Assembly: GCA_040878395.1 (NCBI GenBank)
Contig: JBBDMI010000012.1
Coordinates: 1 to 64,000 of the forward strand
DNA from: Candidatus Dependentiae bacterium
GTDB taxonomy: Bacteria; Babelota; Babeliae; Babelales; Vermiphilaceae
Reading direction: 5' to 3'
DNA: 64,000 bases
Shown here in pieces: positions 1-64,000 of this stretch. Made by a program: the position numbers and the translations under genes. Numbering within the stretch: position 1 is the first letter of the stretch; each line of letters begins with the position of its first letter. The notes below the pieces were generated by a model, which saw only the letters and a program-made list of their open reading frames with translations, was not told where the DNA came from and ran no database searches.

Positions 1-295
1 ATGGATTCCTGCCTTCGCAGGAATGACAGGATGAGGGAAATGGCGCCATGGAAAGTCTAAAACAAAAAAATATGTTATTTAAAGCATTACAAAAGATGTG
101 GGTAATGCATAGGTTCAAGCCGAGGATGACAAAGGAGAACATTCCCCTATAATCTCTTACTTACAAGGATCTTGAATTTTCGAACTCGCGTTGTATAAAC
201 AAACAGAGCAAACACATTTAAATGTACTTGGATAATATGAGCTTGATCTAAAAATTTTTTAAAAAAAAGAGACCAATCACTTTGTATTGATATTT
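1..295. repeat. Intergenic stretch with an interspersed hairpin repeat
   Basis: No gene is supported here. Positions 5-12 (ATTCCTGC) and 17-24 (GCAGGAAT) form a perfect 8-bp hairpin followed by a GAATGACAGG-type tail. Positions 75-113 are an exact 39-nt match to 40573-40611, inside the repeat block that sits in a broken HEPN gene. The two places therefore carry copies of the same composite intergenic repeat. The rest (about 115-295) is AT-rich and I see nothing else in it. Confidence 0.7.
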
Positions 296-856
296 TTAAG
301 AAAGTCCGGATGGTATGAAAAACTTTAACTGACAATGCAATAAGAACCGTTCATCCTGCTGCAGTTGCAAGAGCATCTGATTACACTGCACTAATAATTT
401 GTTTTCTGCCATTGTTTGTAAAAAATGCACAATTGCTATAAACGAACCCAAGATTTCAAGTTCAACATATGCAGTTGTATACCAACCTTTTTTACTTTGT
501 CGTTCTTCTTTTAATGAAATTAACTGTAAATTTAACTGTTCAACTTCATGTATAATCGTAGCAAAACTATGCTGTAAAGATTGATCTAATGATTCACAAT
601 CAAGACCTACATCTTTTTTTAATTGCTGCATTTGATGAGATAGTTTTTGACAAGCTGTTTCTTGTAATGTGCAAATATCAACATCTTTTTTTCGTTGCTT
701 AATATCAGATGACAATTGATCTACATACTTATGCATTGGTATATATAAAAAGAATAACCATCCTAAAAACAACATTGAAACTATTGTATATGTTAATAAA
801 AAACGACGAGTCGATTTCATATTAAGCAGCCATACATACCATCCGGCATACATCAT
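296..856 (-). CDS. PilO/GspM-like membrane protein with coiled coil
   Basis: A 186-residue protein with a short cytoplasmic N-terminus, one membrane segment at about residues 18-38, a coiled-coil stretch rich in Gln/Lys/Leu (about 42-110) and a small C-terminal alpha/beta region. This layout is that of PilO (type IV pilus) or GspM (type II secretion) inner-membrane proteins; similarity is architectural and I see no diagnostic motif. The start at 856 is supported by an AGGATA ribosome-binding site 6 nt upstream; a second Met (residue 13) at 820 lacks one. It lies 27 nt downstream of the M23 peptidase gene on the same strand, so the two are probably co-transcribed. A second PilO/GspM-like gene is at 28357-28911. 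Function is inferred only. Confidence 0.6.
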   Translation of the reverse strand: MMYAGWYVWLLNMKSTRRFLLTYTIVSMLFLGWLFFLYIPMHKYVDQLSSDIKQRKKDVDICTLQETACQKLSHQMQQLKKDVGLDCESLDQSLQHSFATIIHEVEQLNLQLISLKEERQSKKGWYTTAYVELEILGSFIAIVHFLQTMAENKLLVQCNQMLLQLQQDERFLLHCQLKFFIPSGLS

Positions 857-883
857 TGTTTATCCTAAAAATCTATTAAAAGA

Positions 884-2074
884 TCAAAAGGTTTCCTTTG
901 TCCATTGCATTGGATCAACCTGTGCATTATTCACACGCATTTCCCAGTGCAAATGATAACCGGTTGCATAGCCAGTTTTGCCAAGTGTGCCTAGAGGGTT
1001 GCCTTTTGAAACTTTTTGCCCAACTTCAATATCGGCAAAATCATCTAAATGATAAAAAAGAGATAAAATACCATGACCATGATCAACAACCACTGTATTT
1101 CCACTAAAATCAAATCTATCTTTAAGAGCAACAACACCATCTTGAGTTGCCCATACAACACTTTTTGGTCGGTTTATTACATCTAATGCTTTGTGCGCAT
1201 AACGTCCACGCTCCTGAGTTGTCCTCACCGTTCCGTATTCACAAGTAACCCGATCAATCTCAATTGGCGTACAAAAAGAACCTTGCCACATTTTTTCTTT
1301 TGGTGAACCTTGTGCCAATATAGTCAACTGTTCTTCAAGTTCAGCAATGGCACGACCACGCTCTTTTTCTTCCTTAAGTTTTTCAGGATCAACTTTTATT
1401 GTCTGTTTTTTAAAATCGCAATGTACAATCTCAAAAGCATTGTCAAGTGTGATGTGATTCCCTACGCGATCTTTGACTTCAACCGAAAACAGATATTCAT
1501 TTGCCTTTTCATCACATGAAATAGGTATAAAACATTCATAAATATCCGACTGCATTGACTCTAAAAAGCAATCATATCTTTCAGCTAACGCTTTTACATA
1601 TGCACACTCAATATCTTTATTAACTTTAAATTTCACATGGAGGGTTCGCCCTTGCAATACTTTTAATTTTTTTTCATGCATAAATACAGCATCAAGTGGT
1701 TTATTGTCAACTACAAATGAATGCTCAACAGCTGTACTGTTTGCATTGTAACTCTTATCAGTACAAACAACTTTAAATGAGTGCTCACCATTAGTTAAAG
1801 TTTGTGTGGGAATAATAAATGGATAAAGTTTGTTTTTAGTATGCATATTAAAATCTTGTACCAAAGGCGCATTATCCACCCAAATCGATAAACGTCCCGG
1901 TTTATTTGTACCAATATTACAGTGAATATCCCCTGCATAATATGATAAATTTTGCATGCCATGAACTGAAACTACCGGCAATTGATTATCGAAAAAATAA
2001 CCAATAGATCTATAACCCATCCAACTAAAAAAAAGCATTGCGCTTGACATTAATACTGTCTTTAAACGAATCAT
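884..2074 (-). CDS. M23 (LytM-type) peptidoglycan endopeptidase
   Basis: A 396-residue envelope protein. An N-terminal hydrophobic segment (about residues 7-25) acts as signal or anchor, followed by a region of beta-rich Ig-like character (about 30-220), a short charged helix (about 225-255) and a C-terminal LytM domain. The zinc-site motifs of family M23 are present: a His-x3-Asp near residue 293 (AHKALDV) and the terminal HLHWE motif near residue 376, with an intermediate VVVDHGHG segment. The family cleaves peptide cross-links in peptidoglycan; the intact zinc ligands suggest an active enzyme rather than a degenerate activator. It heads a two-gene minus-strand unit with the PilO-like gene, hinting at wall remodelling linked to an envelope-spanning machine. 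Confidence 0.88.
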   Translation of the reverse strand: MIRLKTVLMSSAMLFFSWMGYRSIGYFFDNQLPVVSVHGMQNLSYYAGDIHCNIGTNKPGRLSIWVDNAPLVQDFNMHTKNKLYPFIIPTQTLTNGEHSFKVVCTDKSYNANSTAVEHSFVVDNKPLDAVFMHEKKLKVLQGRTLHVKFKVNKDIECAYVKALAERYDCFLESMQSDIYECFIPISCDEKANEYLFSVEVKDRVGNHITLDNAFEIVHCDFKKQTIKVDPEKLKEEKERGRAIAELEEQLTILAQGSPKEKMWQGSFCTPIEIDRVTCEYGTVRTTQERGRYAHKALDVINRPKSVVWATQDGVVALKDRFDFSGNTVVVDHGHGILSLFYHLDDFADIEVGQKVSKGNPLGTLGKTGYATGYHLHWEMRVNNAQVDPMQWTKETF

Positions 2075-2259
2075 TGTGTCTTAACCCTGTTAACAAAAAA
2101 CGAAAATAACCTTTGCCTAACTCTTTGCTACTATACCCTTTTTCAAACCAAGGGTAAATCAATTAAGTCAAAAAAAAAATTTTTTTGCATTCCGCAAAAT
2201 GAATATGCTAGTGTCAAATCTGAACAATCACTTTTCACTCACTTTTAAAGGAGATAGGC

Positions 2260-3996
2260 ATGAGAAAAAAAATGCCTTTTCAGATCTTAAGCATCACATT
2301 GCTTTGCGTTTACAATATATATGGCGTAGAACGTTTTTCCTACGATGAACGTCCGGGAGCATATGAAACTCGTATGAGATGTGCTTATAACGAAAATTAT
2401 AATGTACCAAACTATAACATTGAAAACGAAAACAATGGAGATCAAGAAACAGTACCTGATTATGCAGGCAATTACACTAAAGCATTTCCTCACGATGCTA
2501 GCACAGGCATTGCAACAGATGTTGGGCAACAAAGCTATGAAACCCTAGTAAAAGCATTAAAAAATGGCAAACAAGAAACCTATAATACAATCGTGCGCAC
2601 CGCAAATGATGCCAGTAAGTTAGTCAATCCACAATGCTCTGCTGCTTGGTCACTCATTGGACGTGATAGCTCATTAGTTCCACTCGCATTACCTCCAAAA
2701 CTTGATAGTCGTTGGGCTGCATGTGAAATGGCTGAAGTTTATCTGCAAGCAATTTGCCGTGACGTTTCATTTAATGATTATGGAACTGGTCAAGGAACTG
2801 ATCGCGATACAGACGGACAATCAATTACACAAAAAGCTGCAAACCTGCTCAATGCGTATGGCAATGATTACAAAGGCGCTAAACCGGTAACACCGGCAAA
2901 CCTTTTCCGTGGTCCTGATGCAGGTTGCTTGGTTGGCCCCTATCTTTCTCAGTTTTTTTGGCAAGATCTACACTTTTTAAACCAGCCACTGGCAATAATA
3001 AATCCTTATATTCCAACTGCAAGTAAGCATGAATTTGGTGTTACATGGGATAATTTTGTTTCAATTCAAGATGGTTTTGTTCCTGTTGCTTACGGCCCAA
3101 CTGATTTTGATGGACAACGTTATGCAATTAATGGACGAGATGCCGGCACATGGGTCCATAATGACCTCCCGGTTGATTCATACAACAATGCACTCAATGT
3201 ATTAATTAATAATGGATTTCCTTCAGCACCAAACTTACCCTACTTTAATGGGCTGATGCCTAATGAAGATCCGTTTGGCACTATGGGAGCTCCTGATACA
3301 TCACAATTAATTGCAGCAGTTTCAGTACAAGCACTCAAAGAAGCTTGGGCACACAAATGGCGCGCTGCTCGCCGATTGCGCCCTGAAGCAATGGCCGGAC
3401 TAGCTCATCAAGCTAAAGTTACAGGAGAAAATCCATACGGTTTAAATGACGCTCTCTTTGCAACTTTAGGTGGCGTAAATGTTATGGACTGGACCTTGGC
3501 TCGTAATATTACACAAAACCCACTTGATCCCAACAATGCAACCTATTTGCTTGGATTAATGTACCCTGAGGGTTCTCCAACTCATCCATCATATCCAGCA
3601 GGACATGCAACTGTTGCCGGTGCATGCACAACAGTAATAAAAGCATTAGTTGCTGATCAAGCGCTATTTGCAGATTATTTAACACCAGTCAAACCAAATC
3701 CAAATGATCCAACATTACTCATTGCATTAACTAATGCTGAAGGCGCAAATCTAATTACAGTAGGTGGTGAACTTGATAAACTAGCATCAAATATTGCATT
3801 AGCACGTGATTTTGCCGGTGTCCATTACCGTTCAGATGGTGACTATGGCATCAATTTAGGCGAACTTGTTGCAATATACTTCTTGCAAGATTGGGCCGCA
3901 ACCTATGCAGAAGAAAAATTTGATGGCTTTGAGCTTACTAAACGCAATGGCCAACGCATTCGTATAACTGCAAATGACATTGCTGTTATCAGCTAA
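2260..3996 (+). CDS. Vanadium-dependent haloperoxidase-like protein (secreted)
   Basis: A 578-residue protein with a signal peptide (about residues 1-22) and a C-terminal PAP2/vanadium haloperoxidase domain. The vanadate-binding residues are recognisable: Lys366 and Arg374 in a K-x7-RP motif (the spacing of algal bromoperoxidases), Ala447-Gly448-His449 in SYPAGHAT, and Arg516 and His522 in RDFAGVHYRSD. The usual Ser of PSGH is Ala here. The family oxidises halides with peroxide, while related PAP2 enzymes are acid phosphatases; sequence alone does not settle which applies. The start is backed by AAAGGAGATAGG just upstream. A secreted protein gene follows 14 nt after the stop, so the two are probably one operon. 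Confidence 0.85.
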   Translation: MRKKMPFQILSITLLCVYNIYGVERFSYDERPGAYETRMRCAYNENYNVPNYNIENENNGDQETVPDYAGNYTKAFPHDASTGIATDVGQQSYETLVKALKNGKQETYNTIVRTANDASKLVNPQCSAAWSLIGRDSSLVPLALPPKLDSRWAACEMAEVYLQAICRDVSFNDYGTGQGTDRDTDGQSITQKAANLLNAYGNDYKGAKPVTPANLFRGPDAGCLVGPYLSQFFWQDLHFLNQPLAIINPYIPTASKHEFGVTWDNFVSIQDGFVPVAYGPTDFDGQRYAINGRDAGTWVHNDLPVDSYNNALNVLINNGFPSAPNLPYFNGLMPNEDPFGTMGAPDTSQLIAAVSVQALKEAWAHKWRAARRLRPEAMAGLAHQAKVTGENPYGLNDALFATLGGVNVMDWTLARNITQNPLDPNNATYLLGLMYPEGSPTHPSYPAGHATVAGACTTVIKALVADQALFADYLTPVKPNPNDPTLLIALTNAEGANLITVGGELDKLASNIALARDFAGVHYRSDGDYGINLGELVAIYFLQDWAATYAEEKFDGFELTKRNGQRIRITANDIAVIS

Positions 3997-4010
3997 AAAA
4001 GGATCCTAAT

Positions 4011-4958
4011 ATGAATTTACGTTATCTGTTGTGTTCACTGATTTTTATGATCAGTCATGCACAATCGATTGATCCACTTGATGAAATCAGCATGCTTGAA
4101 CCGGAGCTTATTGTTTTATTAGATGAACAAGTTAGCTCGGCATGCCGAACATTGAATGAAATGTGGAATACAGCCGGATGCAACTTTCAAAACCCTCACA
4201 TCCAAGAACTCCTTAATTCTGAAGCTAAGAATATTGATTATGAAACAGTCCTTAAAGCATTACATGCTTGCATAACAGCTACGTGTAATACTAACTCACC
4301 TGAAGAACAAGCATTACGCTGCAAACTTGAGCGTATTTATAATCAATTAGCTGATGAATACGATGAGCTAGCAACGCAAATAAACACACGGCGCATTAAA
4401 TGCAAATATTTCTGCAAAGTAACTACGCGTGATTTAGTAGTCAATAACAATGCTTGCATTGCTAAATTGATTGTAAAAGATGCCCTCAAAGTTGATAACT
4501 TGACCGGTGCTTTAATTGCTAATAACGGCAATATTACAACCGGCCAAATTCCTGCAGATGCAATTCCTGATGGCTCAATTACTAATGATAAATTGGCTAA
4601 TAATGCTGTAACATCAGATAAAATTGCGCCTATGACTATCACACCCGATGAAACTGCATTCAATCCGGTTGTCGCTACACTTGGTGAAGCTAAACCGTTA
4701 GTTGTATATCGTGGATCAATTAATGCCGATGGAACAGTAATATCGGGGACAGGATTCACTTCTGTCCGTTCAGGTGCGGGACCATTTGTTTATACTATAA
4801 ACCTGACAGCCCAATCATATACCGATGCAAACAGCTATCAAGTATTTGCTCAAACACTATCCGGCAATTCGTTAACAATTGCACAATTAAGCGGCACTCA
4901 ATTTTCAGTTACTATAGCTGCAGATGAACCGTTTTCACTCTTTACCATTGGTGCATAA
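4011..4958 (+). CDS. Secreted protein with fibre-like central repeat
   Basis: A 315-residue protein with a signal peptide (about residues 1-19), a helical Cys-containing region (about 40-145), and a central segment (about 160-205) in which short DG-S-ITN-DKLANNAV and SDKIA phrases recur, as in trimeric tail-fibre or surface-adhesin stalks. A beta-rich C-terminal region of about 90 residues follows. No catalytic motif is visible. It starts 14 nt after the haloperoxidase-like gene with an AAAGGATCC ribosome-binding site, so it is likely co-expressed and may be a surface partner. I do not recognise the family; surface location is inferred. Confidence 0.6.
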   Translation: MNLRYLLCSLIFMISHAQSIDPLDEISMLEPELIVLLDEQVSSACRTLNEMWNTAGCNFQNPHIQELLNSEAKNIDYETVLKALHACITATCNTNSPEEQALRCKLERIYNQLADEYDELATQINTRRIKCKYFCKVTTRDLVVNNNACIAKLIVKDALKVDNLTGALIANNGNITTGQIPADAIPDGSITNDKLANNAVTSDKIAPMTITPDETAFNPVVATLGEAKPLVVYRGSINADGTVISGTGFTSVRSGAGPFVYTINLTAQSYTDANSYQVFAQTLSGNSLTIAQLSGTQFSVTIAADEPFSLFTIGA

Positions 4959-4974
4959 TTCAACTACATTGTAT

Positions 4975-5018
4975 AAAAACGCAGCGGGGACGAAATGTTT
5001 TCGTCCCCGCTGCCAACT
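4975..5018 (-). terminator. Strong intrinsic terminator between convergent genes
   Basis: A perfect 15-bp inverted repeat (4981-4995 with 4999-5013) with a 3-nt loop and a GC-rich stem. Read on the minus strand it is followed by GTTTTTATA, so it best terminates the MutS-like gene ending at 5036. It may also stop plus-strand transcription from 4958. Confidence 0.85.
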
Positions 5019-5035
5019 TCAAAACTCTAGACTAA

Positions 5036-7021
5036 TTATTCAAAATCTAAATCTTGAATATCCAAACCGGATTCCATCAAAATATCCGCGATATTTTGCG
5101 TGCTTATACCTTTTTCCAATTTGTATGGCTTAACCAAATTACCATCTTCATCTTCATAGATATCAAGCTTCATATTTCTAACGGAATTCATTTCCTGCTC
5201 AAGCTCGGTTAACAATTTAAAGTGTGTAGCAATAATAAACACAACATTGCTGCGACTTGCAAGATGCTTAATTACTTTGTAGGCACCAGGAGCACCTTTT
5301 TCAGGTGAAGTTCCTTTGAACAGTTCGTCAATCACGATAAATGCAAATTCATCTTCCTGTAGACTATTTACTGCTTTAATCAATGACTGCGCACGATTGA
5401 TTTCTGCTTGGAATGCTGACTCGCCTAACGCAACACTATCTAAAATATGCAAGTATGAACTGAAATCAGTAAATATAGATGATGAGCAAACCTCTGCCGG
5501 TGCAATACCCAATGTATGCGCAAGATATAAACTGATCAAAGTTCCTTTAAGCCCTACAGTTGATTTTCCACCTGTATTTGAACCGGTAAGTACAACATTT
5601 TGTTCTGTGTGCATACCACCTAATTGAATATCATTAGTGACAACAACATTGTGATCAACAAATGGATTCCAAAATGATTTAATATCAATATATGGAGTAT
5701 CAGCCTTTCTAAGATCAGCAAAACAGAAATTTACTCTACGCTCTGCAAATTGACGATATAATTTTGCAACAGAAATACATGCATCTAGCTCACCCATAAC
5801 TTCAACTGCACCCGCAAAGTTATTTTTTTGCGCTTGCATCAATTCATATGCAGCCAATACACGACCTGAAAGTGAAAAGAATGAAGCCTCGCCAGTGAAA
5901 GTACTTGTATCTAACAGTTTAACTAATTTGGCAAAATCATTATTTTCTGAATAATGCAATAAATTATTCACATGTTGCCATGACACAAGACCTTGTGTAA
6001 CGGCAGCATACTCATTGCCTAATGCCTGTAATGCTTGTATTGAGCTAATAACATTACTCATACTAATCATTTTTTCTTGTAAGAAGTTAATTGCATCTTT
6101 AGTCTGCTTTGCAGCATCATATGCTTTTTTTGCTTGATAAACTCTTAATCCACCATAAGCTGAAGCAGCCAAACACCGAAAAGGAATACTTAAAGGCTCA
6201 AACATGCCCTTATAAGTGTTAAAAAGAGCCTGAGCTGAATCCTTGAATGAAAGACCTGAAATCAACTTAACTAATACAATTTCTACGGCTGTCGTAATTA
6301 TTAAATCGCCACCAAATTGAATTGATGTCCCCAAATTCCCCAATCGCGTCAATGTTTCCATCGCATATGGATTATTATTGTATTCCTTAAGCCAAGATTG
6401 TTGATAATAGCAATTGTTTACAACGTCATTACTTACGGCATCAGTTTCAAGCCAATTTGTAAGCATACGTTCTTCATTTTCAGCCCATTGACGGCATAGC
6501 GCATCAGCTTCAAGCAGCAACTCTTCATCTGCAACAAATTTTTTAATCAAATTTTGACGAGCTTCAAACTTATTCGGATCTGATGACGCAAGCGGATTGG
6601 TCAGCATCTTTCGTAACACTGCAGAACCGGCAGATGACCATGTGCGGTCAATAATACCGGCAATATTTGCTTCCGGATATGTGCCATCACCACAAAAAAG
6701 CTCCAAATCGCGATATAAAATATCCAAAGAAGCTTGTTGTTCCGGCTTTAATTGTGATGGAAAAAAATAATCGGTCTCGACATGTTGTAAAATATCATAT
6801 ATTTTTAACGCCTGCTCTTGTTTACCCAATTTTGGAAGTGAAAAATCAACCTCTTCTTTTTTTTCGGGCTCACTTACGACATTTTTTGTATCAATGCCTT
6901 GTGAGCACATATATGCATATTTTAATTCGTTATAACTTGCACCAATTGATTGCTCTTTTGACCATATAAAAGTAAACGTAAGCAAACTTAAACAAAAAGT
7001 CGCTTTATATGTTTTGAACAT
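5036..7021 (-). CDS. MutS-family ATPase with N-terminal signal/anchor
   Basis: A 661-residue protein. The C-terminal half is a MutS ABC-type ATPase: Walker A at about residues 480-488 (GSNTGGKST), Walker B with Asp565-Glu566 and a downstream ATHF motif. The middle matches the MutS core/lever region (about 110-210). The N-terminal mismatch-recognition domain and the Smr nuclease domain of MutS2 are absent. The protein instead starts with a hydrophobic signal-like segment (residues 8-21), and hydrophobic stretches near 240-262 could be membrane-embedded. Membrane-linked MutS homologs of unknown role exist in other bacteria; classical mismatch repair is unlikely. The gene stands alone between two intergenic gaps with its own terminator. 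Confidence 0.82.
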   Translation of the reverse strand: MFKTYKATFCLSLLTFTFIWSKEQSIGASYNELKYAYMCSQGIDTKNVVSEPEKKEEVDFSLPKLGKQEQALKIYDILQHVETDYFFPSQLKPEQQASLDILYRDLELFCGDGTYPEANIAGIIDRTWSSAGSAVLRKMLTNPLASSDPNKFEARQNLIKKFVADEELLLEADALCRQWAENEERMLTNWLETDAVSNDVVNNCYYQQSWLKEYNNNPYAMETLTRLGNLGTSIQFGGDLIITTAVEIVLVKLISGLSFKDSAQALFNTYKGMFEPLSIPFRCLAASAYGGLRVYQAKKAYDAAKQTKDAINFLQEKMISMSNVISSIQALQALGNEYAAVTQGLVSWQHVNNLLHYSENNDFAKLVKLLDTSTFTGEASFFSLSGRVLAAYELMQAQKNNFAGAVEVMGELDACISVAKLYRQFAERRVNFCFADLRKADTPYIDIKSFWNPFVDHNVVVTNDIQLGGMHTEQNVVLTGSNTGGKSTVGLKGTLISLYLAHTLGIAPAEVCSSSIFTDFSSYLHILDSVALGESAFQAEINRAQSLIKAVNSLQEDEFAFIVIDELFKGTSPEKGAPGAYKVIKHLASRSNVVFIIATHFKLLTELEQEMNSVRNMKLDIYEDEDGNLVKPYKLEKGISTQNIADILMESGLDIQDLDFE

Positions 7022-7267
7022 ATATCCTTCTCCTGAAGTAATTTAAAAAATGTTAAAAAATGTATTGTATAAAAAAGAAAGGCGCGCTATTGCTTTATAG
7101 CCAGTATTTTTCTTACAAAAACCGTTATGTACAAAAATAACTTAGAATCACAAAAAAAGCAATTAATATTAATACAAAAACATCTATGGGAAGCCCATAT
7201 AAAAACGTTTCACAATAAAAAAAAGAGTCCACATGGATTCGATAAAAAAGATAGTGAATATTTTTAA

Positions 7268-8278
7268 TTAAAAAATTGGACCAGGATAACCATAGAGAAG
7301 ATCCGCCGGCACTCTTGGTTCAAAAACCTGATACTCGGAATTGTCTTTTTTGCCATCTCTACTTTTTTCTATTTTTTTCTTTTTTGACGCTTTATTCAGT
7401 TTATTAAGCAAAACCACCATAGCAGTTATATTATCTCGGCTACCTTTATTAAATGCAGTTTTTCTTAACATCTGTGCAGCTAATCTACACGCAGTATCAT
7501 TGCCATCTTCAAAAGACAAAGCTGAACCCTCTTTTTCCACTTTCGAGCCTTTTTCCTTTTGCAATTCTCTTGACACCAACTGTGCCGCTTCCTCATTTGA
7601 AATAACATCCCAAACACCATCACACGCCAATATTAAAAATGCATCATCTGCAGTTATTTCAATTTTACATATATCAGGAACTGCACTGATAATTTTTTCT
7701 CCATTTTTACCCAAAAAAGATCTATAGTTATCGCCAATTGCTCGAGCAACAGCCAAAGCACCATTAACTCTTGCCCACGAAACATATCCACCTGACTTTT
7801 CAATTCGCTCTTTTTCTTTTTCATCATTTGGCTTGTGATCAGTTGTTGCAAAACGAACTAAGCCATCCTGTTTTACCAAAAGCACTCGTGAATCTCCTGC
7901 CCACGCAATAACCAGCTTTCGCCCTTCTTCTTCAGGAATTATACGCGCAGTGACAACTGTTGTGCCCGAGCGACCTCTAAACTGATCATCAACATTCAAA
8001 TATCCTTCTTTTTCACCAACTTTAAATACTTCTGCATGCAGATGTTCTGCTACATACTCTGCAGCGCTTTTTCCTCCATGACCATCATATACACCAAAAA
8101 AAAGTTGGCCTTCATCACTTTTTACAACAGTATGACGATCCTCCATTGTAAAACGACGCCCCTCAATTGCGCTTACTCCCCAAGGAGTTTCAATTTCAAC
8201 CAACGGAATCTGTATATCTGCTGCGTAAAAAAGTGAAAAATGAGATAATAACACTGAAACTACTATGTTTTTATTCAT
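7268..8278 (-). CDS. Secreted PP2C-type Ser/Thr protein phosphatase
   Basis: A 336-residue protein with a signal peptide (residues 1-20, ending FYAAD) followed directly by a complete PP2C catalytic domain. Metal-site motifs are intact: MEDRH near residue 45, YDGHGG at 64-69, the AWAGDSR strand, the VARAIGD segment, CDGVWDV and the closing RDNIT. The start at 8278 is chosen because AAAGGAG lies just upstream and it begins a clean signal peptide; an in-frame start at 8353 would hide it. The family dephosphorylates phospho-Ser/Thr. Bacterial PP2Cs normally act in the cytoplasm, so export suggests a periplasmic or host-directed target. The C-terminus carries a Lys-rich tail (about 285-310). No kinase gene is nearby. 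Confidence 0.9.
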   Translation of the reverse strand: MNKNIVVSVLLSHFSLFYAADIQIPLVEIETPWGVSAIEGRRFTMEDRHTVVKSDEGQLFFGVYDGHGGKSAAEYVAEHLHAEVFKVGEKEGYLNVDDQFRGRSGTTVVTARIIPEEEGRKLVIAWAGDSRVLLVKQDGLVRFATTDHKPNDEKEKERIEKSGGYVSWARVNGALAVARAIGDNYRSFLGKNGEKIISAVPDICKIEITADDAFLILACDGVWDVISNEEAAQLVSRELQKEKGSKVEKEGSALSFEDGNDTACRLAAQMLRKTAFNKGSRDNITAMVVLLNKLNKASKKKKIEKSRDGKKDNSEYQVFEPRVPADLLYGYPGPIF

Positions 8279-8391
8279 TATAAATGCTCCTTTAAATGCA
8301 TATTTAAACTTTACTTTGACTGAAGCATACAAGACTTTATCCAAAATGGTCAATTTTTAACAATATAAACATAAAAATCACTCCTGGCCTG

Positions 8392-8420
8392 TTGCTAAAG
8401 CCATGAATAGCGAATATAAT
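8392..8420 (+). promoter_or_regulatory. Sigma-70-like promoter for the gene at 8470
   Basis: TTGCTA (8392-8397), a 17-nt spacer and a consensus TATAAT (8415-8420), about 50 nt before the start codon. Confidence 0.55.
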
Positions 8421-8469
8421 ACAAGCATATTTACGTATAACTTATTAACATTATTCATGAGGATAAAAC

Positions 8470-9222
8470 ATGAACCTACACCACAAGCTTTTACTTATAG
8501 CTTTGCTTATGCCTGTAATGCATATACATACTGAAAAGCCTGGGGCTGAAGTCCTCCAATTAAAACCAAACATATCTGCTAAAACTGCACTTTTAACGGC
8601 CGGATCAGGCATCGGAGCAGGAAGCGCCACCCTTTATGCTTTAAGCTGGTTACTTGGCATTTCATATAGACATACATTAAATGTAAATCATCCGGAAATA
8701 GTTTCTTCATTGATTACTGCCGCATCAATCGCCACCGGTTCATTAGCAGCATGGTTTGCATATCGCAATCTACCTGAAGGGAAATATGGCACCGCACATA
8801 AGGCATTATCTCAAGCAATCAACGACGAAGTTCTTAATGAGCTTATCGACCTACAACAAAACTTAATTGAAAACATTAAAAATGAATATATTGAATTTAC
8901 CTATCCACGCGTAACTGCATACAACGACTTTATCAACTACCGCAAAGCATTACACAATGCTACAACCTTGTTCAGAGAAGCAATCATAAACTCCGATGAC
9001 AACCTGTTGGTTAACATGGCTCACGAATGCATCGAAACAACCAACGCCTACTTGAAAGAGATTGATACATGTATCAACATTATTCGCAGTGAACCGGATT
9101 GGATAGAACAACTCAAAGGCCATGATACTATGCTGGCAAGACAAGCACAAGAACGTGCAGCTCTAGCTCAACAGCAAGTTGCATTCAACACGGCATTCAA
9201 CCGCACCGTTGTCATTCATTAA
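8470..9222 (+). CDS. Exported protein with two hydrophobic segments, function unknown
   Basis: A 250-residue protein with a signal peptide (about residues 1-21), two Gly/Ala-rich hydrophobic segments (about 38-62 and 77-98) that look like a membrane hairpin, then about 150 residues of helical, charged sequence ending in a Gln/Ala-rich stretch. There is no recognisable catalytic motif. It is preceded by a good promoter and an AGGATAAAAC ribosome-binding site and followed by a hairpin, so it is a single-gene unit. I do not recognise the family. Confidence 0.65.
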   Translation: MNLHHKLLLIALLMPVMHIHTEKPGAEVLQLKPNISAKTALLTAGSGIGAGSATLYALSWLLGISYRHTLNVNHPEIVSSLITAASIATGSLAAWFAYRNLPEGKYGTAHKALSQAINDEVLNELIDLQQNLIENIKNEYIEFTYPRVTAYNDFINYRKALHNATTLFREAIINSDDNLLVNMAHECIETTNAYLKEIDTCINIIRSEPDWIEQLKGHDTMLARQAQERAALAQQQVAFNTAFNRTVVIH

Positions 9223-9257
9223 ATAAGATAAATGTAGAGTTATTGTAAAGTAAGCAT

Positions 9258-9286
9258 AAGCGGCTCTTCATGAGCCGCTTATTATT
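9258..9286 (+). terminator. Hairpin terminator after the gene at 8470
   Basis: AAGCGGCTC (9258-9266) pairs with GAGCCGCTT (9272-9280) across a 5-nt loop, followed by only a weak T-rich stretch. It lies between convergent genes and could serve both. Confidence 0.6.
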
Positions 9287-9297
9287 GAGCAAGAATA

Positions 9298-9540
9298 TTA
9301 AAAAGTAGTATCAGTAGTAATAACAATATTTGGCATAAGCTCTCTTCCTTGCTCTTTTGCATCTTCACTAAATTGGTTACCACTAATATCTAGCTCTTGC
9401 AGGTTCGGCTGTACCGGCATCCCATCAAAACTGCTTATACTGTTATTCCTGATACTTAGCGATCCTAGATTCTCTATATTTGGTACTTCTTCCAAACCAT
9501 GCAAACTGGTGAGGAAAGAAGTCAATATAACATAAATCAC
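9298..9540 (-). CDS. Short leucine-rich-repeat protein or remnant
   Basis: About 80 residues if begun at a GTG at 9540. A hydrophobic signal-like start is followed by roughly two leucine-rich-repeat units (phrases LGSLSIRNNSI and LQELDISGNQF) and a short tail. The upstream reading frame continues into uvrC on the other strand without a convincing start. The full-length parent probably had more repeats, so this may be the 3' end of a degraded LRR gene. LRR proteins bind other proteins and are common among exported effectors; no more can be said here. Confidence 0.4.
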   Translation of the reverse strand: MIYVILTSFLTSLHGLEEVPNIENLGSLSIRNNSISSFDGMPVQPNLQELDISGNQFSEDAKEQGRELMPNIVITTDTTF

Positions 9541-9583
9541 TCTTTTTTTATGCAAAACCCAATAAAATGCTATATTGAAAAGT

Positions 9584-10846
9584 ATGGATAAGCTCAAAAC
9601 ACAACACTTACCCTCATTACCGGGCGTATACCTATTTAAAGATGAAAACAATGAGATTCTGTATATAGGTAAAGCCAAATCACTCAAAAACAGGGTGCGC
9701 AGCTATTTTGCCAAAAATAGCGATTGGAAAGTACAAGCATTACTTCAAGAAGCTCATAATATAGATTTTGTACTCACCAATACTGAAATTGAAGCAATGC
9801 TACTTGAAGCGCAATTGATTGGTGAACATAAACCCAAATTCAATGTTTTGCTCAAAAGTGGTCAACCATTTGTATATTTAATGTTTAGCAAACAAGAACT
9901 ACCCGAACTGAAGATTGTGCGCAATAAAAAAGAAAAAGGCATATTTTTTGGCCCCTTTTTGCATAAGCGCCAAGCCCGCTCTGTCGCCAAATTCTTAATC
10001 GATACCTTTAAACTACAGATATGTAACAAAAAGATTGCCAACGGTTGCCTTGATTATCATATTGGTAGATGTGCCGGATCGTGCAAAGATATATTTGATA
10101 GTAAGGATTATCTCTTTCGTATTGAATTAGCAAAAAGTGCACTCAAAAAAAACCGAAAAAACTTTTTGACGAGGTTACACAAAAAAATAAAAGAGCACAC
10201 CAAAGTGTTAGCTTTTGAAAAAGCAAAAAAACTCCATCAATATGTACTTGATCTTGATATGATTTTTAATACATTACACGTAAAGTATTCACACGAAAAA
10301 TATGCACCAAGCGTGTTTATTGCTATGCATCAAACAAAGCGCTTGCCTATTGATAAAGAGCAATTAGCTCAATCATTGCAAGAGCTGTTGCAAACAAACA
10401 AACCAATTCGCACCATTGATTGTTTTGATATCTCACATTTTCAAAGCTCATATTTGGTTGGATCATGTGTGCGCTTTAGCAATGGTCTACCTGATAAAAA
10501 CAACTTTAGGCGATTTAAAATTCGTTCTTTACAAGAGCAAAATGATTACGCTGCACTGCATGAAATCGTTTCGCGCCGCTATAAAAAACCTGAAGATCTA
10601 CCCGATTTAATATTGATTGATGGTGGCAAAGGCCAACTGAATGCGGTCAAAGATCTGTTTCCTAATACACTATTTGCAAGCTTAGCAAAACGAGAAGAGC
10701 TTCTTTTCACGCCATTGCACCCTGATGGCATTCATCTGGACGTCAAAACCCCAATCGGCAAAACATTAATTGCTTTACGTGATTATGCCCATCATTTTGC
10801 TATTAGCTATCACAAATTACGTCGAAATAAAGATATTCGAAACTAA
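9584..10846 (+). CDS. uvrC: UvrC excinuclease subunit, short form
   Basis: A 420-residue protein with an N-terminal GIY-YIG nuclease domain (PGVYLF and ILYIGKAKSLKNRV at about residues 10-40), a Cys-bearing region, a UVR-type UvrB-contact helix (FEKAKKLH near 210) and the C-terminal RNase H-like nuclease domain (DCFDISHFQ, LILIDGGKGQL). UvrC makes both incisions around bulky lesions in nucleotide excision repair. The usual protein is about 600 residues; this one stops right after the RNase H-like domain and lacks the tandem helix-hairpin-helix DNA-binding domain. An ATG at 9584 is preferred over a TTG at 9575. The 5' end overlaps the antisense LRR reading frame only if that frame extends past 9540. 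Confidence 0.9.
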   Translation: MDKLKTQHLPSLPGVYLFKDENNEILYIGKAKSLKNRVRSYFAKNSDWKVQALLQEAHNIDFVLTNTEIEAMLLEAQLIGEHKPKFNVLLKSGQPFVYLMFSKQELPELKIVRNKKEKGIFFGPFLHKRQARSVAKFLIDTFKLQICNKKIANGCLDYHIGRCAGSCKDIFDSKDYLFRIELAKSALKKNRKNFLTRLHKKIKEHTKVLAFEKAKKLHQYVLDLDMIFNTLHVKYSHEKYAPSVFIAMHQTKRLPIDKEQLAQSLQELLQTNKPIRTIDCFDISHFQSSYLVGSCVRFSNGLPDKNNFRRFKIRSLQEQNDYAALHEIVSRRYKKPEDLPDLILIDGGKGQLNAVKDLFPNTLFASLAKREELLFTPLHPDGIHLDVKTPIGKTLIALRDYAHHFAISYHKLRRNKDIRN

Positions 10847-10989
10847 AAAACACCTATAAAAATGACATCATCCTTCTAAAAGCTTCTTTTAACATGAAAA
10901 ACCATTGATATTGCAACACTTTCAACTCTATACTTAAAGAAAAAGATGATATTTTATAATAGCTTCACCATAAACAATGAGAATAAAAG

Positions 10990-11412
10990 ATGAAAAAATA
11001 TGTATTAATATTAATAAGTTTAATGTTGTTATCGCCATATTCACACGCCAGTGATCATAGCCCCAATGAACGCAAAAGATATCCTCATGGCACAATGATT
11101 CCGGGAGTAGGATTTGCTTTTGATGTCGACATACAAGCATTGGAGAAGTGCTGGACAGGGTATAAACAATTCCCCAACTTCTACAAACCCCCAAAAGATC
11201 TCCTCCCTGAAGAAAATGATGTATGCCTAATTGCAAAAATAAGTGACTCCAGTGAGCGAAAAAAAGAGTTAGAACAAATTGCTCTCAAGGCCAAGGAAGA
11301 ACAATGGGATGCTTCTTTGAGAGAGTTTATTAATAAAAAATTAAATGAAAAAGGATTTATAAGCACCATTAAATCACATTTAAGGAAAAGGCCAAAAGCT
11401 AATTCATTTTAA
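10990..11412 (+). CDS. Small secreted protein, RKK-W family member 1
   Basis: A 140-residue protein with a signal peptide (residues 1-20, ending SHAS). The mature part has a LEKCW phrase near residue 57 and a C-terminal helical module in which an ERKK-x-L element is followed by a Trp and an EFINKKL phrase. The same module occurs in the proteins at 11491-11829 and 17169-17492, defining a small local family. I do not recognise it from known families. A TATAAT-like box lies about 30 nt upstream of the start. Confidence 0.6.
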   Translation: MKKYVLILISLMLLSPYSHASDHSPNERKRYPHGTMIPGVGFAFDVDIQALEKCWTGYKQFPNFYKPPKDLLPEENDVCLIAKISDSSERKKELEQIALKAKEEQWDASLREFINKKLNEKGFISTIKSHLRKRPKANSF

Positions 11413-11446
11413 GTAAATTTTATTAACTAAAAAAAGGATAAATCTC

Positions 11447-11494
11447 ATGAAAAAACACATCAAGGAATGCCTGATCTTGAAAGATAAAAAATGA
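11447..11494 (+). CDS. 15-codon mini-ORF overlapping the next start
   Basis: ATG at 11447 is preceded by AAAAAGGATAAATC, a good ribosome-binding site, and runs 15 codons (MKKHIKECLILKDKK) to a TGA that overlaps the next gene's ATG as ATGA at 11491-11494. The following gene lacks its own clear ribosome-binding site, so the mini-ORF could drive it by translational coupling. It could also be a remnant of another family member's 5' end. Confidence 0.35.
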   Translation: MKKHIKECLILKDKK

Positions 11495-11829
11495 AATACA
11501 ATAACATACTTTTATTATTCCTTTTTGGGTTAATAAATTTAACCATTAACAGTGAAGCTCATAGAACCAAGTACGGCACTTTCGATTTAACCTTAATTGA
11601 TACAGAAGAGCTGGAAGATTGCTGGCTCGCAGCAGAAACAATGGGCTATATAGACAGCTCATTTGCATCGGATTCAGAAGAATATCGAATATACAAGATT
11701 GCTTTAAAACGCAACTCAGAGGACCGCAAAAAAAGCTTGCTACAATTACTATCAAAAGCAACAAAGGAGAACTGGAGTAAAGCGTATATAGATTTTATTA
11801 AAGCAAAATTGAAAGACGAAGAAAAATAA
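11491..11829 (+). CDS. Small secreted protein, RKK-W family member 2
   Basis: A 112-residue protein with a signal peptide (about residues 1-22). LEDCW near residue 47 and a C-terminal module (EDRKKSLLQLL, then a Trp, then IDFIKAKL) align with the proteins at 10990-11412 and 17169-17492. It is adjacent to member 1, so a tandem duplication is likely. Its start codon overlaps the stop of a 15-codon mini-ORF. Function unknown. Confidence 0.6.
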   Translation: MKYNNILLLFLFGLINLTINSEAHRTKYGTFDLTLIDTEELEDCWLAAETMGYIDSSFASDSEEYRIYKIALKRNSEDRKKSLLQLLSKATKENWSKAYIDFIKAKLKDEEK

Positions 11830-11834
11830 AAACC

Positions 11835-12194
11835 CTACTTTTCTACTATAGATGCAGCCAATCCTGCAACAAAAGCTTGATCTGTTTTAGACAAATCACT
11901 CAAGTAGGCCTCTGTCACAAACTCACAACAACCATTAAAATCTGGAAATTCACCAGCTTCACGAGAAAATGCATATGCTAAAGCAGCATGCGATTCAACA
12001 AACCGTATGGATTCTTTCATTTGAAGTGCTTTATTAAGCGATCGTAGCCATACAATACCCGGATTAATTTCGAAAGCTTTAGTCCCAAATGATTTTGAAA
12101 TCGTGCATGATAAAGCTTTCTTTATTGGCGACACAAACATTCCATTTAAGCTACAAAGGGAAACTAATAAAGAAAAAGTAATTCCTATTTTCAT
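11835..12194 (-). CDS. Secreted small protein, unknown
   Basis: About 119 residues with a signal peptide (residues 1-19). The ATG at 12194 is preferred because GAGG lies 8 nt upstream; an ATG two codons earlier sits too close to it. The mature protein has two Cys (adjacent, in NGCCEF) and a helical C-terminus rich in Ala. It converges with the 11491 gene with only 5 nt between the stops. I do not recognise it. Confidence 0.55.
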   Translation of the reverse strand: MKIGITFSLLVSLCSLNGMFVSPIKKALSCTISKSFGTKAFEINPGIVWLRSLNKALQMKESIRFVESHAALAYAFSREAGEFPDFNGCCEFVTEAYLSDLSKTDQAFVAGLAASIVEK

Positions 12195-12356
12195 AATCAT
12201 AGCCTCGATTATTTTTTTTAATAAAATATACCAAAAAAAAGATAAAACTATTGTTTGTACAAGGTAAATATATTACCCTAACTTTAACCGTAAAGGCTTA
12301 AAAAAACAGCAAAACAGATATGCTAAATTGCAAACAATTTCACTCAGGATAAATTA

Positions 12357-14918
12357 GTGGATACACAAAACTTTACTAATGCAACCCAAGAACTGATCAA
12401 TGATGCTGTTAGACTGGCAATGCAAAAAAACAACCCAACATTACAACCGGTCCACACTATTGATGCCGCATTACATAATGATTTTTGTATTTCATTCTTA
12501 CAAATGCTCAACATCCCCATTGATCAACTGCGCACATTGACTGCTCAAGCTCTAGACCAATTGCCTTCAGCACCAGGAACCAAGTTGAGCATGGATGTTG
12601 CCATGCAAGACTTTTTAACCTTATGCAAAAAAGAAGCTGACGCATTAAATGACCAATTTATAAGCCTAGAACATATCATGCTTGCATGGGCACAAACTGA
12701 ACATCTGCCTCCGTTTTTGCGATCGTTCTTTAAGCAGCATGCATTCACCCATTCAAATATACTTACCTATATGAAAGAATTAAGAAAAGGAAGTACCGTG
12801 GATAGCAAAACCGCCGAAAGCGCATATAATGTTTTAGAAAAATATGCACAAAATATAACCGAACAAGCACGTTTAGGAAAATTAGACCCGGTAATAGGCA
12901 GACATGATGAAATTCGCCGTGTGATTCAAATTTTATCCCGTAGGACGAAAAATAATCCTGTACTCATTGGTGAACCAGGTGTTGGTAAAACTGCAATTGT
13001 GGAAGGCATAGCACAACGCATTGTTGATAACGATGTCCCTGAAAGCTTAAAAGGCAAAAAAATATTTAGCTTAGATCTCGGGTTATTAATTGCAGGTGCA
13101 AAATATCAAGGTGAATTTGAAGATCGCATAAAAAATATTTTAAAAGAGATCGAAAAAAATCCTGATGATATCATTCTATTTATCGATGAATTACATATGT
13201 TAATTGGTGCCGGTTCATCCGGTGGTGGCATGGACGCTTCAAATCTACTCAAACCTGCTCTTGCACGTGGACAACTGCATTGCATCGGCGCAACTACACT
13301 CAAAGAGTACAAAAAATATATCGAGAAGGATTCCGCCCTAGAACGCCGTTTTCAAAAAGTATTAGTTGAAGAACCTTCTGTTGAAGATGCTATTTCAATT
13401 TTACGTGGACTGAAAGAACGGTATGAATTACATCATGGAATCCACATCAAAGATCAAGCGCTCATCGATGCAGTAAAGTTATCAGATAAAAATATTTCCG
13501 ATCGTTTTTTGCCTGATAAAGCAATTGATTTGATGGATGAAGCAGCTGCAATGGTCAAAATGTCAATCGATTCACAACCTGAACTAATCGACAAACTTGA
13601 ACGTAGTATTCGTCAACTTGAAATTGAAAAAGTTGCCCTACAAAAAGAAAAAGATGACGGTAAAGCAAAAGACCGTCTTGAAAAACTAGAAAAAGAACTC
13701 GCTGAACTCAAAGAAGAACACAACAAGCTGCTTAATCAATGGAAAGCGGAAAAAGCACCACTTGAGAAAATAAACAAAATTAAAGAAGAAATTGAAAACT
13801 CAAACTATCAATATCACATGGCAGAACGTGCCGGAGACTTTGCAAAAGCTTCTGAAATTAAATATGGCACAATCGCCAAACTTGAAGCAAAACTTGAACA
13901 AGAAAAAAATAAAATAAAAAACCTTAAAACAAAATTAATAAAACAAGAAGTTGATCAAGATGATATTGCCGCAGTTCTTTCCCGTTGGATAAAAATCCCT
14001 GCAGAAAAGCTCAAAGAAAGTGAAACCGAAAAACTACTTAATATGCAAAAAATTCTAGACAAACAGGTGATTGGCCAAGATGAAGCGGTTGAAAAAATTA
14101 CTCATGCAATTCAAATGCATCGCACCGGATTAACAGACCCAAACCGCCCAATCGGTTCATTTCTTTTTCTTGGACCAACCGGTGTAGGGAAAACTGAAGC
14201 TGCCCGTACGCTTGCCGATTTTTTATTTAATGATCCACATAAAATGATTCGCATTGATATGTCAGAATACATGGAAAAACATGCCGTTGCACGTTTAATT
14301 GGTGCTCCTCCAGGTTACATTGGTTATGAAGAAGGCGGGCAATTAACTGAGCAAGTCCGCAGACATCCGTATAGCGTTATCTTATTTGATGAAATAGAAA
14401 AAGCACACAGTGATGTGTTTAACATTTTGCTTCAAATCTTAGACGATGGCAGATTAACCGATTCACAAGGTCGCACCGTTTCATTCAAAAACACTATCAT
14501 TATCATGACCTCTAACATTGGGTCAAGTTTAATCCTTGAAGCCAATGCATTAACCGATGAAGTAAAAAAACAGATTGAGATGATTCTACACAAAACCTTC
14601 CGGCCTGAATTTTTAAACCGTATTGATGCAATTGTATACTTCAAAAAACTATCTGAAGCCAACGTACAAAAAATTGCACACCTACAAATTGCTCTTTTGG
14701 AAAATAGACTTGCTGAACGCAATGTAAAATTACAGATTTCCGACGGTGCAATTAAACGTATTGCCGAACTTGGCTATTCACCTGAATTCGGCGCACGGCC
14801 TCTCAAGCGTGCAATACAAAATCATATAACTGTGCCAATTTCACAATTTTTGCTTCAACACCCAGAAACACAAGAGATACATGTTGAACTCAAAAATGAT
14901 CAATTACACATTAGATAA
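12357..14918 (+). CDS. clpB: ClpB disaggregase (Hsp100)
   Basis: An 853-residue AAA+ chaperone. The layout is canonical: an N-terminal Clp repeat domain (about 1-140), AAA-1 with Walker A at 205-212 (GEPGVGKT), a long coiled-coil middle domain (about 395-530), and AAA-2 with Walker A at about 606-613 (GPTGVGKT), ending in the C-terminal D2-small domain. ClpB works with DnaK to extract proteins from aggregates. The start is a GTG with AGGATAAATT upstream. I saw no CIRCE-type inverted repeat in the 150 nt upstream. Length and domain order match the family. Confidence 0.97.
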
Positions 14919-14971
14919 ATGAATTTTTAAATAGTGATGTTAAAAAATAGGTGTCACTTAAAGGCAATATT

Positions 14972-15277
14972 ATGAAGAAAATAATAGTGATAACTATCTT
15001 TTTCCATTCTGCACCATTATTAACTATGGAAAATCGAGAAACACGGCCGAGAGCAGCCTCCGTTGATTCTCCAAAAAACAGGAAGACGGCTGTTACAACA
15101 TTCGCAAAACAAAAACTTGAAGCCTTATCAAGGTTAAGCCAGAGCGATGTTTTAAACAGTAAGACAAAGCTTTTCGTCACAAAAAAGCATCGTTGTTCCT
15201 TGCCCGACGTAAAAAGCTTAACTCCACGCGAATACATGCGCATCAGAACGTTACTAAAAGAGAATCCAGGGGTATAA
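14972..15277 (+). CDS. Small basic secreted protein, unknown
   Basis: A 101-residue protein with a signal peptide (about residues 1-18) and a basic, Ser/Arg/Lys-rich mature part without recognisable motif. The ATG at 14972 has AAAGGC upstream and gives a clean signal peptide; an in-frame GTG at 14951 would add seven residues. It sits between clpB and tpiA on the same strand. Function unknown. Confidence 0.5.
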   Translation: MKKIIVITIFFHSAPLLTMENRETRPRAASVDSPKNRKTAVTTFAKQKLEALSRLSQSDVLNSKTKLFVTKKHRCSLPDVKSLTPREYMRIRTLLKENPGV

Positions 15278-15320
15278 CACGATTAATATTATATAAACCT
15301 ACATTAAGGAGCTCTATAGC

Positions 15321-16073
15321 ATGGGGAAAAAAATGTTTGTCGCCAATTGGAAAATGCAATTATCTTTTGATCAAGCTTGTGCATTTGCGCACAATCATCT
15401 TGAAGGCTTAAAAAAAGTTGCTGATCAATCACAGAGCGAAATTATATTATGCCCTTCATTTCCTGCATTGTACAATGTAAAACAGATATTAAAAAATACA
15501 AAAGTTCATATTGGTGCACAAACAGTATCGCGACACGGCTCCGGTGCTTATACCGGTCAAGTTTCGGCTCAATCACTTGCACAAACAGGATGCACCTATT
15601 GTATTATTGGCCATTCAGAAAATAGAAAATATCAACATGAAAGCAATGTTGATATTGAACAAAAATGCAAAGAGCTTCTTAAACAAAATATCACCCCCAT
15701 TATCTGTATTGGTGAATCAAAAGAAGCTTTTGAACAAAAAAAAACATATAACATTTTAAACGAACAACTTGAATTTATTTACACCGCCATCACAGAACTT
15801 AATCATCATGTTAAACATTATGCAATTGCCTATGAGCCAATCTGGGCAATAGGCACCGGCATCATTCCTGAAGTTGCATATTTAACTGAAATATTTGCAT
15901 GGCTTCATACTCAATCAAGAAAACAGACCGATACCCGTTTTTCTCTTCTTTATGGCGGCAGCGTCAATGCACAAAATGCACACAATATTTTATCAATTAA
16001 ACATATAGATGGTCTGTTAATCGGTGGCGCTAGTTTAGATTTTGCAACATTTGAACATATCATTAAAAACTAA
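15321..16073 (+). CDS. tpiA: Triosephosphate isomerase
   Basis: A 250-residue TIM-barrel enzyme interconverting dihydroxyacetone phosphate and glyceraldehyde 3-phosphate in glycolysis. The substrate-binding Asn9 and Lys11 (ANWKM), the catalytic His in IIGHSE, the catalytic Glu in YEPIWAIGTG and the phosphate-binding GGSVN and LIGGASL segments are all present. The start has a good AAGGAGCTC site upstream. With eno and a lactate dehydrogenase also in this window, the organism retains at least part of glycolysis. Confidence 0.97.
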   Translation: MGKKMFVANWKMQLSFDQACAFAHNHLEGLKKVADQSQSEIILCPSFPALYNVKQILKNTKVHIGAQTVSRHGSGAYTGQVSAQSLAQTGCTYCIIGHSENRKYQHESNVDIEQKCKELLKQNITPIICIGESKEAFEQKKTYNILNEQLEFIYTAITELNHHVKHYAIAYEPIWAIGTGIIPEVAYLTEIFAWLHTQSRKQTDTRFSLLYGGSVNAQNAHNILSIKHIDGLLIGGASLDFATFEHIIKN

Positions 16074-16091
16074 ATAAAGAGGGGACCTACA

Positions 16092-17057
16092 ATGTTTTTA
16101 TCAATTACATTCGTTATCACCGGCTTAATACTGCTCTGGCTATCAGGTGAATTGGCTGTCCGTTATAGCCTACAACTTGCCTACTTATCCGGCATTTCCA
16201 CCCTTATTATTGGTTTCTTTTTCATATCAATTTCCACCGGACTTCCAGAATTTTTTGTACTTTTTAATGCAACATGGTTAAAAACTCCCGCTCTAGCTGT
16301 CGGAGACATCATGGGTTCGAACTTCTTTGATTTAGCTATGGGTCTTGGCATTCCTGCATTCTTCATCCGTCCCATACTCATTGAAAAGAATGAACTTGCT
16401 CGAACTATATACTTGCTCATCAGCACAGTCCTTTTAATTCTTTTTATTTTTGCACATCAACAATTAACCTTTTGGCATGGCCTAACTCTAATATTAATGT
16501 ACTTCACTATTAATCTATTCTTTTTCAAATTACGCGGCCAAAATAACATGCATAAAGACAATATGGCACATATCGAAAAAACGCTCGAAAATGAATGGAT
16601 CGTTACCGGTATTGTCGGCACATGTATCAAACTGATTTTAGCAGTTTGTGTAGTTCTTTTTGCAGCACACCTCACGGTCACTTATGCAATTGAACTAACA
16701 CGCTTACTTGGACTTCCTATTGCACATTTTGGTGCCACATTTATTGCATTAGGAACCTCATTACCTGAACTAACTCTAAGTTTAACTGCAATAAAAAATA
16801 AAGAATACGCACTCATACTTGGTAATGCATTCGGCTCAATATGGAATCAAGGCGGTTTAATGCTTGGAATACTTACCTTGCTCAACCCTCCATCAATCAA
16901 TCTGCTCCCCATCTGGCATTTATTACCTTTTGCATTGCTTGCATTTACCATTGTTGCTTTTGCTGTCATCCAAAAGCGATGCATTGGCCGAATAACAGCT
17001 TCTTTACTCATAGCCACCTACTTTAGCTTCATCTTATATGAAATTATAGGATTTTAA
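16092..17057 (+). CDS. Sodium/calcium exchanger (CaCA family, YrbG-like)
   Basis: A 321-residue integral membrane protein of about ten segments. It carries two inverted alpha-repeats: STGLPEFFVL plus GDIMGSNFFDL in the first half and GTSLPELTLS plus GNAFGSIWNQ in the second, which line the cation site of CaCA antiporters. The Asn of the usual second GSN motif is Ile here (GSIWN). The family exchanges Ca2+ for Na+ or H+ across the inner membrane. It starts 18 nt after tpiA with GAGGGGACC upstream, suggesting co-transcription. The ion specificity cannot be told from sequence. Confidence 0.9.
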   Translation: MFLSITFVITGLILLWLSGELAVRYSLQLAYLSGISTLIIGFFFISISTGLPEFFVLFNATWLKTPALAVGDIMGSNFFDLAMGLGIPAFFIRPILIEKNELARTIYLLISTVLLILFIFAHQQLTFWHGLTLILMYFTINLFFFKLRGQNNMHKDNMAHIEKTLENEWIVTGIVGTCIKLILAVCVVLFAAHLTVTYAIELTRLLGLPIAHFGATFIALGTSLPELTLSLTAIKNKEYALILGNAFGSIWNQGGLMLGILTLLNPPSINLLPIWHLLPFALLAFTIVAFAVIQKRCIGRITASLLIATYFSFILYEIIGF

Positions 17058-17168
17058 GATTAAAATTTTAAAAACGCCCTAATATTATTGCAATGTGAAT
17101 TAAAAAACAGGTATTGTCAATAATAATACATCTTTTAATATTCATATAATTTTAATATAGGAAAAAAT

Positions 17169-17492
17169 ATGAAAAAACTATTGCTCACTTTCTTAATCAT
17201 AAGCGCCGGTACATGCTTTGCAGCGGAAACTCAACCCTTGCTTTCAAAAGAAGCAAGACAACCTATTTATACATTTGACCGGTTAAATCGCCTATGGGTT
17301 ACACAAATAACCGCAAACCTATCCGGAAAACGAATAATATCAAATGACCCTAAAATTCAAAAAATATTAAGGGCTGCACAAAAAACTGACCATGAAAAAA
17401 GAAAAAGATACCTTCTAAACCTTAATGCTGAAGCGTTAAATGACGAATGGGATCCAATTCTCATTGAATTCATAGATAGCAAAATTTCATGA
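17169..17492 (+). CDS. Small secreted protein, RKK-W family member 3
   Basis: A 107-residue protein with a signal peptide (residues 1-19, ending CFAAE). The C-terminal 40 residues (KRKRYLLNL, a Trp in DEWDP, then IEFIDSKI) align with the modules in the proteins at 10990 and 11491, so it is a dispersed third paralog. An AATATAGGAAA stretch precedes the ATG. Function unknown. Confidence 0.6.
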   Translation: MKKLLLTFLIISAGTCFAAETQPLLSKEARQPIYTFDRLNRLWVTQITANLSGKRIISNDPKIQKILRAAQKTDHEKRKRYLLNLNAEALNDEWDPILIEFIDSKIS

Positions 17493-17595
17493 CCTCTAAA
17501 AAATCACAAAAAAAATCTGTATGATTTTGCAAAAACATGCAAAAAGAGTATCCTAATGATAAAATAGCTTTTTTATTATTAAACGGAGATCTAGC

Positions 17596-17919
17596 ATGTT
17601 ATTCACCCTTCTTCTAACGCTCTACACAATTAATTGCATTTTGCTTGTTTTTATCATCTTAATCCAACAAGGTAAAGGCGGCATGGGTCTAGGTGCAATT
17701 GGTGGCGGAACTCAAATGCTTTTTGGTGGTTCCGGTGGTCAAGATTTATTCCAAAAGACTACCTGGGTTATGGGCACCATTTTTATGGTTGGTGGACTTG
17801 CATTGTCAATTTGGAGAACACAACAAAATAATGCTGCAACTTTCGTACGTCAACGTCAAGCACAAATGCCTATCCAAGCACCTGCACCAATGCCAACCGC
17901 ACCGGCAGAACAAGGTTAA
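17596..17919 (+). CDS. secG: Preprotein translocase subunit SecG
   Basis: A 107-residue protein with two membrane segments (about 2-22 and 54-73) separated by a Gly-rich loop containing IQQGKGGMG and GGSGGQDLF, the hallmark of SecG. A Gln/Pro/Ala-rich tail follows. SecG is a non-essential partner of SecYE that aids export. CGGAGATC precedes the ATG. It is followed after 14 nt by mlaE and then mlaF, making a small envelope-biogenesis operon. Confidence 0.95.
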   Translation: MLFTLLLTLYTINCILLVFIILIQQGKGGMGLGAIGGGTQMLFGGSGGQDLFQKTTWVMGTIFMVGGLALSIWRTQQNNAATFVRQRQAQMPIQAPAPMPTAPAEQG

Positions 17920-17933
17920 CAATACTCTTTAGC

Positions 17934-18722
17934 ATGTATATGTCTTTCATACATCCCCTGAACGTTATTGGTTCATATGCAGTGCATGCATATAAAAACA
18001 GCAAACGCTTTGCCTTTTTTCTGTTACAAGCAATATACATTGGCCTTACTAAACCATTAAAATTTCAAGCGTTGCTACAACAGATTGAACAGATTGGCAT
18101 TGACTCCTTAAATATTGTTATATTGACTGGTACTTTTACCGGTATGGTTTTTGCATTGCAAAGTTATATCGGTTTTTCACGTATTGGCGGCGAACAATTT
18201 ATCGGATCAGTTACTGCACTTGCCATGGCGCGTGAATTAGGGCCTGTTCTGACCGGTTTAATGGTGACCGGACGTGCATGCTCTGCAATTGCAGCCGAAT
18301 TGGGCACGATGCGCATTACCGAACAGATTGATGCACTTGTCACGTTGCGCATCAACACATTTTCTTATTTAATAGCACCACGCATATTTGCCGGCATCTT
18401 AGTTTTACCATGCTTATCTTTGTTTTGTAGTATCTGTGGAATTATTGGAGGCTACTTTGTTGTTGCCTATTCACTCAATTTAAGCGGCGAACAGTATGTT
18501 GCAAATATTATACAATTTTGCAAACTCAATGACATTATGGGCGGCCTTATTAAATCTGCTTTTTTTGGGTTAATTTTAACGTGGGTCGGATGCTATAAAG
18601 GTTACTATACCCATGGTGGCGCACGCGGTGTAGGCAAAGCAACAACAGAAGCGGTCGTACTTAGTTCAGTTTTGATATTGGTAATTAACTTCTTTTTAAC
18701 TAAACTTTTGGATCATCTATGA
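17934..18722 (+). CDS. mlaE: MlaE-type ABC transporter permease
   Basis: A 262-residue inner-membrane permease of the MlaE family, with about five or six membrane segments and the conserved AMARELGPVLTGLMVTGR and GTMRITEQIDAL segments that identify it. Its family moves phospholipids between inner and outer membrane with MlaF, an MlaD MCE protein and a periplasmic carrier. The start at 17934 has a second ATG two codons on. The stop overlaps the mlaF start (ATGA, 18719-18722). No mlaD gene is in the window. Confidence 0.93.
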   Translation: MYMSFIHPLNVIGSYAVHAYKNSKRFAFFLLQAIYIGLTKPLKFQALLQQIEQIGIDSLNIVILTGTFTGMVFALQSYIGFSRIGGEQFIGSVTALAMARELGPVLTGLMVTGRACSAIAAELGTMRITEQIDALVTLRINTFSYLIAPRIFAGILVLPCLSLFCSICGIIGGYFVVAYSLNLSGEQYVANIIQFCKLNDIMGGLIKSAFFGLILTWVGCYKGYYTHGGARGVGKATTEAVVLSSVLILVINFFLTKLLDHL

Positions 18723-19462
18723 TTCAAATTCGCAATCTTGTTAAAAAATTTGGTGATCGCACTATTACCGATAATTTAAATTTAAGCATCCCCTCAGGAC
18801 AAATGACCGTCATTATTGGCCGATCCGGTGAAGGAAAATCATTACTCCTTAAACAAATTATTGGCCTCATCAAACCCACTTCCGGACAAATTCTTATTGA
18901 CGACACAGACATCACCAAACTAAATCCATCGCAGTTAAATGAACAACTAAAAAAATTTGGCTATGTCTTTCAGTTTGCCGCACTACTCGACTCACTAACT
19001 GTTTGGCAAAATGTTGGCATTAGCATGCTCAATGATGGGCACCAAAAAGAGGAAATCATCCCTATTATAAAAGAAAAATTGGCATTGGTTCAACTTCCTG
19101 AAGATACATTATACAAATATCCTTCAGAACTTTCAGGTGGCATGGCAAAACGCGTAGGATTAGCGCGCACCTTAATTACCAATCCAAAAATTATTTTATA
19201 TGATGAACCGACAACCGGCCTAGATCCTGTTACTGAACGACGCATTCATGAATTAATGTTTGGCCTACAAAAACAGTTCCAGGTAACATCTATCGTTATC
19301 ACACACAGCACAGATCTTTTTCAGTTTGCTGATAACATTGCATTTCTGTATCAAGGGAACATTGCCTATTTCGGTCCAGCAAAAGATATTTGGCAATGTA
19401 CCAATCCTTACATCTACCAATTCATTCGCGGCTTGCCCAACGGCCCAATAAAAACATACTAA
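18719..19462 (+). CDS. mlaF: MlaF-type ABC transporter ATPase
   Basis: A 247-residue ABC ATPase. Walker A is GRSGEGKS near residue 35, the signature is LSGGMAKRVGLAR near 140, Walker B is IILYDEPTTGLDP, and the switch His is in VITHS. SGGM at the signature is typical for MlaF rather than for drug exporters. It is translationally coupled to mlaE by a 4-nt overlap. It powers lipid transport for outer-membrane asymmetry. Confidence 0.93.
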   Translation: MIQIRNLVKKFGDRTITDNLNLSIPSGQMTVIIGRSGEGKSLLLKQIIGLIKPTSGQILIDDTDITKLNPSQLNEQLKKFGYVFQFAALLDSLTVWQNVGISMLNDGHQKEEIIPIIKEKLALVQLPEDTLYKYPSELSGGMAKRVGLARTLITNPKIILYDEPTTGLDPVTERRIHELMFGLQKQFQVTSIVITHSTDLFQFADNIAFLYQGNIAYFGPAKDIWQCTNPYIYQFIRGLPNGPIKTY

Positions 19463-19543
19463 TCTCTTTACTTTGCAAAATCCGTTTGGTATATCTGCAA
19501 CGACAATATTGCGATCCCTATTTTTAAAAAAAAGGAGCAACCA

Positions 19544-20788
19544 ATGAAATATACAATCATCTCTCTTTTTCTATTAAGTTCCACTTTTATAAAAACTGCC
19601 GATTCCGCCCCTGACAAACCTCGCAGCTTAAGCAAATGGAGCACGTCTCAATCTTCGTTGCCTAATACAACTATTTCAAATGAAACTGAAAAAAAATTAT
19701 CACGGACACAATCAAGAATAACATTAGCGTCTAGACGTGGGCATCGCAGAACCCCTAGTAAGTCATTCACCGAAGGCACAGCGCCACAAATTACAGCTCA
19801 AATGCAAAAAATCGCCGACGAGCCTCTCCTACAAACAAAAACCATCAAAACAGAAAGTCTTCCTGAGTGGACAAACTTATTAAAAATGATGCCACATGTT
19901 CTGGCAACAGCACAAAAACATTATTCAGAAATGCCACAGAAAGAGCAAGAAGCATTAGCTATAGTTGCACACGTTGTACAAACAGAAGAAAATTTACAAA
20001 AAATAAAAACATTCCTATCTTTTTCCGATGAAATAACTGATCAACTATTGAACCTTGGATCAAATCCCGAAGAATGTGAACTTCTTGCACAACATGAACG
20101 CAATCCTGATCTAAAGAAAATAACATCAATCCTTGATGAAAGCCCTACAAAATGTGCCGTTCTATTAAAAATTTTACAGACAATTTCTGAGGATTATCTT
20201 CTTTATCTTGCAAATCACACTCACTTATCTGCAGATGCCAAAGATATAGATCCTGCAATGCAACATAAATGCTTTGAGCTTATGCGAAAACTCTATGAGC
20301 ATGACATTAAACCACTGCAAGAAGCTCATAAAAAAGCGCATGAAGAGACACAAGAATTAGCTTTTAGCGCCCTTGGCTATACCCAACTTGTTGATACGGC
20401 CGACACACAAAAATGGCTCGGACAAATGCCCATAGTAATACGGCAACAGAATGAAATACTCAAACAATTAAATCAAGAAAAAAAAGAAGTTAATGAAAAA
20501 ACAGAAGAACTTTTACCTCAAATAATGCGATTACAAAGACAACAAGAACAGATATTTGAATTGCTTAAGAAACAAGTTGAAGGACGTGCAACCATGGAAC
20601 TTCAGATACAGATGATTGCTCATCAGATACAAGCATATCGTGAGCATGAAGACGAAATTAAAAATCCAGACAGTTCATCAAGTAGAAAAAGACGAAATTC
20701 GCGTGGATCAAAAACAAAACATTTCTTCTCCGGACCCTTAAGCCCACGATCATCAAAAGATAAAATTGAAAGAACTTCTAAATCGTAA
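19544..20788 (+). CDS. Exported coiled-coil protein, unknown
   Basis: A 414-residue protein with a signal peptide (about residues 1-21), a Ser/Arg-rich low-complexity segment (about 22-80), a helical middle (about 95-250), a long Gln/Glu/Lys coiled coil (about 300-370) and a basic Ser/Arg/Lys-rich tail. There are no catalytic motifs. AAAAAAGGAGC precedes the ATG and a strong terminator follows the stop. The disordered basic ends with a coiled-coil core resemble exported structural or effector proteins; that is only a suggestion. Confidence 0.6.
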   Translation: MKYTIISLFLLSSTFIKTADSAPDKPRSLSKWSTSQSSLPNTTISNETEKKLSRTQSRITLASRRGHRRTPSKSFTEGTAPQITAQMQKIADEPLLQTKTIKTESLPEWTNLLKMMPHVLATAQKHYSEMPQKEQEALAIVAHVVQTEENLQKIKTFLSFSDEITDQLLNLGSNPEECELLAQHERNPDLKKITSILDESPTKCAVLLKILQTISEDYLLYLANHTHLSADAKDIDPAMQHKCFELMRKLYEHDIKPLQEAHKKAHEETQELAFSALGYTQLVDTADTQKWLGQMPIVIRQQNEILKQLNQEKKEVNEKTEELLPQIMRLQRQQEQIFELLKKQVEGRATMELQIQMIAHQIQAYREHEDEIKNPDSSSSRKRRNSRGSKTKHFFSGPLSPRSSKDKIERTSKS

Positions 20789-20794
20789 GTAAAT

Positions 20795-20825
20795 AAAAAG
20801 CCCCGCAAGTTGCGGGGCTTTTTAT
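20795..20825. terminator. Bidirectional intrinsic terminator
   Basis: AAAAAGCCCCGCAA pairs with TTGCGGGGCTTTTT across a 1-nt centre: a GC-rich stem flanked by an A-run on the left and a T-run on the right. It lies between the convergent genes ending at 20788 and 20830 and serves both. Confidence 0.92.
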
Positions 20826-20829
20826 TTAC

Positions 20830-21360
20830 TTATCTTAAATATTGCTTAAAATCTTTATACAACATACTCGGTTGAATTCCCTGATTATTTTGATATTTAT
20901 TACTTTGATATTCATCAAAGTCACCTTCAATCGTATGATAGAAAACTTGGCAAATTTCAACACCCGGATAAATACGAATCGGTTTGACACAAAACATTTC
21001 TAATGTCCAAAAACCGGTAAATCCTACATCACCAAATCCGGCAGTAATATGAATAAACAAACCTAAACGCCCAATAGAAGAACGCCCTTCTAACATAGGC
21101 ACACACCCTAAGGTTTTGGTGTGCTCAATGGTTCGCGCTAAATACAAAATACCCGGTTCCAGCAAAATACCTTCCTCGGGAATGATGATATTACGCACAC
21201 TTGGCTTTTTCTTCATATCCAAAGCTTCATCTTCATAAACCATAAGCTCATTATGCAAACGCAAATTGTAACTGTTAGGGTTTAATTGCTGAGGATTAAA
21301 CGGCGTAATAAAAATATCTTTATCAAGTCGGCGCTTAATCTCTCTTCCTGACAAGATCAT
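20830..21360 (-). CDS. dcd: dCTP deaminase
   Basis: A 176-residue enzyme of the dCTP deaminase/dUTPase trimeric fold. The segment EGRSSIGRLGLFIHITAGF, about residues 91-109, followed by GFTGFWTLE with the catalytic Glu, is diagnostic. It converts dCTP to dUTP, or directly to dUMP in bifunctional forms, supplying thymidylate synthesis. Sequence alone does not say which form this is. AGGAACGATT precedes the ATG. It is divergently oriented to the MoxR gene. Confidence 0.94.
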   Translation of the reverse strand: MILSGREIKRRLDKDIFITPFNPQQLNPNSYNLRLHNELMVYEDEALDMKKKPSVRNIIIPEEGILLEPGILYLARTIEHTKTLGCVPMLEGRSSIGRLGLFIHITAGFGDVGFTGFWTLEMFCVKPIRIYPGVEICQVFYHTIEGDFDEYQSNKYQNNQGIQPSMLYKDFKQYLR

Positions 21361-21497
21361 AATCGTTCCTAAAAAATTGGTATTACAGACGCATTGTCTT
21401 ATTCATTCAACATGTTAGAATAAAGATTATCATTTATAAAGAAAAAAAGCATGATCATTTTCTTTTTAGTTTTATATTAAGAAAAAAAAGGTTCGTT

Positions 21498-22487
21498 ATG
21501 ACAGATACAACTATTTCAGAATCAACAATACAACAAATTAAAGACGAAAGTAGTCGATTTACTGGTCTTTCGCAAGAGGTCGGCAAAGTTATTGTTGGTC
21601 AAAAAGATATTATAGATTTTATTAATGTAGCACTTTTATGCAATGGACACATTCTCCTTGAAGGTGTACCCGGCGTTGCAAAAACAACTATGATCAAAGC
21701 GGTCACAGAAGCTCTTGGCCTCAGTTTTAATCGCATTCAATTTACTCCTGATTTATTGCCATCTGATTTAATTGGAACATTAATTTATAACCCTAAGACA
21801 CAAAACTTTGAAACCAAAAAAGGTCCTGTATTTGCTAATTTAATCTTAGCTGATGAAATCAACCGTGCACCGGCAAAAGTTCAGTCAGCCCTCTTGGAAG
21901 CTATGCAAGAACATCAAGTTACTATTGGATCTGAAACATTTACCTTAGATGAACCTTTTTTAGTTTTTGCAACACAGAATCCAATCGAACAAGAAGGCAC
22001 CTATCAACTGCCTGAAGCACAAGTTGACAGATTCATGTTTAAGCTTCTTGTTGATTATCCGCAGAAAGATGAAGAAAGAGAAATTTTAAGGAAAACATTT
22101 GATTCAAAAAGCATTGCTCGCATTTTAACTAAAGAAGACATATTTAAAGCTCAAAAGCTTGTGCAGCAAATCTATATGGACGACAAAATCGCAAATTATA
22201 TTTTAGATATTGTTTTTGCAACACGTGATCCAAAGGGATACAACTTAGCGCGCATTGCTCCTTATATTGCTCATGGCGTTTCGCCCCGCGCAACACTTGC
22301 TTTATCGTATGCTGCAAAAGCACATGCTTTTTTAAAGCGTCGTCACTTTGTTACTCCTGATGACGTCAAAATAGTTGCACCTGCAGTGTTACGTCATCGC
22401 TTAGGATTAACCTACGAAGCACAAGCTGAAGATATATCCAGCGATCAAGTGATTGATACTATTTTAACAACAATTCCGTCACCCTAA
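21498..22487 (+). CDS. MoxR-family AAA+ ATPase
   Basis: A 329-residue AAA+ ATPase. Walker A is GVPGVAKT near residue 55, Walker B is ILADEINRAPAKVQSALLEAMQE, sensor 1 is FATQNPIEQEGTYQLPEAQ, and a C-terminal lid ends in the ARATLAL-like sensor 2 region. MoxR proteins remodel or activate partner proteins, often von Willebrand factor A-domain proteins encoded beside them. No VWA or DUF58 gene follows here; the secretion operon begins 114 nt later. AAAGGTTCGTT precedes the ATG. Confidence 0.93.
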   Translation: MTDTTISESTIQQIKDESSRFTGLSQEVGKVIVGQKDIIDFINVALLCNGHILLEGVPGVAKTTMIKAVTEALGLSFNRIQFTPDLLPSDLIGTLIYNPKTQNFETKKGPVFANLILADEINRAPAKVQSALLEAMQEHQVTIGSETFTLDEPFLVFATQNPIEQEGTYQLPEAQVDRFMFKLLVDYPQKDEEREILRKTFDSKSIARILTKEDIFKAQKLVQQIYMDDKIANYILDIVFATRDPKGYNLARIAPYIAHGVSPRATLALSYAAKAHAFLKRRHFVTPDDVKIVAPAVLRHRLGLTYEAQAEDISSDQVIDTILTTIPSP

Positions 22488-22538
22488 ATAATTACCCTAC
22501 TATGTTATTTAAAGTTTCAATTAAGAAGGAATTTGCTC

Positions 22539-22567
22539 TTGACAATAACACAACAAGAACGCTATCG
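22539..22567 (+). promoter_or_regulatory. Possible promoter for the secretion operon
   Basis: A consensus TTGACA (22539-22544) is followed after 17 nt by a poor -10 (CTATCG, 22562-22567), 35 nt before the GspC-like start. The weak -10 suggests an activator or a different true site. Confidence 0.35.
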
Positions 22568-22601
22568 TTGAAACATTAGGTATTAAAAAAGGAATATCTT
22601 C

Positions 22602-23723
22602 ATGAGACATCCATTGTGGATTTTAAACAGTGCCATTGCTGTATTGTTAATTGGCGCATTCCTTTTTATGCTGCTTTCACGCCAAAAAGTCCCTTACCGA
22701 GAATCAATAGAGCCAGAACTTTCGGCTGAACGCATTAAGCGGGATGAAATCAAAATTAATTTAAGTAAAATCTATGAAAATGACCTTTTTGATACATATC
22801 AAAAAGAATTCAAACAGCCGATTTCACCAGCTATACAAATTCCTGTTCCACAGGCACCAACACCTGAACTACCAAGAACACCTGAAATGCCAAGGCCAGC
22901 GTTTTTAGATCCGCTCAATATTACACTCAAAGGAATTGTAGTTATAGCAAGCGATGACAGTAAAAATCGAGCAGTAATTCAAGACAATCAAACAAAAAAT
23001 GAGCAAACATATAAAGTTGGTAACACTATAAGTGATGCACAACTTATACGTATTTTTAAAAACAAAGTTATTTTCTTGCGTTCAAATGGGCAACAAGAGG
23101 TACTTTATTTACGTGAAAAAGATGCTGAACTTGACCCAACTTATGCAGCATTAAGCGGCTGGGAAAACGTAGTTAAAAAAATTGATGAATATCATCACAC
23201 AATTAACCCACAAGCATTTACCGAACGCATACAAAACCTTGCACAATTTATAGACATGCTTGACCTAACAACTGCATTCCAAAAAGGTCGCAGCATTGGA
23301 TGCCGCGTTGGCCAAACAAAAAAACATTCATTAGGAGCTGCACTCGGTTTTATGACTGGAGACATCATTACTCATGTTGATAATATACCGGCAACCGATA
23401 CCTCTCATCGTTTCCAAATTTATAAAAATATAATCGCAAAAAAACCGAATGAACCTATTACTGTTCAAGTGTTGCGTGAACATGAACCAACGACTCTTGT
23501 ATATGCATTAGAAGATTTTAGTATTCTTGATAGACTAGAAAAGACAAATCCGGCACAAGAGTTAGCGTTGGAAGAAAAAATAAAAGAAAGACAGATTAAA
23601 GCAATGCAACAAAAACATGCATTTGCACCAAGCGTACGGGATCTGAAAAAAAGAGAGCGACAAAATATGCTTTCAAGAGGAAGAATGCCAATTGGCTATA
23701 AACCCACGCAAACAACTGAGTAA
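22602..23723 (+). CDS. gspC: GspC-like type II secretion protein with PDZ domain
   Basis: A 373-residue protein with one N-terminal membrane segment (about residues 7-25), a Pro-rich linker (about 75-105), a GspC homology-region domain (about 105-165, LNITLKGIVV...AVIQD...YKVGN) and a PDZ-like domain (about 225-310, ALGFMTGDIITHVDNIPA). In type II secretion GspC links the inner-membrane platform to the secretin; the HR domain contacts the secretin N0 domain. A basic tail of about 60 residues follows. It starts a run of five genes spaced 6 to 24 nt or overlapping. AAAAGGAATATC precedes the ATG. Confidence 0.75.
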   Translation: MRHPLWILNSAIAVLLIGAFLFMLLSRQKVPYRESIEPELSAERIKRDEIKINLSKIYENDLFDTYQKEFKQPISPAIQIPVPQAPTPELPRTPEMPRPAFLDPLNITLKGIVVIASDDSKNRAVIQDNQTKNEQTYKVGNTISDAQLIRIFKNKVIFLRSNGQQEVLYLREKDAELDPTYAALSGWENVVKKIDEYHHTINPQAFTERIQNLAQFIDMLDLTTAFQKGRSIGCRVGQTKKHSLGAALGFMTGDIITHVDNIPATDTSHRFQIYKNIIAKKPNEPITVQVLREHEPTTLVYALEDFSILDRLEKTNPAQELALEEKIKERQIKAMQQKHAFAPSVRDLKKRERQNMLSRGRMPIGYKPTQTTE

Positions 23724-23729
23724 TAAAAT

Positions 23730-26700
23730 ATGATAAAAAAAAGAAAAAAAAATTTATATGCATGTGCCCTTTTACTGAGTCTACAAACAGGACGTGTCCT
23801 GCCTGATGAGCAATCACAAGCTATGCAAGTTGGCCAGCGATTACAAAAAAGATCTCGCACCTCAATTTTTGATACCGTTAATGATGAAGATGAGCCAATA
23901 GCCAACCAAGCAACAAATAATGCGGCTGCCAAATTAAATAATAAAAATGAAATTGCCACCAAAAATGAACAACAAGCAATAAAGCAAGACGTTAATCTAC
24001 TAGAGCAAACCGGCGATCCGACTTTACAATTTTCATCTGCTACCGGACAAGGTATAAATCGTTTCATACAAGAGGCGATTGCCGAACCGGCCGAAGAATC
24101 TTCGAGCAGAGTCGAACCTTCTAAATCCGTAACCAAAACCACAGAAGAGCCTGAAGAACCTGCAAAGAAAGTTCCTCCAAAAATTGAAACCGCTCAACCG
24201 GAACAAGAGAAAACACCAACAGAAATCATTGACCCTATTGGTGAGTATCCTGGACAAGAGGTTGAACAAGAACAAAACGTATTTGATGCACTTTATGAAC
24301 CAAAAGAAATTATGTTACGCAAAGAACATGAAAAACAACAAGAAGAAGCATCCAAAAAAGAGGCTCTTGAGCAAGAACAAAGAAAGGAAGCCGCCGATGA
24401 CGACCTTATTGAGTTCTATTTTGAAGATGCTGATATTCAAAATCTTTTGACACAAGTTGCTGACATTTATGATGTCAATTTTATTACTGACGAAACAATT
24501 GATCCCCTTGGGCCGGGAGGCAAGGCGCTTAAGGGAAATAAAATATCATTCAAAACTCATAAACCCTTGAATAAAAAAGCTGCATGGAATCTGTTTTTAA
24601 CATTCCTTGACCTGGCCGGATTTGCTCTGGTTCCAGAGTCCGAACAAGGGTTTTATCGTGTAGTAACCGCAGATAAAGCGCAAAAATCACCTGTCCCTGC
24701 ATATATCGGCGTTGAGCCCGAAACATTACCCGATAATGATCAGGTGGTACGCTTTGTTTACTTCATTGAAAATGCTGAAATAAATACCATTAAAGATATA
24801 GTAAATACACTCAAAAGCCCCAATGCTCGCGCTGTTATCCTGCAAGAAATAAAAGCATTAGTGATTACCGATAAAACTTATAATATTAAAAGTTTAATGC
24901 AGATCATCAAAGAGCTCGATCAAGTCTCCATGCCTCAATCAATGTCTGTACTAAAATTAGAGCGCGCTGATGTTATGGATGTAAAAAAACTATATGACAC
25001 CATTTCAAAACCAGATGGAGAAGGAGCAACTCCTTCGCGATTATTTGGCGCACGAAAGCAATCTGCATCAATTTATTTCCCTGAAAATGCACGGCTCATA
25101 GCTGAACCGCGATCTAATTCATTAATTTTACTTGGACCAAAAGACGCTATTAAAAAAATTGAAGATTTCATTATGAAGTATGTTGATGTTGAATTGGAAA
25201 AACCATACTCTCCATTACATACCTATCAGCTGCGCTATGCAAGCGCCGTTACAGTATCAGACATTATGAACAACATGTCTCAATTTGGTTCAGAAACTGC
25301 TGCCGGCAAAGCAGGCGGTGTTCGCGGCGGGGATAAATACCTTAAACCAATGAGTTTTACTGCTGAACCTGCAACAAACACTGTGGTAATTAAAGGTGAC
25401 TACGAAGATTATCTAAAAGCATTAAAGATCATAAAAAAACTTGACGAACCGCAACCACAGGTCGCCGTTGAAGCTTTAATCCTCACCCTTAACTTTGAAG
25501 ACAATAAGGAAATCGGTTCACAAATTCGTAACAAAGTTCCTGGTCCAAATGGTCTTTTAGGCAACAATGTTGACTTTCAAACTTCAGGTATTCGCTTGGG
25601 TGGATCTCCTAAAGGGATTCAAACCAATAACACAGGACCCGGCGCTGATCGCTTATTGGCGAACTTAATAAACCTTGTTTCCGGTGCAGCTGCCGGTAAC
25701 ACAGTCTTCTCACTCGGTGCTGACGCATTTGGCGTTTGGGGAATTTTTAACATTTTGCAAAGTATCACAAATACACAGGTCGTCTCCAATCCATTTCTTG
25801 TTGCAACCAATAAGACAAAAGCTTCAGTTGCTATAGGTGAGATCCGTCGTGTTGTAACCAGTACTATTTTTGCCGGGGAAACTCCAGCTGATGCGTTAGG
25901 AGATTTTAGCGCAGAACTCAAACTGGAAGTTACTCCACAAATTAACTCTGATGGTATGATCATTTTAAAATTAAATGTACTATTTGAAAACTTCATAAGC
26001 AGCTTACAAAATAATGAAGAAGCTGCAAAACAAACGAGAACTATTGACACAAAAACCATAGTGGCCGATCGTGAAGTTATTGCCATTGGTGGACTAATCC
26101 AAAACCGCATAATTGAAACTTTAAACAAAGTCCCAGTTTTAGGTGACATTCCTATCTTAGGATGGCTATTCCGTAATAAAAGTAAAAATGTAATTAAAGA
26201 TAATCTACTTATTTTAATATCAACACGCATTATCGAACCTGAAGTTACCGAAATAGTAGACGAACACACTCAACAGAAAATGGAAGACTATTATGAAACA
26301 GTTGAAACTTTTCATGATTCCGGTGAGTATCGTGATCCAGTATATAGGCGCTTCTTTGATGATCAGCAAGAAGACCCTGCTGGTGTTGTAGAGGACTTCC
26401 TATTCAAGCGCAGAATCACAGAAGAATCATCCGCTAAAGAAGAAATAGAAAAAATAGAAGAACAGAAAATTGATCAAAGGGTGACCCGCAACGGCAAATT
26501 TTATCGTCCGGGAAAAGCAAAAGCACCTGCAATCATAAAGCAACCGAAGTTAGAAAAAGAGCCACCACCTGCACCACCGGCAAACCAATCTCTTTATCGA
26601 TCCGGATTATTAAAGCAACTCACTGAACAACCCGATGATACAATCCGTATTTCACAAAACAATAAAAAAAGTCGCCGTCGTGATGCACGTAGGTCATTAC

Positions 26701-26741
26701 AACACCTTATGCCTAATGATCAAATAGGAGTGACGACATGA
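23730..26741 (+). CDS. gspD: Outer-membrane secretin 1 (GspD/PilQ family)
   Basis: A 1003-residue secretin. A signal-like N-terminus precedes a long acidic, Gln/Glu-rich low-complexity region (about 30-220). An N0-like domain follows (about 225-315, IEFYFEDADIQNLLTQVAD), then ring-forming N domains (about 330-570), and the secretin beta-barrel domain (about 580-850) ending in VPVLGDIPILGWLFRN near 801. A C-terminal extension holds a Tyr-Arg-Asp-Pro-Val phrase and a Lys/Pro-rich tail. Secretins form the outer-membrane channel of type II secretion or type IV pili. It begins 6 nt after the GspC-like gene and overlaps the next by ATGA (26738-26741). It is a paralog of the secretin at 28936. Confidence 0.93.
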   Translation: MIKKRKKNLYACALLLSLQTGRVLPDEQSQAMQVGQRLQKRSRTSIFDTVNDEDEPIANQATNNAAAKLNNKNEIATKNEQQAIKQDVNLLEQTGDPTLQFSSATGQGINRFIQEAIAEPAEESSSRVEPSKSVTKTTEEPEEPAKKVPPKIETAQPEQEKTPTEIIDPIGEYPGQEVEQEQNVFDALYEPKEIMLRKEHEKQQEEASKKEALEQEQRKEAADDDLIEFYFEDADIQNLLTQVADIYDVNFITDETIDPLGPGGKALKGNKISFKTHKPLNKKAAWNLFLTFLDLAGFALVPESEQGFYRVVTADKAQKSPVPAYIGVEPETLPDNDQVVRFVYFIENAEINTIKDIVNTLKSPNARAVILQEIKALVITDKTYNIKSLMQIIKELDQVSMPQSMSVLKLERADVMDVKKLYDTISKPDGEGATPSRLFGARKQSASIYFPENARLIAEPRSNSLILLGPKDAIKKIEDFIMKYVDVELEKPYSPLHTYQLRYASAVTVSDIMNNMSQFGSETAAGKAGGVRGGDKYLKPMSFTAEPATNTVVIKGDYEDYLKALKIIKKLDEPQPQVAVEALILTLNFEDNKEIGSQIRNKVPGPNGLLGNNVDFQTSGIRLGGSPKGIQTNNTGPGADRLLANLINLVSGAAAGNTVFSLGADAFGVWGIFNILQSITNTQVVSNPFLVATNKTKASVAIGEIRRVVTSTIFAGETPADALGDFSAELKLEVTPQINSDGMIILKLNVLFENFISSLQNNEEAAKQTRTIDTKTIVADREVIAIGGLIQNRIIETLNKVPVLGDIPILGWLFRNKSKNVIKDNLLILISTRIIEPEVTEIVDEHTQQKMEDYYETVETFHDSGEYRDPVYRRFFDDQQEDPAGVVEDFLFKRRITEESSAKEEIEKIEEQKIDQRVTRNGKFYRPGKAKAPAIIKQPKLEKEPPPAPPANQSLYRSGLLKQLTEQPDDTIRISQNNKKSRRRDARRSLQHLMPNDQIGVTT

Positions 26742-28360
26742 TAAAAAATATTTTATTGCCCGAAAAGATTGGCTCTTACTATTTGTTTGCCAAACGTATT
26801 ATTGGCTTTGAAGTAACACAGTCACATGTATTTGCTACAGTAACTTATTTACGTGCACATTCAAGCGTTATTGAAAAATGCATTGCATTGCCGATTGAGC
26901 AAGAAAATGGAGATACCCTCCCAAAACGCACCGCACAAACTATACAAAAAATTATAAAAAAAATCGGCTCATATGATGAAATAAGAACTGCACTATCAAG
27001 TGCACACGTAATATTTAAAAGCATGCGCCTTCCGTTTGATGACATTGAAAAAATACAGAAAGTTATCGACTTTGAAGTCGAGCCACTTTTGCCTTTTTCT
27101 ATAGCAAATGCGGTTGTTGATTTCATTATTACTAAACCTATAACAGAACAAAATAGCTCCGAAGTGTTAGTTGCTGCAGTTCAAAAACAATATATCACAC
27201 AACAACTTGAACTGTTCAATCAAGCAGGTGTGCACCCGGAAGTAATTACAGTCGATTTATTCGATCTTTATGGTCTGTATAAGCAAATTCCAACTTATAG
27301 TAAAATAAAAGACAACGTTACTCTTATAGAAATTAACAGTGAAATCACCAAAATTGCATTTATCACAAATGGCCAGTTACGCTTTATTCGCACACTCAAT
27401 ACAGGTATCAATTCTATTGCAACACAACTGGCAACAGAGCTTTCTTTATCTCCACGCGATGCCCTTGATCAATTAATGCGCTTTGGCTTTAATCATTCTG
27501 ATGAAGCATCAACTCAAGCATTACAAAGAGCTTCGTCTACCCTTAAAAAACAGATTCAATTTACCCTACAGTCATTCACCGCACAAACAGAAATATCAAC
27601 CCTAAACAATCAGATGTTTTTGTTGGGAATAGGAGCTGAAATTATAGGCATAGCAGATTGGATCGGCAAAGAATTAAATATACCGTGCGCATTGTTCAAC
27701 CCAACCGAAGTCACACAAAATACGAACATCATATTTAAAAATATGGTCACAATTCCAGTTGCAAACAGTATAAGCACTGCAGCATCATTACCAACAGAAA
27801 CTGTCGATCACTTTAATCTGCGCAAAAAAGAGTTTGCGCCCTCATCTGAGCAACTACTGCTTAAACAGTTGATCCTAGGAGGCATATTAATTTTTGGTTT
27901 ATTTGCCGGCATTTTTATGCATAGCTTCTTGCAATTACGCAAATTACGCATCGAACTTGATGCATCAAAAGCTGAAACGGCTGAAGTCCTCAATGAATGG
28001 TTCCCTGAAATTGATAGAGGTCCTATCGATGACATGCTCGATGAAGCGCAAGAAGAAACGGTTAAAGAGGAAAAACTATGGTTCTCTTTTGCACGTTCAG
28101 CACATAATTCATTGCTCAACCTGCTATTAGAACTTACCGGCCTTGATCGCGATGGGTTAGGATTAATCATTGAAAAAATAACTATTGATCAAGATCGTGG
28201 TATTATGACGCTAAAAGCACAAGTCAGAGATCATGAAGCTCTAATACGCCTTGAAAATGAATTGCGACAATCTGACCTGTTTAGCTATGTTCAACCACAA
28301 GACAATCCGAATTTCAATATGGAATTACGTTTTGCTGATGAACGCCAAGGAGATACATGA
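26738..28360 (+). CDS. GspL-like (PilM-PilN-like fusion) assembly platform protein
   Basis: A 540-residue protein with a cytoplasmic actin-like region (about 1-345, including a VTLIEINSEITKIAFI strand and a FIRTLNTGINSIA loop typical of PilM/GspL), a single membrane segment (about 376-396) and a periplasmic PilN/GspL-like ferredoxin fold (about 430-540). It thus covers what PilM and PilN do as separate proteins, which is also the layout of GspL. It anchors the secretion or pilus ATPase to the envelope complex. It overlaps the preceding secretin and following gene by 4 nt each (ATGA). No ATPase (GspE/PilB) gene is in this window. Confidence 0.75.
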   Translation: MIKNILLPEKIGSYYLFAKRIIGFEVTQSHVFATVTYLRAHSSVIEKCIALPIEQENGDTLPKRTAQTIQKIIKKIGSYDEIRTALSSAHVIFKSMRLPFDDIEKIQKVIDFEVEPLLPFSIANAVVDFIITKPITEQNSSEVLVAAVQKQYITQQLELFNQAGVHPEVITVDLFDLYGLYKQIPTYSKIKDNVTLIEINSEITKIAFITNGQLRFIRTLNTGINSIATQLATELSLSPRDALDQLMRFGFNHSDEASTQALQRASSTLKKQIQFTLQSFTAQTEISTLNNQMFLLGIGAEIIGIADWIGKELNIPCALFNPTEVTQNTNIIFKNMVTIPVANSISTAASLPTETVDHFNLRKKEFAPSSEQLLLKQLILGGILIFGLFAGIFMHSFLQLRKLRIELDASKAETAEVLNEWFPEIDRGPIDDMLDEAQEETVKEEKLWFSFARSAHNSLLNLLLELTGLDRDGLGLIIEKITIDQDRGIMTLKAQVRDHEALIRLENELRQSDLFSYVQPQDNPNFNMELRFADERQGDT

Positions 28361-28911
28361 ATATAGTAAATAAAATTAAAGATTTTTTAGATAATTTAGA
28401 TATAAAAAATTTTTATAAATATAGCGGTATTTTTATTGGAGTGATTACGCTCCTCAGTTTTTTCTTGATATACCGATTTTATAGCAATATCGATCATTAT
28501 AAAAGACAAATCAGAAACTTAAATGATGTAAGGCAAGAAGTTCAAGAACTTTTGGAAAAAGCTTCTTCAGTAAAACAACAAAAAGAACAAGTAAATGCTA
28601 TGCTTGAGGCTGATCCTAACTTTAAAATTGCCGGCTATTTTAAAGAAATATTAGCTCAACTGAATCTTACAAATAAACAGATATCAAGTACGGTAACTAC
28701 TCAAGAACGTGGCGAACAAGATTATAATGAAAGTATATTATCCGCAAAATTTGGCGATATGAATATGAAAAATGTAAGCGAACTGTTAAACTTACTCGAA
28801 CAAAATAAACGGGTTTATACCAAAGAACTGGAAATACAAAAATCACGAAAAACACCTCGTGCAATTGAAGTACAACTAACAATTGCCACCTTACAACCTC
28901 GTACGGGATAA
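28357..28911 (+). CDS. GspM/PilO-like inner-membrane protein
   Basis: A 184-residue protein with a membrane segment at about residues 24-44, a coiled coil (about 48-85) and a C-terminal ferredoxin-like region, the GspM/PilO layout. It overlaps the GspL-like gene by 4 nt and precedes the second secretin by 24 nt. In known systems PilN/PilO or GspL/GspM form the periplasmic link between platform and secretin. Together with the PilO-like gene at 296-856, the window has two such proteins. Assignment rests on architecture and context. Confidence 0.65.
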   Translation: MNIVNKIKDFLDNLDIKNFYKYSGIFIGVITLLSFFLIYRFYSNIDHYKRQIRNLNDVRQEVQELLEKASSVKQQKEQVNAMLEADPNFKIAGYFKEILAQLNLTNKQISSTVTTQERGEQDYNESILSAKFGDMNMKNVSELLNLLEQNKRVYTKELEIQKSRKTPRAIEVQLTIATLQPRTG

Positions 28912-28935
28912 TCAATTTTGTGGAGTAAAAATTTA

Positions 28936-31593
28936 ATGAAAAAAAATATATTATATTTATTATTAGTGTCGCTTTCTTTACCTTCATCTTTACTGGCAGA
29001 ACTGACACAAAGCGTTGCGTTGGCAGAAAAAATCACCGGTAAATCACAACAAAAGAGACGCAAAGCAGATATATCATTTGTATTTAAAGATGAATATTTA
29101 ATCGATATTATCAACATGTTAGCTGCAAAAAAAAATATTAATATCGTTTTACCCACCGGCGCAAATGCTATTAATACAAAAGTTAATTTAGCTATTGATC
29201 ATAAACTTACCCTTAAAGAAGCATGGGACATTTTATATACGCTCCTTGATATCGCCGGATATAGTCTGATCCCAAAAAAAGATCTTTATTTAGTGGTAAA
29301 AAACAGTAAAAACATCTCGCGCGAATCATTGCCTATTTACATTAACACCCCCATTAGCGATATCCCTAGCACTGATGAACGCATCCGATACATGTATTAT
29401 CTATCGAATATCAAAGCTTCTCAGGAGTTTGACAATCAATTAGGCGCGTTATTCAAAGAACTTTTACCTGAAGATGCTCTTTATAAAGCGGATAAAGGAG
29501 CAAATGGCATTTTACTCATTGCAAAAGCACAAGATATTAAATCATTAATGAGCATTGTTGAAGCTATGGATCAAACCGGATTTCAAGAGCGCCTGGAAGT
29601 TGTACGTCTTCGCTATACCACAGCTGATACCGTTGCTAAAATATTTAATGAAAGCATCTTAAAAACTGCTGCCAGCACTCCTGTGAGTCGATTCCGTCCC
29701 GGATCTCAACGAGATCAAGCCGTTACTTACTTTTCCAAAAACGTAAAAGTCATCGCCGAGCCTCGCACTAACTCCTTAGTCGTATTAGGAAGAGTACAAG
29801 CAGTTGAACGTGTTAAAGATTTTATTTTTAAATATATTGATATACAACTCGATTCAGGAAAATCTATTTTGCACATGTATGAACTGCAATACCTGGATGC
29901 CGATGAGTTTGCCCCTGTACTGCAAAACATTGTCGATTCATCTCGCAGTGGCGGCACTGAGCAGTCAAAAGCAGGAGGTGCTCAAGTTGGTACTGAACGT
30001 TTTTTTGATCAAGTAATTATTCAACCGGATAGTCCTGCACAAGCATCAGAAGAAGGTGAAGAAGGAAAATATTTCGGGGGAAACAAGTTGGTTGTTGCGG
30101 CACGCAACGATGATTGGAAGCGGATAAAAGTATTAATTGAACAGCTGGACAAACCACAACCGCAAGTTATTATAGAAGTACTCATTGCCGATCTCACTCT
30201 AGATGATGCCCGCAGACTTGGATCCATAAGCCGTAACCCAAAAGATCTCCCTTTTCCGGGTGAGGTTACAGCTCAATCGGCAATGATTGATCAAGTTGTA
30301 CTAGATTCAGATGATGCAGAGGTAATTAATACATTGCGTGGTGTAAATTCAGATTTAAACTCTATAACAGTCCCGAGCGCAAATCCTTCTATAGTCCCCT
30401 CACCTGTGAGTATTCCACAAAACTTAGTTGCCGGCACAGCGGTTATTGCTTTAAATGACAATGATGGACGCACGTGGAGTTTGCTGGAAATACTAAAAAT
30501 ATTCGATCATACCAAAATTTTATCTCATCCTCATATCATCGCCACCAATAATCAAAAAGCGGTTATTGAAGTTGGAGAAAGTCGTTTGGTTGAAGATCAG
30601 GCTGCTCCAAGTACCAGTGGTATTACTCGTAGGAAAAAGACATTACAAGCAAATACAAATCTACACATTACCCCACGTATCAGCACTGCAAATACCGTAA
30701 ACCTACAAGTGGTAATTGATATAGATCAATTCCAAAACGCAACCGTTACAAATGGGAATCGTATTAATCGTGATTTGACCACGAATGCATCTATCAAGAG
30801 TGGTGACATTCTTGCCCTAGGCGGATTGGTAAGAGATCAAACTGAAGATCGAGTTGTCCAAACGCCAATTTTAAGTAAAATTCCAATTCTTGGTTGGCTA
30901 TTTAAACGAAAAGACAAAACAATTAATCAAACAAGCTTAACCATCTTTATTACACCAACAATTATTCAACCGAAACTTCGTGGTGGTGTTGGACAATACA
31001 CCAAAACATATGTTGAAGTTGCAAAAGATTACTCTCGACAAGGCGCTTTATTTGATAATCTACGTGATCCCGTCACTCGATGGTTCTTCAAAGTTCATAA
31101 TGAGGCTACTGATGTTACCGATGAATTTTTAACAAAAGATGAAATAACTCAAGTATCACACGCCGCTGAAGGAATTGATTCCATTGCACAAGAAGAAGGT
31201 CGTCTTCTTGATGAACATTTGAACATTATAGATGAGTCACTTAACCGACAAGGAGAACTAAAAGGCATGCTATCCAACCAAGACAATCCATTGCAAAGAA
31301 GAGAAACATCTGCACCACAGAAGCAAGAAAAAACAACTCCGCCAATTGCTGGGACTACCATTGCTCAACAAAAACCTCAAAACAATCTAAAAAAGTCTCA
31401 TGCGCAACAAAAACAAAGCTGCAATACAAACTGTTCTACTAAAAAAATAACGCCTCAACCATCAAAAAAACGGCACCTGTCGTCAAAAAATTGTAATACT
31501 TGTGTAATTGCTGAGTCGAAAGAAATAAGCAACAATCATAATAAAAACTTAAAAGATTTATTAGTAAGTGAAGAAAATCCCTTAAAAGCCTAA
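28936..31593 (+). CDS. gspD: Outer-membrane secretin 2 (GspD/PilQ family)
   Basis: An 885-residue secretin. The ATG at 28936 gives a clean signal peptide (residues 1-19). N0-like (about 35-115), N-domains (about 140-400) and the secretin domain (about 410-690), with IPILGWLFKRKDK near 650, are followed by a C-terminal extension with the phrase LRDPVTRWFF and a Gln/Lys-rich, Cys-bearing tail (about 790-885). The N- and C-terminal layout and the DPV-aromatic phrase match secretin 1, so the pair arose by duplication. Its end overlaps the convergent eno gene by 12 nt. Two secretins in one operon may form one mixed channel or two alternative machines. Confidence 0.92.
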   Translation: MKKNILYLLLVSLSLPSSLLAELTQSVALAEKITGKSQQKRRKADISFVFKDEYLIDIINMLAAKKNINIVLPTGANAINTKVNLAIDHKLTLKEAWDILYTLLDIAGYSLIPKKDLYLVVKNSKNISRESLPIYINTPISDIPSTDERIRYMYYLSNIKASQEFDNQLGALFKELLPEDALYKADKGANGILLIAKAQDIKSLMSIVEAMDQTGFQERLEVVRLRYTTADTVAKIFNESILKTAASTPVSRFRPGSQRDQAVTYFSKNVKVIAEPRTNSLVVLGRVQAVERVKDFIFKYIDIQLDSGKSILHMYELQYLDADEFAPVLQNIVDSSRSGGTEQSKAGGAQVGTERFFDQVIIQPDSPAQASEEGEEGKYFGGNKLVVAARNDDWKRIKVLIEQLDKPQPQVIIEVLIADLTLDDARRLGSISRNPKDLPFPGEVTAQSAMIDQVVLDSDDAEVINTLRGVNSDLNSITVPSANPSIVPSPVSIPQNLVAGTAVIALNDNDGRTWSLLEILKIFDHTKILSHPHIIATNNQKAVIEVGESRLVEDQAAPSTSGITRRKKTLQANTNLHITPRISTANTVNLQVVIDIDQFQNATVTNGNRINRDLTTNASIKSGDILALGGLVRDQTEDRVVQTPILSKIPILGWLFKRKDKTINQTSLTIFITPTIIQPKLRGGVGQYTKTYVEVAKDYSRQGALFDNLRDPVTRWFFKVHNEATDVTDEFLTKDEITQVSHAAEGIDSIAQEEGRLLDEHLNIIDESLNRQGELKGMLSNQDNPLQRRETSAPQKQEKTTPPIAGTTIAQQKPQNNLKKSHAQQKQSCNTNCSTKKITPQPSKKRHLSSKNCNTCVIAESKEISNNHNKNLKDLLVSEENPLKA

Positions 31594-32832
31594 CATTGCA
31601 TCCATAAGTTCTTCTTCAACACATAGTAACTTATTATATTTGCCAATGCGTTCACCACGCATTAATCCACCGGCTTTAATTTGCCCTGCACTACTACCAA
31701 CAGCTAAGTCCACAATAAAATTGTCATTTGTTTCGCCCGAACGATGTGAAACGATGACATTCATATCATGATCTTTACACAACTTAACTGATTGCAATGC
31801 CTCTGTAACAGTTCCCACTTGATTAGGCTTTATAATAACTGCATTGGCTGCATTACTTTCAATGCCATAAACAATACGTGCAGGATTTGTTGCAAAAAGA
31901 TCATCTCCCACAATTTGCAGTCGATCGCCTAATTGTTCTGTCATTTTTTTCCAACCTTGCCAGTCAGTTTCAGTTAAACCATCTTCAATAGAATATAACG
32001 GATATTGCTTGCTTAACTTATCATAATAATCAATAAGTTCTTGTGCATTATATTTTTTATCCCCAAAATTATACATTGCTGTTTTTGGATCATAAAGTTG
32101 TGTTGCTGCAATATCAAGCGCTAATACAACTTGTTGCTCAACGCCAAGTTCCTTGAGTGCCTGCATAACTAAATCTAATGCTTCAATTTCATTATTAAAT
32201 GGAGCTGAATAACCACCCTCATCTCCTACTGCAAAAAACAGTTTTCTTTTTTTTAATATTTCAGCAGTTTTCTGAAAAATAGCTGCGGCTACTTCAATAG
32301 AAGAACGAAAACTTTCTACACCAACAGGCATAATCATGCATTCTTGAATGGGAATATTGTTATGTGCATGCACACCACCATTAATTAAGTTAAACATTGC
32401 AAATGGTAAAGAAACACGTTCAAAATCACATAAATGGGCAATCAATTCATACAGTTCTAAATCTTCAACCATAGCCTGTGCCTTGAGCACTGCTATACTC
32501 ACCGCAAGCATTGCATTTGCACCCAATGTTGATTTATCTTCAGTACCATCAAGAGCAACCATCTTCATATCCATTTCAACCACTGAAGGAGCATGGCCTA
32601 TCAATGCAGGAGCTATAATGTCATGAATGTTCGCAATTGCTTTATGTACACCCAATCCACCTAAGCGTGTTCCACCATCACGTAATTCCACGGCAGAAAA
32701 TGAACTTTTTGATCTTCCTGTAGGAACTGAAGAACTAGCATAAGATCCATCTTGTAATATTACGGTACATGCTATTGTGGGCTCACCACGTGAATCAAAT
32801 ATTTCTGTTGCGACAATCTGCTCTATTTTCAT
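31582..32832 (-). CDS. eno: Enolase
   Basis: A 416-residue enolase that converts 2-phosphoglycerate to phosphoenolpyruvate. The start DSRGEPT motif near residue 13, the metal ligands in the LALDIAAT and SIEDGLTE segments, GDDLFATN and the catalytic IVSHRSGET loop are all present. The start at 32832 has GAGG upstream and gives the standard MKIEQI start; an in-frame ATG 24 nt further upstream is less likely. The stop overlaps the end of secretin 2 on the opposite strand, leaving no room for a separate terminator. Confidence 0.97.
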   Translation of the reverse strand: MKIEQIVATEIFDSRGEPTIACTVILQDGSYASSSVPTGRSKSSFSAVELRDGGTRLGGLGVHKAIANIHDIIAPALIGHAPSVVEMDMKMVALDGTEDKSTLGANAMLAVSIAVLKAQAMVEDLELYELIAHLCDFERVSLPFAMFNLINGGVHAHNNIPIQECMIMPVGVESFRSSIEVAAAIFQKTAEILKKRKLFFAVGDEGGYSAPFNNEIEALDLVMQALKELGVEQQVVLALDIAATQLYDPKTAMYNFGDKKYNAQELIDYYDKLSKQYPLYSIEDGLTETDWQGWKKMTEQLGDRLQIVGDDLFATNPARIVYGIESNAANAVIIKPNQVGTVTEALQSVKLCKDHDMNVIVSHRSGETNDNFIVDLAVGSSAGQIKAGGLMRGERIGKYNKLLCVEEELMDAMLGF

Positions 32833-33004
32833 AATGCTCAACCTCTTATATTTCATAAAAAAAAATCTATGTATTTCAGACTATATCAGTTTTTAGAGAA
32901 TTAAAACCTTCTGTTATATTATGTTAAGGGTTGATAACCTTGAAACTCTTTTCTCCTCCTTTTTTTCCTATAAGAATCTAATTCGGATACTCGTTTTGAT
33001 ATGA

Positions 33005-33032
33005 TTGACAATATGTCAAAAAATGCTATTCT
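33005..33032 (+). promoter_or_regulatory. Promoter of GHG-Cys paralog A
   Basis: TTGACA (33005-33010), a 16-nt spacer and TATTCT (33027-33032), 37 nt before the start at 33069. The downstream paralogs also have a 16-nt spacer promoter each. Confidence 0.55.
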
Positions 33033-33068
33033 TAAGGCATATATTAAATGGAAAATGGAGGAAAAACT

Positions 33069-34220
33069 ATGAATCGTAAGATATTTAGCTATAGTGCCCT
33101 TATTTGCCTTATATTTTTAGGTATAGGAGCAAAAAAAGGAGCTTTTAATCAATTCTTACCTCATTCAACACCTATGGTGCAGAATGCACGAGAAAACCTT
33201 AATCACACTGAAATCTACATCATAAATGGCGACCATGAAGGAACTGGTTGGTTCGAAGGCCCATCAAAGAGTGAATTTATGCGTGCTATTTATGAATACC
33301 CACAACATATGTTCATTACACCTTCATTGTGGAAATCATTTTGTCATCACCGGAATGAACAGATGAGGGAATTAAAAAAAGAGAATATCGAAAAACCATT
33401 TGATCAATTAACAATCGAAAGTACAAATGTACGCAATACAAAAAACAACAAAAAAGTGTATTCACAAAATGATCCACAATTTTTCAATTTAGCAACAATA
33501 CTTGTGTTTGATGAAGATGAATGGGAATTTTATGATACACATATTGGGCTGTATTACTTACGCCCAAAAGATGATTTACAAGATATTGGATTAAAATTAG
33601 ATACATTTACAAAAATAGATAATCCTTGCAGCATGAATATCACAACTGAAAAAAAAGCCTGGGTAGATGGATTTATCAATCTTTTTGAAACAAACGTATG
33701 GCACAAAAATCATCCTTACGGTAAAAAGAAAATTGTATGTATTTCAGGACATGGAACACCAAGACGCCCTGCACAAGAACGTGCATGCGGGGTTCCATCG
33801 GCAGAATTTGCAAAGTTAATCACCTTCTTTAATGATAAACTCAATATTGACACACTCGGTGTGCAAACATGTTACTGGCCGGCAACACGTATTTTAGAAT
33901 TAATGGCAAATAACAAGACACCACACCTTAACTGTCAACTAATAACACCTATTGATCAAGAAAAGGTAGTTAATTATACTTCTGAAATGCCATTGGTATG
34001 GTCATATGAACCGGAAACAAAAGCTGTTCAAGTTCATGAAGCTATTACAGGTGAAATGTTACTGAGCGGATTACATGACTTAGCGACATCATTTAAAGGT
34101 ACCGTAACTGAAGATATCAATACCATGCTAAACGACATTCAAGTCGTGCAGGTAAATCATAAATATAATATGAAAACATCATTAGTTGATGCAGGCTCAA
34201 CTCAACCGGTATTTGTGTAA
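33069..34220 (+). CDS. Secreted GHG-Cys family protein A (putative clan CD-like)
   Basis: A 383-residue protein with a signal-like start (residues 1-21). It shares blocks with the two genes that follow: a first strand ending Asn-Gly, ITPSLW near 85, DTHIGLYYL, DIGLKLDTF, then VCISGHGT with His228, and a strand ending LGVQTCYWPA with Cys268, followed by RILELM and a TPID phrase. A hydrophobic strand ending His-Gly and a second ending in a Cys about 40 residues later is how clan CD peptidases (caspases, clostripain, gingipain) place their catalytic dyad. Peptidase activity is inference. ATG at 33069 has TGGAGG upstream; an in-frame ATG 21 nt earlier does not. Confidence 0.7.
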   Translation: MNRKIFSYSALICLIFLGIGAKKGAFNQFLPHSTPMVQNARENLNHTEIYIINGDHEGTGWFEGPSKSEFMRAIYEYPQHMFITPSLWKSFCHHRNEQMRELKKENIEKPFDQLTIESTNVRNTKNNKKVYSQNDPQFFNLATILVFDEDEWEFYDTHIGLYYLRPKDDLQDIGLKLDTFTKIDNPCSMNITTEKKAWVDGFINLFETNVWHKNHPYGKKKIVCISGHGTPRRPAQERACGVPSAEFAKLITFFNDKLNIDTLGVQTCYWPATRILELMANNKTPHLNCQLITPIDQEKVVNYTSEMPLVWSYEPETKAVQVHEAITGEMLLSGLHDLATSFKGTVTEDINTMLNDIQVVQVNHKYNMKTSLVDAGSTQPVFV

Positions 34221-34480
34221 CCACATCGACATCAAGATCAATAAAAAATAACATGCGGTGCGCGTATATTAAACGCGCACCGCATGTTTACTTTTATAAC
34301 AGATTACATCTTAATAACATTGTATCATAGAGCCTATCCAGAAAATATTTCTTTGCTTTTCAAGACTATATAATTATTTGCTTCATCTTTTGATTCAGCC
34401 TAAGAAAACATTAAAAAATTACAAATTAGAATTATATACATCCATACCCGACCAAATCACTTCAAAAAAGGCGTTAAAGC
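34221..34480 (+). terminator. Intergenic gap with a strong terminator after paralog A
   Basis: A 16-bp near-perfect GC-rich hairpin (34250-34265 with 34273-34288) followed by TTTACTTTTATA ends paralog A. The rest of the gap, to the promoter at 34481, is AT-rich and I see no gene in it. Confidence 0.85.
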
Positions 34481-34508
34481 TTGACATAATACGTCGCAAA
34501 TGTACTAT
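34481..34508 (+). promoter_or_regulatory. Promoter of GHG-Cys paralog B
   Basis: Consensus TTGACA (34481-34486), a 16-nt spacer and TACTAT (34503-34508), about 60 nt before the GTG start. Confidence 0.6.
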
Positions 34509-34570
34509 TGTAATAACATTTAATGATCATAAAACATCCCGTTTGGGATGATTTAGTGGAGGTATTCATT

Positions 34571-35506
34571 GTGAGAGGTTATTTTCTAAGCACATGTGCA
34601 CTATTTTTAATTTCTATTCCGCTAGAAGCGCAAGTTACCGGTATTTGTATTTTCGATGATACAGATGACCCTGCATCTTGGAAAACTGCTGCTATAAAAA
34701 AGGAATTTGTAAATACACTTGATAGTGATGCAGAGCACATATTTTTAACACCAAGCTTATGGAAAGCATATAAAAACAGATTTAAAAACAGTAAGCATAG
34801 GCGTAATTTTTGTAATAATTATGACTTATTCGATACACACATTGGATTGTTCTATATCAACAAAAAAAAATCCAATACAAAAATTGGTATAAAAATTCAA
34901 TCTTTCACCCGTATATCTCAACCTTTTGCATCAATTAAACCGACATCTCATAACTATCATTGGGCTACACGATTTCACACAGTCTTCGACATTCAAGAAT
35001 GGCAAGCATACTATTGCCAACCAAGTCATAAAAGTTTTATCTATATGAATGGGCATGGATCTGCACGATCATGCCACTTACACTGCTGTATGGCAGCAGG
35101 CATTCCAGGAGATAAATTTGCGTCACTCCTTAAATTTTTTAATGATCAACTTAAGATAGATATCTTTGGCATGCAAAGCTGCTTTTGGACTTCTGGCCGA
35201 GTACTAAAGATGATGAACCAAACATATGGCCTTAAAAAACTCCACTTTACTATCTTTACACCTTTAAAAACTGAACAAACTTTGTGGCTTAACCCTTTTT
35301 GTTCTCAATGCACATGCCCACAATGTCGCAATATTTATTCTTTTTTTGCCGGCATAAAAAAAATAGCTCACGCATTTTCCGGTAATATAAACGAAAGCAT
35401 TAAACAAATTATCCGCCAGATTGATACTTTACTCATAGAAAAAAACAAAAGTCAGCATGCCACCTTAATTACTGCCGGCACTGATAACATCCATGTAATT
35501 AGTTGA
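34571..35506 (+). CDS. Secreted GHG-Cys family protein B
   Basis: A 311-residue paralog of A and C. The GTG at 34571 is chosen because GGAGG lies 9 nt upstream and it begins a signal peptide (residues 1-20); an in-frame ATG at 34523 would bury it. Shared blocks: FLTPSLW, DTHIGLFYI, KIGIKIQSF, YMNGHGS with His162, FGMQSCFW with Cys204, and TPLK. It is shorter than A because the segment between TPSLW and DTH is reduced. It has extra Cys pairs, C-x5-HCC near the GHG motif and a CxxCxCPQC cluster near 265-275, which could bind a metal or form disulfides. Function unknown; clan-CD-like fold inferred. Confidence 0.68.
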   Translation: MRGYFLSTCALFLISIPLEAQVTGICIFDDTDDPASWKTAAIKKEFVNTLDSDAEHIFLTPSLWKAYKNRFKNSKHRRNFCNNYDLFDTHIGLFYINKKKSNTKIGIKIQSFTRISQPFASIKPTSHNYHWATRFHTVFDIQEWQAYYCQPSHKSFIYMNGHGSARSCHLHCCMAAGIPGDKFASLLKFFNDQLKIDIFGMQSCFWTSGRVLKMMNQTYGLKKLHFTIFTPLKTEQTLWLNPFCSQCTCPQCRNIYSFFAGIKKIAHAFSGNINESIKQIIRQIDTLLIEKNKSQHATLITAGTDNIHVIS

Positions 35507-35599
35507 TAAGAATACGTATCATTTACATACATAAGCTCAAACTACCTATAACACAAGTACTCATTTAAAAAACACCATAGTCATTCCCCTAATAGCCTT

Positions 35600-35627
35600 T
35601 TTACATATCTATAATTGTAGATATAAT
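35600..35627 (+). promoter_or_regulatory. Promoter of GHG-Cys paralog C
   Basis: TTTACA (35600-35605), a 16-nt spacer and consensus TATAAT (35622-35627), 47 nt before the start codon. Confidence 0.55.
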
Positions 35628-35673
35628 TATAATCAGATAAAAATTCTACTTATACTATCTGCAAAGGGGCCCA

Positions 35674-36735
35674 ATGCATATTTTTAATCAACTAAAGATT
35701 CTGATTGTTCTTCTTTTATCTGCAGCAAATGTAACAGCAACAACATATCCATACTTTGATTTTAATCTAGAATTTGATAATGAAAAAACAGCTGTATGCT
35801 TTTTAAATGGTGCTACCGATTTTTACAGCTGGAACACTCCTGTTAAGCAAGAGTTCATAAAATTAATTATTCATAAAGCTCCACATATTTTTATAACCCC
35901 TGACATTTTGCAAGAATTCATTACATTGCGCAACAAATATTTAAAAGAATTAACATCTATCGGCATTGATAACCCACGAGAAGTTTGCTCTGTCCGCAAT
36001 GGCAAACTGTATGTATCTGATAAGCCAGTTAACCTTGAAAACGAACAGCTCGAAACCTATTTAACTGAATTATTTGCTTTTAACCCAAATGAATGGCATA
36101 TCTATGATACACGTTTAAATCTATATTACTTACAGCACAACTTCGCTCCTGATATCGGTATTCGGGTAGATTCTTTTAGCTATATAGATGATTTAAATGA
36201 TTATAGCTATGATAATAGCATGCCAAGAGTTTTCAGGCATTCAAACGATAGCGAATATTCTACCGATTGGATAAACAATTTTAACGAACTTTTTGATATT
36301 GAAAAATGGCATAGTTATAAAGACAAGACCAATAAACAACCCATTATTTTTATTGGCGGACATGGTTTGGAAAAAAACTTAATTTGCGGAATGCAGACTA
36401 ATCAATTTAAAAATATCTTCACCTATATTGATAGCTATCTTAATGCTGAATATTTAGCAATTACTTCCTGCTTTTGGCCCGCACAACGCATTACTGAATT
36501 AATGAATGAAACAGATAGCCCCTGGAAATTCAATCTCGGTCTACTTACACCAATAGATAATGATGCTGAAACCTATACATATACTCGACCATTTTTAACA
36601 ACATATGATCCGATAACTCAAACCTGTGCATTTGAGCAAAAAGGTCGCGTAATGACCATTTTTGAAGGTGCTTTTGCATTTGCAGATGCGTGCAAAGAGT
36701 TTATATCTCATCAATGGAATAAAATAAGTATTTAA
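35674..36735 (+). CDS. Secreted GHG-Cys family protein C
   Basis: A 353-residue paralog of A and B with a signal peptide (about residues 1-22). Shared blocks: VCFLNG, IFITPDIL, YDTRLNLYYL, DIGIRVDSF, IFIGGHGL with His230, AITSCFWPAQRI with Cys266, and LLTPID. The His-Cys distance (36) is close to A (40) and B (42). The most divergent of the three, so conservation of exactly the His-Gly and Cys positions across it is informative. AAAGGGGCCC precedes the ATG. No partner gene is adjacent; each paralog seems to have its own promoter. Confidence 0.68.
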   Translation: MHIFNQLKILIVLLLSAANVTATTYPYFDFNLEFDNEKTAVCFLNGATDFYSWNTPVKQEFIKLIIHKAPHIFITPDILQEFITLRNKYLKELTSIGIDNPREVCSVRNGKLYVSDKPVNLENEQLETYLTELFAFNPNEWHIYDTRLNLYYLQHNFAPDIGIRVDSFSYIDDLNDYSYDNSMPRVFRHSNDSEYSTDWINNFNELFDIEKWHSYKDKTNKQPIIFIGGHGLEKNLICGMQTNQFKNIFTYIDSYLNAEYLAITSCFWPAQRITELMNETDSPWKFNLGLLTPIDNDAETYTYTRPFLTTYDPITQTCAFEQKGRVMTIFEGAFAFADACKEFISHQWNKISI

Positions 36736-36765
36736 GTCAATTCCACTTTATCTTTATGCATAAAA

Positions 36766-36812
36766 AAATCTCGTATTATCTGTTCACACAAATAAAGCGA
36801 GATTTAATTTTT
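36766..36812. terminator. Hairpin between paralog C and aspS
   Basis: AAATCTCG (36766-36773) pairs with CGAGATTT (36798-36805) across a 24-nt loop, followed by AATTTTTT on the plus strand and preceded by an A-run. It could serve both convergent genes; the long loop makes it weak. Confidence 0.5.
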
Positions 36813-36828
36813 TATAATAATTAACTAA

Positions 36829-38598
36829 CTAAGATTTCCTTCCCGGCATAATCTTGAGACCATATTCACGCAATTGAACATCCTCAACTTCAGTTGGTGC
36901 TTCCATCAATGGATCAAAACCACGGGCTGTCTTAGGAAATGCAATGACATCACGAATTGATTTACTGTCAGTAAGTAACATGATAAAACGATCGATGCCG
37001 AATGCAATGCCACCATGTGGCGGAAATCCTAAATGTTGTGCTTCGAGCAGGAAACCAAATTTTTTCTGTGCAGTTTCTTTGTTCAATCCAAGCAAGTCAA
37101 ATACTTGGTCTTGCATATCTGCTTGATGAATACGAATCGATCCACCGCCTAGTTCCACACCATTAAGCACTAAATCATAAGCACGTGCTTTCATATCTTT
37201 TTGCTCAATATTTTGCCAACCTTCTTGCGGACTGGTAAATGGATGATGAACTGCATGCCATGCTTTTGATTCTTTGTCATATTCAAATAATGGAAAATCG
37301 GTAACCCATAAAAATTTATGTTGATCTTTTGGAATCAGTTTTAAATCGTCAGCTAACAATAAACGTAATCTTCCTAATATTGCCCAAGCTTCTTGATATG
37401 GACCAGCAACAACAAACAGTGTTGTTTTTTCATTTGCTTGTGGAATTACCTTTTGAACTTGCTGCAAAAAGTCGTCTGGTAAAAACTTTGAAACCGGAGA
37501 GTCAGCTTTGCCATCTTTAAAGCGAATCCACAACAATCCTTTTGCACCCAACTGCTGTGCACGGCCAACCATGCCATCAAGTTCTGAACGGGCAAACTCA
37601 TGGTCATGTACGGCAACTGCACCGATGTTGCCACCTTTATCCAAAACAGCACGTAAAAATTTTAATTCAGAATCTTTAAATAGTGCATCAATATTATGAA
37701 TTGGCAAATCAAAACGTACATCAGGTTTATCCGATCCGTACTTAGAAAATGCTTCATCATATGTTATACGTTCAAATGGGATATCAAGTTTTTTGCCAAA
37801 AACTTTTTCCCAAATAAATGCATAAAGTTTTTCAGTCAAATTTTGAATATCTTGCTCATTAACGAATGACATCTCGATATCAAGTTGAGTAAATTCAGGT
37901 TGACGATCGGCACGCAAATCTTCATCACGGAAACAACGCGCAATTTGAAAGTAATTCTCAAAGCCACTTGCCATTAACAACTGTTTATACAGTTGAGGTG
38001 ATTGTGGCAATGCATAAAATGAGCCTTTGCTCACGCGTGATGGCACGATAAATTCTCGAGCACCTTCAGGTGTATTTTTTGTCAAGATTGGTGTTTCAAG
38101 ATCATAAAAACCATGATCGTTCAAAAATTGTCGAATAGCAAAAATAACTTTGTGGCGCAATGCAAAATTACGTTGCATCTCTTGGCGACGTAAATCTAAA
38201 TAACGATATTTCAAGCGCAATTCTTCATCAACTTGTGCTGCTTCTTCAAGCATAAATGGCAACGTTTTTGCTTTATTCAAAATCTCCAATTTTTCAACTT
38301 GCAGCTCAAGCTCACCGGTCGGCAAATCTTTATTGATTGTCTCTTCAGTTCGATTGACAACTTTACCGGTAACTTTAATCACATATTCTGAACGCAAATC
38401 ATGCGCAAGCTCATGAGCAGATTTATCAAAATCAGGATTAAAAACCAACTGCATGATACCACTTCGATCACGTAAATCAATAAAAATAAGTCCGCCATGA
38501 TCTCGGCGACGATTTACCCAACCGGTTAATGTAATTTCTTTCCCTAATAAACTTTGATTAACTTTTGCACATTCGATAGTACGCCCTGAACGTTGCAT
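36829..38598 (-). CDS. aspS: Aspartyl-tRNA synthetase
   Basis: A 589-residue bacterial-type class II synthetase. An N-terminal OB-fold anticodon domain (about 1-105), the catalytic core with motif 2 ([20 protein letters not shown], about 217-236), the bacterial GAD insertion (about 285-420) and motif 3 ([13 protein letters not shown] near 530) are in order. It charges tRNA-Asp. AAGGAATATTAA precedes the ATG. I cannot tell from sequence whether it also charges tRNA-Asn. Confidence 0.97.
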
Positions 38599-38736
38599 TT
38601 AATATTCCTTGAAAATGATGGATAATTGCATTACTAGATATATTTTATCATATTTAGCACATTTTGCTATGCACCATTCTGATTAGCTAAATAGGCAATA
38701 TCCATCTTAATTACAATCATTTTTCAAACATCTTTT

Positions 38737-39096
38737 TTATTTTTTGAGCCTGCGTTTATTAACGCCAAAATCATATGTGCCGACGCGTGAGGCAGAACGC
38801 ATATAAACAATCGGCTCATGCTCAGAAAAATAGAATTCAACATCATCAACAAAATGCCAAAGTTTACTCTCAAATGTTGCATGAAAATAATCATCAGTTT
38901 CTGTAATTATTTTTGTTCGAGCAAAACTTAAAATTATTTTTTTCAACCGCATTTGAGCCTCTTTCTTTGAGCCGGCGTAATACATAGATTGAGCATTCGT
39001 TTTTTGCCCATCAACGCTCTGGATTATGGCACAATTCCATTTTCCATTACATGGGAAAAGCATACCATCTTTAACTCCCAACTCAGTACTATTCAT
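38737..39096 (-). CDS. DUF1499 family protein
   Basis: A 119-residue protein with the DUF1499 features: LGVKDGMLFPCNGKWNC at about residues 6-22 and the C-terminal MRSASRVGTYDFGVNKRR segment. The molecular role of the family is unknown. No signal peptide is seen at this start; many relatives are membrane-anchored or exported. GGATAAGTAG precedes the ATG. Confidence 0.82.
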   Translation of the reverse strand: MNSTELGVKDGMLFPCNGKWNCAIIQSVDGQKTNAQSMYYAGSKKEAQMRLKKIILSFARTKIITETDDYFHATFESKLWHFVDDVEFYFSEHEPIVYMRSASRVGTYDFGVNKRRLKK

Positions 39097-39263
39097 GCTA
39101 CTTATCCAAAAAAAAAGAGGTTAAACATAATAACTTATTTTTACCAACGTTCACCTGAACCCTTTTTGCATTCTTGAAAATTATGAAACTATATAAAAAT
39201 TGACTCAACACTTTAAATTTTCTATTGTTCAACATAGCTAAAAAATTTAAAACGAGGAAAGAA

Positions 39264-40061
39264 ATGTTTATATTAAAAAAAATATTTTTTATTGGTTTAA
39301 TTTGTTCAACAGTTACATATGCAGCTGATCCGGGCAGAAAAAAAACAACAACCAAAAATCAAGATCTTCTTGATACATGCTTTACTAAAGAAATAATAAC
39401 TATCCCTGGTGCGCTCATGCATTATAAGTCAATTATAAAAGAAGAAAAAACTGAAACTATTGACGGACCATGTACAAATTATTTTATCGGCATTGCTTCA
39501 GGACCGAATGAATCAATAGCTCAAAAACTGGCCCAGTCTGTTCAAGATGAAGTAAACTCCCAACAGTTCCCAACGGATCTAGCATCATACCAACAAGAAG
39601 CTTTAAAAAAAATAGTGGGAAAAGATATAACATTAATAAAAGCTGCACAAAAAACAAGCGCTTCTCTTTTTTGGTTGAAATTAACTGAAAGTGGACCTTT
39701 ATTTGCACAAGAAAACTTAGCCTCTAAGTATTTTACGATCTTTCCTCAAACCGTAACTCCATTTGCACAAAGCGTATCTGATCTGAGTAAAGGCGCTGAT
39801 TTAGAAGATATTAAAAAATATATTCATGAAGAATGTTCCGATGCGACAGAGTCTCATCCTGCGCTTGTTTTAAAAATTAACCCTCAAGCATTATTTGATA
39901 AATATGAACACTCAAAAGAACTTGAGATCTTAGACGCAGAAGAAGAAGAAGAATTTCCTGAAGAAAGCAGTACTTTTTATTCTCAAAAAAATAGCCTGCC
40001 AAGCGCAATCAAAACTATATTTGAACTATGCAAAGATAAAGTAGCTGAAATGCTCGATTAG
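39264..40061 (+). CDS. Secreted protein, unknown
   Basis: A 265-residue protein. The ATG at 39264 has GAGGAAAGAA upstream and begins a signal peptide (residues 1-20, ending TYAAD). The mature part is mixed alpha/beta with a Glu-rich acidic patch near residue 230. No motif is recognised. It stands alone and converges with the broken HEPN gene. Confidence 0.6.
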   Translation: MFILKKIFFIGLICSTVTYAADPGRKKTTTKNQDLLDTCFTKEIITIPGALMHYKSIIKEEKTETIDGPCTNYFIGIASGPNESIAQKLAQSVQDEVNSQQFPTDLASYQQEALKKIVGKDITLIKAAQKTSASLFWLKLTESGPLFAQENLASKYFTIFPQTVTPFAQSVSDLSKGADLEDIKKYIHEECSDATESHPALVLKINPQALFDKYEHSKELEILDAEEEEEFPEESSTFYSQKNSLPSAIKTIFELCKDKVAEMLD

Positions 40062-40096
40062 AATAATTAAATTTAATATTGAATAAAAATTGAGAA

Positions 40097-41013
40097 CTAT
40101 TTTATCTTTTTTTCAATTCGGTTAGCAATTTCATACATAAGCAAAGAATATTGAGGAATAACTACCGCAATGCTTTCAGCTATCTCTTGTCTATATATAT
40201 GAGAGGATTCATTTCGTTTCTTTATAATATCGAGACATTGGGTGTCCTCTTGTTCTGAAAGAAATTTTACTTGTACAGCTTCACGAATTATACTCTTAGG
40301 CGAATAAGTAGATATAGCGTCCTTCACTAAGCAGCACACATTTCGCATAATATCCCCACAGCTTTTTCATAAAAATCGTCTTCGGCGGCTTTCCAAATTG
40401 CGTTTTTAATTTACTACAAACAGTCTTCTTTGTCGTCCTCGCAGCCTGCCCGCCTTAGCTTTAGCGACGGCTGGGAATGACAGGGGTGAGAAACTTTGTT
40501 ATTTTGTGTGATAATTATTTTGAAAGTAATTTTTACTAAAATAAGCTTGAAAATTAAACCTGTTTAAAATAATTATTTAAAGCATTACAAAAGATGTGGG
40601 TAATGCATAGGCATTCGCAGCCTGCCCGCCTTAGCTTTAGCGACGGCTGGGAGAACGACAATGGAAATACTTTAACATCAAGAGTACGGTTCGTTATCGT
40701 ATAGCATTCCTTTTTCAGTTCTGCACAAAATAATACCTTAATGAAGTCTCATTTCAAAAGATAAGTATACTTTTTCATTGTGCGTAACTTAATAAATATT
40801 GCTATAGTGTTATTTTTTCAATATCTTCAAGATAAACCTTTAGCATTTTCCACAACATATCCGTACAATATTCAAATCGTTAAATCATAGAATCCCGAGC
40901 CGTCAACTCCCAGCCTTCCTTTTCAGTTTCAGCAATTTGCCTTTTTTTATTGAATCATCCAATGTTTCTAAAGCGGCCTGAAAATTTTTAATTTTTTTAT
41001 TTATTTTTTCCAT
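40097..41013 (-). pseudogene. Broken HI0074-type HEPN gene (MNT partner)
   Basis: Both ends of an HI0074-family nucleotidyltransferase-binding protein are readable on the minus strand. The 5' part starts with ATG at 41013, overlapping the MNT stop by 13 nt, and gives MEKINKKIKNFQAALETL before the frame shifts in an A-run near 40950; the next frame gives GWELTARDSMI, a stop in place of a Gln (TAA for CAA), then RFEYCTDMLWKMLK. After about 0.5 kb of foreign sequence the 3' part (about 40315 down to 40097) resumes with SPKSIIREAV and KRNESSHIYRQEIAESI, including the HEPN R-N-x3-H motif. One frameshift, one nonsense change and an insertion make it non-functional as an intact protein. The family binds its MNT partner in toxin-antitoxin-like modules. 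Confidence 0.82.
40380..40800. repeat. Repeat block inserted in the HEPN pseudogene
   Basis: A 38-nt unit occurs twice as an exact direct repeat (40439-40476 and 40615-40652); its ends pair as CAGCC/GGCTG with further internal pairing, so it folds as a hairpin. Between them, 40573-40611 is an exact copy of the 39-nt element at 75-113. No reading frame of note is inside. This is a non-coding interspersed element, not an insertion sequence with a transposase. Confidence 0.8.
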
Positions 41014-41297
41014 ACGACACCATCTTTTAAAACTTCGCTTTTCATTTCTTGCGATATAGCATAAAAATCAATCAAATCAAATTTAATCGGCAACGATGAT
41101 TCTTCAAGGTCCATGATAATAGCATTTAACTTTTTAGAATTAACCTCTTTACCAACATCAAGAGCTATATCTATATCTGATCCCGGTCTATCGTCACCAC
41201 GAGCACGCGAACCATAAAGAATTATTTTTGCATGAGGCAAATGTTTTAAAATTATAGGAACAACAATTTTCTTATACGTTTCTGTTTTTGATTTCAT
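41001..41297 (-). CDS. MNT-type minimal nucleotidyltransferase
   Basis: A 98-residue protein of the DNA polymerase beta-like minimal nucleotidyltransferase family. The active-site motif GSRARGDDRPGSDIDIAL is intact at about residues 28-45, with a third carboxylate in the KFDLIDF strand. The downstream HEPN gene overlaps its 3' end. In MNT-HEPN modules the MNT protein neutralises the HEPN RNase, by AMP transfer in characterised cases. Here the HEPN gene is broken, so this looks like an orphan antitoxin. Confidence 0.88.
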   Translation of the reverse strand: MKSKTETYKKIVVPIILKHLPHAKIILYGSRARGDDRPGSDIDIALDVGKEVNSKKLNAIIMDLEESSLPIKFDLIDFYAISQEMKSEVLKDGVVWKK

Positions 41298-41352
41298 ATA
41301 TCTAATATATGCATGTTAAAAATAAAATATCATTACTTTATTCAAACAAGTC

Positions 41353-43386
41353 TTAAAATCTATATTCCAAACCAATGTTCATAGTAAATGCAAGATCATC
41401 GCCAATATTTGGGATACTCGGATCATTCGGATCTTCAATGTTACGAGCAGAAAGCAAACGTAATTGGCGAGAATTAAACGGCTTTCCTTTAATGTCTTTA
41501 AAGTGACCACCCGGAACAAAAATTGAACTTACATAGTATAGCTTTAAATCTCTGAATAAATAATAATCAAAGAACAGGTTAAGCTCAGTTCCCAAGAATG
41601 TATCCGCCAAACCGTTCAACTCTTTTTTTGTAACTACATCAAATTTATGGGTTGCTTTATCTTGCCAGAACATATAAAGATTTGGATTGAACACAATACG
41701 CCTATTTATTTGTGAGGGAGTATAATGCATTGCTGCACCCCAGAAAACTAAATTACTAAATCCTGATGTTAATTGTGCAAAACGGCTTGGAGCTTGACCC
41801 GTTGTTGGCGCTGAAAGTGGAATTTTTAATTTTCCCGAAGAACCTAAGAAAAACGCACTTCGTACGCGCTTACCTGTATAAATCTCTTGCAAACCAATAA
41901 ACCCTGTGAAATCACCATCAACTGTTTCAAAATTTGGATTATCATCACCGGATGCAATTCCTGCAGTTACCGCTAATTGCATATCTTTATCCCACAAAAA
42001 CAGAGCCGCATCTGTTACAAACATCCAACCCTTATAGCGATTCTTATAGCCATCTCTAAATCTATTTGTAGCATTGAAAAATTGATCTTCTTGTGCCGGC
42101 AAGACATTATTGGGAATAAACGGCATATCATCAGAAAAATTCTCTACAAAACCAATCGGCTTCCCGTTAAAAAATTCACACTGCGGCGCATCATTTATTA
42201 ACTTTTGTGCTGCTTTGCCAACATTGCTCGTATTGCCATTAGGAGCAACAACATTTTTTGGTGAATGAGGAACCTTGTATGGATCAAGATTGGTAACACC
42301 ATTTGGATTTACCGGGTCGAGGCCAATAAACGCATGACTGTTCACACGCATTTCAACCCCGTCACGCAACTGTTTTTCAATGCGATTTCGATCCCAACCT
42401 CGAATACGTTGACGCCCAAAGTTCATCGCCGTGTCAAATCCAAACGCAAATCGTGACCCTTCATACTCGCTGGAAAGACCTAAAGTAAGCAGCTTGCTTT
42501 CAGCATCAGCTTTAAATTCAACTCGTTGCTCCGGATCATGATTAAACATACCATATGGTTCAATATATAACTCACCCCAACATTCATTTTTGAACACATG
42601 CCACTTAAAGCGTTGTGCAACTAAAAAGTCAACACTCCCGAATCCGCGTTCCGGATCATCTCTACGACCTATCTCCATTTCATAAATAGCGGCTATGTTT
42701 TTGCGAATATTAGCCGTATTATTTCTTAAAATAGCTACATATGAATCATATTCTAAAATGTTTTTTACAATATCACCGGAAAATTTAGCGCCCCAGGCAA
42801 ATTGATCAACATTAAAGTCAGTGTAAAACCCAAGAGTTGACGGGCCAACCGCATATGCTTCACCTAGCGAAATCCCGCGACCAAGTAAAAATGGAAAAGC
42901 TCCAATCATAAATGTTTGCGTATTTTTAAACGTCAAACCAAAAGCTTCACCAATATCAAACCCTAACCAAAATTCACGAATCCATAAAATGTTGCGCGGC
43001 AAATAATGAGTATGAGTCAACCCTTTTGCATCCAAATCAACAATTGATGCCGGTGTTACAGGAGAAACACTTGCAGGGTCTCCCCATACAGCACGGTTAC
43101 GCAAAGTTGCCTTCATTTCTGCCACATTACGCCCATAGGTACCCTGACCGTAAAGGGTGTCAAAAGTAATGTCTAATGTATGGCGACTAAAGTAAAACTT
43201 ATCTTCAGAGTTATTATCATTCAATAAGTTTGCATTGCGTGCATAAAATGTTTCCGGACGGTATTTTCCTGAAAAGAAAAATGAAAAGTCTTCAGTTGGT
43301 TGAAAAAGCGAGCCTAGCGAGAGCAATGGTTGTGTGGATAAAAAACAACCTAAAAAAAATAAACTTAATATTTGTTTGAGATTCAT
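41353..43386 (-). CDS. Large outer-membrane beta-barrel (porin-like) protein
   Basis: A 677-residue protein with a signal peptide (about residues 1-23) and a run of alternating aromatic/hydrophobic strands to a terminal NIGLEYRF, the C-terminal Phe signature recognised by the BAM machinery. Long Asn/Pro-rich loops lie between strands. It resembles alginate-export or porin-like barrels in size, but I see no specific substrate motif. The gene is alone, with a divergent 277-nt region before nfo. It is probably a major outer-membrane protein. Confidence 0.75.
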   Translation of the reverse strand: MNLKQILSLFFLGCFLSTQPLLSLGSLFQPTEDFSFFFSGKYRPETFYARNANLLNDNNSEDKFYFSRHTLDITFDTLYGQGTYGRNVAEMKATLRNRAVWGDPASVSPVTPASIVDLDAKGLTHTHYLPRNILWIREFWLGFDIGEAFGLTFKNTQTFMIGAFPFLLGRGISLGEAYAVGPSTLGFYTDFNVDQFAWGAKFSGDIVKNILEYDSYVAILRNNTANIRKNIAAIYEMEIGRRDDPERGFGSVDFLVAQRFKWHVFKNECWGELYIEPYGMFNHDPEQRVEFKADAESKLLTLGLSSEYEGSRFAFGFDTAMNFGRQRIRGWDRNRIEKQLRDGVEMRVNSHAFIGLDPVNPNGVTNLDPYKVPHSPKNVVAPNGNTSNVGKAAQKLINDAPQCEFFNGKPIGFVENFSDDMPFIPNNVLPAQEDQFFNATNRFRDGYKNRYKGWMFVTDAALFLWDKDMQLAVTAGIASGDDNPNFETVDGDFTGFIGLQEIYTGKRVRSAFFLGSSGKLKIPLSAPTTGQAPSRFAQLTSGFSNLVFWGAAMHYTPSQINRRIVFNPNLYMFWQDKATHKFDVVTKKELNGLADTFLGTELNLFFDYYLFRDLKLYYVSSIFVPGGHFKDIKGKPFNSRQLRLLSARNIEDPNDPSIPNIGDDLAFTMNIGLEYRF

Positions 43387-43663
43387 ACCGTCCTATGTGC
43401 GAAATATACAAGAGTAATTTAATTTGAGAGCTTCTCTACCACATTTCTCCATTTTTTAGATGCTATTTTTTGCTTCAATAATAGCTTGATTAATTGTACT
43501 CTCTTTGCTTGTTTTGTCAACGCAAAACCACACTATTATATCAATAATCTTTAGACATTTCGGTCCCTTAATAATTTAATTTCATGATAAAAAATGATCT
43601 TATGACTATAAATTGCTAAACTTATTATTAATACATAAGCAGAAACAATCATTGGATCATTAT

Positions 43664-44521
43664 ATGCAAAAAAAACAAACGCTATTACTTGGCGCCCATA
43701 TGTCAATCGCCGGCGGCATTGAACAATCAATTCTACGAGCCGAACAAATCGGCTGCACTGCCGTACAATTTTTTAGTAAAAGTAACAGGCAGTGGAAAAC
43801 AAAACCTCTCACTGAAAGTGAAATTACAGCGTTCAAAGAAACATTTAAAAAATCTTCTATTACCTCTGCAACTATACATGCCAGCTATTTAATCAATATT
43901 GGGTCACCAAATGCAGAAACTTCAAATAGATCCCGCGATGCTTTGGCTGATGAATTTAATCGAGCACAACAACTTGGAGTTGACCACTTAGTTTTCCACC
44001 CAGGCTCTCATCTAAAAAAAAGCGAGCCTGATTGCTTGCAACGCATTGCAGAACAAATTAATTATATCTTGGAGGGCTCTACTCAAAACAATACTCTGTT
44101 GACGCTAGAAACAATGGCAGGACAAGGCACAAACGTCTGTTATAGTTTTGAACATTTAGCATATATCTTAGAAAAAGTTGAACAAAAGAATAGAATTGGC
44201 ATATGTCTAGACACATGCCATATTTTTGCAGCCGGATATGATATAAAAGAGAAGTACCAAGAAGTCATGCAATCATTTGATGATATCATTGGACTTAAAT
44301 ATTTAAAAGTTATACATATAAATGACTCAAAAAAACCATGCGGATCTCGTGTCGATAGGCATGAACATATCGGAGAAGGACAAATAGGGCTTGAAGCTTT
44401 CAAGCAACTTATGAACGACCCACGCTTGGCGTATATTAGCAAAATTCTAGAAACGCCCAAAGATTCAGCTGAAGATGATATTAAAAACATCGCCACGCTT
44501 AAAGCTTTAATTACCGAGTAA
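43664..44521 (+). CDS. nfo: Endonuclease IV (AP endonuclease)
   Basis: A 285-residue TIM-barrel enzyme. Zinc-site and family motifs are present: GAHMSIAGG at about residues 9-17, FHPGSH, LETMAGQGTNV, GICLDTCHIFAAGYD, and HINDSKKPCGSRVDRHEHIGEG. It nicks DNA 5' to abasic sites in base excision repair, acting after the glycosylases encoded at 49618 and 63355. The ATG at 43664 gives the standard start; an in-frame codon at 43613 would add 17 residues not seen in the family. Confidence 0.96.
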   Translation: MQKKQTLLLGAHMSIAGGIEQSILRAEQIGCTAVQFFSKSNRQWKTKPLTESEITAFKETFKKSSITSATIHASYLINIGSPNAETSNRSRDALADEFNRAQQLGVDHLVFHPGSHLKKSEPDCLQRIAEQINYILEGSTQNNTLLTLETMAGQGTNVCYSFEHLAYILEKVEQKNRIGICLDTCHIFAAGYDIKEKYQEVMQSFDDIIGLKYLKVIHINDSKKPCGSRVDRHEHIGEGQIGLEAFKQLMNDPRLAYISKILETPKDSAEDDIKNIATLKALITE

Positions 44522-44891
44522 AAAAAGTTGTTTTTGGGAAAAAAGACTGCTTAAGAAAAGCGAGCAAGTAATAGATCTGACCAATCAGGGAGCTAAGAAG
44601 GAATTGTAGCTAAATAAACTATGCTGGCCACAATCTATTACTTTCTCAACAAGCAGTGCATTTAACCATACTCCTATAAGATAGGGAGGAGCATGATTTC
44701 AAGCTTAAGACTCTTCTAATTTCTACCTTTTTTGATCAAAGAGCAACACAATTTAATAAACAAATATTGCAACAACAAAAAAAGAGGCTATTTTAACTGT
44801 TTTTTAAAAAAAACGTTTGCTTTTTGCTAAAAGCAACAAAAAAGCAACAAAATAAAATTTTAAGATATGAAAAGGTTTTTTGGAATTATAG
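44522..44891. other. 370-nt intergenic region with nested inverted repeats
   Basis: No gene is supported. Within 44550-44709 several helices can form: an 11-bp perfect pair (44566-44576 with 44633-44643, extendable by GAG/CTC past one mismatch), AGCTA/TAGCT inside it (44591-44595 with 44607-44611), a bulged hairpin (44671-44677 with 44681-44688) and a closing CTTAAG/CTTAAG (44550-44555 with 44704-44709). This may be a structured RNA of about 160 nt; strand unknown. The remainder (44710-44891) is A-rich with short GCAACAA repeats. Confidence 0.4.
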
Positions 44892-45881
44892 CTATAAAAA
44901 AATACAATACAGCCAAAACAACAAAAAGAAACTCCCTAAGACAAGAACTGCAACGATATCAATTAAGCCTTGAACAAATAGAATGGAACAAATCATAAGA
45001 ATTATTGAAGCTGCCATAACAAAAATCAAAATTTGATATGGACCAAAACCTTTATTTTTTAAATATATTGCAAAATGATCTGGACTTGGATGGTAAAAAG
45101 GAATGTTTTTAGCCGTTCTTAACAAAATCAGTCCACCAACTTCCAAAAGAGGAATCGCTAAAATAATAAGGGGCACGAGATAACCATGCCAATTAATTGT
45201 TCCCCAATTGTATAAAAAAGGAATTGTAGCAAAAAATCCACCTATAAACAGTGAACCTGCATCTCCTAAATAGATGCGAGCCTTAGGTCTATTAAATATA
45301 AAAAAAGCTGTTAATGCTCCGATAAAAGAACACAATAAAAGAGCTACAGTGTAATTATGCATTAAAAGAGCAATAAATAAGAAACTCAGCGAACAAAATA
45401 AAGCCACTGTACCTGCAAGCCCATCCATAATATCAATCAAATTAAAAGCATTAATTATAATCAACATCCAAAGAGCCGATATGGGTATATTCCAGTAGTT
45501 ATAAAAAATATGTGATTTTAAATAAAAACCTGCTTTTAAAAAACAAAGAACTGCAACTGCTTGGCCTGCAAATTTTTGCGACGGCCTTAATGCGATCAAG
45601 TCATCAATGAGACCAACATAAAATAAAATAGTGCAACCAACTAAAAATAAAAAAAATTGATTATCAAACGGGAAAGTAATCCCTAGAGTTGTTAATATCC
45701 CTAAGTATATAGCTGCCCCCCCCAAATAAGGAGTTGGCGTCTTATGTTTTTTAACTACACCATCAGGATGATCAATAATACTAAACTTATGCGCAATTTT
45801 GATAAAAATAGGCACAAAATAATAAGTAAGTAAAAAAGAAATAACTACACTAAAAAAAAGCTTGATAAGAATAAAATTCAC
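44892..45881 (-). CDS. WecA/TagO-MraY family polyprenyl-phosphate glycosyl-1-phosphate transferase
   Basis: A 329-residue integral membrane protein of about ten segments. Family motifs: KKHKTPTPYLGGAAIYLG, LIDDLIALRPSQKF (metal-binding Asp pair), INAFNLIDIMDGLAG, IYLGDAGSLFIGG and a cytoplasmic SPDHFAIYL loop. The loop and the overall pattern fit WecA/TagO, which load a sugar-1-phosphate on undecaprenyl phosphate for surface glycans, rather than MraY. A GTG at 45881 with AAAGGC upstream begins the first membrane segment; an in-frame ATG at 45926 has no ribosome-binding site. It follows infB on the same strand after a hairpin. Confidence 0.88.
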   Translation of the reverse strand: MNFILIKLFFSVVISFLLTYYFVPIFIKIAHKFSIIDHPDGVVKKHKTPTPYLGGAAIYLGILTTLGITFPFDNQFFLFLVGCTILFYVGLIDDLIALRPSQKFAGQAVAVLCFLKAGFYLKSHIFYNYWNIPISALWMLIIINAFNLIDIMDGLAGTVALFCSLSFLFIALLMHNYTVALLLCSFIGALTAFFIFNRPKARIYLGDAGSLFIGGFFATIPFLYNWGTINWHGYLVPLIILAIPLLEVGGLILLRTAKNIPFYHPSPDHFAIYLKNKGFGPYQILIFVMAASIILMICSILFVQGLIDIVAVLVLGSFFLLFWLYCIFL

Positions 45882-45965
45882 TGCAATGCCTTTTGTGTTA
45901 AATACCAAATTAATGCCATCAAGCATATCAAAACGTATAACATTAGGCGAATGAAAAAAGATATT

Positions 45966-46002
45966 TTTTGGTCATCTCTTAAAAAACAAAAGATGACCAA
46001 AG
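45966..46002 (-). terminator. Hairpin terminator after infB
   Basis: TTGGTCATCT (45968-45977) pairs with AGATGACCAA (45991-46000) over an A-rich loop. It lies 46 nt past the infB stop. The T-run on the minus strand is interrupted. Confidence 0.55.
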
Positions 46003-46047
46003 ATTTTTTTTTCGAACTATTGATTTAAGCAGTATAAAGCAAAAGAG

Positions 46048-48006
46048 TTATGCCTTACCTTCAGGAACCGAGATGAAGCATTCTACACGGTCATCTTCAT
46101 AAAAATCATCCAGGCCTTCAACTCTGAATGCACAGTCAAAACCGGCATGAACTTCTTTCACATTTTTGCCTTCACGTTGTAAGCTAATAATTTGACCTTG
46201 GCCAATTTTTTGCTTACCACGCCACACAACAACTTTTCCATTGCGAGAAAAAACACCATCTTTAACCATACAACCGGCAACAATCCCCAGTTTTTTAATA
46301 TCAAAGACTTTTAGTATAGATCCTTCGCCAATTTTTTTATCAACCATTACAACTTCTTTTTGCTGCTCAGCTCGTTCTTGTAGATCTTCTAGAAGTTTAT
46401 AAATAATATCAAACAAAACAATTGAAACAGCATCTTTTTTTGCTAGCTGTAAGGCATTTTGTTCAGCTTTTACATGTAGACCAACAATGGCAGATTTTGT
46501 ATTTGCAGCAAGAGCAACATCGCTCTCATTGATTTCTCCAACACCTGATGAAACAATAGAAAAATCAATATGTTTTATTTTTTTTGAAATTTTCTTAATG
46601 GAATCAAGCAATGCTTCTTTTGAAGAATTCGTATCTGTTTTAACAATAAGATTGATTGCTTTCTCTTTCAAGAGAACACGTGAACGATCCTCTTCTGGGC
46701 GAGCTCGACGTGCAGATTTTTTTGAAACAACTTCAAAAAAGTTCCCTGAATTCGGCAATGAAGAAAATCCTGCAACACGAACTGGATTAGCCGGACCGGC
46801 CTCTTTTAATTGCTTGCCATATGAATCGGTTATTGATGAAACTCGGCCAGAGACGTTGCCCGAAACAAAATAATCACCGAGATGTAATATACCCTGTTGC
46901 AACATAATGGTTGCTACTGAACCGCGACCTTTTTCTATCTTAGACTCAAGAACATACCCTTTTGCTTCACCTGCAAAGTCAGTTTTTAATTCCATCACTT
47001 GCGCTTGCAAATCAATAAGTTCAAGCAACTCATCAACTCCTTGCCCTGTTTTGGCAGAAATCGGAGCAACTATAACTTGACCGCCCCAATCTTCCGGCAA
47101 CAAATCATGTTCAGAAAGCTGACGCTTTATCACTTCAAGGCGTATGGGGTCAGCTTTGTCAATTTTATTGACTGCAACAATGATCGGCACGTCCATTTGT
47201 TTTGCAAACTTAATAGCTTCAATGGTTTGAGGCATAATTCCATCGTCTGCAGCAATAATAAGAACTGCAATATCCGCAGTTTTTACACCGCGAGATCTAA
47301 TTTTTGTGAACGCTTCATGACCTGGAGTATCGAGGAAAACAATCCCGCCGTGCTTAGTGTCGACATGATATGCACCTAAATGTTGCGTAATACCACCTTT
47401 TTCTCGAGACGCAACACGAGATTTGCGAATGTAGTCAAGTAACGTTGTTTTGCCATGATCTACATGACCTAATATAACTATAATCGGAGGACGAGACTTA
47501 ATGTCTGCAACTTCTGAATTTTCAATTTCAGTTTTTTGATCAGATGTTGCCTCAGGAGCCTTTACAGAAACCTCATAGTATTCTGCTAGGCGACGAATAA
47601 CATTTTCGTCAAGCAATAAGTTTTTTGGCGCAAGAATGCCCCAACGAAGCAATGTTAAAATCACGTCATTGGCAAGAATACCCAAAGTTTGGGCAAAATC
47701 TGATGGCGTCATAGGAGAAAGAAGTATCTCCGAGACAGCTGCTACAGGCTTGCTTGCTGCATTTACAGGGTCGCCCTGCGGTGCATTATTCGAATCAGTC
47801 CGATTTCTATAAGAGCTTTGGCCAGAACTCTTTTTAATCGAAGGGTTGTTTTTTTGGGGGCCTTTGTATTTTTTTTTCAAATATCCCATCTCTTGATTAG
47901 TAAGCATAAACAGATGACTTCCAACTTTATAGCCGGCCTTATTTAAGGCTTCTATTAAGTCTTCAGAAGAAAGGTTATGCTTTTTTGCAAATTCATATAT
48001 ACGCAT
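46048..48006 (-). CDS. infB: Translation initiation factor IF-2
   Basis: A 652-residue GTPase. An IF2 N-terminal domain (about 1-50), a short Ser/Asn-rich linker, a second IF2-N domain (about 95-145), the G domain with GHVDHGKT near 180, DTPGHE and NKID, then domains II, III and IV. It delivers initiator tRNA to the 30S subunit. ATG at 48006 is preferred to an adjacent GTG. It lies 31 nt after nusA on the same strand, the usual nusA-infB order, but without the small ylxR gene often between them. Confidence 0.97.
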   Translation of the reverse strand: MRIYEFAKKHNLSSEDLIEALNKAGYKVGSHLFMLTNQEMGYLKKKYKGPQKNNPSIKKSSGQSSYRNRTDSNNAPQGDPVNAASKPVAAVSEILLSPMTPSDFAQTLGILANDVILTLLRWGILAPKNLLLDENVIRRLAEYYEVSVKAPEATSDQKTEIENSEVADIKSRPPIIVILGHVDHGKTTLLDYIRKSRVASREKGGITQHLGAYHVDTKHGGIVFLDTPGHEAFTKIRSRGVKTADIAVLIIAADDGIMPQTIEAIKFAKQMDVPIIVAVNKIDKADPIRLEVIKRQLSEHDLLPEDWGGQVIVAPISAKTGQGVDELLELIDLQAQVMELKTDFAGEAKGYVLESKIEKGRGSVATIMLQQGILHLGDYFVSGNVSGRVSSITDSYGKQLKEAGPANPVRVAGFSSLPNSGNFFEVVSKKSARRARPEEDRSRVLLKEKAINLIVKTDTNSSKEALLDSIKKISKKIKHIDFSIVSSGVGEINESDVALAANTKSAIVGLHVKAEQNALQLAKKDAVSIVLFDIIYKLLEDLQERAEQQKEVVMVDKKIGEGSILKVFDIKKLGIVAGCMVKDGVFSRNGKVVVWRGKQKIGQGQIISLQREGKNVKEVHAGFDCAFRVEGLDDFYEDDRVECFISVPEGKA

Positions 48007-48037
48007 CACACCATCTTGCTTCTACAATACAGTTTTT

Positions 48038-49105
48038 TTACTCTTCTAAACCGGCTATATTGATATCAATAATATCTGCAACCGCTTCATCTTTCTTGTC
48101 TTCTTGCACAAGATCAATATCAATCTCATTTAGCCTTGCAGCCAAAGAAATATTTTTCCCCATCTTACCAATAGCCAATGACCGCTGGTCTTCATCAACC
48201 CATACATAGGCTTTATGCCCCTTTATCTGAACCTTGTTAACAACGGCCGGCTTTAAGGAATTTTTTATCATGGCCTCAGGAGATTCGTCCCAAGATAGCA
48301 CATCTATCTTTTCACCGCCAAGCTCTTTAAGTATTGGCTTGATACGTACGCCGCCAACCCCAACACAAGTCCCTACGGGATCAATGTTTTTGTCATTAGA
48401 TGCAACAACAACCTTAGATTTATAACCCGGCGCTCGTACGATTTTTTTTATTTCTACAAGCTTTTCAAAAACTTCTGGTATTTCTAACTCAAAAAGCTTG
48501 TATAAAAACTGGTCTGATGCACGGTCCAAAATAAGCTGATTTTCATTGCGGGGCTCAGAAAGAACTTCTTTAAGCAATGCACGAATCGGATATCCCACAA
48601 TACATTTGTCGGTTGAGCTCATTAAAGACTTTGGCAAAAAACCCATAGAATCTTGAAGCTTAACTGCTATGCCGCCGCGCTCACATTTGTGAACAACGCC
48701 GTGAACAATCGTACCTTCTTTTTCTTTGAATTCATTATAAACAGCCAACGCCTCAATTTTTCTAATTTGATTAGCGATGACCTGCTTAGCACGCAAGATC
48801 TCAATACGGCCTATCTTTCCATCAAAGGGAATCCAGGCTTTATCTCCAGCAGAAAGCTTTTCATCAATGTGCCTTGCTTTACGTGTGCTGATTTCAACAT
48901 CAGGATCCTGTACCGAAGATACAACTGTTTTTTCGACCTCAATGGCAACATCATCCTCTTTTTTGTCATGACGTGCTCGTAAAGGCAAGTTAGGGTATTT
49001 TTTTTCGTACGCAGCTAGCATACCCTCACAAATAATCGAATTTAAAGTTTCCTTGTCAAGACCGCGCTCTTCAACAAGTTCCTCTATAACAGCTGTTAAT
49101 CTCAC
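48038..49105 (-). CDS. nusA: Transcription factor NusA
   Basis: A 355-residue protein with the NusA N-terminal RNA-polymerase-binding domain (about 1-125), an S1 domain (about 130-200), and two KH domains (about 205-345; GVGGVRIKPILKELGGEKID and IGKMGKNISLAARL). It modulates pausing, termination and antitermination. It lacks the C-terminal acidic repeats of the E. coli protein, as most bacterial NusAs do. The start is a GTG with AAAGGATATT upstream. It is the first gene left of the putative origin and is transcribed away from it. Confidence 0.95.
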   Translation of the reverse strand: MRLTAVIEELVEERGLDKETLNSIICEGMLAAYEKKYPNLPLRARHDKKEDDVAIEVEKTVVSSVQDPDVEISTRKARHIDEKLSAGDKAWIPFDGKIGRIEILRAKQVIANQIRKIEALAVYNEFKEKEGTIVHGVVHKCERGGIAVKLQDSMGFLPKSLMSSTDKCIVGYPIRALLKEVLSEPRNENQLILDRASDQFLYKLFELEIPEVFEKLVEIKKIVRAPGYKSKVVVASNDKNIDPVGTCVGVGGVRIKPILKELGGEKIDVLSWDESPEAMIKNSLKPAVVNKVQIKGHKAYVWVDEDQRSLAIGKMGKNISLAARLNEIDIDLVQEDKKDEAVADIIDINIAGLEE

Positions 49106-49204
49106 AATATCCTTTGCCTACTGAAACATTTTTGAATTGTATAGATAAGTGTAACATAAAAAAACTGAAAATGAAGCTATTTCTTTTATGATGTTTCTTT
49201 CTAA

Positions 49205-49530
49205 CTTCTTATATATATATATATGTTTTTAATAAATATAATAGTAATAAGCAAAGACTTTTTTGGTGGATAACTTTTTCTTAAAGCTCTTATATAGTCT
49301 GCAGATCGAGCCATACAGGTGTCTTAGGATGGTGGATAAGTGGTGGATAACTTGTGGATAACTTGTGGATAACTCAAAAATAACCCTTGGATATCTTTAT
49401 ATAGAGGCACATAAAGAAAAATGTAAAAATAAGATCGCCCTTCAGGAGGGAGGATTGTTTTTTTGCCTAAAAGTTATCCACAAGTTATCCACCATCTATC
49501 CACCACTTATCCACCACTTATCCACCAGAC
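49205..49530. other. Putative replication origin (oriC) with two DnaA-box arrays
   Basis: Left array: DnaA-box-like 9-mers at 49331, 49342, 49353 and 49364, exactly 11 nt apart, reading GGTGGATAA twice then the perfect TGTGGATAA twice; a single extra GGTGGATAA is at 49265. Right array, inverted: 49474 (perfect TTATCCACA), 49485, 49496, 49507 and 49518, again 11 nt apart, ending in ACC. The arrays point away from each other across about 100 nt and are mirror images, with perfect boxes innermost. An AT-rich tract with a TATATATATA run (about 49208-49255) lies to the left as a candidate unwinding element. TTATCCACA is the established DnaA consensus; origin function is inferred. Confidence 0.82.
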
Positions 49531-49617
49531 AAGAAGTCAGTTTGTATGGATTCTACAAGCCTAATTGTTTCTTATTGAAAATAATTCTATATAAAAGGTA
49601 TTTTTTTTGTGTGGGGT
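49531..49617. other. Short gap right of the DnaA-box arrays
   Basis: AT-rich sequence between the arrays and the uracil-DNA glycosylase stop. No gene is seen. Confidence 0.5.
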
Positions 49618-50187
49618 TTATAGAGTAGATTCTTCTATGGCTTTAATGATGTCTTCTGTTAGGGTGGGGAGTCTTTTTGGGTCGCGTAAGATGTATGCCG
49701 GGTGAAATGTGGGCAGAAGTAAGAAATCTTTCATTTTTATATATTTCCCGCGTACTTGTGAAATAGATATTTGTGTGTCAAGTAATCCTTCAAGGGCGGA
49801 TGCTCCAAGGGTACAGATTACTTTAGGTTGAATTATTTGAATTTGTGCAAATAATAAGTTTCTGCCTTGGTGAAGTTCATCGGGATATGGCTTGCGGTTT
49901 TTTGGTGGGCGAACTTTTACTATATTGGTTATGAATACGTCTTTTCTCCTTACGTTGGCAGATTGTAGTATTTTGTCTAGTAGCTTTCCAGATCTGCCTA
50001 CAAATGGACGTTGTAGTTCATCTTCTTTTGCACCGGGGGCTTCGCCAATAAACATAAGGTTTGCATTGGAGCTTCCTTCTCCAAATATAATGCGATTACT
50101 TCCGCCTTGTACAAGAAGTTTGTTTGAATTTTTATAAGGTTCATACAGTTCTTCAAGTAGCTGCTGTTTATATATCTTTAAGTTCAT
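49618..50187 (-). CDS. Family-4-like uracil-DNA glycosylase without Fe-S cysteines
   Basis: A 189-residue UDG-superfamily protein. Family 4 motifs are clear: FGEGSSNANLMFIGEAPGAKED (motif 1), RPFVGRSGKLLD, NIVKVRPPKNRKP and LLPTFHPAYILRDP (motif with the active-site His). It removes uracil from DNA, feeding abasic sites to Nfo. Family 4 enzymes normally hold a [4Fe-4S] cluster with four Cys: a C-x2-C near the N-terminus, one in VKCRPP and one about 15 residues later. All four are missing; the only Cys is in PKVICTLG. The start at 50187 has no good ribosome-binding site. Confidence 0.9.
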   Translation of the reverse strand: MNLKIYKQQLLEELYEPYKNSNKLLVQGGSNRIIFGEGSSNANLMFIGEAPGAKEDELQRPFVGRSGKLLDKILQSANVRRKDVFITNIVKVRPPKNRKPYPDELHQGRNLLFAQIQIIQPKVICTLGASALEGLLDTQISISQVRGKYIKMKDFLLLPTFHPAYILRDPKRLPTLTEDIIKAIEESTL

Positions 50188-50263
50188 ATCGTTTTTTAGT
50201 TAAAAGGGCCAATGTATATATTAGCATACGCATTGGCCCAAAAAATTAAAGAGTTCTTTTTTT

Positions 50264-51793
50264 TTATCCCGCTACATACATATGTATCAGTTGTGACCAT
50301 TTGTTTTGTTTTGCAAATGGTATATGTGCATATGAGCTATGAATACGTCGCTCGGGAAAATAAATTGATATGCCACGAGCTTGATTTAAGTTTTTGCCAC
50401 ATACATTTGCAAGAACCAGTTTTCTGATGATTGCCCGTCCATGATCAAGCAGAGTCCTCAGTTCATTTGTTATTTTTTGTCCTCGTTTTGCATTAGTAAA
50501 ACTAAAATGTTTTAAATTGTATTCAAGGTTCACATATAGATGGTGCAGGTCAATGTAACTTGGTTCATCAAAGTGTGTACACAGTAGTTTGTTTTTGCTC
50601 GCACGAATTGCATTGTTCACGCTTTTGTTTTTTTGTAGCTGTAAGGCTTCAATGAGTAAAGTTGCAACATCATTTATGTTCTCTTGAAGAAAGCTAAGGT
50701 CGTCAAGAAAGATTGCTGATTGCGTATAGTCGTTTGTTATTTTATTATATGTTTCTTCATAGACATGTGCAATGTGACGAGCAAAATCACGCTTGTTGAG
50801 CGATCTATATAAAAATGGCTCAAGAACTTTTTGGTAATTCCACCCTGTGCCAAGTTCTACTTCTTGTGATCCAACCATAATATGAGCGTGCTGTTGTAAT
50901 AAATCACAAACTTCAATCATAGACATTAAGCATGCATCAAAGCCGATAATTGCAAATTTTTCATTATTTAGATATTTTTTACGAACAGCGCTTAAGGCAT
51001 AATCTAGTTTTTCATTTGTAAGATAGTTTCCGGCTGAGTCATCCCAGCAGATGCCCTTTGAGTTGTCTTCGCATTCTTCAGCATTTGATTTTGATAGGTT
51101 GCGTTCATTTGTTTGTAAATCATTATCAATTTCCTGCCAAGCAAGAGACTCCGGATCCTGTTGTTCAAGTAACCATAATATGTCTTGTGCATCATGATTG
51201 TGTTGAGCCGGATCAACATCTCCTAAGATACTTGTTGATCGATCAAGTTCAAGCATGTTTAAGGTTGGATTATATGTGAAGAGTTCTGTTGGGCTGATAA
51301 TTCTGCCATGATATGGATCAAGAGCACCGGTTCCATGATTCCAGAAAATAAGAGCGTAGTCATGTGCCGGATAATCTGTAATTGCCCATTGGCAAGCAGA
51401 TATTAATGTTTCAGGTTGTCCACTGTCCATGCGTTGTGTTGCAGGATCATAAGCATTAACGTGTAATATTTTATTTTTTTCAATATAGTAACGTCGAGTT
51501 ATTTTTTTGTTTCCTGCGATGCGAATATCCAGATGCACAACTATGTGGATATTTTCATTTGAGCCAATTGCCGCCATTTGTTTTATGTTGCGTGCTGCAA
51601 AGCTGCGTAAATCATTGTCGGCTGCCATATAAACAATGATGGAGGTTTGTCTTTTGGATGTTTTTTTATGATGTTTTTTTTCTTTGTTGTATGAAACCGC
51701 AGGCATAATATGTTGCTCTCGCGATAAAGCGAGATGCTCATAAGTAAATAAAGTAAAAACAATTAAACATGCTTTTATTGTTTTAAAATTCAT
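50264..51793 (-). CDS. Secreted clostripain-like (C11) cysteine peptidase
   Basis: A 509-residue protein with a signal peptide (about residues 1-22). The C11 fold starts at about 50 (SIIVYMAADNDL); the catalytic His153 is in FWNHGTG and the catalytic Cys288 in IIGFDACLMSMIEV, followed by VGSQEVELGTGWNY. The family cleaves after Arg or Lys. AAGGGATA precedes the ATG. The H-G then small-residue-Cys layout is the reference for the similar but unrelated-looking arrangement in the trio at 33-36.7 kb. An exported protease in this kind of organism may act in nutrition or on a host. Confidence 0.92.
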   Translation of the reverse strand: MNFKTIKACLIVFTLFTYEHLALSREQHIMPAVSYNKEKKHHKKTSKRQTSIIVYMAADNDLRSFAARNIKQMAAIGSNENIHIVVHLDIRIAGNKKITRRYYIEKNKILHVNAYDPATQRMDSGQPETLISACQWAITDYPAHDYALIFWNHGTGALDPYHGRIISPTELFTYNPTLNMLELDRSTSILGDVDPAQHNHDAQDILWLLEQQDPESLAWQEIDNDLQTNERNLSKSNAEECEDNSKGICWDDSAGNYLTNEKLDYALSAVRKKYLNNEKFAIIGFDACLMSMIEVCDLLQQHAHIMVGSQEVELGTGWNYQKVLEPFLYRSLNKRDFARHIAHVYEETYNKITNDYTQSAIFLDDLSFLQENINDVATLLIEALQLQKNKSVNNAIRASKNKLLCTHFDEPSYIDLHHLYVNLEYNLKHFSFTNAKRGQKITNELRTLLDHGRAIIRKLVLANVCGKNLNQARGISIYFPERRIHSSYAHIPFAKQNKWSQLIHMYVAG

Positions 51794-51879
51794 TATCCCT
51801 TCCCCTTTTTTTTGATGTGAATTTTAATTACATGATATGAAAAATAGGAGGCAAAATGCAATGAATTGGTATTCTGTTT

Positions 51880-53001
51880 TTACTTTTGATACAACAGTTG
51901 GCTATTTGTTATTGCAAGAACAAGAGTCAACCCAAAGCTCAATTGAAAATCTAGAAAAAAAAGTAACGAAGGATTGATGAATAAAAAAAGACAAATAAGC
52001 ATGAGGATGGTATGGACGATATTGATTTGGAGCCCTGATATTTTGCAAAACATGCACCATAAAAATCCGGTATATGCTCGTGAAAATGAGATACTTGGCC
52101 AAGTGAGTAAAGCATAAAAACCTGTGACTAAAAGAGTAACTAATTGTTTTGAAAGGAGAGGGATAGGAATATATCGGAGGATTAACTGTAATAATAAAAT
52201 GAATATAATGAGATGCAATCCTGACCGGGCCAGATAATGTATAATGCCCCAATTTAAAAAGAGGTTTTTAATGTGCTGATACTGCTTTTTTATGCAAGAT
52301 CTATTGCCTAGAAAAATTGACGACAGTAATGTTATTGTATTAGGAGAACATTTTTTTTGTAGTTGATTTAATATGTTGTGTTTGAATGTATGTATAGATC
52401 TTTTAAGATGAAACCTTGGATGATAAAGAATGCTTGCCTTGTTATTTTTTAAAAACGTAGTTGCATGTATTCCTTCTTTTATTAAATAGGTATTAAAAGA
52501 ATTACTATTTTTTTTTCCTATTTTAATATCCTGGAGCATGATTGTGTCGCCAACTGTGTAATAAGGCTTTTGTTTTGTATAGCACTGTAGTCGCCAATTG
52601 AATCGTGAGGGGATGTTGTTCTTAGTGTTGGTTGTCGAAGTGACGTCAATTAAAACAGTATAATGATATAGGTCGTGCTGCACGGGATCAATATCATAAA
52701 CCGATCCGGTTATATTTACTATTTGATTGCGAATGAGAGATGCATGGCAATTGTGTCTATACAGCTGAAATTGTAAGCGGGTGAATCCTAGTACAAAAAA
52801 AATAATACACAAAAAAAATGGTTTCCATGAAGATGAATTTAGTGTAATAAATATTGAAATAAACCAAAAGACTGAAAATATTATCCATTGATATGTATAA
52901 GCAAAACTGATGCCCAGCAAAAAAGAGCTTGTGAATGCAAGCCATAAGATCAGGCGATTTGCGTGAGATTTAACTATTGATTTTTTGTCATGTTCTTTCA
53001 T
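51880..53001 (-). CDS. ComEC/Rec2-like DNA-uptake channel, short
   Basis: A 373-residue membrane protein. N-terminal hydrophobic segments (about 15-70), an OB-like soluble domain (about 85-195, IVNITGSVYDID and TVGDTIMLQDIKIGK), then the Competence domain with HYLARSGLHLIIF near 250 and further membrane segments. ComEC carries DNA across the inner membrane in natural transformation. Known proteins reach 600-800 residues with a C-terminal metallo-beta-lactamase-like domain; here the protein ends within or soon after the Competence domain, so the C-terminal half is missing. No split partner is adjacent. Confidence 0.78.
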   Translation of the reverse strand: MKEHDKKSIVKSHANRLILWLAFTSSFLLGISFAYTYQWIIFSVFWFISIFITLNSSSWKPFFLCIIFFVLGFTRLQFQLYRHNCHASLIRNQIVNITGSVYDIDPVQHDLYHYTVLIDVTSTTNTKNNIPSRFNWRLQCYTKQKPYYTVGDTIMLQDIKIGKKNSNSFNTYLIKEGIHATTFLKNNKASILYHPRFHLKRSIHTFKHNILNQLQKKCSPNTITLLSSIFLGNRSCIKKQYQHIKNLFLNWGIIHYLARSGLHLIIFILLLQLILRYIPIPLLSKQLVTLLVTGFYALLTWPSISFSRAYTGFLWCMFCKISGLQINIVHTILMLICLFLFINPSLLFFLDFQLSFGLTLVLAITNSQLLYQK

Positions 53002-53138
53002 TATGTAAGTATATAAGATTTGACTATGTAATCAAGTAAATGGAAAATAAAGAGCCCTATTGTGTATAAAATAATATGTGTGGTAACATAATGTTTCCAA
53101 TAGTCACGTTGGTGCCTATTTATATTAGGAACAAAAAA

Positions 53139-53627
53139 ATGAAAAACCGGTTATTTTTTATATTCATGATGTCATATATAATTCCTGTAAATTGTAATAA
53201 GCAGTTTGATGTTCAGAAGCATTTAAATCGGATTAAACATAAAATTGTTATGAATTTTCCTGAGCAATGGCAGAAAAAAGGGGAAATATATTTTTGGCCT
53301 TTTGTTGGTGTATGTACTGTATTAATATGTGCAGTATCAATATCTTGTTGTGTCAGGAGAGATACACAAGATTCTCGCGAGATATTTACTGATATGCTAA
53401 ATAAGATATTTGGTCAAGATATTCCTGCAGATATGAAGTTAAACAATGGAGAGCATTGGGCCAATTTGCATGTTTTATTTGATAGATCAGGCGCTACGCT
53501 GCATTTAGGTAAAGAGGATCATCAATTGTGTGCTCAAATGCTTAATCTTCCTTTAGGTTCTCCTCTTAATCCAGATGTGGCTAGTATTGTTAATTTTGCT
53601 ATGAGTAGGCTGGGAAAAACAAGCTAA
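53139..53627 (+). CDS. Membrane-anchored exported protein, unknown
   Basis: A 162-residue protein with a signal-like start (about residues 1-18), a second hydrophobic segment (about 51-68) and a soluble C-terminal domain of about 90 residues. ATG at 53139 has AGGAACAAAAA upstream; an in-frame start 63 nt earlier would bury the signal. It precedes the first M16 gene by 77 nt on the same strand. Not recognised. Confidence 0.5.
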   Translation: MKNRLFFIFMMSYIIPVNCNKQFDVQKHLNRIKHKIVMNFPEQWQKKGEIYFWPFVGVCTVLICAVSISCCVRRDTQDSREIFTDMLNKIFGQDIPADMKLNNGEHWANLHVLFDRSGATLHLGKEDHQLCAQMLNLPLGSPLNPDVASIVNFAMSRLGKTS

Positions 53628-53704
53628 ATTGGCCTTTTCTTTGCTCATTTTAGCAAATTAATCTACACTTAAAATATCGCTCTATATCAACGAAATGAGG
53701 AAAT

Positions 53705-56326
53705 ATGAAAGCTTTTGGCTCTATTGAGCATTATACATTAGAAAATGGTCTTCAAATAATTATTAATCCTGACTCATCAACACCGAAGGTTTCTGTACAA
53801 CTTTGGTATAATGTCGGCTCAAAAGATGAAAAAGATGGAGAAAAAGGGTTAGCCCACTTGCTTGAGCATATGATTTTCAAGGGAACTCATAAGCTTTCTG
53901 AATCCGATATCAATATGATTACTCAAAAATTATCCGGCTATACCAATGCATTTACTTCATATGATTATACAGGATATTTATTTGATTTTCCCAAGCAGCA
54001 TTGGCATGCTGCTCTTGAAATGCTTTCTGATTGCATGACTAATTGTACATTTCCTGATGATATGCTGCAGTCTGAGCTAAAAGCAGTGATTCAAGAACTT
54101 AAAATGTATAAAGACAATTATGTTTCAAGTTTGATCGAGTCGATGACAAGTTCGGCATTTTCTGACCACCCTTATCATCACCCTATTATTGGTTATAAGC
54201 AAGATTTATGGAGTATAACGCGAGACGGATTAGTTGCGTTTTATAAAAAGCATTATAAACCAAATAATGCAACTTTGGTTGTGGTCGGTGATGTTGATCC
54301 GGCAAAGGCGCTTGCTGAAATAAAAAATTATTTTGGAGCAATTCCTGCGGGCGATAAGATTGAAAAAATAGAACATTATGCACAACAAGATATGCAATCT
54401 ACAAGCGCTACCTTGTATCGTGATATTCAGCGTCCATTATTGATGTATGCTTGGCGCGTGCCGGGGATTAAAGAAAACAGTGAATTTTTGTTGAGTGTGT
54501 TAGCGCACATAGTTGGTCAATCACAAAACTCAAGGTTGTATCGATTGTTGGTTGATGATCTGCAACTGGCAACTGATGTGAGTATGTTTTTGGATGACCT
54601 TTTTGAGCATGGTTTGCTCTTTTTTCATGTTGACCCGGTGGATGAAAATGCAGTTAAGGAGATCGAAATACAGATAAAAAAGGTGCTTATAGCATTGCAA
54701 GAGTCTGTTGATGATGATGAAATTTCTCGCGCAATCAAGCAAGTGAGTATGGGGCATTTAGTTCAAGGTGAAACATTGCAAGAGCGCGCTTATATGATAG
54801 GCAAAGGTTTTCTTGCAACAAAAAATCCAAATTATATTAATGAGTTTATTCAAACAGATGAACGTACAATAAAAGAGCAAATAAAAACGTTAATATCCAA
54901 CTGTTTGCGTGCAACAACGATGCATAAAGGTGTAATAGCACCATTGCCTGATACAGAAAAAGAGCATTGGCTTTCCGTTCAAGAAGAAAGTGATCGAACT
55001 GATGCTGTTATTTTATCACGTAAAGTGCGCGAGACTGAAATTGAGCCGGGTAAGTTGGTACATCAAATAGACACGAAAAAAATGAATCAGTTTGTTGTAC
55101 CACAGCATGAGCGATTTGATTTGCAAAATGGTTTAAAAGTTCTTTTTTCTCCTACGGGGGGACAAAAAATTGAACTGATTTTAGAATTTGAATCGCAATT
55201 TTATTGTGATCCGGAGCATTTACAGGGCTTGTGTAATTTTACCTTTGCACTGCTTGAAGAAGGCACTAAAAAGTTTAGTAAAACAAAGCTTGTGCAAGAA
55301 CTAGCCTCACGGGGAATGCATTTAGAGGTTGGAGCCGGTTCCATTTCGTTGACTTTGTTAAAAGAAGATTTAGATTTTGCATTGCAAGTGATAGATGAGT
55401 TGGTGGAAAATGCATTATTTGATGAAAGAGCTATTGAAAAAGTACGAGCACAGATTCTATCTGATATTGATGATTTTTGGGATGAGCCTAATCAGTTTAT
55501 AAAACAAATTGCACGAGAGCATATTTATCAGGATCACCCTTATAAAAAATCATTCTTAGGGACAAAGGAGTCTGTTGCTAAGATCAATCGTGATGATTTA
55601 TTGCATTATTATAAACAGCATGTAAGGCCCAACAATGCTTGTTTGGCAGTTGTAGGTGCATTTGATGAAAAAAATCTTGAACTAAAAGTCCAAGAAATAT
55701 TCAATCAATGGGAGCCGGTGCAATCAGTTCGAATTGAATATCCTCATCTTGTAATGCCTAAGCAAAAAAATATTATTCATCCTATTGTTCGTGACCAGGT
55801 TGTTCTTGCATTTACAGGGCTTTCAGTTGACCGAAAAAATATAAAATATGACCCTCTTTTGGTGTTCGATCAAATTTTTGCCGGTGGTGTTACCGGATCT
55901 ATGAGTTCACATTTATTTCAATTGCGTGAGCAAACTGGTCTATTTTATACGATTGGTGGTTCTTTGGTATTTGGTGCCGGCCATCAACCGGGAATGTTCT
56001 TTATTAAGACAATCGTTTCACAAGATCGCTTGCATGAAGCTGAAAAAGTTATTAAGCAAACAATGCAATCGTCCGCACAGAAAGTTGACTCACAAGAGTT
56101 CCGTGCTGCAAAAGATGCATTGTCTCATTCTTTAATTGATCAGTTTGCAACACAAAAAGGTATTGCTCACAGCTTCTTGCTCATCGATCGACTCTCATTG
56201 CCAAAAGATTATTATGCTCAACGAGTGCATATGATTGAACAAGTCGATAGAAATGAAATGATGAAGGCGGTCCAAGAAGTTATGGATGTTGATAATATCA
56301 GCACAATAAAAGTTGGTCGATTGTAG
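53705..56326 (+). CDS. M16 family zinc peptidase 1
   Basis: An 873-residue protein made of two M16 modules. The first has the inverted zinc motif H-L-L-E-H at residues 51-55 (LAHLLEHMIFKGT) and the downstream Glu in VIQELKM; the second module lacks the motif, as is usual for the non-catalytic partner half. The family degrades peptides or processes exported proteins. At this start no signal peptide is seen, unlike the related protein at 58164. GAGGAAAT precedes the ATG. The two M16 proteins share long identical phrases (VPKVSVQLWYNVGSKDEKDG in the second; nearly the same here), so they are duplicates. Confidence 0.93.
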   Translation: MKAFGSIEHYTLENGLQIIINPDSSTPKVSVQLWYNVGSKDEKDGEKGLAHLLEHMIFKGTHKLSESDINMITQKLSGYTNAFTSYDYTGYLFDFPKQHWHAALEMLSDCMTNCTFPDDMLQSELKAVIQELKMYKDNYVSSLIESMTSSAFSDHPYHHPIIGYKQDLWSITRDGLVAFYKKHYKPNNATLVVVGDVDPAKALAEIKNYFGAIPAGDKIEKIEHYAQQDMQSTSATLYRDIQRPLLMYAWRVPGIKENSEFLLSVLAHIVGQSQNSRLYRLLVDDLQLATDVSMFLDDLFEHGLLFFHVDPVDENAVKEIEIQIKKVLIALQESVDDDEISRAIKQVSMGHLVQGETLQERAYMIGKGFLATKNPNYINEFIQTDERTIKEQIKTLISNCLRATTMHKGVIAPLPDTEKEHWLSVQEESDRTDAVILSRKVRETEIEPGKLVHQIDTKKMNQFVVPQHERFDLQNGLKVLFSPTGGQKIELILEFESQFYCDPEHLQGLCNFTFALLEEGTKKFSKTKLVQELASRGMHLEVGAGSISLTLLKEDLDFALQVIDELVENALFDERAIEKVRAQILSDIDDFWDEPNQFIKQIAREHIYQDHPYKKSFLGTKESVAKINRDDLLHYYKQHVRPNNACLAVVGAFDEKNLELKVQEIFNQWEPVQSVRIEYPHLVMPKQKNIIHPIVRDQVVLAFTGLSVDRKNIKYDPLLVFDQIFAGGVTGSMSSHLFQLREQTGLFYTIGGSLVFGAGHQPGMFFIKTIVSQDRLHEAEKVIKQTMQSSAQKVDSQEFRAAKDALSHSLIDQFATQKGIAHSFLLIDRLSLPKDYYAQRVHMIEQVDRNEMMKAVQEVMDVDNISTIKVGRL

Positions 56327-56329
56327 ATA

Positions 56330-57022
56330 TTACTTTGTATTCGGAGTGAATTGTTCTAATTTATAGATGCCAAATTGTTTTTCAATGTCAGCTACTTTAT
56401 TTAAAATAGATTTAAAGCCATTATCGCCAAATAGTTTATGCTCCAATTCTTCAAATTTCTCACTGAGCTCTTTAAATTCTTTTGGACTTATTAGTGAACG
56501 AATAAGAGGAAATAAAACCGTGTCCTCACGTGCTTCATGTGGACGGTACATAGATATAAACTTTTGCATTAATCTTTTTGCGGCATGTTTTTCTTTTGTA
56601 TTAAGATCTTTTTTGTTAGTAACTATTTTTTTAAGTTGTGATGTAATTATTCGGCCTTTTACATGTTGGTCTTTTAATGTTCTGACCAATTGTACCTTTT
56701 TTTTCTTTTTTTCAAAAAGTGGAAAGATATAATCTTCTTCCAGTTTTTCATGATAATTTTCTATAAAAGATTCAATTATTTGAATAGCTTTTTCAAGTGA
56801 TTGTATTGGAAAATCAGACTTGCAATCTATTCTTCTAATGCACTCTTCATAGATCAATAAAAGACGATTGAGAATGCCATGTTCTCTCATGAGATCTTCT
56901 GTTAATGGGATTTCAAATTCTTCTTTTTTAATCACATTTACATCCTTTTGCTCGATAGAGAATAAAATCTTAAAATTTAATAATATAGGAATAACAAAAA
57001 AAATAGCTAACAATTTCTTCAT
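56330..57022 (-). CDS. Exported hemerythrin-like HHE-domain protein
   Basis: A 230-residue protein with a signal-like start (about residues 1-20) and a four-helix HHE cation-binding domain. Candidate iron ligands: His in LMREHGIL near 49, His and Glu in NYHEKLEEDYIFP near 95, His in LKDQHVKGR near 119, and His in YRPHEAREDTVLFP near 160. The domain binds a di-iron site for oxygen, nitric oxide or metal handling. It converges with M16 peptidase 1, whose stop is 3 nt from its own. Export of such a protein is less common than a cytosolic location. Confidence 0.82.
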   Translation of the reverse strand: MKKLLAIFFVIPILLNFKILFSIEQKDVNVIKKEEFEIPLTEDLMREHGILNRLLLIYEECIRRIDCKSDFPIQSLEKAIQIIESFIENYHEKLEEDYIFPLFEKKKKKVQLVRTLKDQHVKGRIITSQLKKIVTNKKDLNTKEKHAAKRLMQKFISMYRPHEAREDTVLFPLIRSLISPKEFKELSEKFEELEHKLFGDNGFKSILNKVADIEKQFGIYKLEQFTPNTK

Positions 57023-57215
57023 GTTTTATTTCCTCTTTTATAGTAATTAAGAACATGAGATGAATCAGTCCCTTGTTATTATTATTATCGAATATGTAAT
57101 AACTTTACAAGTTTGTGTGATTAATAGTGAAATTTTTGCTTCATAGATCAAAAAAAGAAAAATTTAGCTCTCGAGATTTTTGTTCAAAAGTTCACCCAGA
57201 TATTGAAGCAATACG
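57023..57215. other. Gap between hemerythrin-like gene and phosphatase pseudogene
   Basis: AT-rich sequence with no supported gene. It presumably holds the promoter of the hemerythrin-like gene. Confidence 0.4.
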
Positions 57216-57701
57216 CTATTCACTCAAAATATAATTTGGAATTTTTATTTTAATGCCTGTATAGTCACCTTCTAAGTCACTCTATTGATCTCCAATGCGT
57301 AATAATGTCATAGCTTTCTTGTACAAGTTCAGCACGTTTTTGTTTTTTATATTGATAAAATGGGGTGATTTTTTTCTTCAGGTGTACGCAAGATAATGCG
57401 CTCAAAAGTTGTGTTTTCTTCTTTGCTAAATTGCATTATTATTAAAGTATGCGTAGTACGAAAGTGCCGTTTCGTCAATATCAATAATCACCACTGAGGT
57501 TTCAGTTGCTTTTATGTTTTGCAACTGTTGCCATGCTTTTTGCAAAGCTTTATCTGTTTCCTTTTCAAATGCTTCAGATTCATAATATTCTTGAACTTGT
57601 TTTTTTACTTCAGCGATGTTTGCGGGTTTTGCTAAAATGTCATTTGTTATGATTGCAAAAAAATAGAACGCATATTTTTTTTCATTACACTTCTGCGTCA
57701 A
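57216..57701 (-). pseudogene. Decayed HAD-family acid phosphatase
   Basis: The 5' half (57701 to 57426) encodes a typical start of HAD acid phosphatases with PANIAEVKKQVQEYYES and the nucleophile motif VVIIDIDETALSYYAYF, then stops. Downstream, in other frames, the C-terminal half is readable: FERIILRTPEEKNHP, then YKKQKRAELVQESYDII, then IGDQ-stop-SDLEGDYTG and IKIKIPNYILSE before a stop at 57216. The stretch with the second HAD motif is missing, two frame changes are needed and an in-frame stop breaks the DxxSD motif. It is a pseudogene with an internal deletion. Confidence 0.8.
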
Positions 57702-57933
57702 ATTTAGCTTTCAATTTTCGGTAAACTTCATGCATCTCTTGCGTAATCACACTGGTTTGACCAATAATATGTATCCAATTGGTGTCATTGTGCCAACGCG
57801 GAACAATTTGTACATGTAAGTGATTAGGTTTGCTTGCCCCAGCGGCTTTGCCAATATTAATACCAACATTTGCTCCATGCGTATGAAATGTTCCTTTTAA
57901 AGCAGAAACAGCCATTGATGTTGCTTCCATCAA
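57685..57933 (-). pseudogene. HIT-domain protein remnant, N-terminus missing
   Basis: About 82 residues matching the C-terminal part of a HIT nucleotide hydrolase/transferase: GANVGINIGKAAGAS and the HIT motif HLHVQIVPRW followed by NDTNW. The third position of the HxHxQ-type motif is Gln, as in Ap4A phosphorylase-type branches. The N-terminal half, including the FCxxC-type zinc region, is absent and I found no clear start. It overlaps the phosphatase pseudogene by 17 nt. Probably non-functional. Confidence 0.7.
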
Positions 57934-58163
57934 TGCAAAATACGCATGCTGTTTTTAATTTTTTTGCATCTTGCTTATGCCAACATTCGTTTGTGTAGGT
58001 TGCACGTTTTGGATTATAAATTGAGGATCAGTGTGTATTTGTTTGCATGATGGACAAAAGAAATATACATGTGATTATTTTCTTAAACATTGTTATAATC
58101 CTTTTTTTGAAGTTAGTGCAAAAAAGCATTTTAATTTATACTATCGATACAGGAGAAAGGCAA

Positions 58164-60845
58164 ATGAGAAAATTATTATTGATTGGTTGCTTATTACAAC
58201 CTATTTTTGTTTCAATTCAAGGAAAATCACCTACTATGCATATTGATAAAAAAGTTCTAAAAAATGGTTTAACTGTTTTAGTCCGTCCAAATCATACAGT
58301 ACCGAAAGTTTCTGTTCAACTTTGGTATAACGTCGGTTCAAAAGATGAAAAAGATGGCGAAAAAGGGATTGCGCATCTTATTGAACATATGATGTTTAAA
58401 GGCACAAAAGAGATGCTCTCCGAAACTGATATCAAAGTTATAGCGCATATGCTCTCAGGTAACTGTAATGCATTTACTTCATATGACTATACCGGTTATT
58501 TATTCAATATGCCATCACATAATTGGCGACAAGTTTTGCCTATTATGGCGGACTGCATGGTCAATACTTCATTTAAAGATGATCACTTAAATTCAGAAAT
58601 GAAAGCGGTTATTCAAGAGCTTAAAATGCTCAAAGATAATCATACACGGTCCGTTGTTTATAATTTGTTAACCTCTATCTTTCCGGATCATCCATATCAT
58701 TATCCATTGATTGGTTACAAACAGGATTTATGGTCGGTAACGGGTGCAGATTTAGAACGTTTTTATAAAAAACATTATTTGCCAAATAACGCAACATTAA
58801 TAGTTGTAGGCGATGTTGACGCTCAAGAGGTATTTACATTAGCGGAACAGTATTTTGGTGCTATACCTGCGAATTTTGATTATAAAAGAGAGGATTTCTA
58901 TCACAACCCTGATATTGCATCAAAGTCAGTTTCAATTTATAGAGATGTTCAACAACCAATTGGTATCTTTGCTTTTGTTGTTCCAGGCGCAAAAGAAAAA
59001 CTGGCCCATTTAACTGATGTGATATCAAATATTTTAGGGGGTGGTAAAAGTTCACGTTTATATAAAAAACTAATTGATGAACGGCAGTTGGTAACATCAC
59101 TTGATACTATGTGTCTTGACCTGTTTGATCATGGACTTTTTTTGGTACTGTTTACTCCAAAACGTGAACAAGATATTGATGAAATAGAGTTTGTTCTTTT
59201 TGGTGAAATCAATGACATTGTACGCAATGGTGTAAATGATAAAGAGCTGCAAACGGCACTTAAAAAAGCAAAAATGAGCGAATATAGTTTGCTTGAAAAA
59301 AATGAAAAACAGGCATATGTGATTGGTAAATATCAATTAGCTTGTAATGATCCGGGTTATGTATTTACTTATTTAGATATTCCAAAAGATGCTTTGCAAA
59401 AAGATATACAAACCTTTTTGAGTTATTATTGTCGTCCAAGTGTTATGCATAAAGGATTAGTATTGCCATTGCCTGAAAATGATAAGGCACAATGGTTAAG
59501 CTTCCAAGAAGCTTCAGATTTACAAGATGCACGTATTTTATCGGCTCGTCAGCGTGAAACACAAGTTGAAATGCCAAAATATGCGCAAAAGATTCAAATT
59601 CAACAACCAACTGATTTCAATTTTCCTAAAGCGCAAGAAGCGCAACTTGAAAATGGCATGAAACTATTTTGGTATAAAAATGATCAAACTCCAAAAATAA
59701 ATCTTGTTTTAGAATTTAAAGCAAAATCTTGGAATGATCCGCAAGATAAACAAGGTTTGTTTGCATTTGTTACCCGTATGATGACTGAGGGGACAAAAAA
59801 TTATACGGCAAATGAACTTGCCGAGGAATTTGAGTCTCGAGGCATGGCTATTTCAATGTATCCTGGTGGTATTTCAATGTCTCTGTTGCATGAGGATCTG
59901 CAAAAAGGTCTTGAATTATTGAATGAACTGTTAACCAATGCAATATTCTCAATTGATGCGATCGAAAAAGTTCGCGCTCAAATGTTATCCGAGTTGAAAC
60001 AGTTTTGGGACAACCCAGACTATTTTTCAAGTCAATTAATGAGTGAAATGGTTTATAAAGGTCATCCATTTAGTAAAAATAGTATGGGAACCGTTGAGTC
60101 TGTTTTATCAATCACTCAAAAAGATTTAATCGATTTTTATAACAGTTATATTTCCCCCGATGGTGCAAAATGTGCAATTGTGGGTGATTTGCGTGGTTAT
60201 GATATAAAGGCTGAAGTGCAAAAAACATTAGGTAATTGGAATGGGTCTCAAATTGATGAGCTTGAATTTCCTGAGGTGCAAGATGCATGTGCTCAGGAAA
60301 AAGTTTATCCTATTAATAGAGATCAAGTTACTTTAATGATGGCAAAAAAATCGATTGATCGTAAAAATAGTGATTATGATAAACTACTTATTTTCGATCA
60401 AATTTTTGGTGGTTCATTGCATTCACGTTTGTATCAACTGCGTGAACAAAGTGGCCTTTTTTATACTATAAACGGTTCGACTATTGCTCAATCAGGCCTG
60501 CAACCGGGAATGGTTGTTGTGCGAACTTTAGTATCCAAAGATCGCGCCCATGAGGCGGAAAAAGCAATAAAAGAGATGATGAAATCCGTAAGTGAAACAT
60601 TGACTGATCAAGAGATTGCAGAGGCAAAAAATGCTTTAGCAAGTAATCTAGTAAGCTTTTTTGATTCGAATGCAAATATTGCTCAAGCTTTTCTATTTTT
60701 AGATAAATATGGATTTAATGCTGATTACTTTGACCATCGTGCAAAAAATATTGCACAGATAACGTTGCAGGAAGTAAAAGATGCTGCAAGTAGATATTTA
60801 TTACCAGATGAAATGTGTGTGTTGCGTATTGGGCGTTTGGATTAA
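58164..60845 (+). CDS. M16 family zinc peptidase 2 (exported)
   Basis: An 893-residue protein with a signal peptide (about residues 1-20) and two M16 modules. The zinc motif H-L-I-E-H is at residues 71-75 (IAHLIEHMMFKGT) with the downstream Glu in VIQELKML; the C-terminal module lacks it. The ATG at 58164 is preferred over earlier in-frame starts because AGGAGAAAGG is right upstream and it begins the signal peptide. It is a paralog of the protein at 53705, which lacks the signal, so one member may act in the envelope and the other inside. A strong terminator follows. Confidence 0.94.
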   Translation: MRKLLLIGCLLQPIFVSIQGKSPTMHIDKKVLKNGLTVLVRPNHTVPKVSVQLWYNVGSKDEKDGEKGIAHLIEHMMFKGTKEMLSETDIKVIAHMLSGNCNAFTSYDYTGYLFNMPSHNWRQVLPIMADCMVNTSFKDDHLNSEMKAVIQELKMLKDNHTRSVVYNLLTSIFPDHPYHYPLIGYKQDLWSVTGADLERFYKKHYLPNNATLIVVGDVDAQEVFTLAEQYFGAIPANFDYKREDFYHNPDIASKSVSIYRDVQQPIGIFAFVVPGAKEKLAHLTDVISNILGGGKSSRLYKKLIDERQLVTSLDTMCLDLFDHGLFLVLFTPKREQDIDEIEFVLFGEINDIVRNGVNDKELQTALKKAKMSEYSLLEKNEKQAYVIGKYQLACNDPGYVFTYLDIPKDALQKDIQTFLSYYCRPSVMHKGLVLPLPENDKAQWLSFQEASDLQDARILSARQRETQVEMPKYAQKIQIQQPTDFNFPKAQEAQLENGMKLFWYKNDQTPKINLVLEFKAKSWNDPQDKQGLFAFVTRMMTEGTKNYTANELAEEFESRGMAISMYPGGISMSLLHEDLQKGLELLNELLTNAIFSIDAIEKVRAQMLSELKQFWDNPDYFSSQLMSEMVYKGHPFSKNSMGTVESVLSITQKDLIDFYNSYISPDGAKCAIVGDLRGYDIKAEVQKTLGNWNGSQIDELEFPEVQDACAQEKVYPINRDQVTLMMAKKSIDRKNSDYDKLLIFDQIFGGSLHSRLYQLREQSGLFYTINGSTIAQSGLQPGMVVVRTLVSKDRAHEAEKAIKEMMKSVSETLTDQEIAEAKNALASNLVSFFDSNANIAQAFLFLDKYGFNADYFDHRAKNIAQITLQEVKDAASRYLLPDEMCVLRIGRLD

Positions 60846-60862
60846 GAAGTAATTTTTAAAAT

Positions 60863-60899
60863 AAAAAAGGGTAGCTAATTTGATAGCTACCCTTTTTTT
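60863..60899 (+). terminator. Strong intrinsic terminator after M16 peptidase 2
   Basis: AAAAAAGGGTAGCTA (60863-60877) pairs with TAGCTACCCTTTTTT (from 60884) across a 6-nt loop, with a T-run. A symmetrical A-run makes it likely to serve the convergent Cys-rich gene too. Confidence 0.92.
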
Positions 60900-60925
60900 T
60901 ATATAAGTTTTAGAAACTTATTCGA

Positions 60926-61291
60926 TTATCCACAAGTATCAGGTATTGCACCGTCAGCTCGTAATTCTTCGACTTGTTGTGGAGTTGGTTCAACTGCACA
61001 AGCAGGTTTGTCTGCACATGAATAAGTTACGTGTTCACTACGGTGAACATGTTTATTTATGTGGCGACGGGCAGGAACTAAATAACAAAGATCCGGTTGC
61101 TCGCCTTCGCTGCAATCGTTACTATAAGTTACTTCACAAATACGTGCAGGTCCGATACATTGTTTAGCCGGCGCACATCTTGGAGCGCATACAGGTGCAC
61201 ATTTTGGAGCACAGCTACGGCCACAACGGCGAGCTTCAGTCATACCAACAAATGAAGCAGCCAATAATGCTACTACTAATAATTTCTTCAT
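60926..61291 (-). CDS. Cysteine-rich exported protein with CAP repeats
   Basis: A 121-residue protein with a signal peptide (residues 1-20, ending TEARR). The mature part has a run of four Cys-Ala-Pro triplets spaced by 1 residue or so (about 27-41) after a CGRSC pair, then more Cys singly (about 45, 52, 60, 69, 93, 98, 120) and a His-rich patch (about 77-87). It could be a disulfide-linked surface or envelope protein, or a metal binder; I cannot tell. AAAAGGGATTTTTT precedes the ATG. Its Cys content stands out from its neighbours. Confidence 0.65.
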   Translation of the reverse strand: MKKLLVVALLAASFVGMTEARRCGRSCAPKCAPVCAPRCAPAKQCIGPARICEVTYSNDCSEGEQPDLCYLVPARRHINKHVHRSEHVTYSCADKPACAVEPTPQQVEELRADGAIPDTCG

Positions 61292-61444
61292 AAAAAATCC
61301 CTTTTGGTTTATGAAGGTTTAACAAATACTATCTACTTCAAGATCTTGAGTAGTTCTTTACTACTATCACCATTGTAGCATCTAGTATTTTCTATTTGCA
61401 ATAAATTTTTATAAAAAAACAAAAAAGTATCACCAAAAATCATG

Positions 61445-61468
61445 AAAACCCTTTATTTTAGGGGTTTT
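61445..61468 (-). terminator. Possible terminator after ldh
   Basis: AAAACCCT (61445-61452) and AGGGGTTTT (61460-61468) pair with one G left over, 34 nt past the ldh stop. The T-run is short on the minus strand. Confidence 0.5.
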
Positions 61469-61501
61469 ATTGTATTTGGTTATTATGAAAAAAATAAGAA
61501 A

Positions 61502-62416
61502 TTAGGATATTTTTAGACACAAATTGTGCTTCATTTCTTTAAGTTTGGAGATAGAATCTTGGAGCATTTTGTTCTCTTGGCTGTCTAGAGGGACGTTGAG
61601 CACTGATTTTATTCCTTGAGCGTCAATTATTGCCGGGACGCTCATGCATATATCATATTCTTGAATATAGCATGATACGGGCATGATGCGTTTTTGATTG
61701 AAAATTATATTCTCACAAGTGGCTGCTAGGCATGATGCAATCCCATAACAGGTATAATTTTTGTACTGAATGATTTCATACGCTTTTTCTTGGGTTTTTT
61801 TTGCTATTGCATTGAGCTCTGATTTTTCAATAAAGTTTGTTAGTGGCGATCCTGCAATAGTTGCAGATGAAAGCGCTGCCACTTGGCTGTCGCCATGTTC
61901 GCCTAATACATATGCATGTATCGATTGTTCAGCAATGCCGGTTTTTTCTGCGATTAAATTGCGTAATCTGAGTGAATCAAGTAAAGTGCCGGAGCCAAAA
62001 ACCTGTTTTTTTGGCAATTTTGCAATCTGTTGAGCGTATAATGTGAGCGTATCTACAGGATTGGTAACCATAATGAGTATGGCGTCAGTATTGATTGGGG
62101 TCATATCATCAATTATCTGTTTGATTATCTGTTGGTTAATATGTAATAATTCTGAGCGAGGCTGCCCTTTTTTTTGTGCTTTTCCTGCTGTTATTATGAT
62201 AATATCTGCTTGTCCGACTTGTTTTAAAGTTGCTTGTGATATTTTTGATGTTTTACTAAAAAATAGTGCATCAGAAAGGTCTAAAGCTTCACCTTTGCAA
62301 TCTAACTCATTGATATCAACAAGCATAATTTCAGCGGCAAAATTGTTCATTAGGCATGCATAAGCTGTGGTTGATCCCACAGAACCTGTGCCAATAATAG
62401 CTATTTTTGTTGGCAT
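61502..62416 (-). CDS. ldh: L-lactate dehydrogenase
   Basis: A 304-residue NAD-dependent 2-hydroxyacid dehydrogenase. Rossmann motif GTGSVG near residue 9, acidic VDIN ending the second strand, catalytic LGEHGDSQV near 175, and a specificity loop AGKAQKKGQPRSELL where Gln sits at the position that distinguishes lactate from malate dehydrogenase. It reduces pyruvate to lactate and restores NAD+, ending the glycolysis indicated by tpiA and eno. It starts 3 nt after the DUF1295 gene on the same strand. Confidence 0.92.
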   Translation of the reverse strand: MPTKIAIIGTGSVGSTTAYACLMNNFAAEIMLVDINELDCKGEALDLSDALFFSKTSKISQATLKQVGQADIIIITAGKAQKKGQPRSELLHINQQIIKQIIDDMTPINTDAILIMVTNPVDTLTLYAQQIAKLPKKQVFGSGTLLDSLRLRNLIAEKTGIAEQSIHAYVLGEHGDSQVAALSSATIAGSPLTNFIEKSELNAIAKKTQEKAYEIIQYKNYTCYGIASCLAATCENIIFNQKRIMPVSCYIQEYDICMSVPAIIDAQGIKSVLNVPLDSQENKMLQDSISKLKEMKHNLCLKIS

Positions 62417-62419
62417 GGA

Positions 62420-63193
62420 TTAACCTTTTTTTGTGAACCATGGGATAAAGATACTTGTTTTTCTTTTGTATTGTGCAAATTGCGCTAAGCCTTGCAGTTG
62501 TTTTTCGGCCAATGGAATCCCCGAAACGAATAATAAAATATATGAAATCATAATAGGGCTTATAACTGATATCCATCCATTAGGGACGTTTAATGCAACA
62601 ATAAACATTCCCCACCAGATCATAACTTCGCCAAAATAGTTCGGATGACGTGAATAGCGCCATAATCCTTTCATCATGATTTGTCCTCTATTGGCAGGAT
62701 CCTGCAGGAATAAATAAAGCTGCCAATCGGCAACGCTTTCAAAAAAGAGACCAATCATCCAAATTGCGAATCCTAAAAGATCAAAAAAGGTGAGCTCAAT
62801 GGTGGTGCTGCTATTTACTATAATGATTGGTGTTGCAATGACGAGCATGATAATGCCTTGTAGTATAAAGACTTGTAGGTAACTGCGCCAAATAAATTGG
62901 TTGCCCCACATCTTTCGCCAACGGCTATAACGTGGATCTTCTTCTTTCCCTTTATTGCGCATATAAATGTGAATAGCTAATCGAGTTCCCCAAGTTAAAG
63001 TCATCACAGTAATCAAAATATGTCGTTGCAAAAAAATACCTGATTTAAAAAAACTGTAAAGTGCAATTAATATAAAGCCAATGCCCCATCCAATATCTGC
63101 AATACTGTTATCTTTTTTTTGCAATGCAAGAACAAATAAAATGTTCATAAAGACGAATATGATAAGTGCGCAATACATAAAGGTGACAATCAT
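62420..63193 (-). CDS. DUF1295 membrane protein (steroid 5-alpha-reductase fold)
   Basis: A 257-residue protein of about six or seven membrane segments. The C-terminal GLWRYSRHPNYFGEVMIWWGMF motif is the DUF1295/steroid 5-alpha-reductase/ICMT-like signature that binds a nucleotide cofactor or substrate. The substrate is unknown. ATG at 63193 has AAAGGAGAAAC upstream and is preferred over an in-frame ATG 30 nt earlier. It leads a two-gene unit with ldh. Confidence 0.88.
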   Translation of the reverse strand: MIVTFMYCALIIFVFMNILFVLALQKKDNSIADIGWGIGFILIALYSFFKSGIFLQRHILITVMTLTWGTRLAIHIYMRNKGKEEDPRYSRWRKMWGNQFIWRSYLQVFILQGIIMLVIATPIIIVNSSTTIELTFFDLLGFAIWMIGLFFESVADWQLYLFLQDPANRGQIMMKGLWRYSRHPNYFGEVMIWWGMFIVALNVPNGWISVISPIMISYILLFVSGIPLAEKQLQGLAQFAQYKRKTSIFIPWFTKKG

Positions 63194-63354
63194 TGTTTCT
63201 CCTTTTTGATATGCATTGAGCATAGAAAATATTGAGTTTATGTATCAAGAGTTATATTACAACTTAGTTGGGTTGTAACTTTACAATACAACCAAAAAAA
63301 TGCATCATAAATGCAATTAAAAACATATAAAAGCTAAACTGAGATATTATAAAT

Positions 63355-64000
63355 ATGCAAAGCTCAACAAATAAGAAGTTAACAAAAAAAGAGATAGGGG
63401 AGTTTCAAAACTTTATTTGGCAATTTTATAAACAATATGGACGTCCATTTGCATGGCGAAATGTAGAGAACTCATATTATATTTTAGTTTCAGAGATTAT
63501 GTTGCAACAAACGCAAACATATCGTGTAGAGCCAAAATTTGAACAGTTTATTGCAGCATTTCCCGATATACAAACATTGGCCCAAGCAGATTTGCGGGAT
63601 GTTTTGGGTGTATGGCAAGGTTTGGGATACAACCGACGAGGCAAAGCATTGTGGCAAAATGCGCAGCGTGTTGTTGATGAATTTAAGGGAGTATTGCCCG
63701 ATGATCCGGATGTACTGCAAACATTTACTCATATTGGGCCAAATACTGCAGCTTCAATTACAGCCTTTGCATTCAATAAACCGGTTGTTTTTATTGAGAC
63801 AAATATTCGTGCAGTCTTTTTGCATTCTTTTTTTAAAGATCAGGAAAAGATCAAAGATGCTCAGTTAATGCCATTGATTGCGCAAACTTTAGATGTAAAT
63901 AATGCTCGAGAGTGGTATTATGCGCTGATGGATTATGGCGTGCATTTGAAAAAAAGTTTACCTAATCCTAGCCGTAAAAGTGCTCATCACGCAGTACAGT
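63355..64000 (+). CDS. mutY: MutY-like A/G-specific adenine glycosylase, 5' part
   Basis: The gene runs off the window; about 215 residues are visible. HhH-GPD glycosylase features: WRNVENSYYILVSEIMLQQT at about residues 31-50 with the catalytic Glu, LGVWQGLGYNRR, an HhH turn HIGPNTAASI near 125, and LMDYGVHLKKSLPNPS near 190. It excises adenine opposite 8-oxoguanine. The hairpin is followed by FIETNIRAV, where most MutY proteins have Asp (V-D-x-N/T-V) as the second catalytic acid; here it is Glu. The absence of an Fe-S loop and MutT domain cannot be judged as the C-terminus is cut. Confidence 0.82.
   Translation, partial: MQSSTNKKLTKKEIGEFQNFIWQFYKQYGRPFAWRNVENSYYILVSEIMLQQTQTYRVEPKFEQFIAAFPDIQTLAQADLRDVLGVWQGLGYNRRGKALWQNAQRVVDEFKGVLPDDPDVLQTFTHIGPNTAASITAFAFNKPVVFIETNIRAVFLHSFFKDQEKIKDAQLMPLIAQTLDVNNAREWYYALMDYGVHLKKSLPNPSRKSAHHAVQ

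Follow-up and report, generated by a model that had tools for sequence, protein, structure and literature searches.

The locus and its genes

The window, i.e., the whole stretch of DNA analysed here, is the first 64 kb of an 89,150 bp contig (C12) of Candidatus Dependentiae bacterium (Babelota). Two opposed arrays of DnaA boxes, a lone box and an AT-rich tract (49205-49530) sit between nusA-infB and a gene of the uracil-DNA glycosylase (UDG) superfamily, next to which is a gene for a clostripain-family (C11) peptidase. NusA puts the genome in this phylum: it has 86% identity to its best named relative, and the named matches at 55% identity or more are Dependentiae/TM6/Babeliales. The features, in order, are:

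48038..49105, minus strand: nusA (Pfam NusA_N, KH_5), neighbour on the side of the putative DNA unwinding element (DUE)
49206..49250, no strand: AT-rich tract, putative DUE, from the sequence and a homologous tract in relatives
49239..49250, plus strand: DnaA-trio-like run TAA-TAG-TAA-TAA, TAATAGTAATAA, four trios read 3'-[G/A]A[T/A]-5' away from the lone box
49265..49273, minus strand: lone DnaA box next to the DUE, TTATCCACC (R1-like), with the trio run 14 nt and the left array 66 nt away
49331..49372, minus strand: left array, four DnaA boxes with 9-mers starting at 49331, 49342, 49353 and 49364 (11-nt period)
49373..49473, no strand: central spacer between the arrays, without boxes
49474..49526, plus strand: right array, five DnaA boxes with 9-mers starting at 49474, 49485, 49496, 49507 and 49518 (11-nt period)
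49618..50187, minus strand: UDG-superfamily gene (Pfam PF03167) on the other side, a frequent neighbour
50264..51793, minus strand: C11 peptidase gene (Pfam PF03415), a frequent neighbour

Farther along, a ComEC-type competence gene (51880-53001) covers about half of its Pfam profile and may be broken or split, and reading of the sequence revealed two large, similar-looking zinc-protease-like open frames lying close together (53705-56326 and 58047-60845).

Opposed arrays of DnaA boxes

A preliminary description had proposed a chromosomal origin here, with four boxes on the left and five on the right, oppositely oriented and at an exact step of 11 nt, and every step does measure 11 nt. It also held that the innermost boxes match the consensus perfectly while the outer ones vary at the end base. 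This is correct as far as it goes: the perfect box TTATCCACA is found at the two inner positions of the left array and the innermost position of the right one, and all other array boxes have C as their last base, but box 49496 (CTATCCACC) differs additionally in its first base. The cluster is intergenic and well beyond chance, with seven pairs of zero-mismatch boxes spaced by 11 nt, where dinucleotide shuffling gives an expectation of 0.01 for the window. A pattern search for three-box arrays, allowing up to three mismatches, gave no second copy anywhere in the 1.34-Mb, 97%-complete assembly. A terminator-like hairpin considered in the central spacer folded no better than shuffled sequence. 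The DnaA of the same genome aligns to domain IV of the E. coli protein (1j1v) with the motif GGRDH[ST]TV, as expected of a protein that reads such boxes.

The lone box, the trios and the AT-rich tract

The tenth, lone box and the trio run were absent from the preliminary description, which did report an AT-rich tract beside the arrays. This tract lies past the lone box, as does a homologous one in nearly every relative aligned, so that a candidate unwinding element adjoins the boxes, as in an oriC. The four trios are on the strand expected for a BUS module and, at 14 nt from the lone box, within the published definition of at least three trios within 16 bp. Published BUS spacers peak at 10-13 bp and end by 16 bp; a tandem pair of boxes is the commonest form (57%), and single-box forms likewise count as BUS (PMC8287927). 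In the window there is a single DUE-proximal box and no tandem pair at the trios.

The same arrangement recurs among relatives. In 53 of 72 genomes, against 1.1 expected from shuffling, a run of at least three trios begins no more than 20 nt from the lone box, while no such run follows any of 189 inner boxes, and the spacer between lone box and trios is 13-14 nt in 45 of these 53. At the other end of the AT tract, towards nusA, 34 of the 72 have an inverted trio run and some genomes an inverted DnaA box as well (see loci L045, L151, L152 and L153), as if a second unwinding module faced the first.

GC skew and the position of dnaA

The preliminary description had also noted an apparent flip in base composition at this point and that neither dnaA nor dnaN was adjacent. 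The flip is sustained: the skew of contig C12 (one of the 16 in the assembly) is negative from 1 to 49 kb and positive from 50 to 89 kb, with the cumulative minimum at 49,121. The dnaA gene is on a separate contig (C16:22.3 kb), where the skew is negative throughout 20 kb and neither a flip nor an array was detected; an equally strong array beside dnaA, which had been named as evidence against an origin here, is thus not there. It has to be kept in mind that GC skew records replication starts over evolutionary time and not those of the present day.

Five near-complete genomes (Noda2021, Chromulinavorax destructans, Babela massiliensis, G077 and G074; our set G029, G053, G033, G077 and G074, loci L098-L117, L176-L215, L243-L254 and L314-L333) behave in the same way. 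The skew flips at nusA in all five, with the minimum at the arrays as in the window contig, and in all five dnaA is some 20-100 kb from the opposite flip (the skew maximum), near the terminus, although terminus positions were read from sampled stretches and not from complete curves. In Noda2021 (AP025250) the sampled skew is positive from 1,159 kb round to ca. 486 kb and negative from 488 to 1,118 kb, with the array at 1,135.7 kb and dnaA at 431 kb. In C. destructans (1,174,272 bp) the array (651,690-651,939) falls within the published origin (651,641-652,233), the flip is at the array with a cumulative minimum at 652,126, the opposite flip is near 88 kb and dnaA is at 0.4 kb. In B. massiliensis (1,118,422 bp) the flip is beside nusA, at ca. 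652-653 kb, and dnaA is at 0.5 kb. G077 and G074 repeat the behaviour of the other three; one stretch of the latter (G074:C8:600001-620000, L330) is all N (masked) and was excluded. With dnaA this close to the skew maximum in every case, the gene should be at its lowest dose at times of most active replication.

These data bear on an origin upstream of dnaA, which has been published as a prediction for B. massiliensis (PMC4378268). Origins linked to dnaA are the commonest case in bacteria. However, the skew of B. massiliensis is positive on both sides of dnaA, rising at ca. 652 kb by nusA and falling near 98 kb, and its first 14 kb contain a single box-like match, which falls within the reading frame of dnaA. 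As the dnaA of the window genome also lacks both flip and array, we regard this location as extremely improbable.

Another alternative is that the arrays bind DnaA for regulation or titration, as a datA/DARS-like site or a DnaA-controlled promoter of nusA-infB, and that replication starts elsewhere. DnaA is a known transcription regulator and the arrays are directly upstream of nusA-infB. Yet a regulatory site would need neither a trio run nor an AT tract, array and skew minimum coincide in all the near-complete genomes tested, and the window genome has no second array. This explanation thus appears improbable, if somewhat less so than the previous one.

Conservation across the phylum

Related genomes had been expected to conserve the arrays, and they do. 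The mirrored pair of exact boxes, GTGGATAA-N88..118-TTATCCAC, is present in 49 of 101 genomes of the phylum, and the reversed control in none. Out of 30 fetched loci with exact boxes, 26 have nusA adjoining the arrays; the other four are cut off by a contig end, and in them the opposite flank is present with its UDG or C11 gene. When drift of the box sequence was allowed, at least two boxes per arm were found in 78 of 81 nusA-upstream regions examined, and at least three per arm in 70; clear arrays were absent from the remaining three (G039, G041 and G066). One genome (G028:C8:12503-12830, L026 / L122) has an otherwise normal origin with an expanded array upstream of it, made up of 15 boxes at 11 nt and, after them, five further boxes of the same orientation. 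Our literature search found no paper tying oriC to nusA/infB.

Spacing is conserved as well. The start-to-start distance between the arrays clusters at 104-111 and 116-122 nt in most relatives. The lone box, found in 72 of the 78 array-bearing regions, is 65-69 nt from the array in 60 of them, 54-56 nt in eight and at other distances in four. The two main distances differ by one helical turn, which fits the observation that a one-turn change in the spacing of oriC boxes is tolerated and a partial turn is harmful (PMC4285127). A search for conserved motifs in the centre and in the gap gave only weak enrichment of GATC/TCGA, that of the gap between lone box and array being centred on GATC (28 genomes vs 10.4). 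It showed no clear HU/IHF-family binding site in this gap; two HU/IHF-family genes exist.

Iterons, too, are short direct repeats, and the arrays might be those of a plasmid or phage origin, or a tandem repeat arisen by chance. Here, though, it is the DnaA box that is repeated, the arrays and the flanking core genes nusA-infB are conserved together across the families of the phylum, and no plasmid-type replication initiator gene lies beside the arrays in relatives. Together with the low chance expectation given above, this leaves very little room for either origin of the repeats.

Changes in DnaA and in its boxes

The boxes of a genome drift in concert, both arms together, and different genomes have variants such as TTATCAACA, TTATCGACA, TTATGAACA, TTATGCACC/TTATCAACC and TTCTCCAAC, among others. 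We compared them with DnaA, taking the contacts of E. coli domain IV from the literature (PMC8235120, PMC7561715, PMC5043019). Asp433 of the E. coli protein is a base-contact residue that is highly conserved among bacteria (PMC8235120). Its equivalent is Asn in seven genomes (G026, G027, G048, G049, G063, G072 and G100), and all seven have G at box position 5 or 6, albeit in few boxes of G048. Genomes with Asp have mainly CC, CA or TA at positions 5-6, with only stray single octamers of the G type. For G072 the Asn was predicted from the boxes before its DnaA was extracted, and the prediction held. In G064, which also has Asn and would be expected to have boxes of the G type, no array of the searched form was seen, and nusA was not found in the assembly.

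Fisher's test of this covariation, which ignores relatedness, gave p = 2.8e-6. On a tree of the DnaA AAA+ domain (without G072) each of the two traits changed four times, and three of the four independent contrasts go in the same direction with none against (phylogenetic sign test, p = 0.25); four contrasts are too few for the covariation to reach phylogenetic significance. Our hypothesis is that Asp would accept a hydrogen bond from C or A and not from G, and that Asn could donate one. We keep this chemical reading as a hypothesis because the contacts reported for Asp433 in the literature concern position 7. A distinct change of box and helix, single so far, was seen in G023 (L088, L138), with boxes TTCTCCAAC and the DnaA motif GGRDHTCV.

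A probable chromosome origin at nusA

Judging from the sequence, the site is very probably where replication of the chromosome starts in this Candidatus Dependentiae bacterium, a little-known parasite. The origin proposed in the preliminary description is supported by the skew minimum, by conservation throughout the phylum and by the lack of an array beside dnaA. We are highly confident that the site is an oriC at which DnaA, bound to the lone box and the opposed arrays, would open the DUE side for helicase loading. In the mechanism that we infer, DnaA would bind the lone box and both arrays through domain IV, and two facing filaments would form along the boxes spaced by 11 nt. The filament on the DUE side would have its anchor in the lone box, some five or six helical turns away from the array, and would pass onto the DnaA-trios of one strand, upon which the AT-rich tract would open and the helicase be loaded. 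A protein of the HU/IHF family could bend the DNA in the 55/67-nt gap.

A broader picture can be offered more tentatively, and we consider it slightly less than evenly likely. The Dependentiae would keep oriC at nusA and dnaA near the terminus, DnaA would have repeatedly switched specificity (Asp433 to Asn, with G in the box) with the whole origin rewritten in step, and the unwinding element, bounded by trios on both strands, could allow symmetrical loading of both helicases.

An origin had been predicted at this locus once already, in C. destructans. What is new is the definition of the origin for the phylum as a whole, the near-consensus, strictly periodic arrays, the location at nusA with dnaA close to the terminus, the doubly bounded unwinding element and the apparent repeated switch of specificity. 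An origin is thereby defined for an entire candidate phylum with four reported isolates, and the published Babela origin is corrected. The spacings (11 nt; 55 or 67 nt; 13-14 nt) give sharp, testable rules for the geometry of DnaA filaments. The concerted rewriting of 8-10 boxes and one DnaA residue amounts to a natural experiment on a question usually approached by mutagenesis, and makes this group a ready system in which to study the joint change of an initiator and the sites it binds.

Comparison with known origins

The predicted origin of C. destructans (PMC6561590) is among the closest known systems, at the same locus and with homologous arrays upstream of nusA. It was called from skew and one box motif (PMC6561590), and the passages of that paper we found do not describe the arrays, trios, gene context or conservation.

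The best reading of the site is a DnaA-dependent oriC, since it would join the topology of E. coli oriC to an unwinding module of the BUS type. The preliminary description called the layout unusual, which does not hold: opposed arrays of head-to-tail boxes 2 bp apart are the principle of E. coli oriC, which likewise has the DUE at one end, then a lone strong box, head-to-tail boxes and an array in the opposite orientation (PMC4285127, PMC8235120). As in E. coli, the DUE-proximal box is oriented like the array nearest to it. The unusual features are instead the near-consensus sequence and strict periodicity of the boxes, the location of the origin at nusA throughout the phylum and the position of dnaA near the terminus. 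In the arrays of E. coli most sites are of low affinity and depart from the consensus, with single strong boxes as caps, whereas here nearly all array boxes are near-consensus and keep a strict 11-nt period. The location differs too, being mnmG/mioC in E. coli and nusA-infB here. In common with the BUS of Bacillus subtilis and others, the site has a strong box separated by 13-14 nt from three or more trios, which are on the expected strand and are followed by an AT-rich tract. It departs from the usual BUS in having one lone DUE box in place of a tandem pair and, in 34 of the 72 genomes, an inverted trio run that also delimits the AT tract at its other end.
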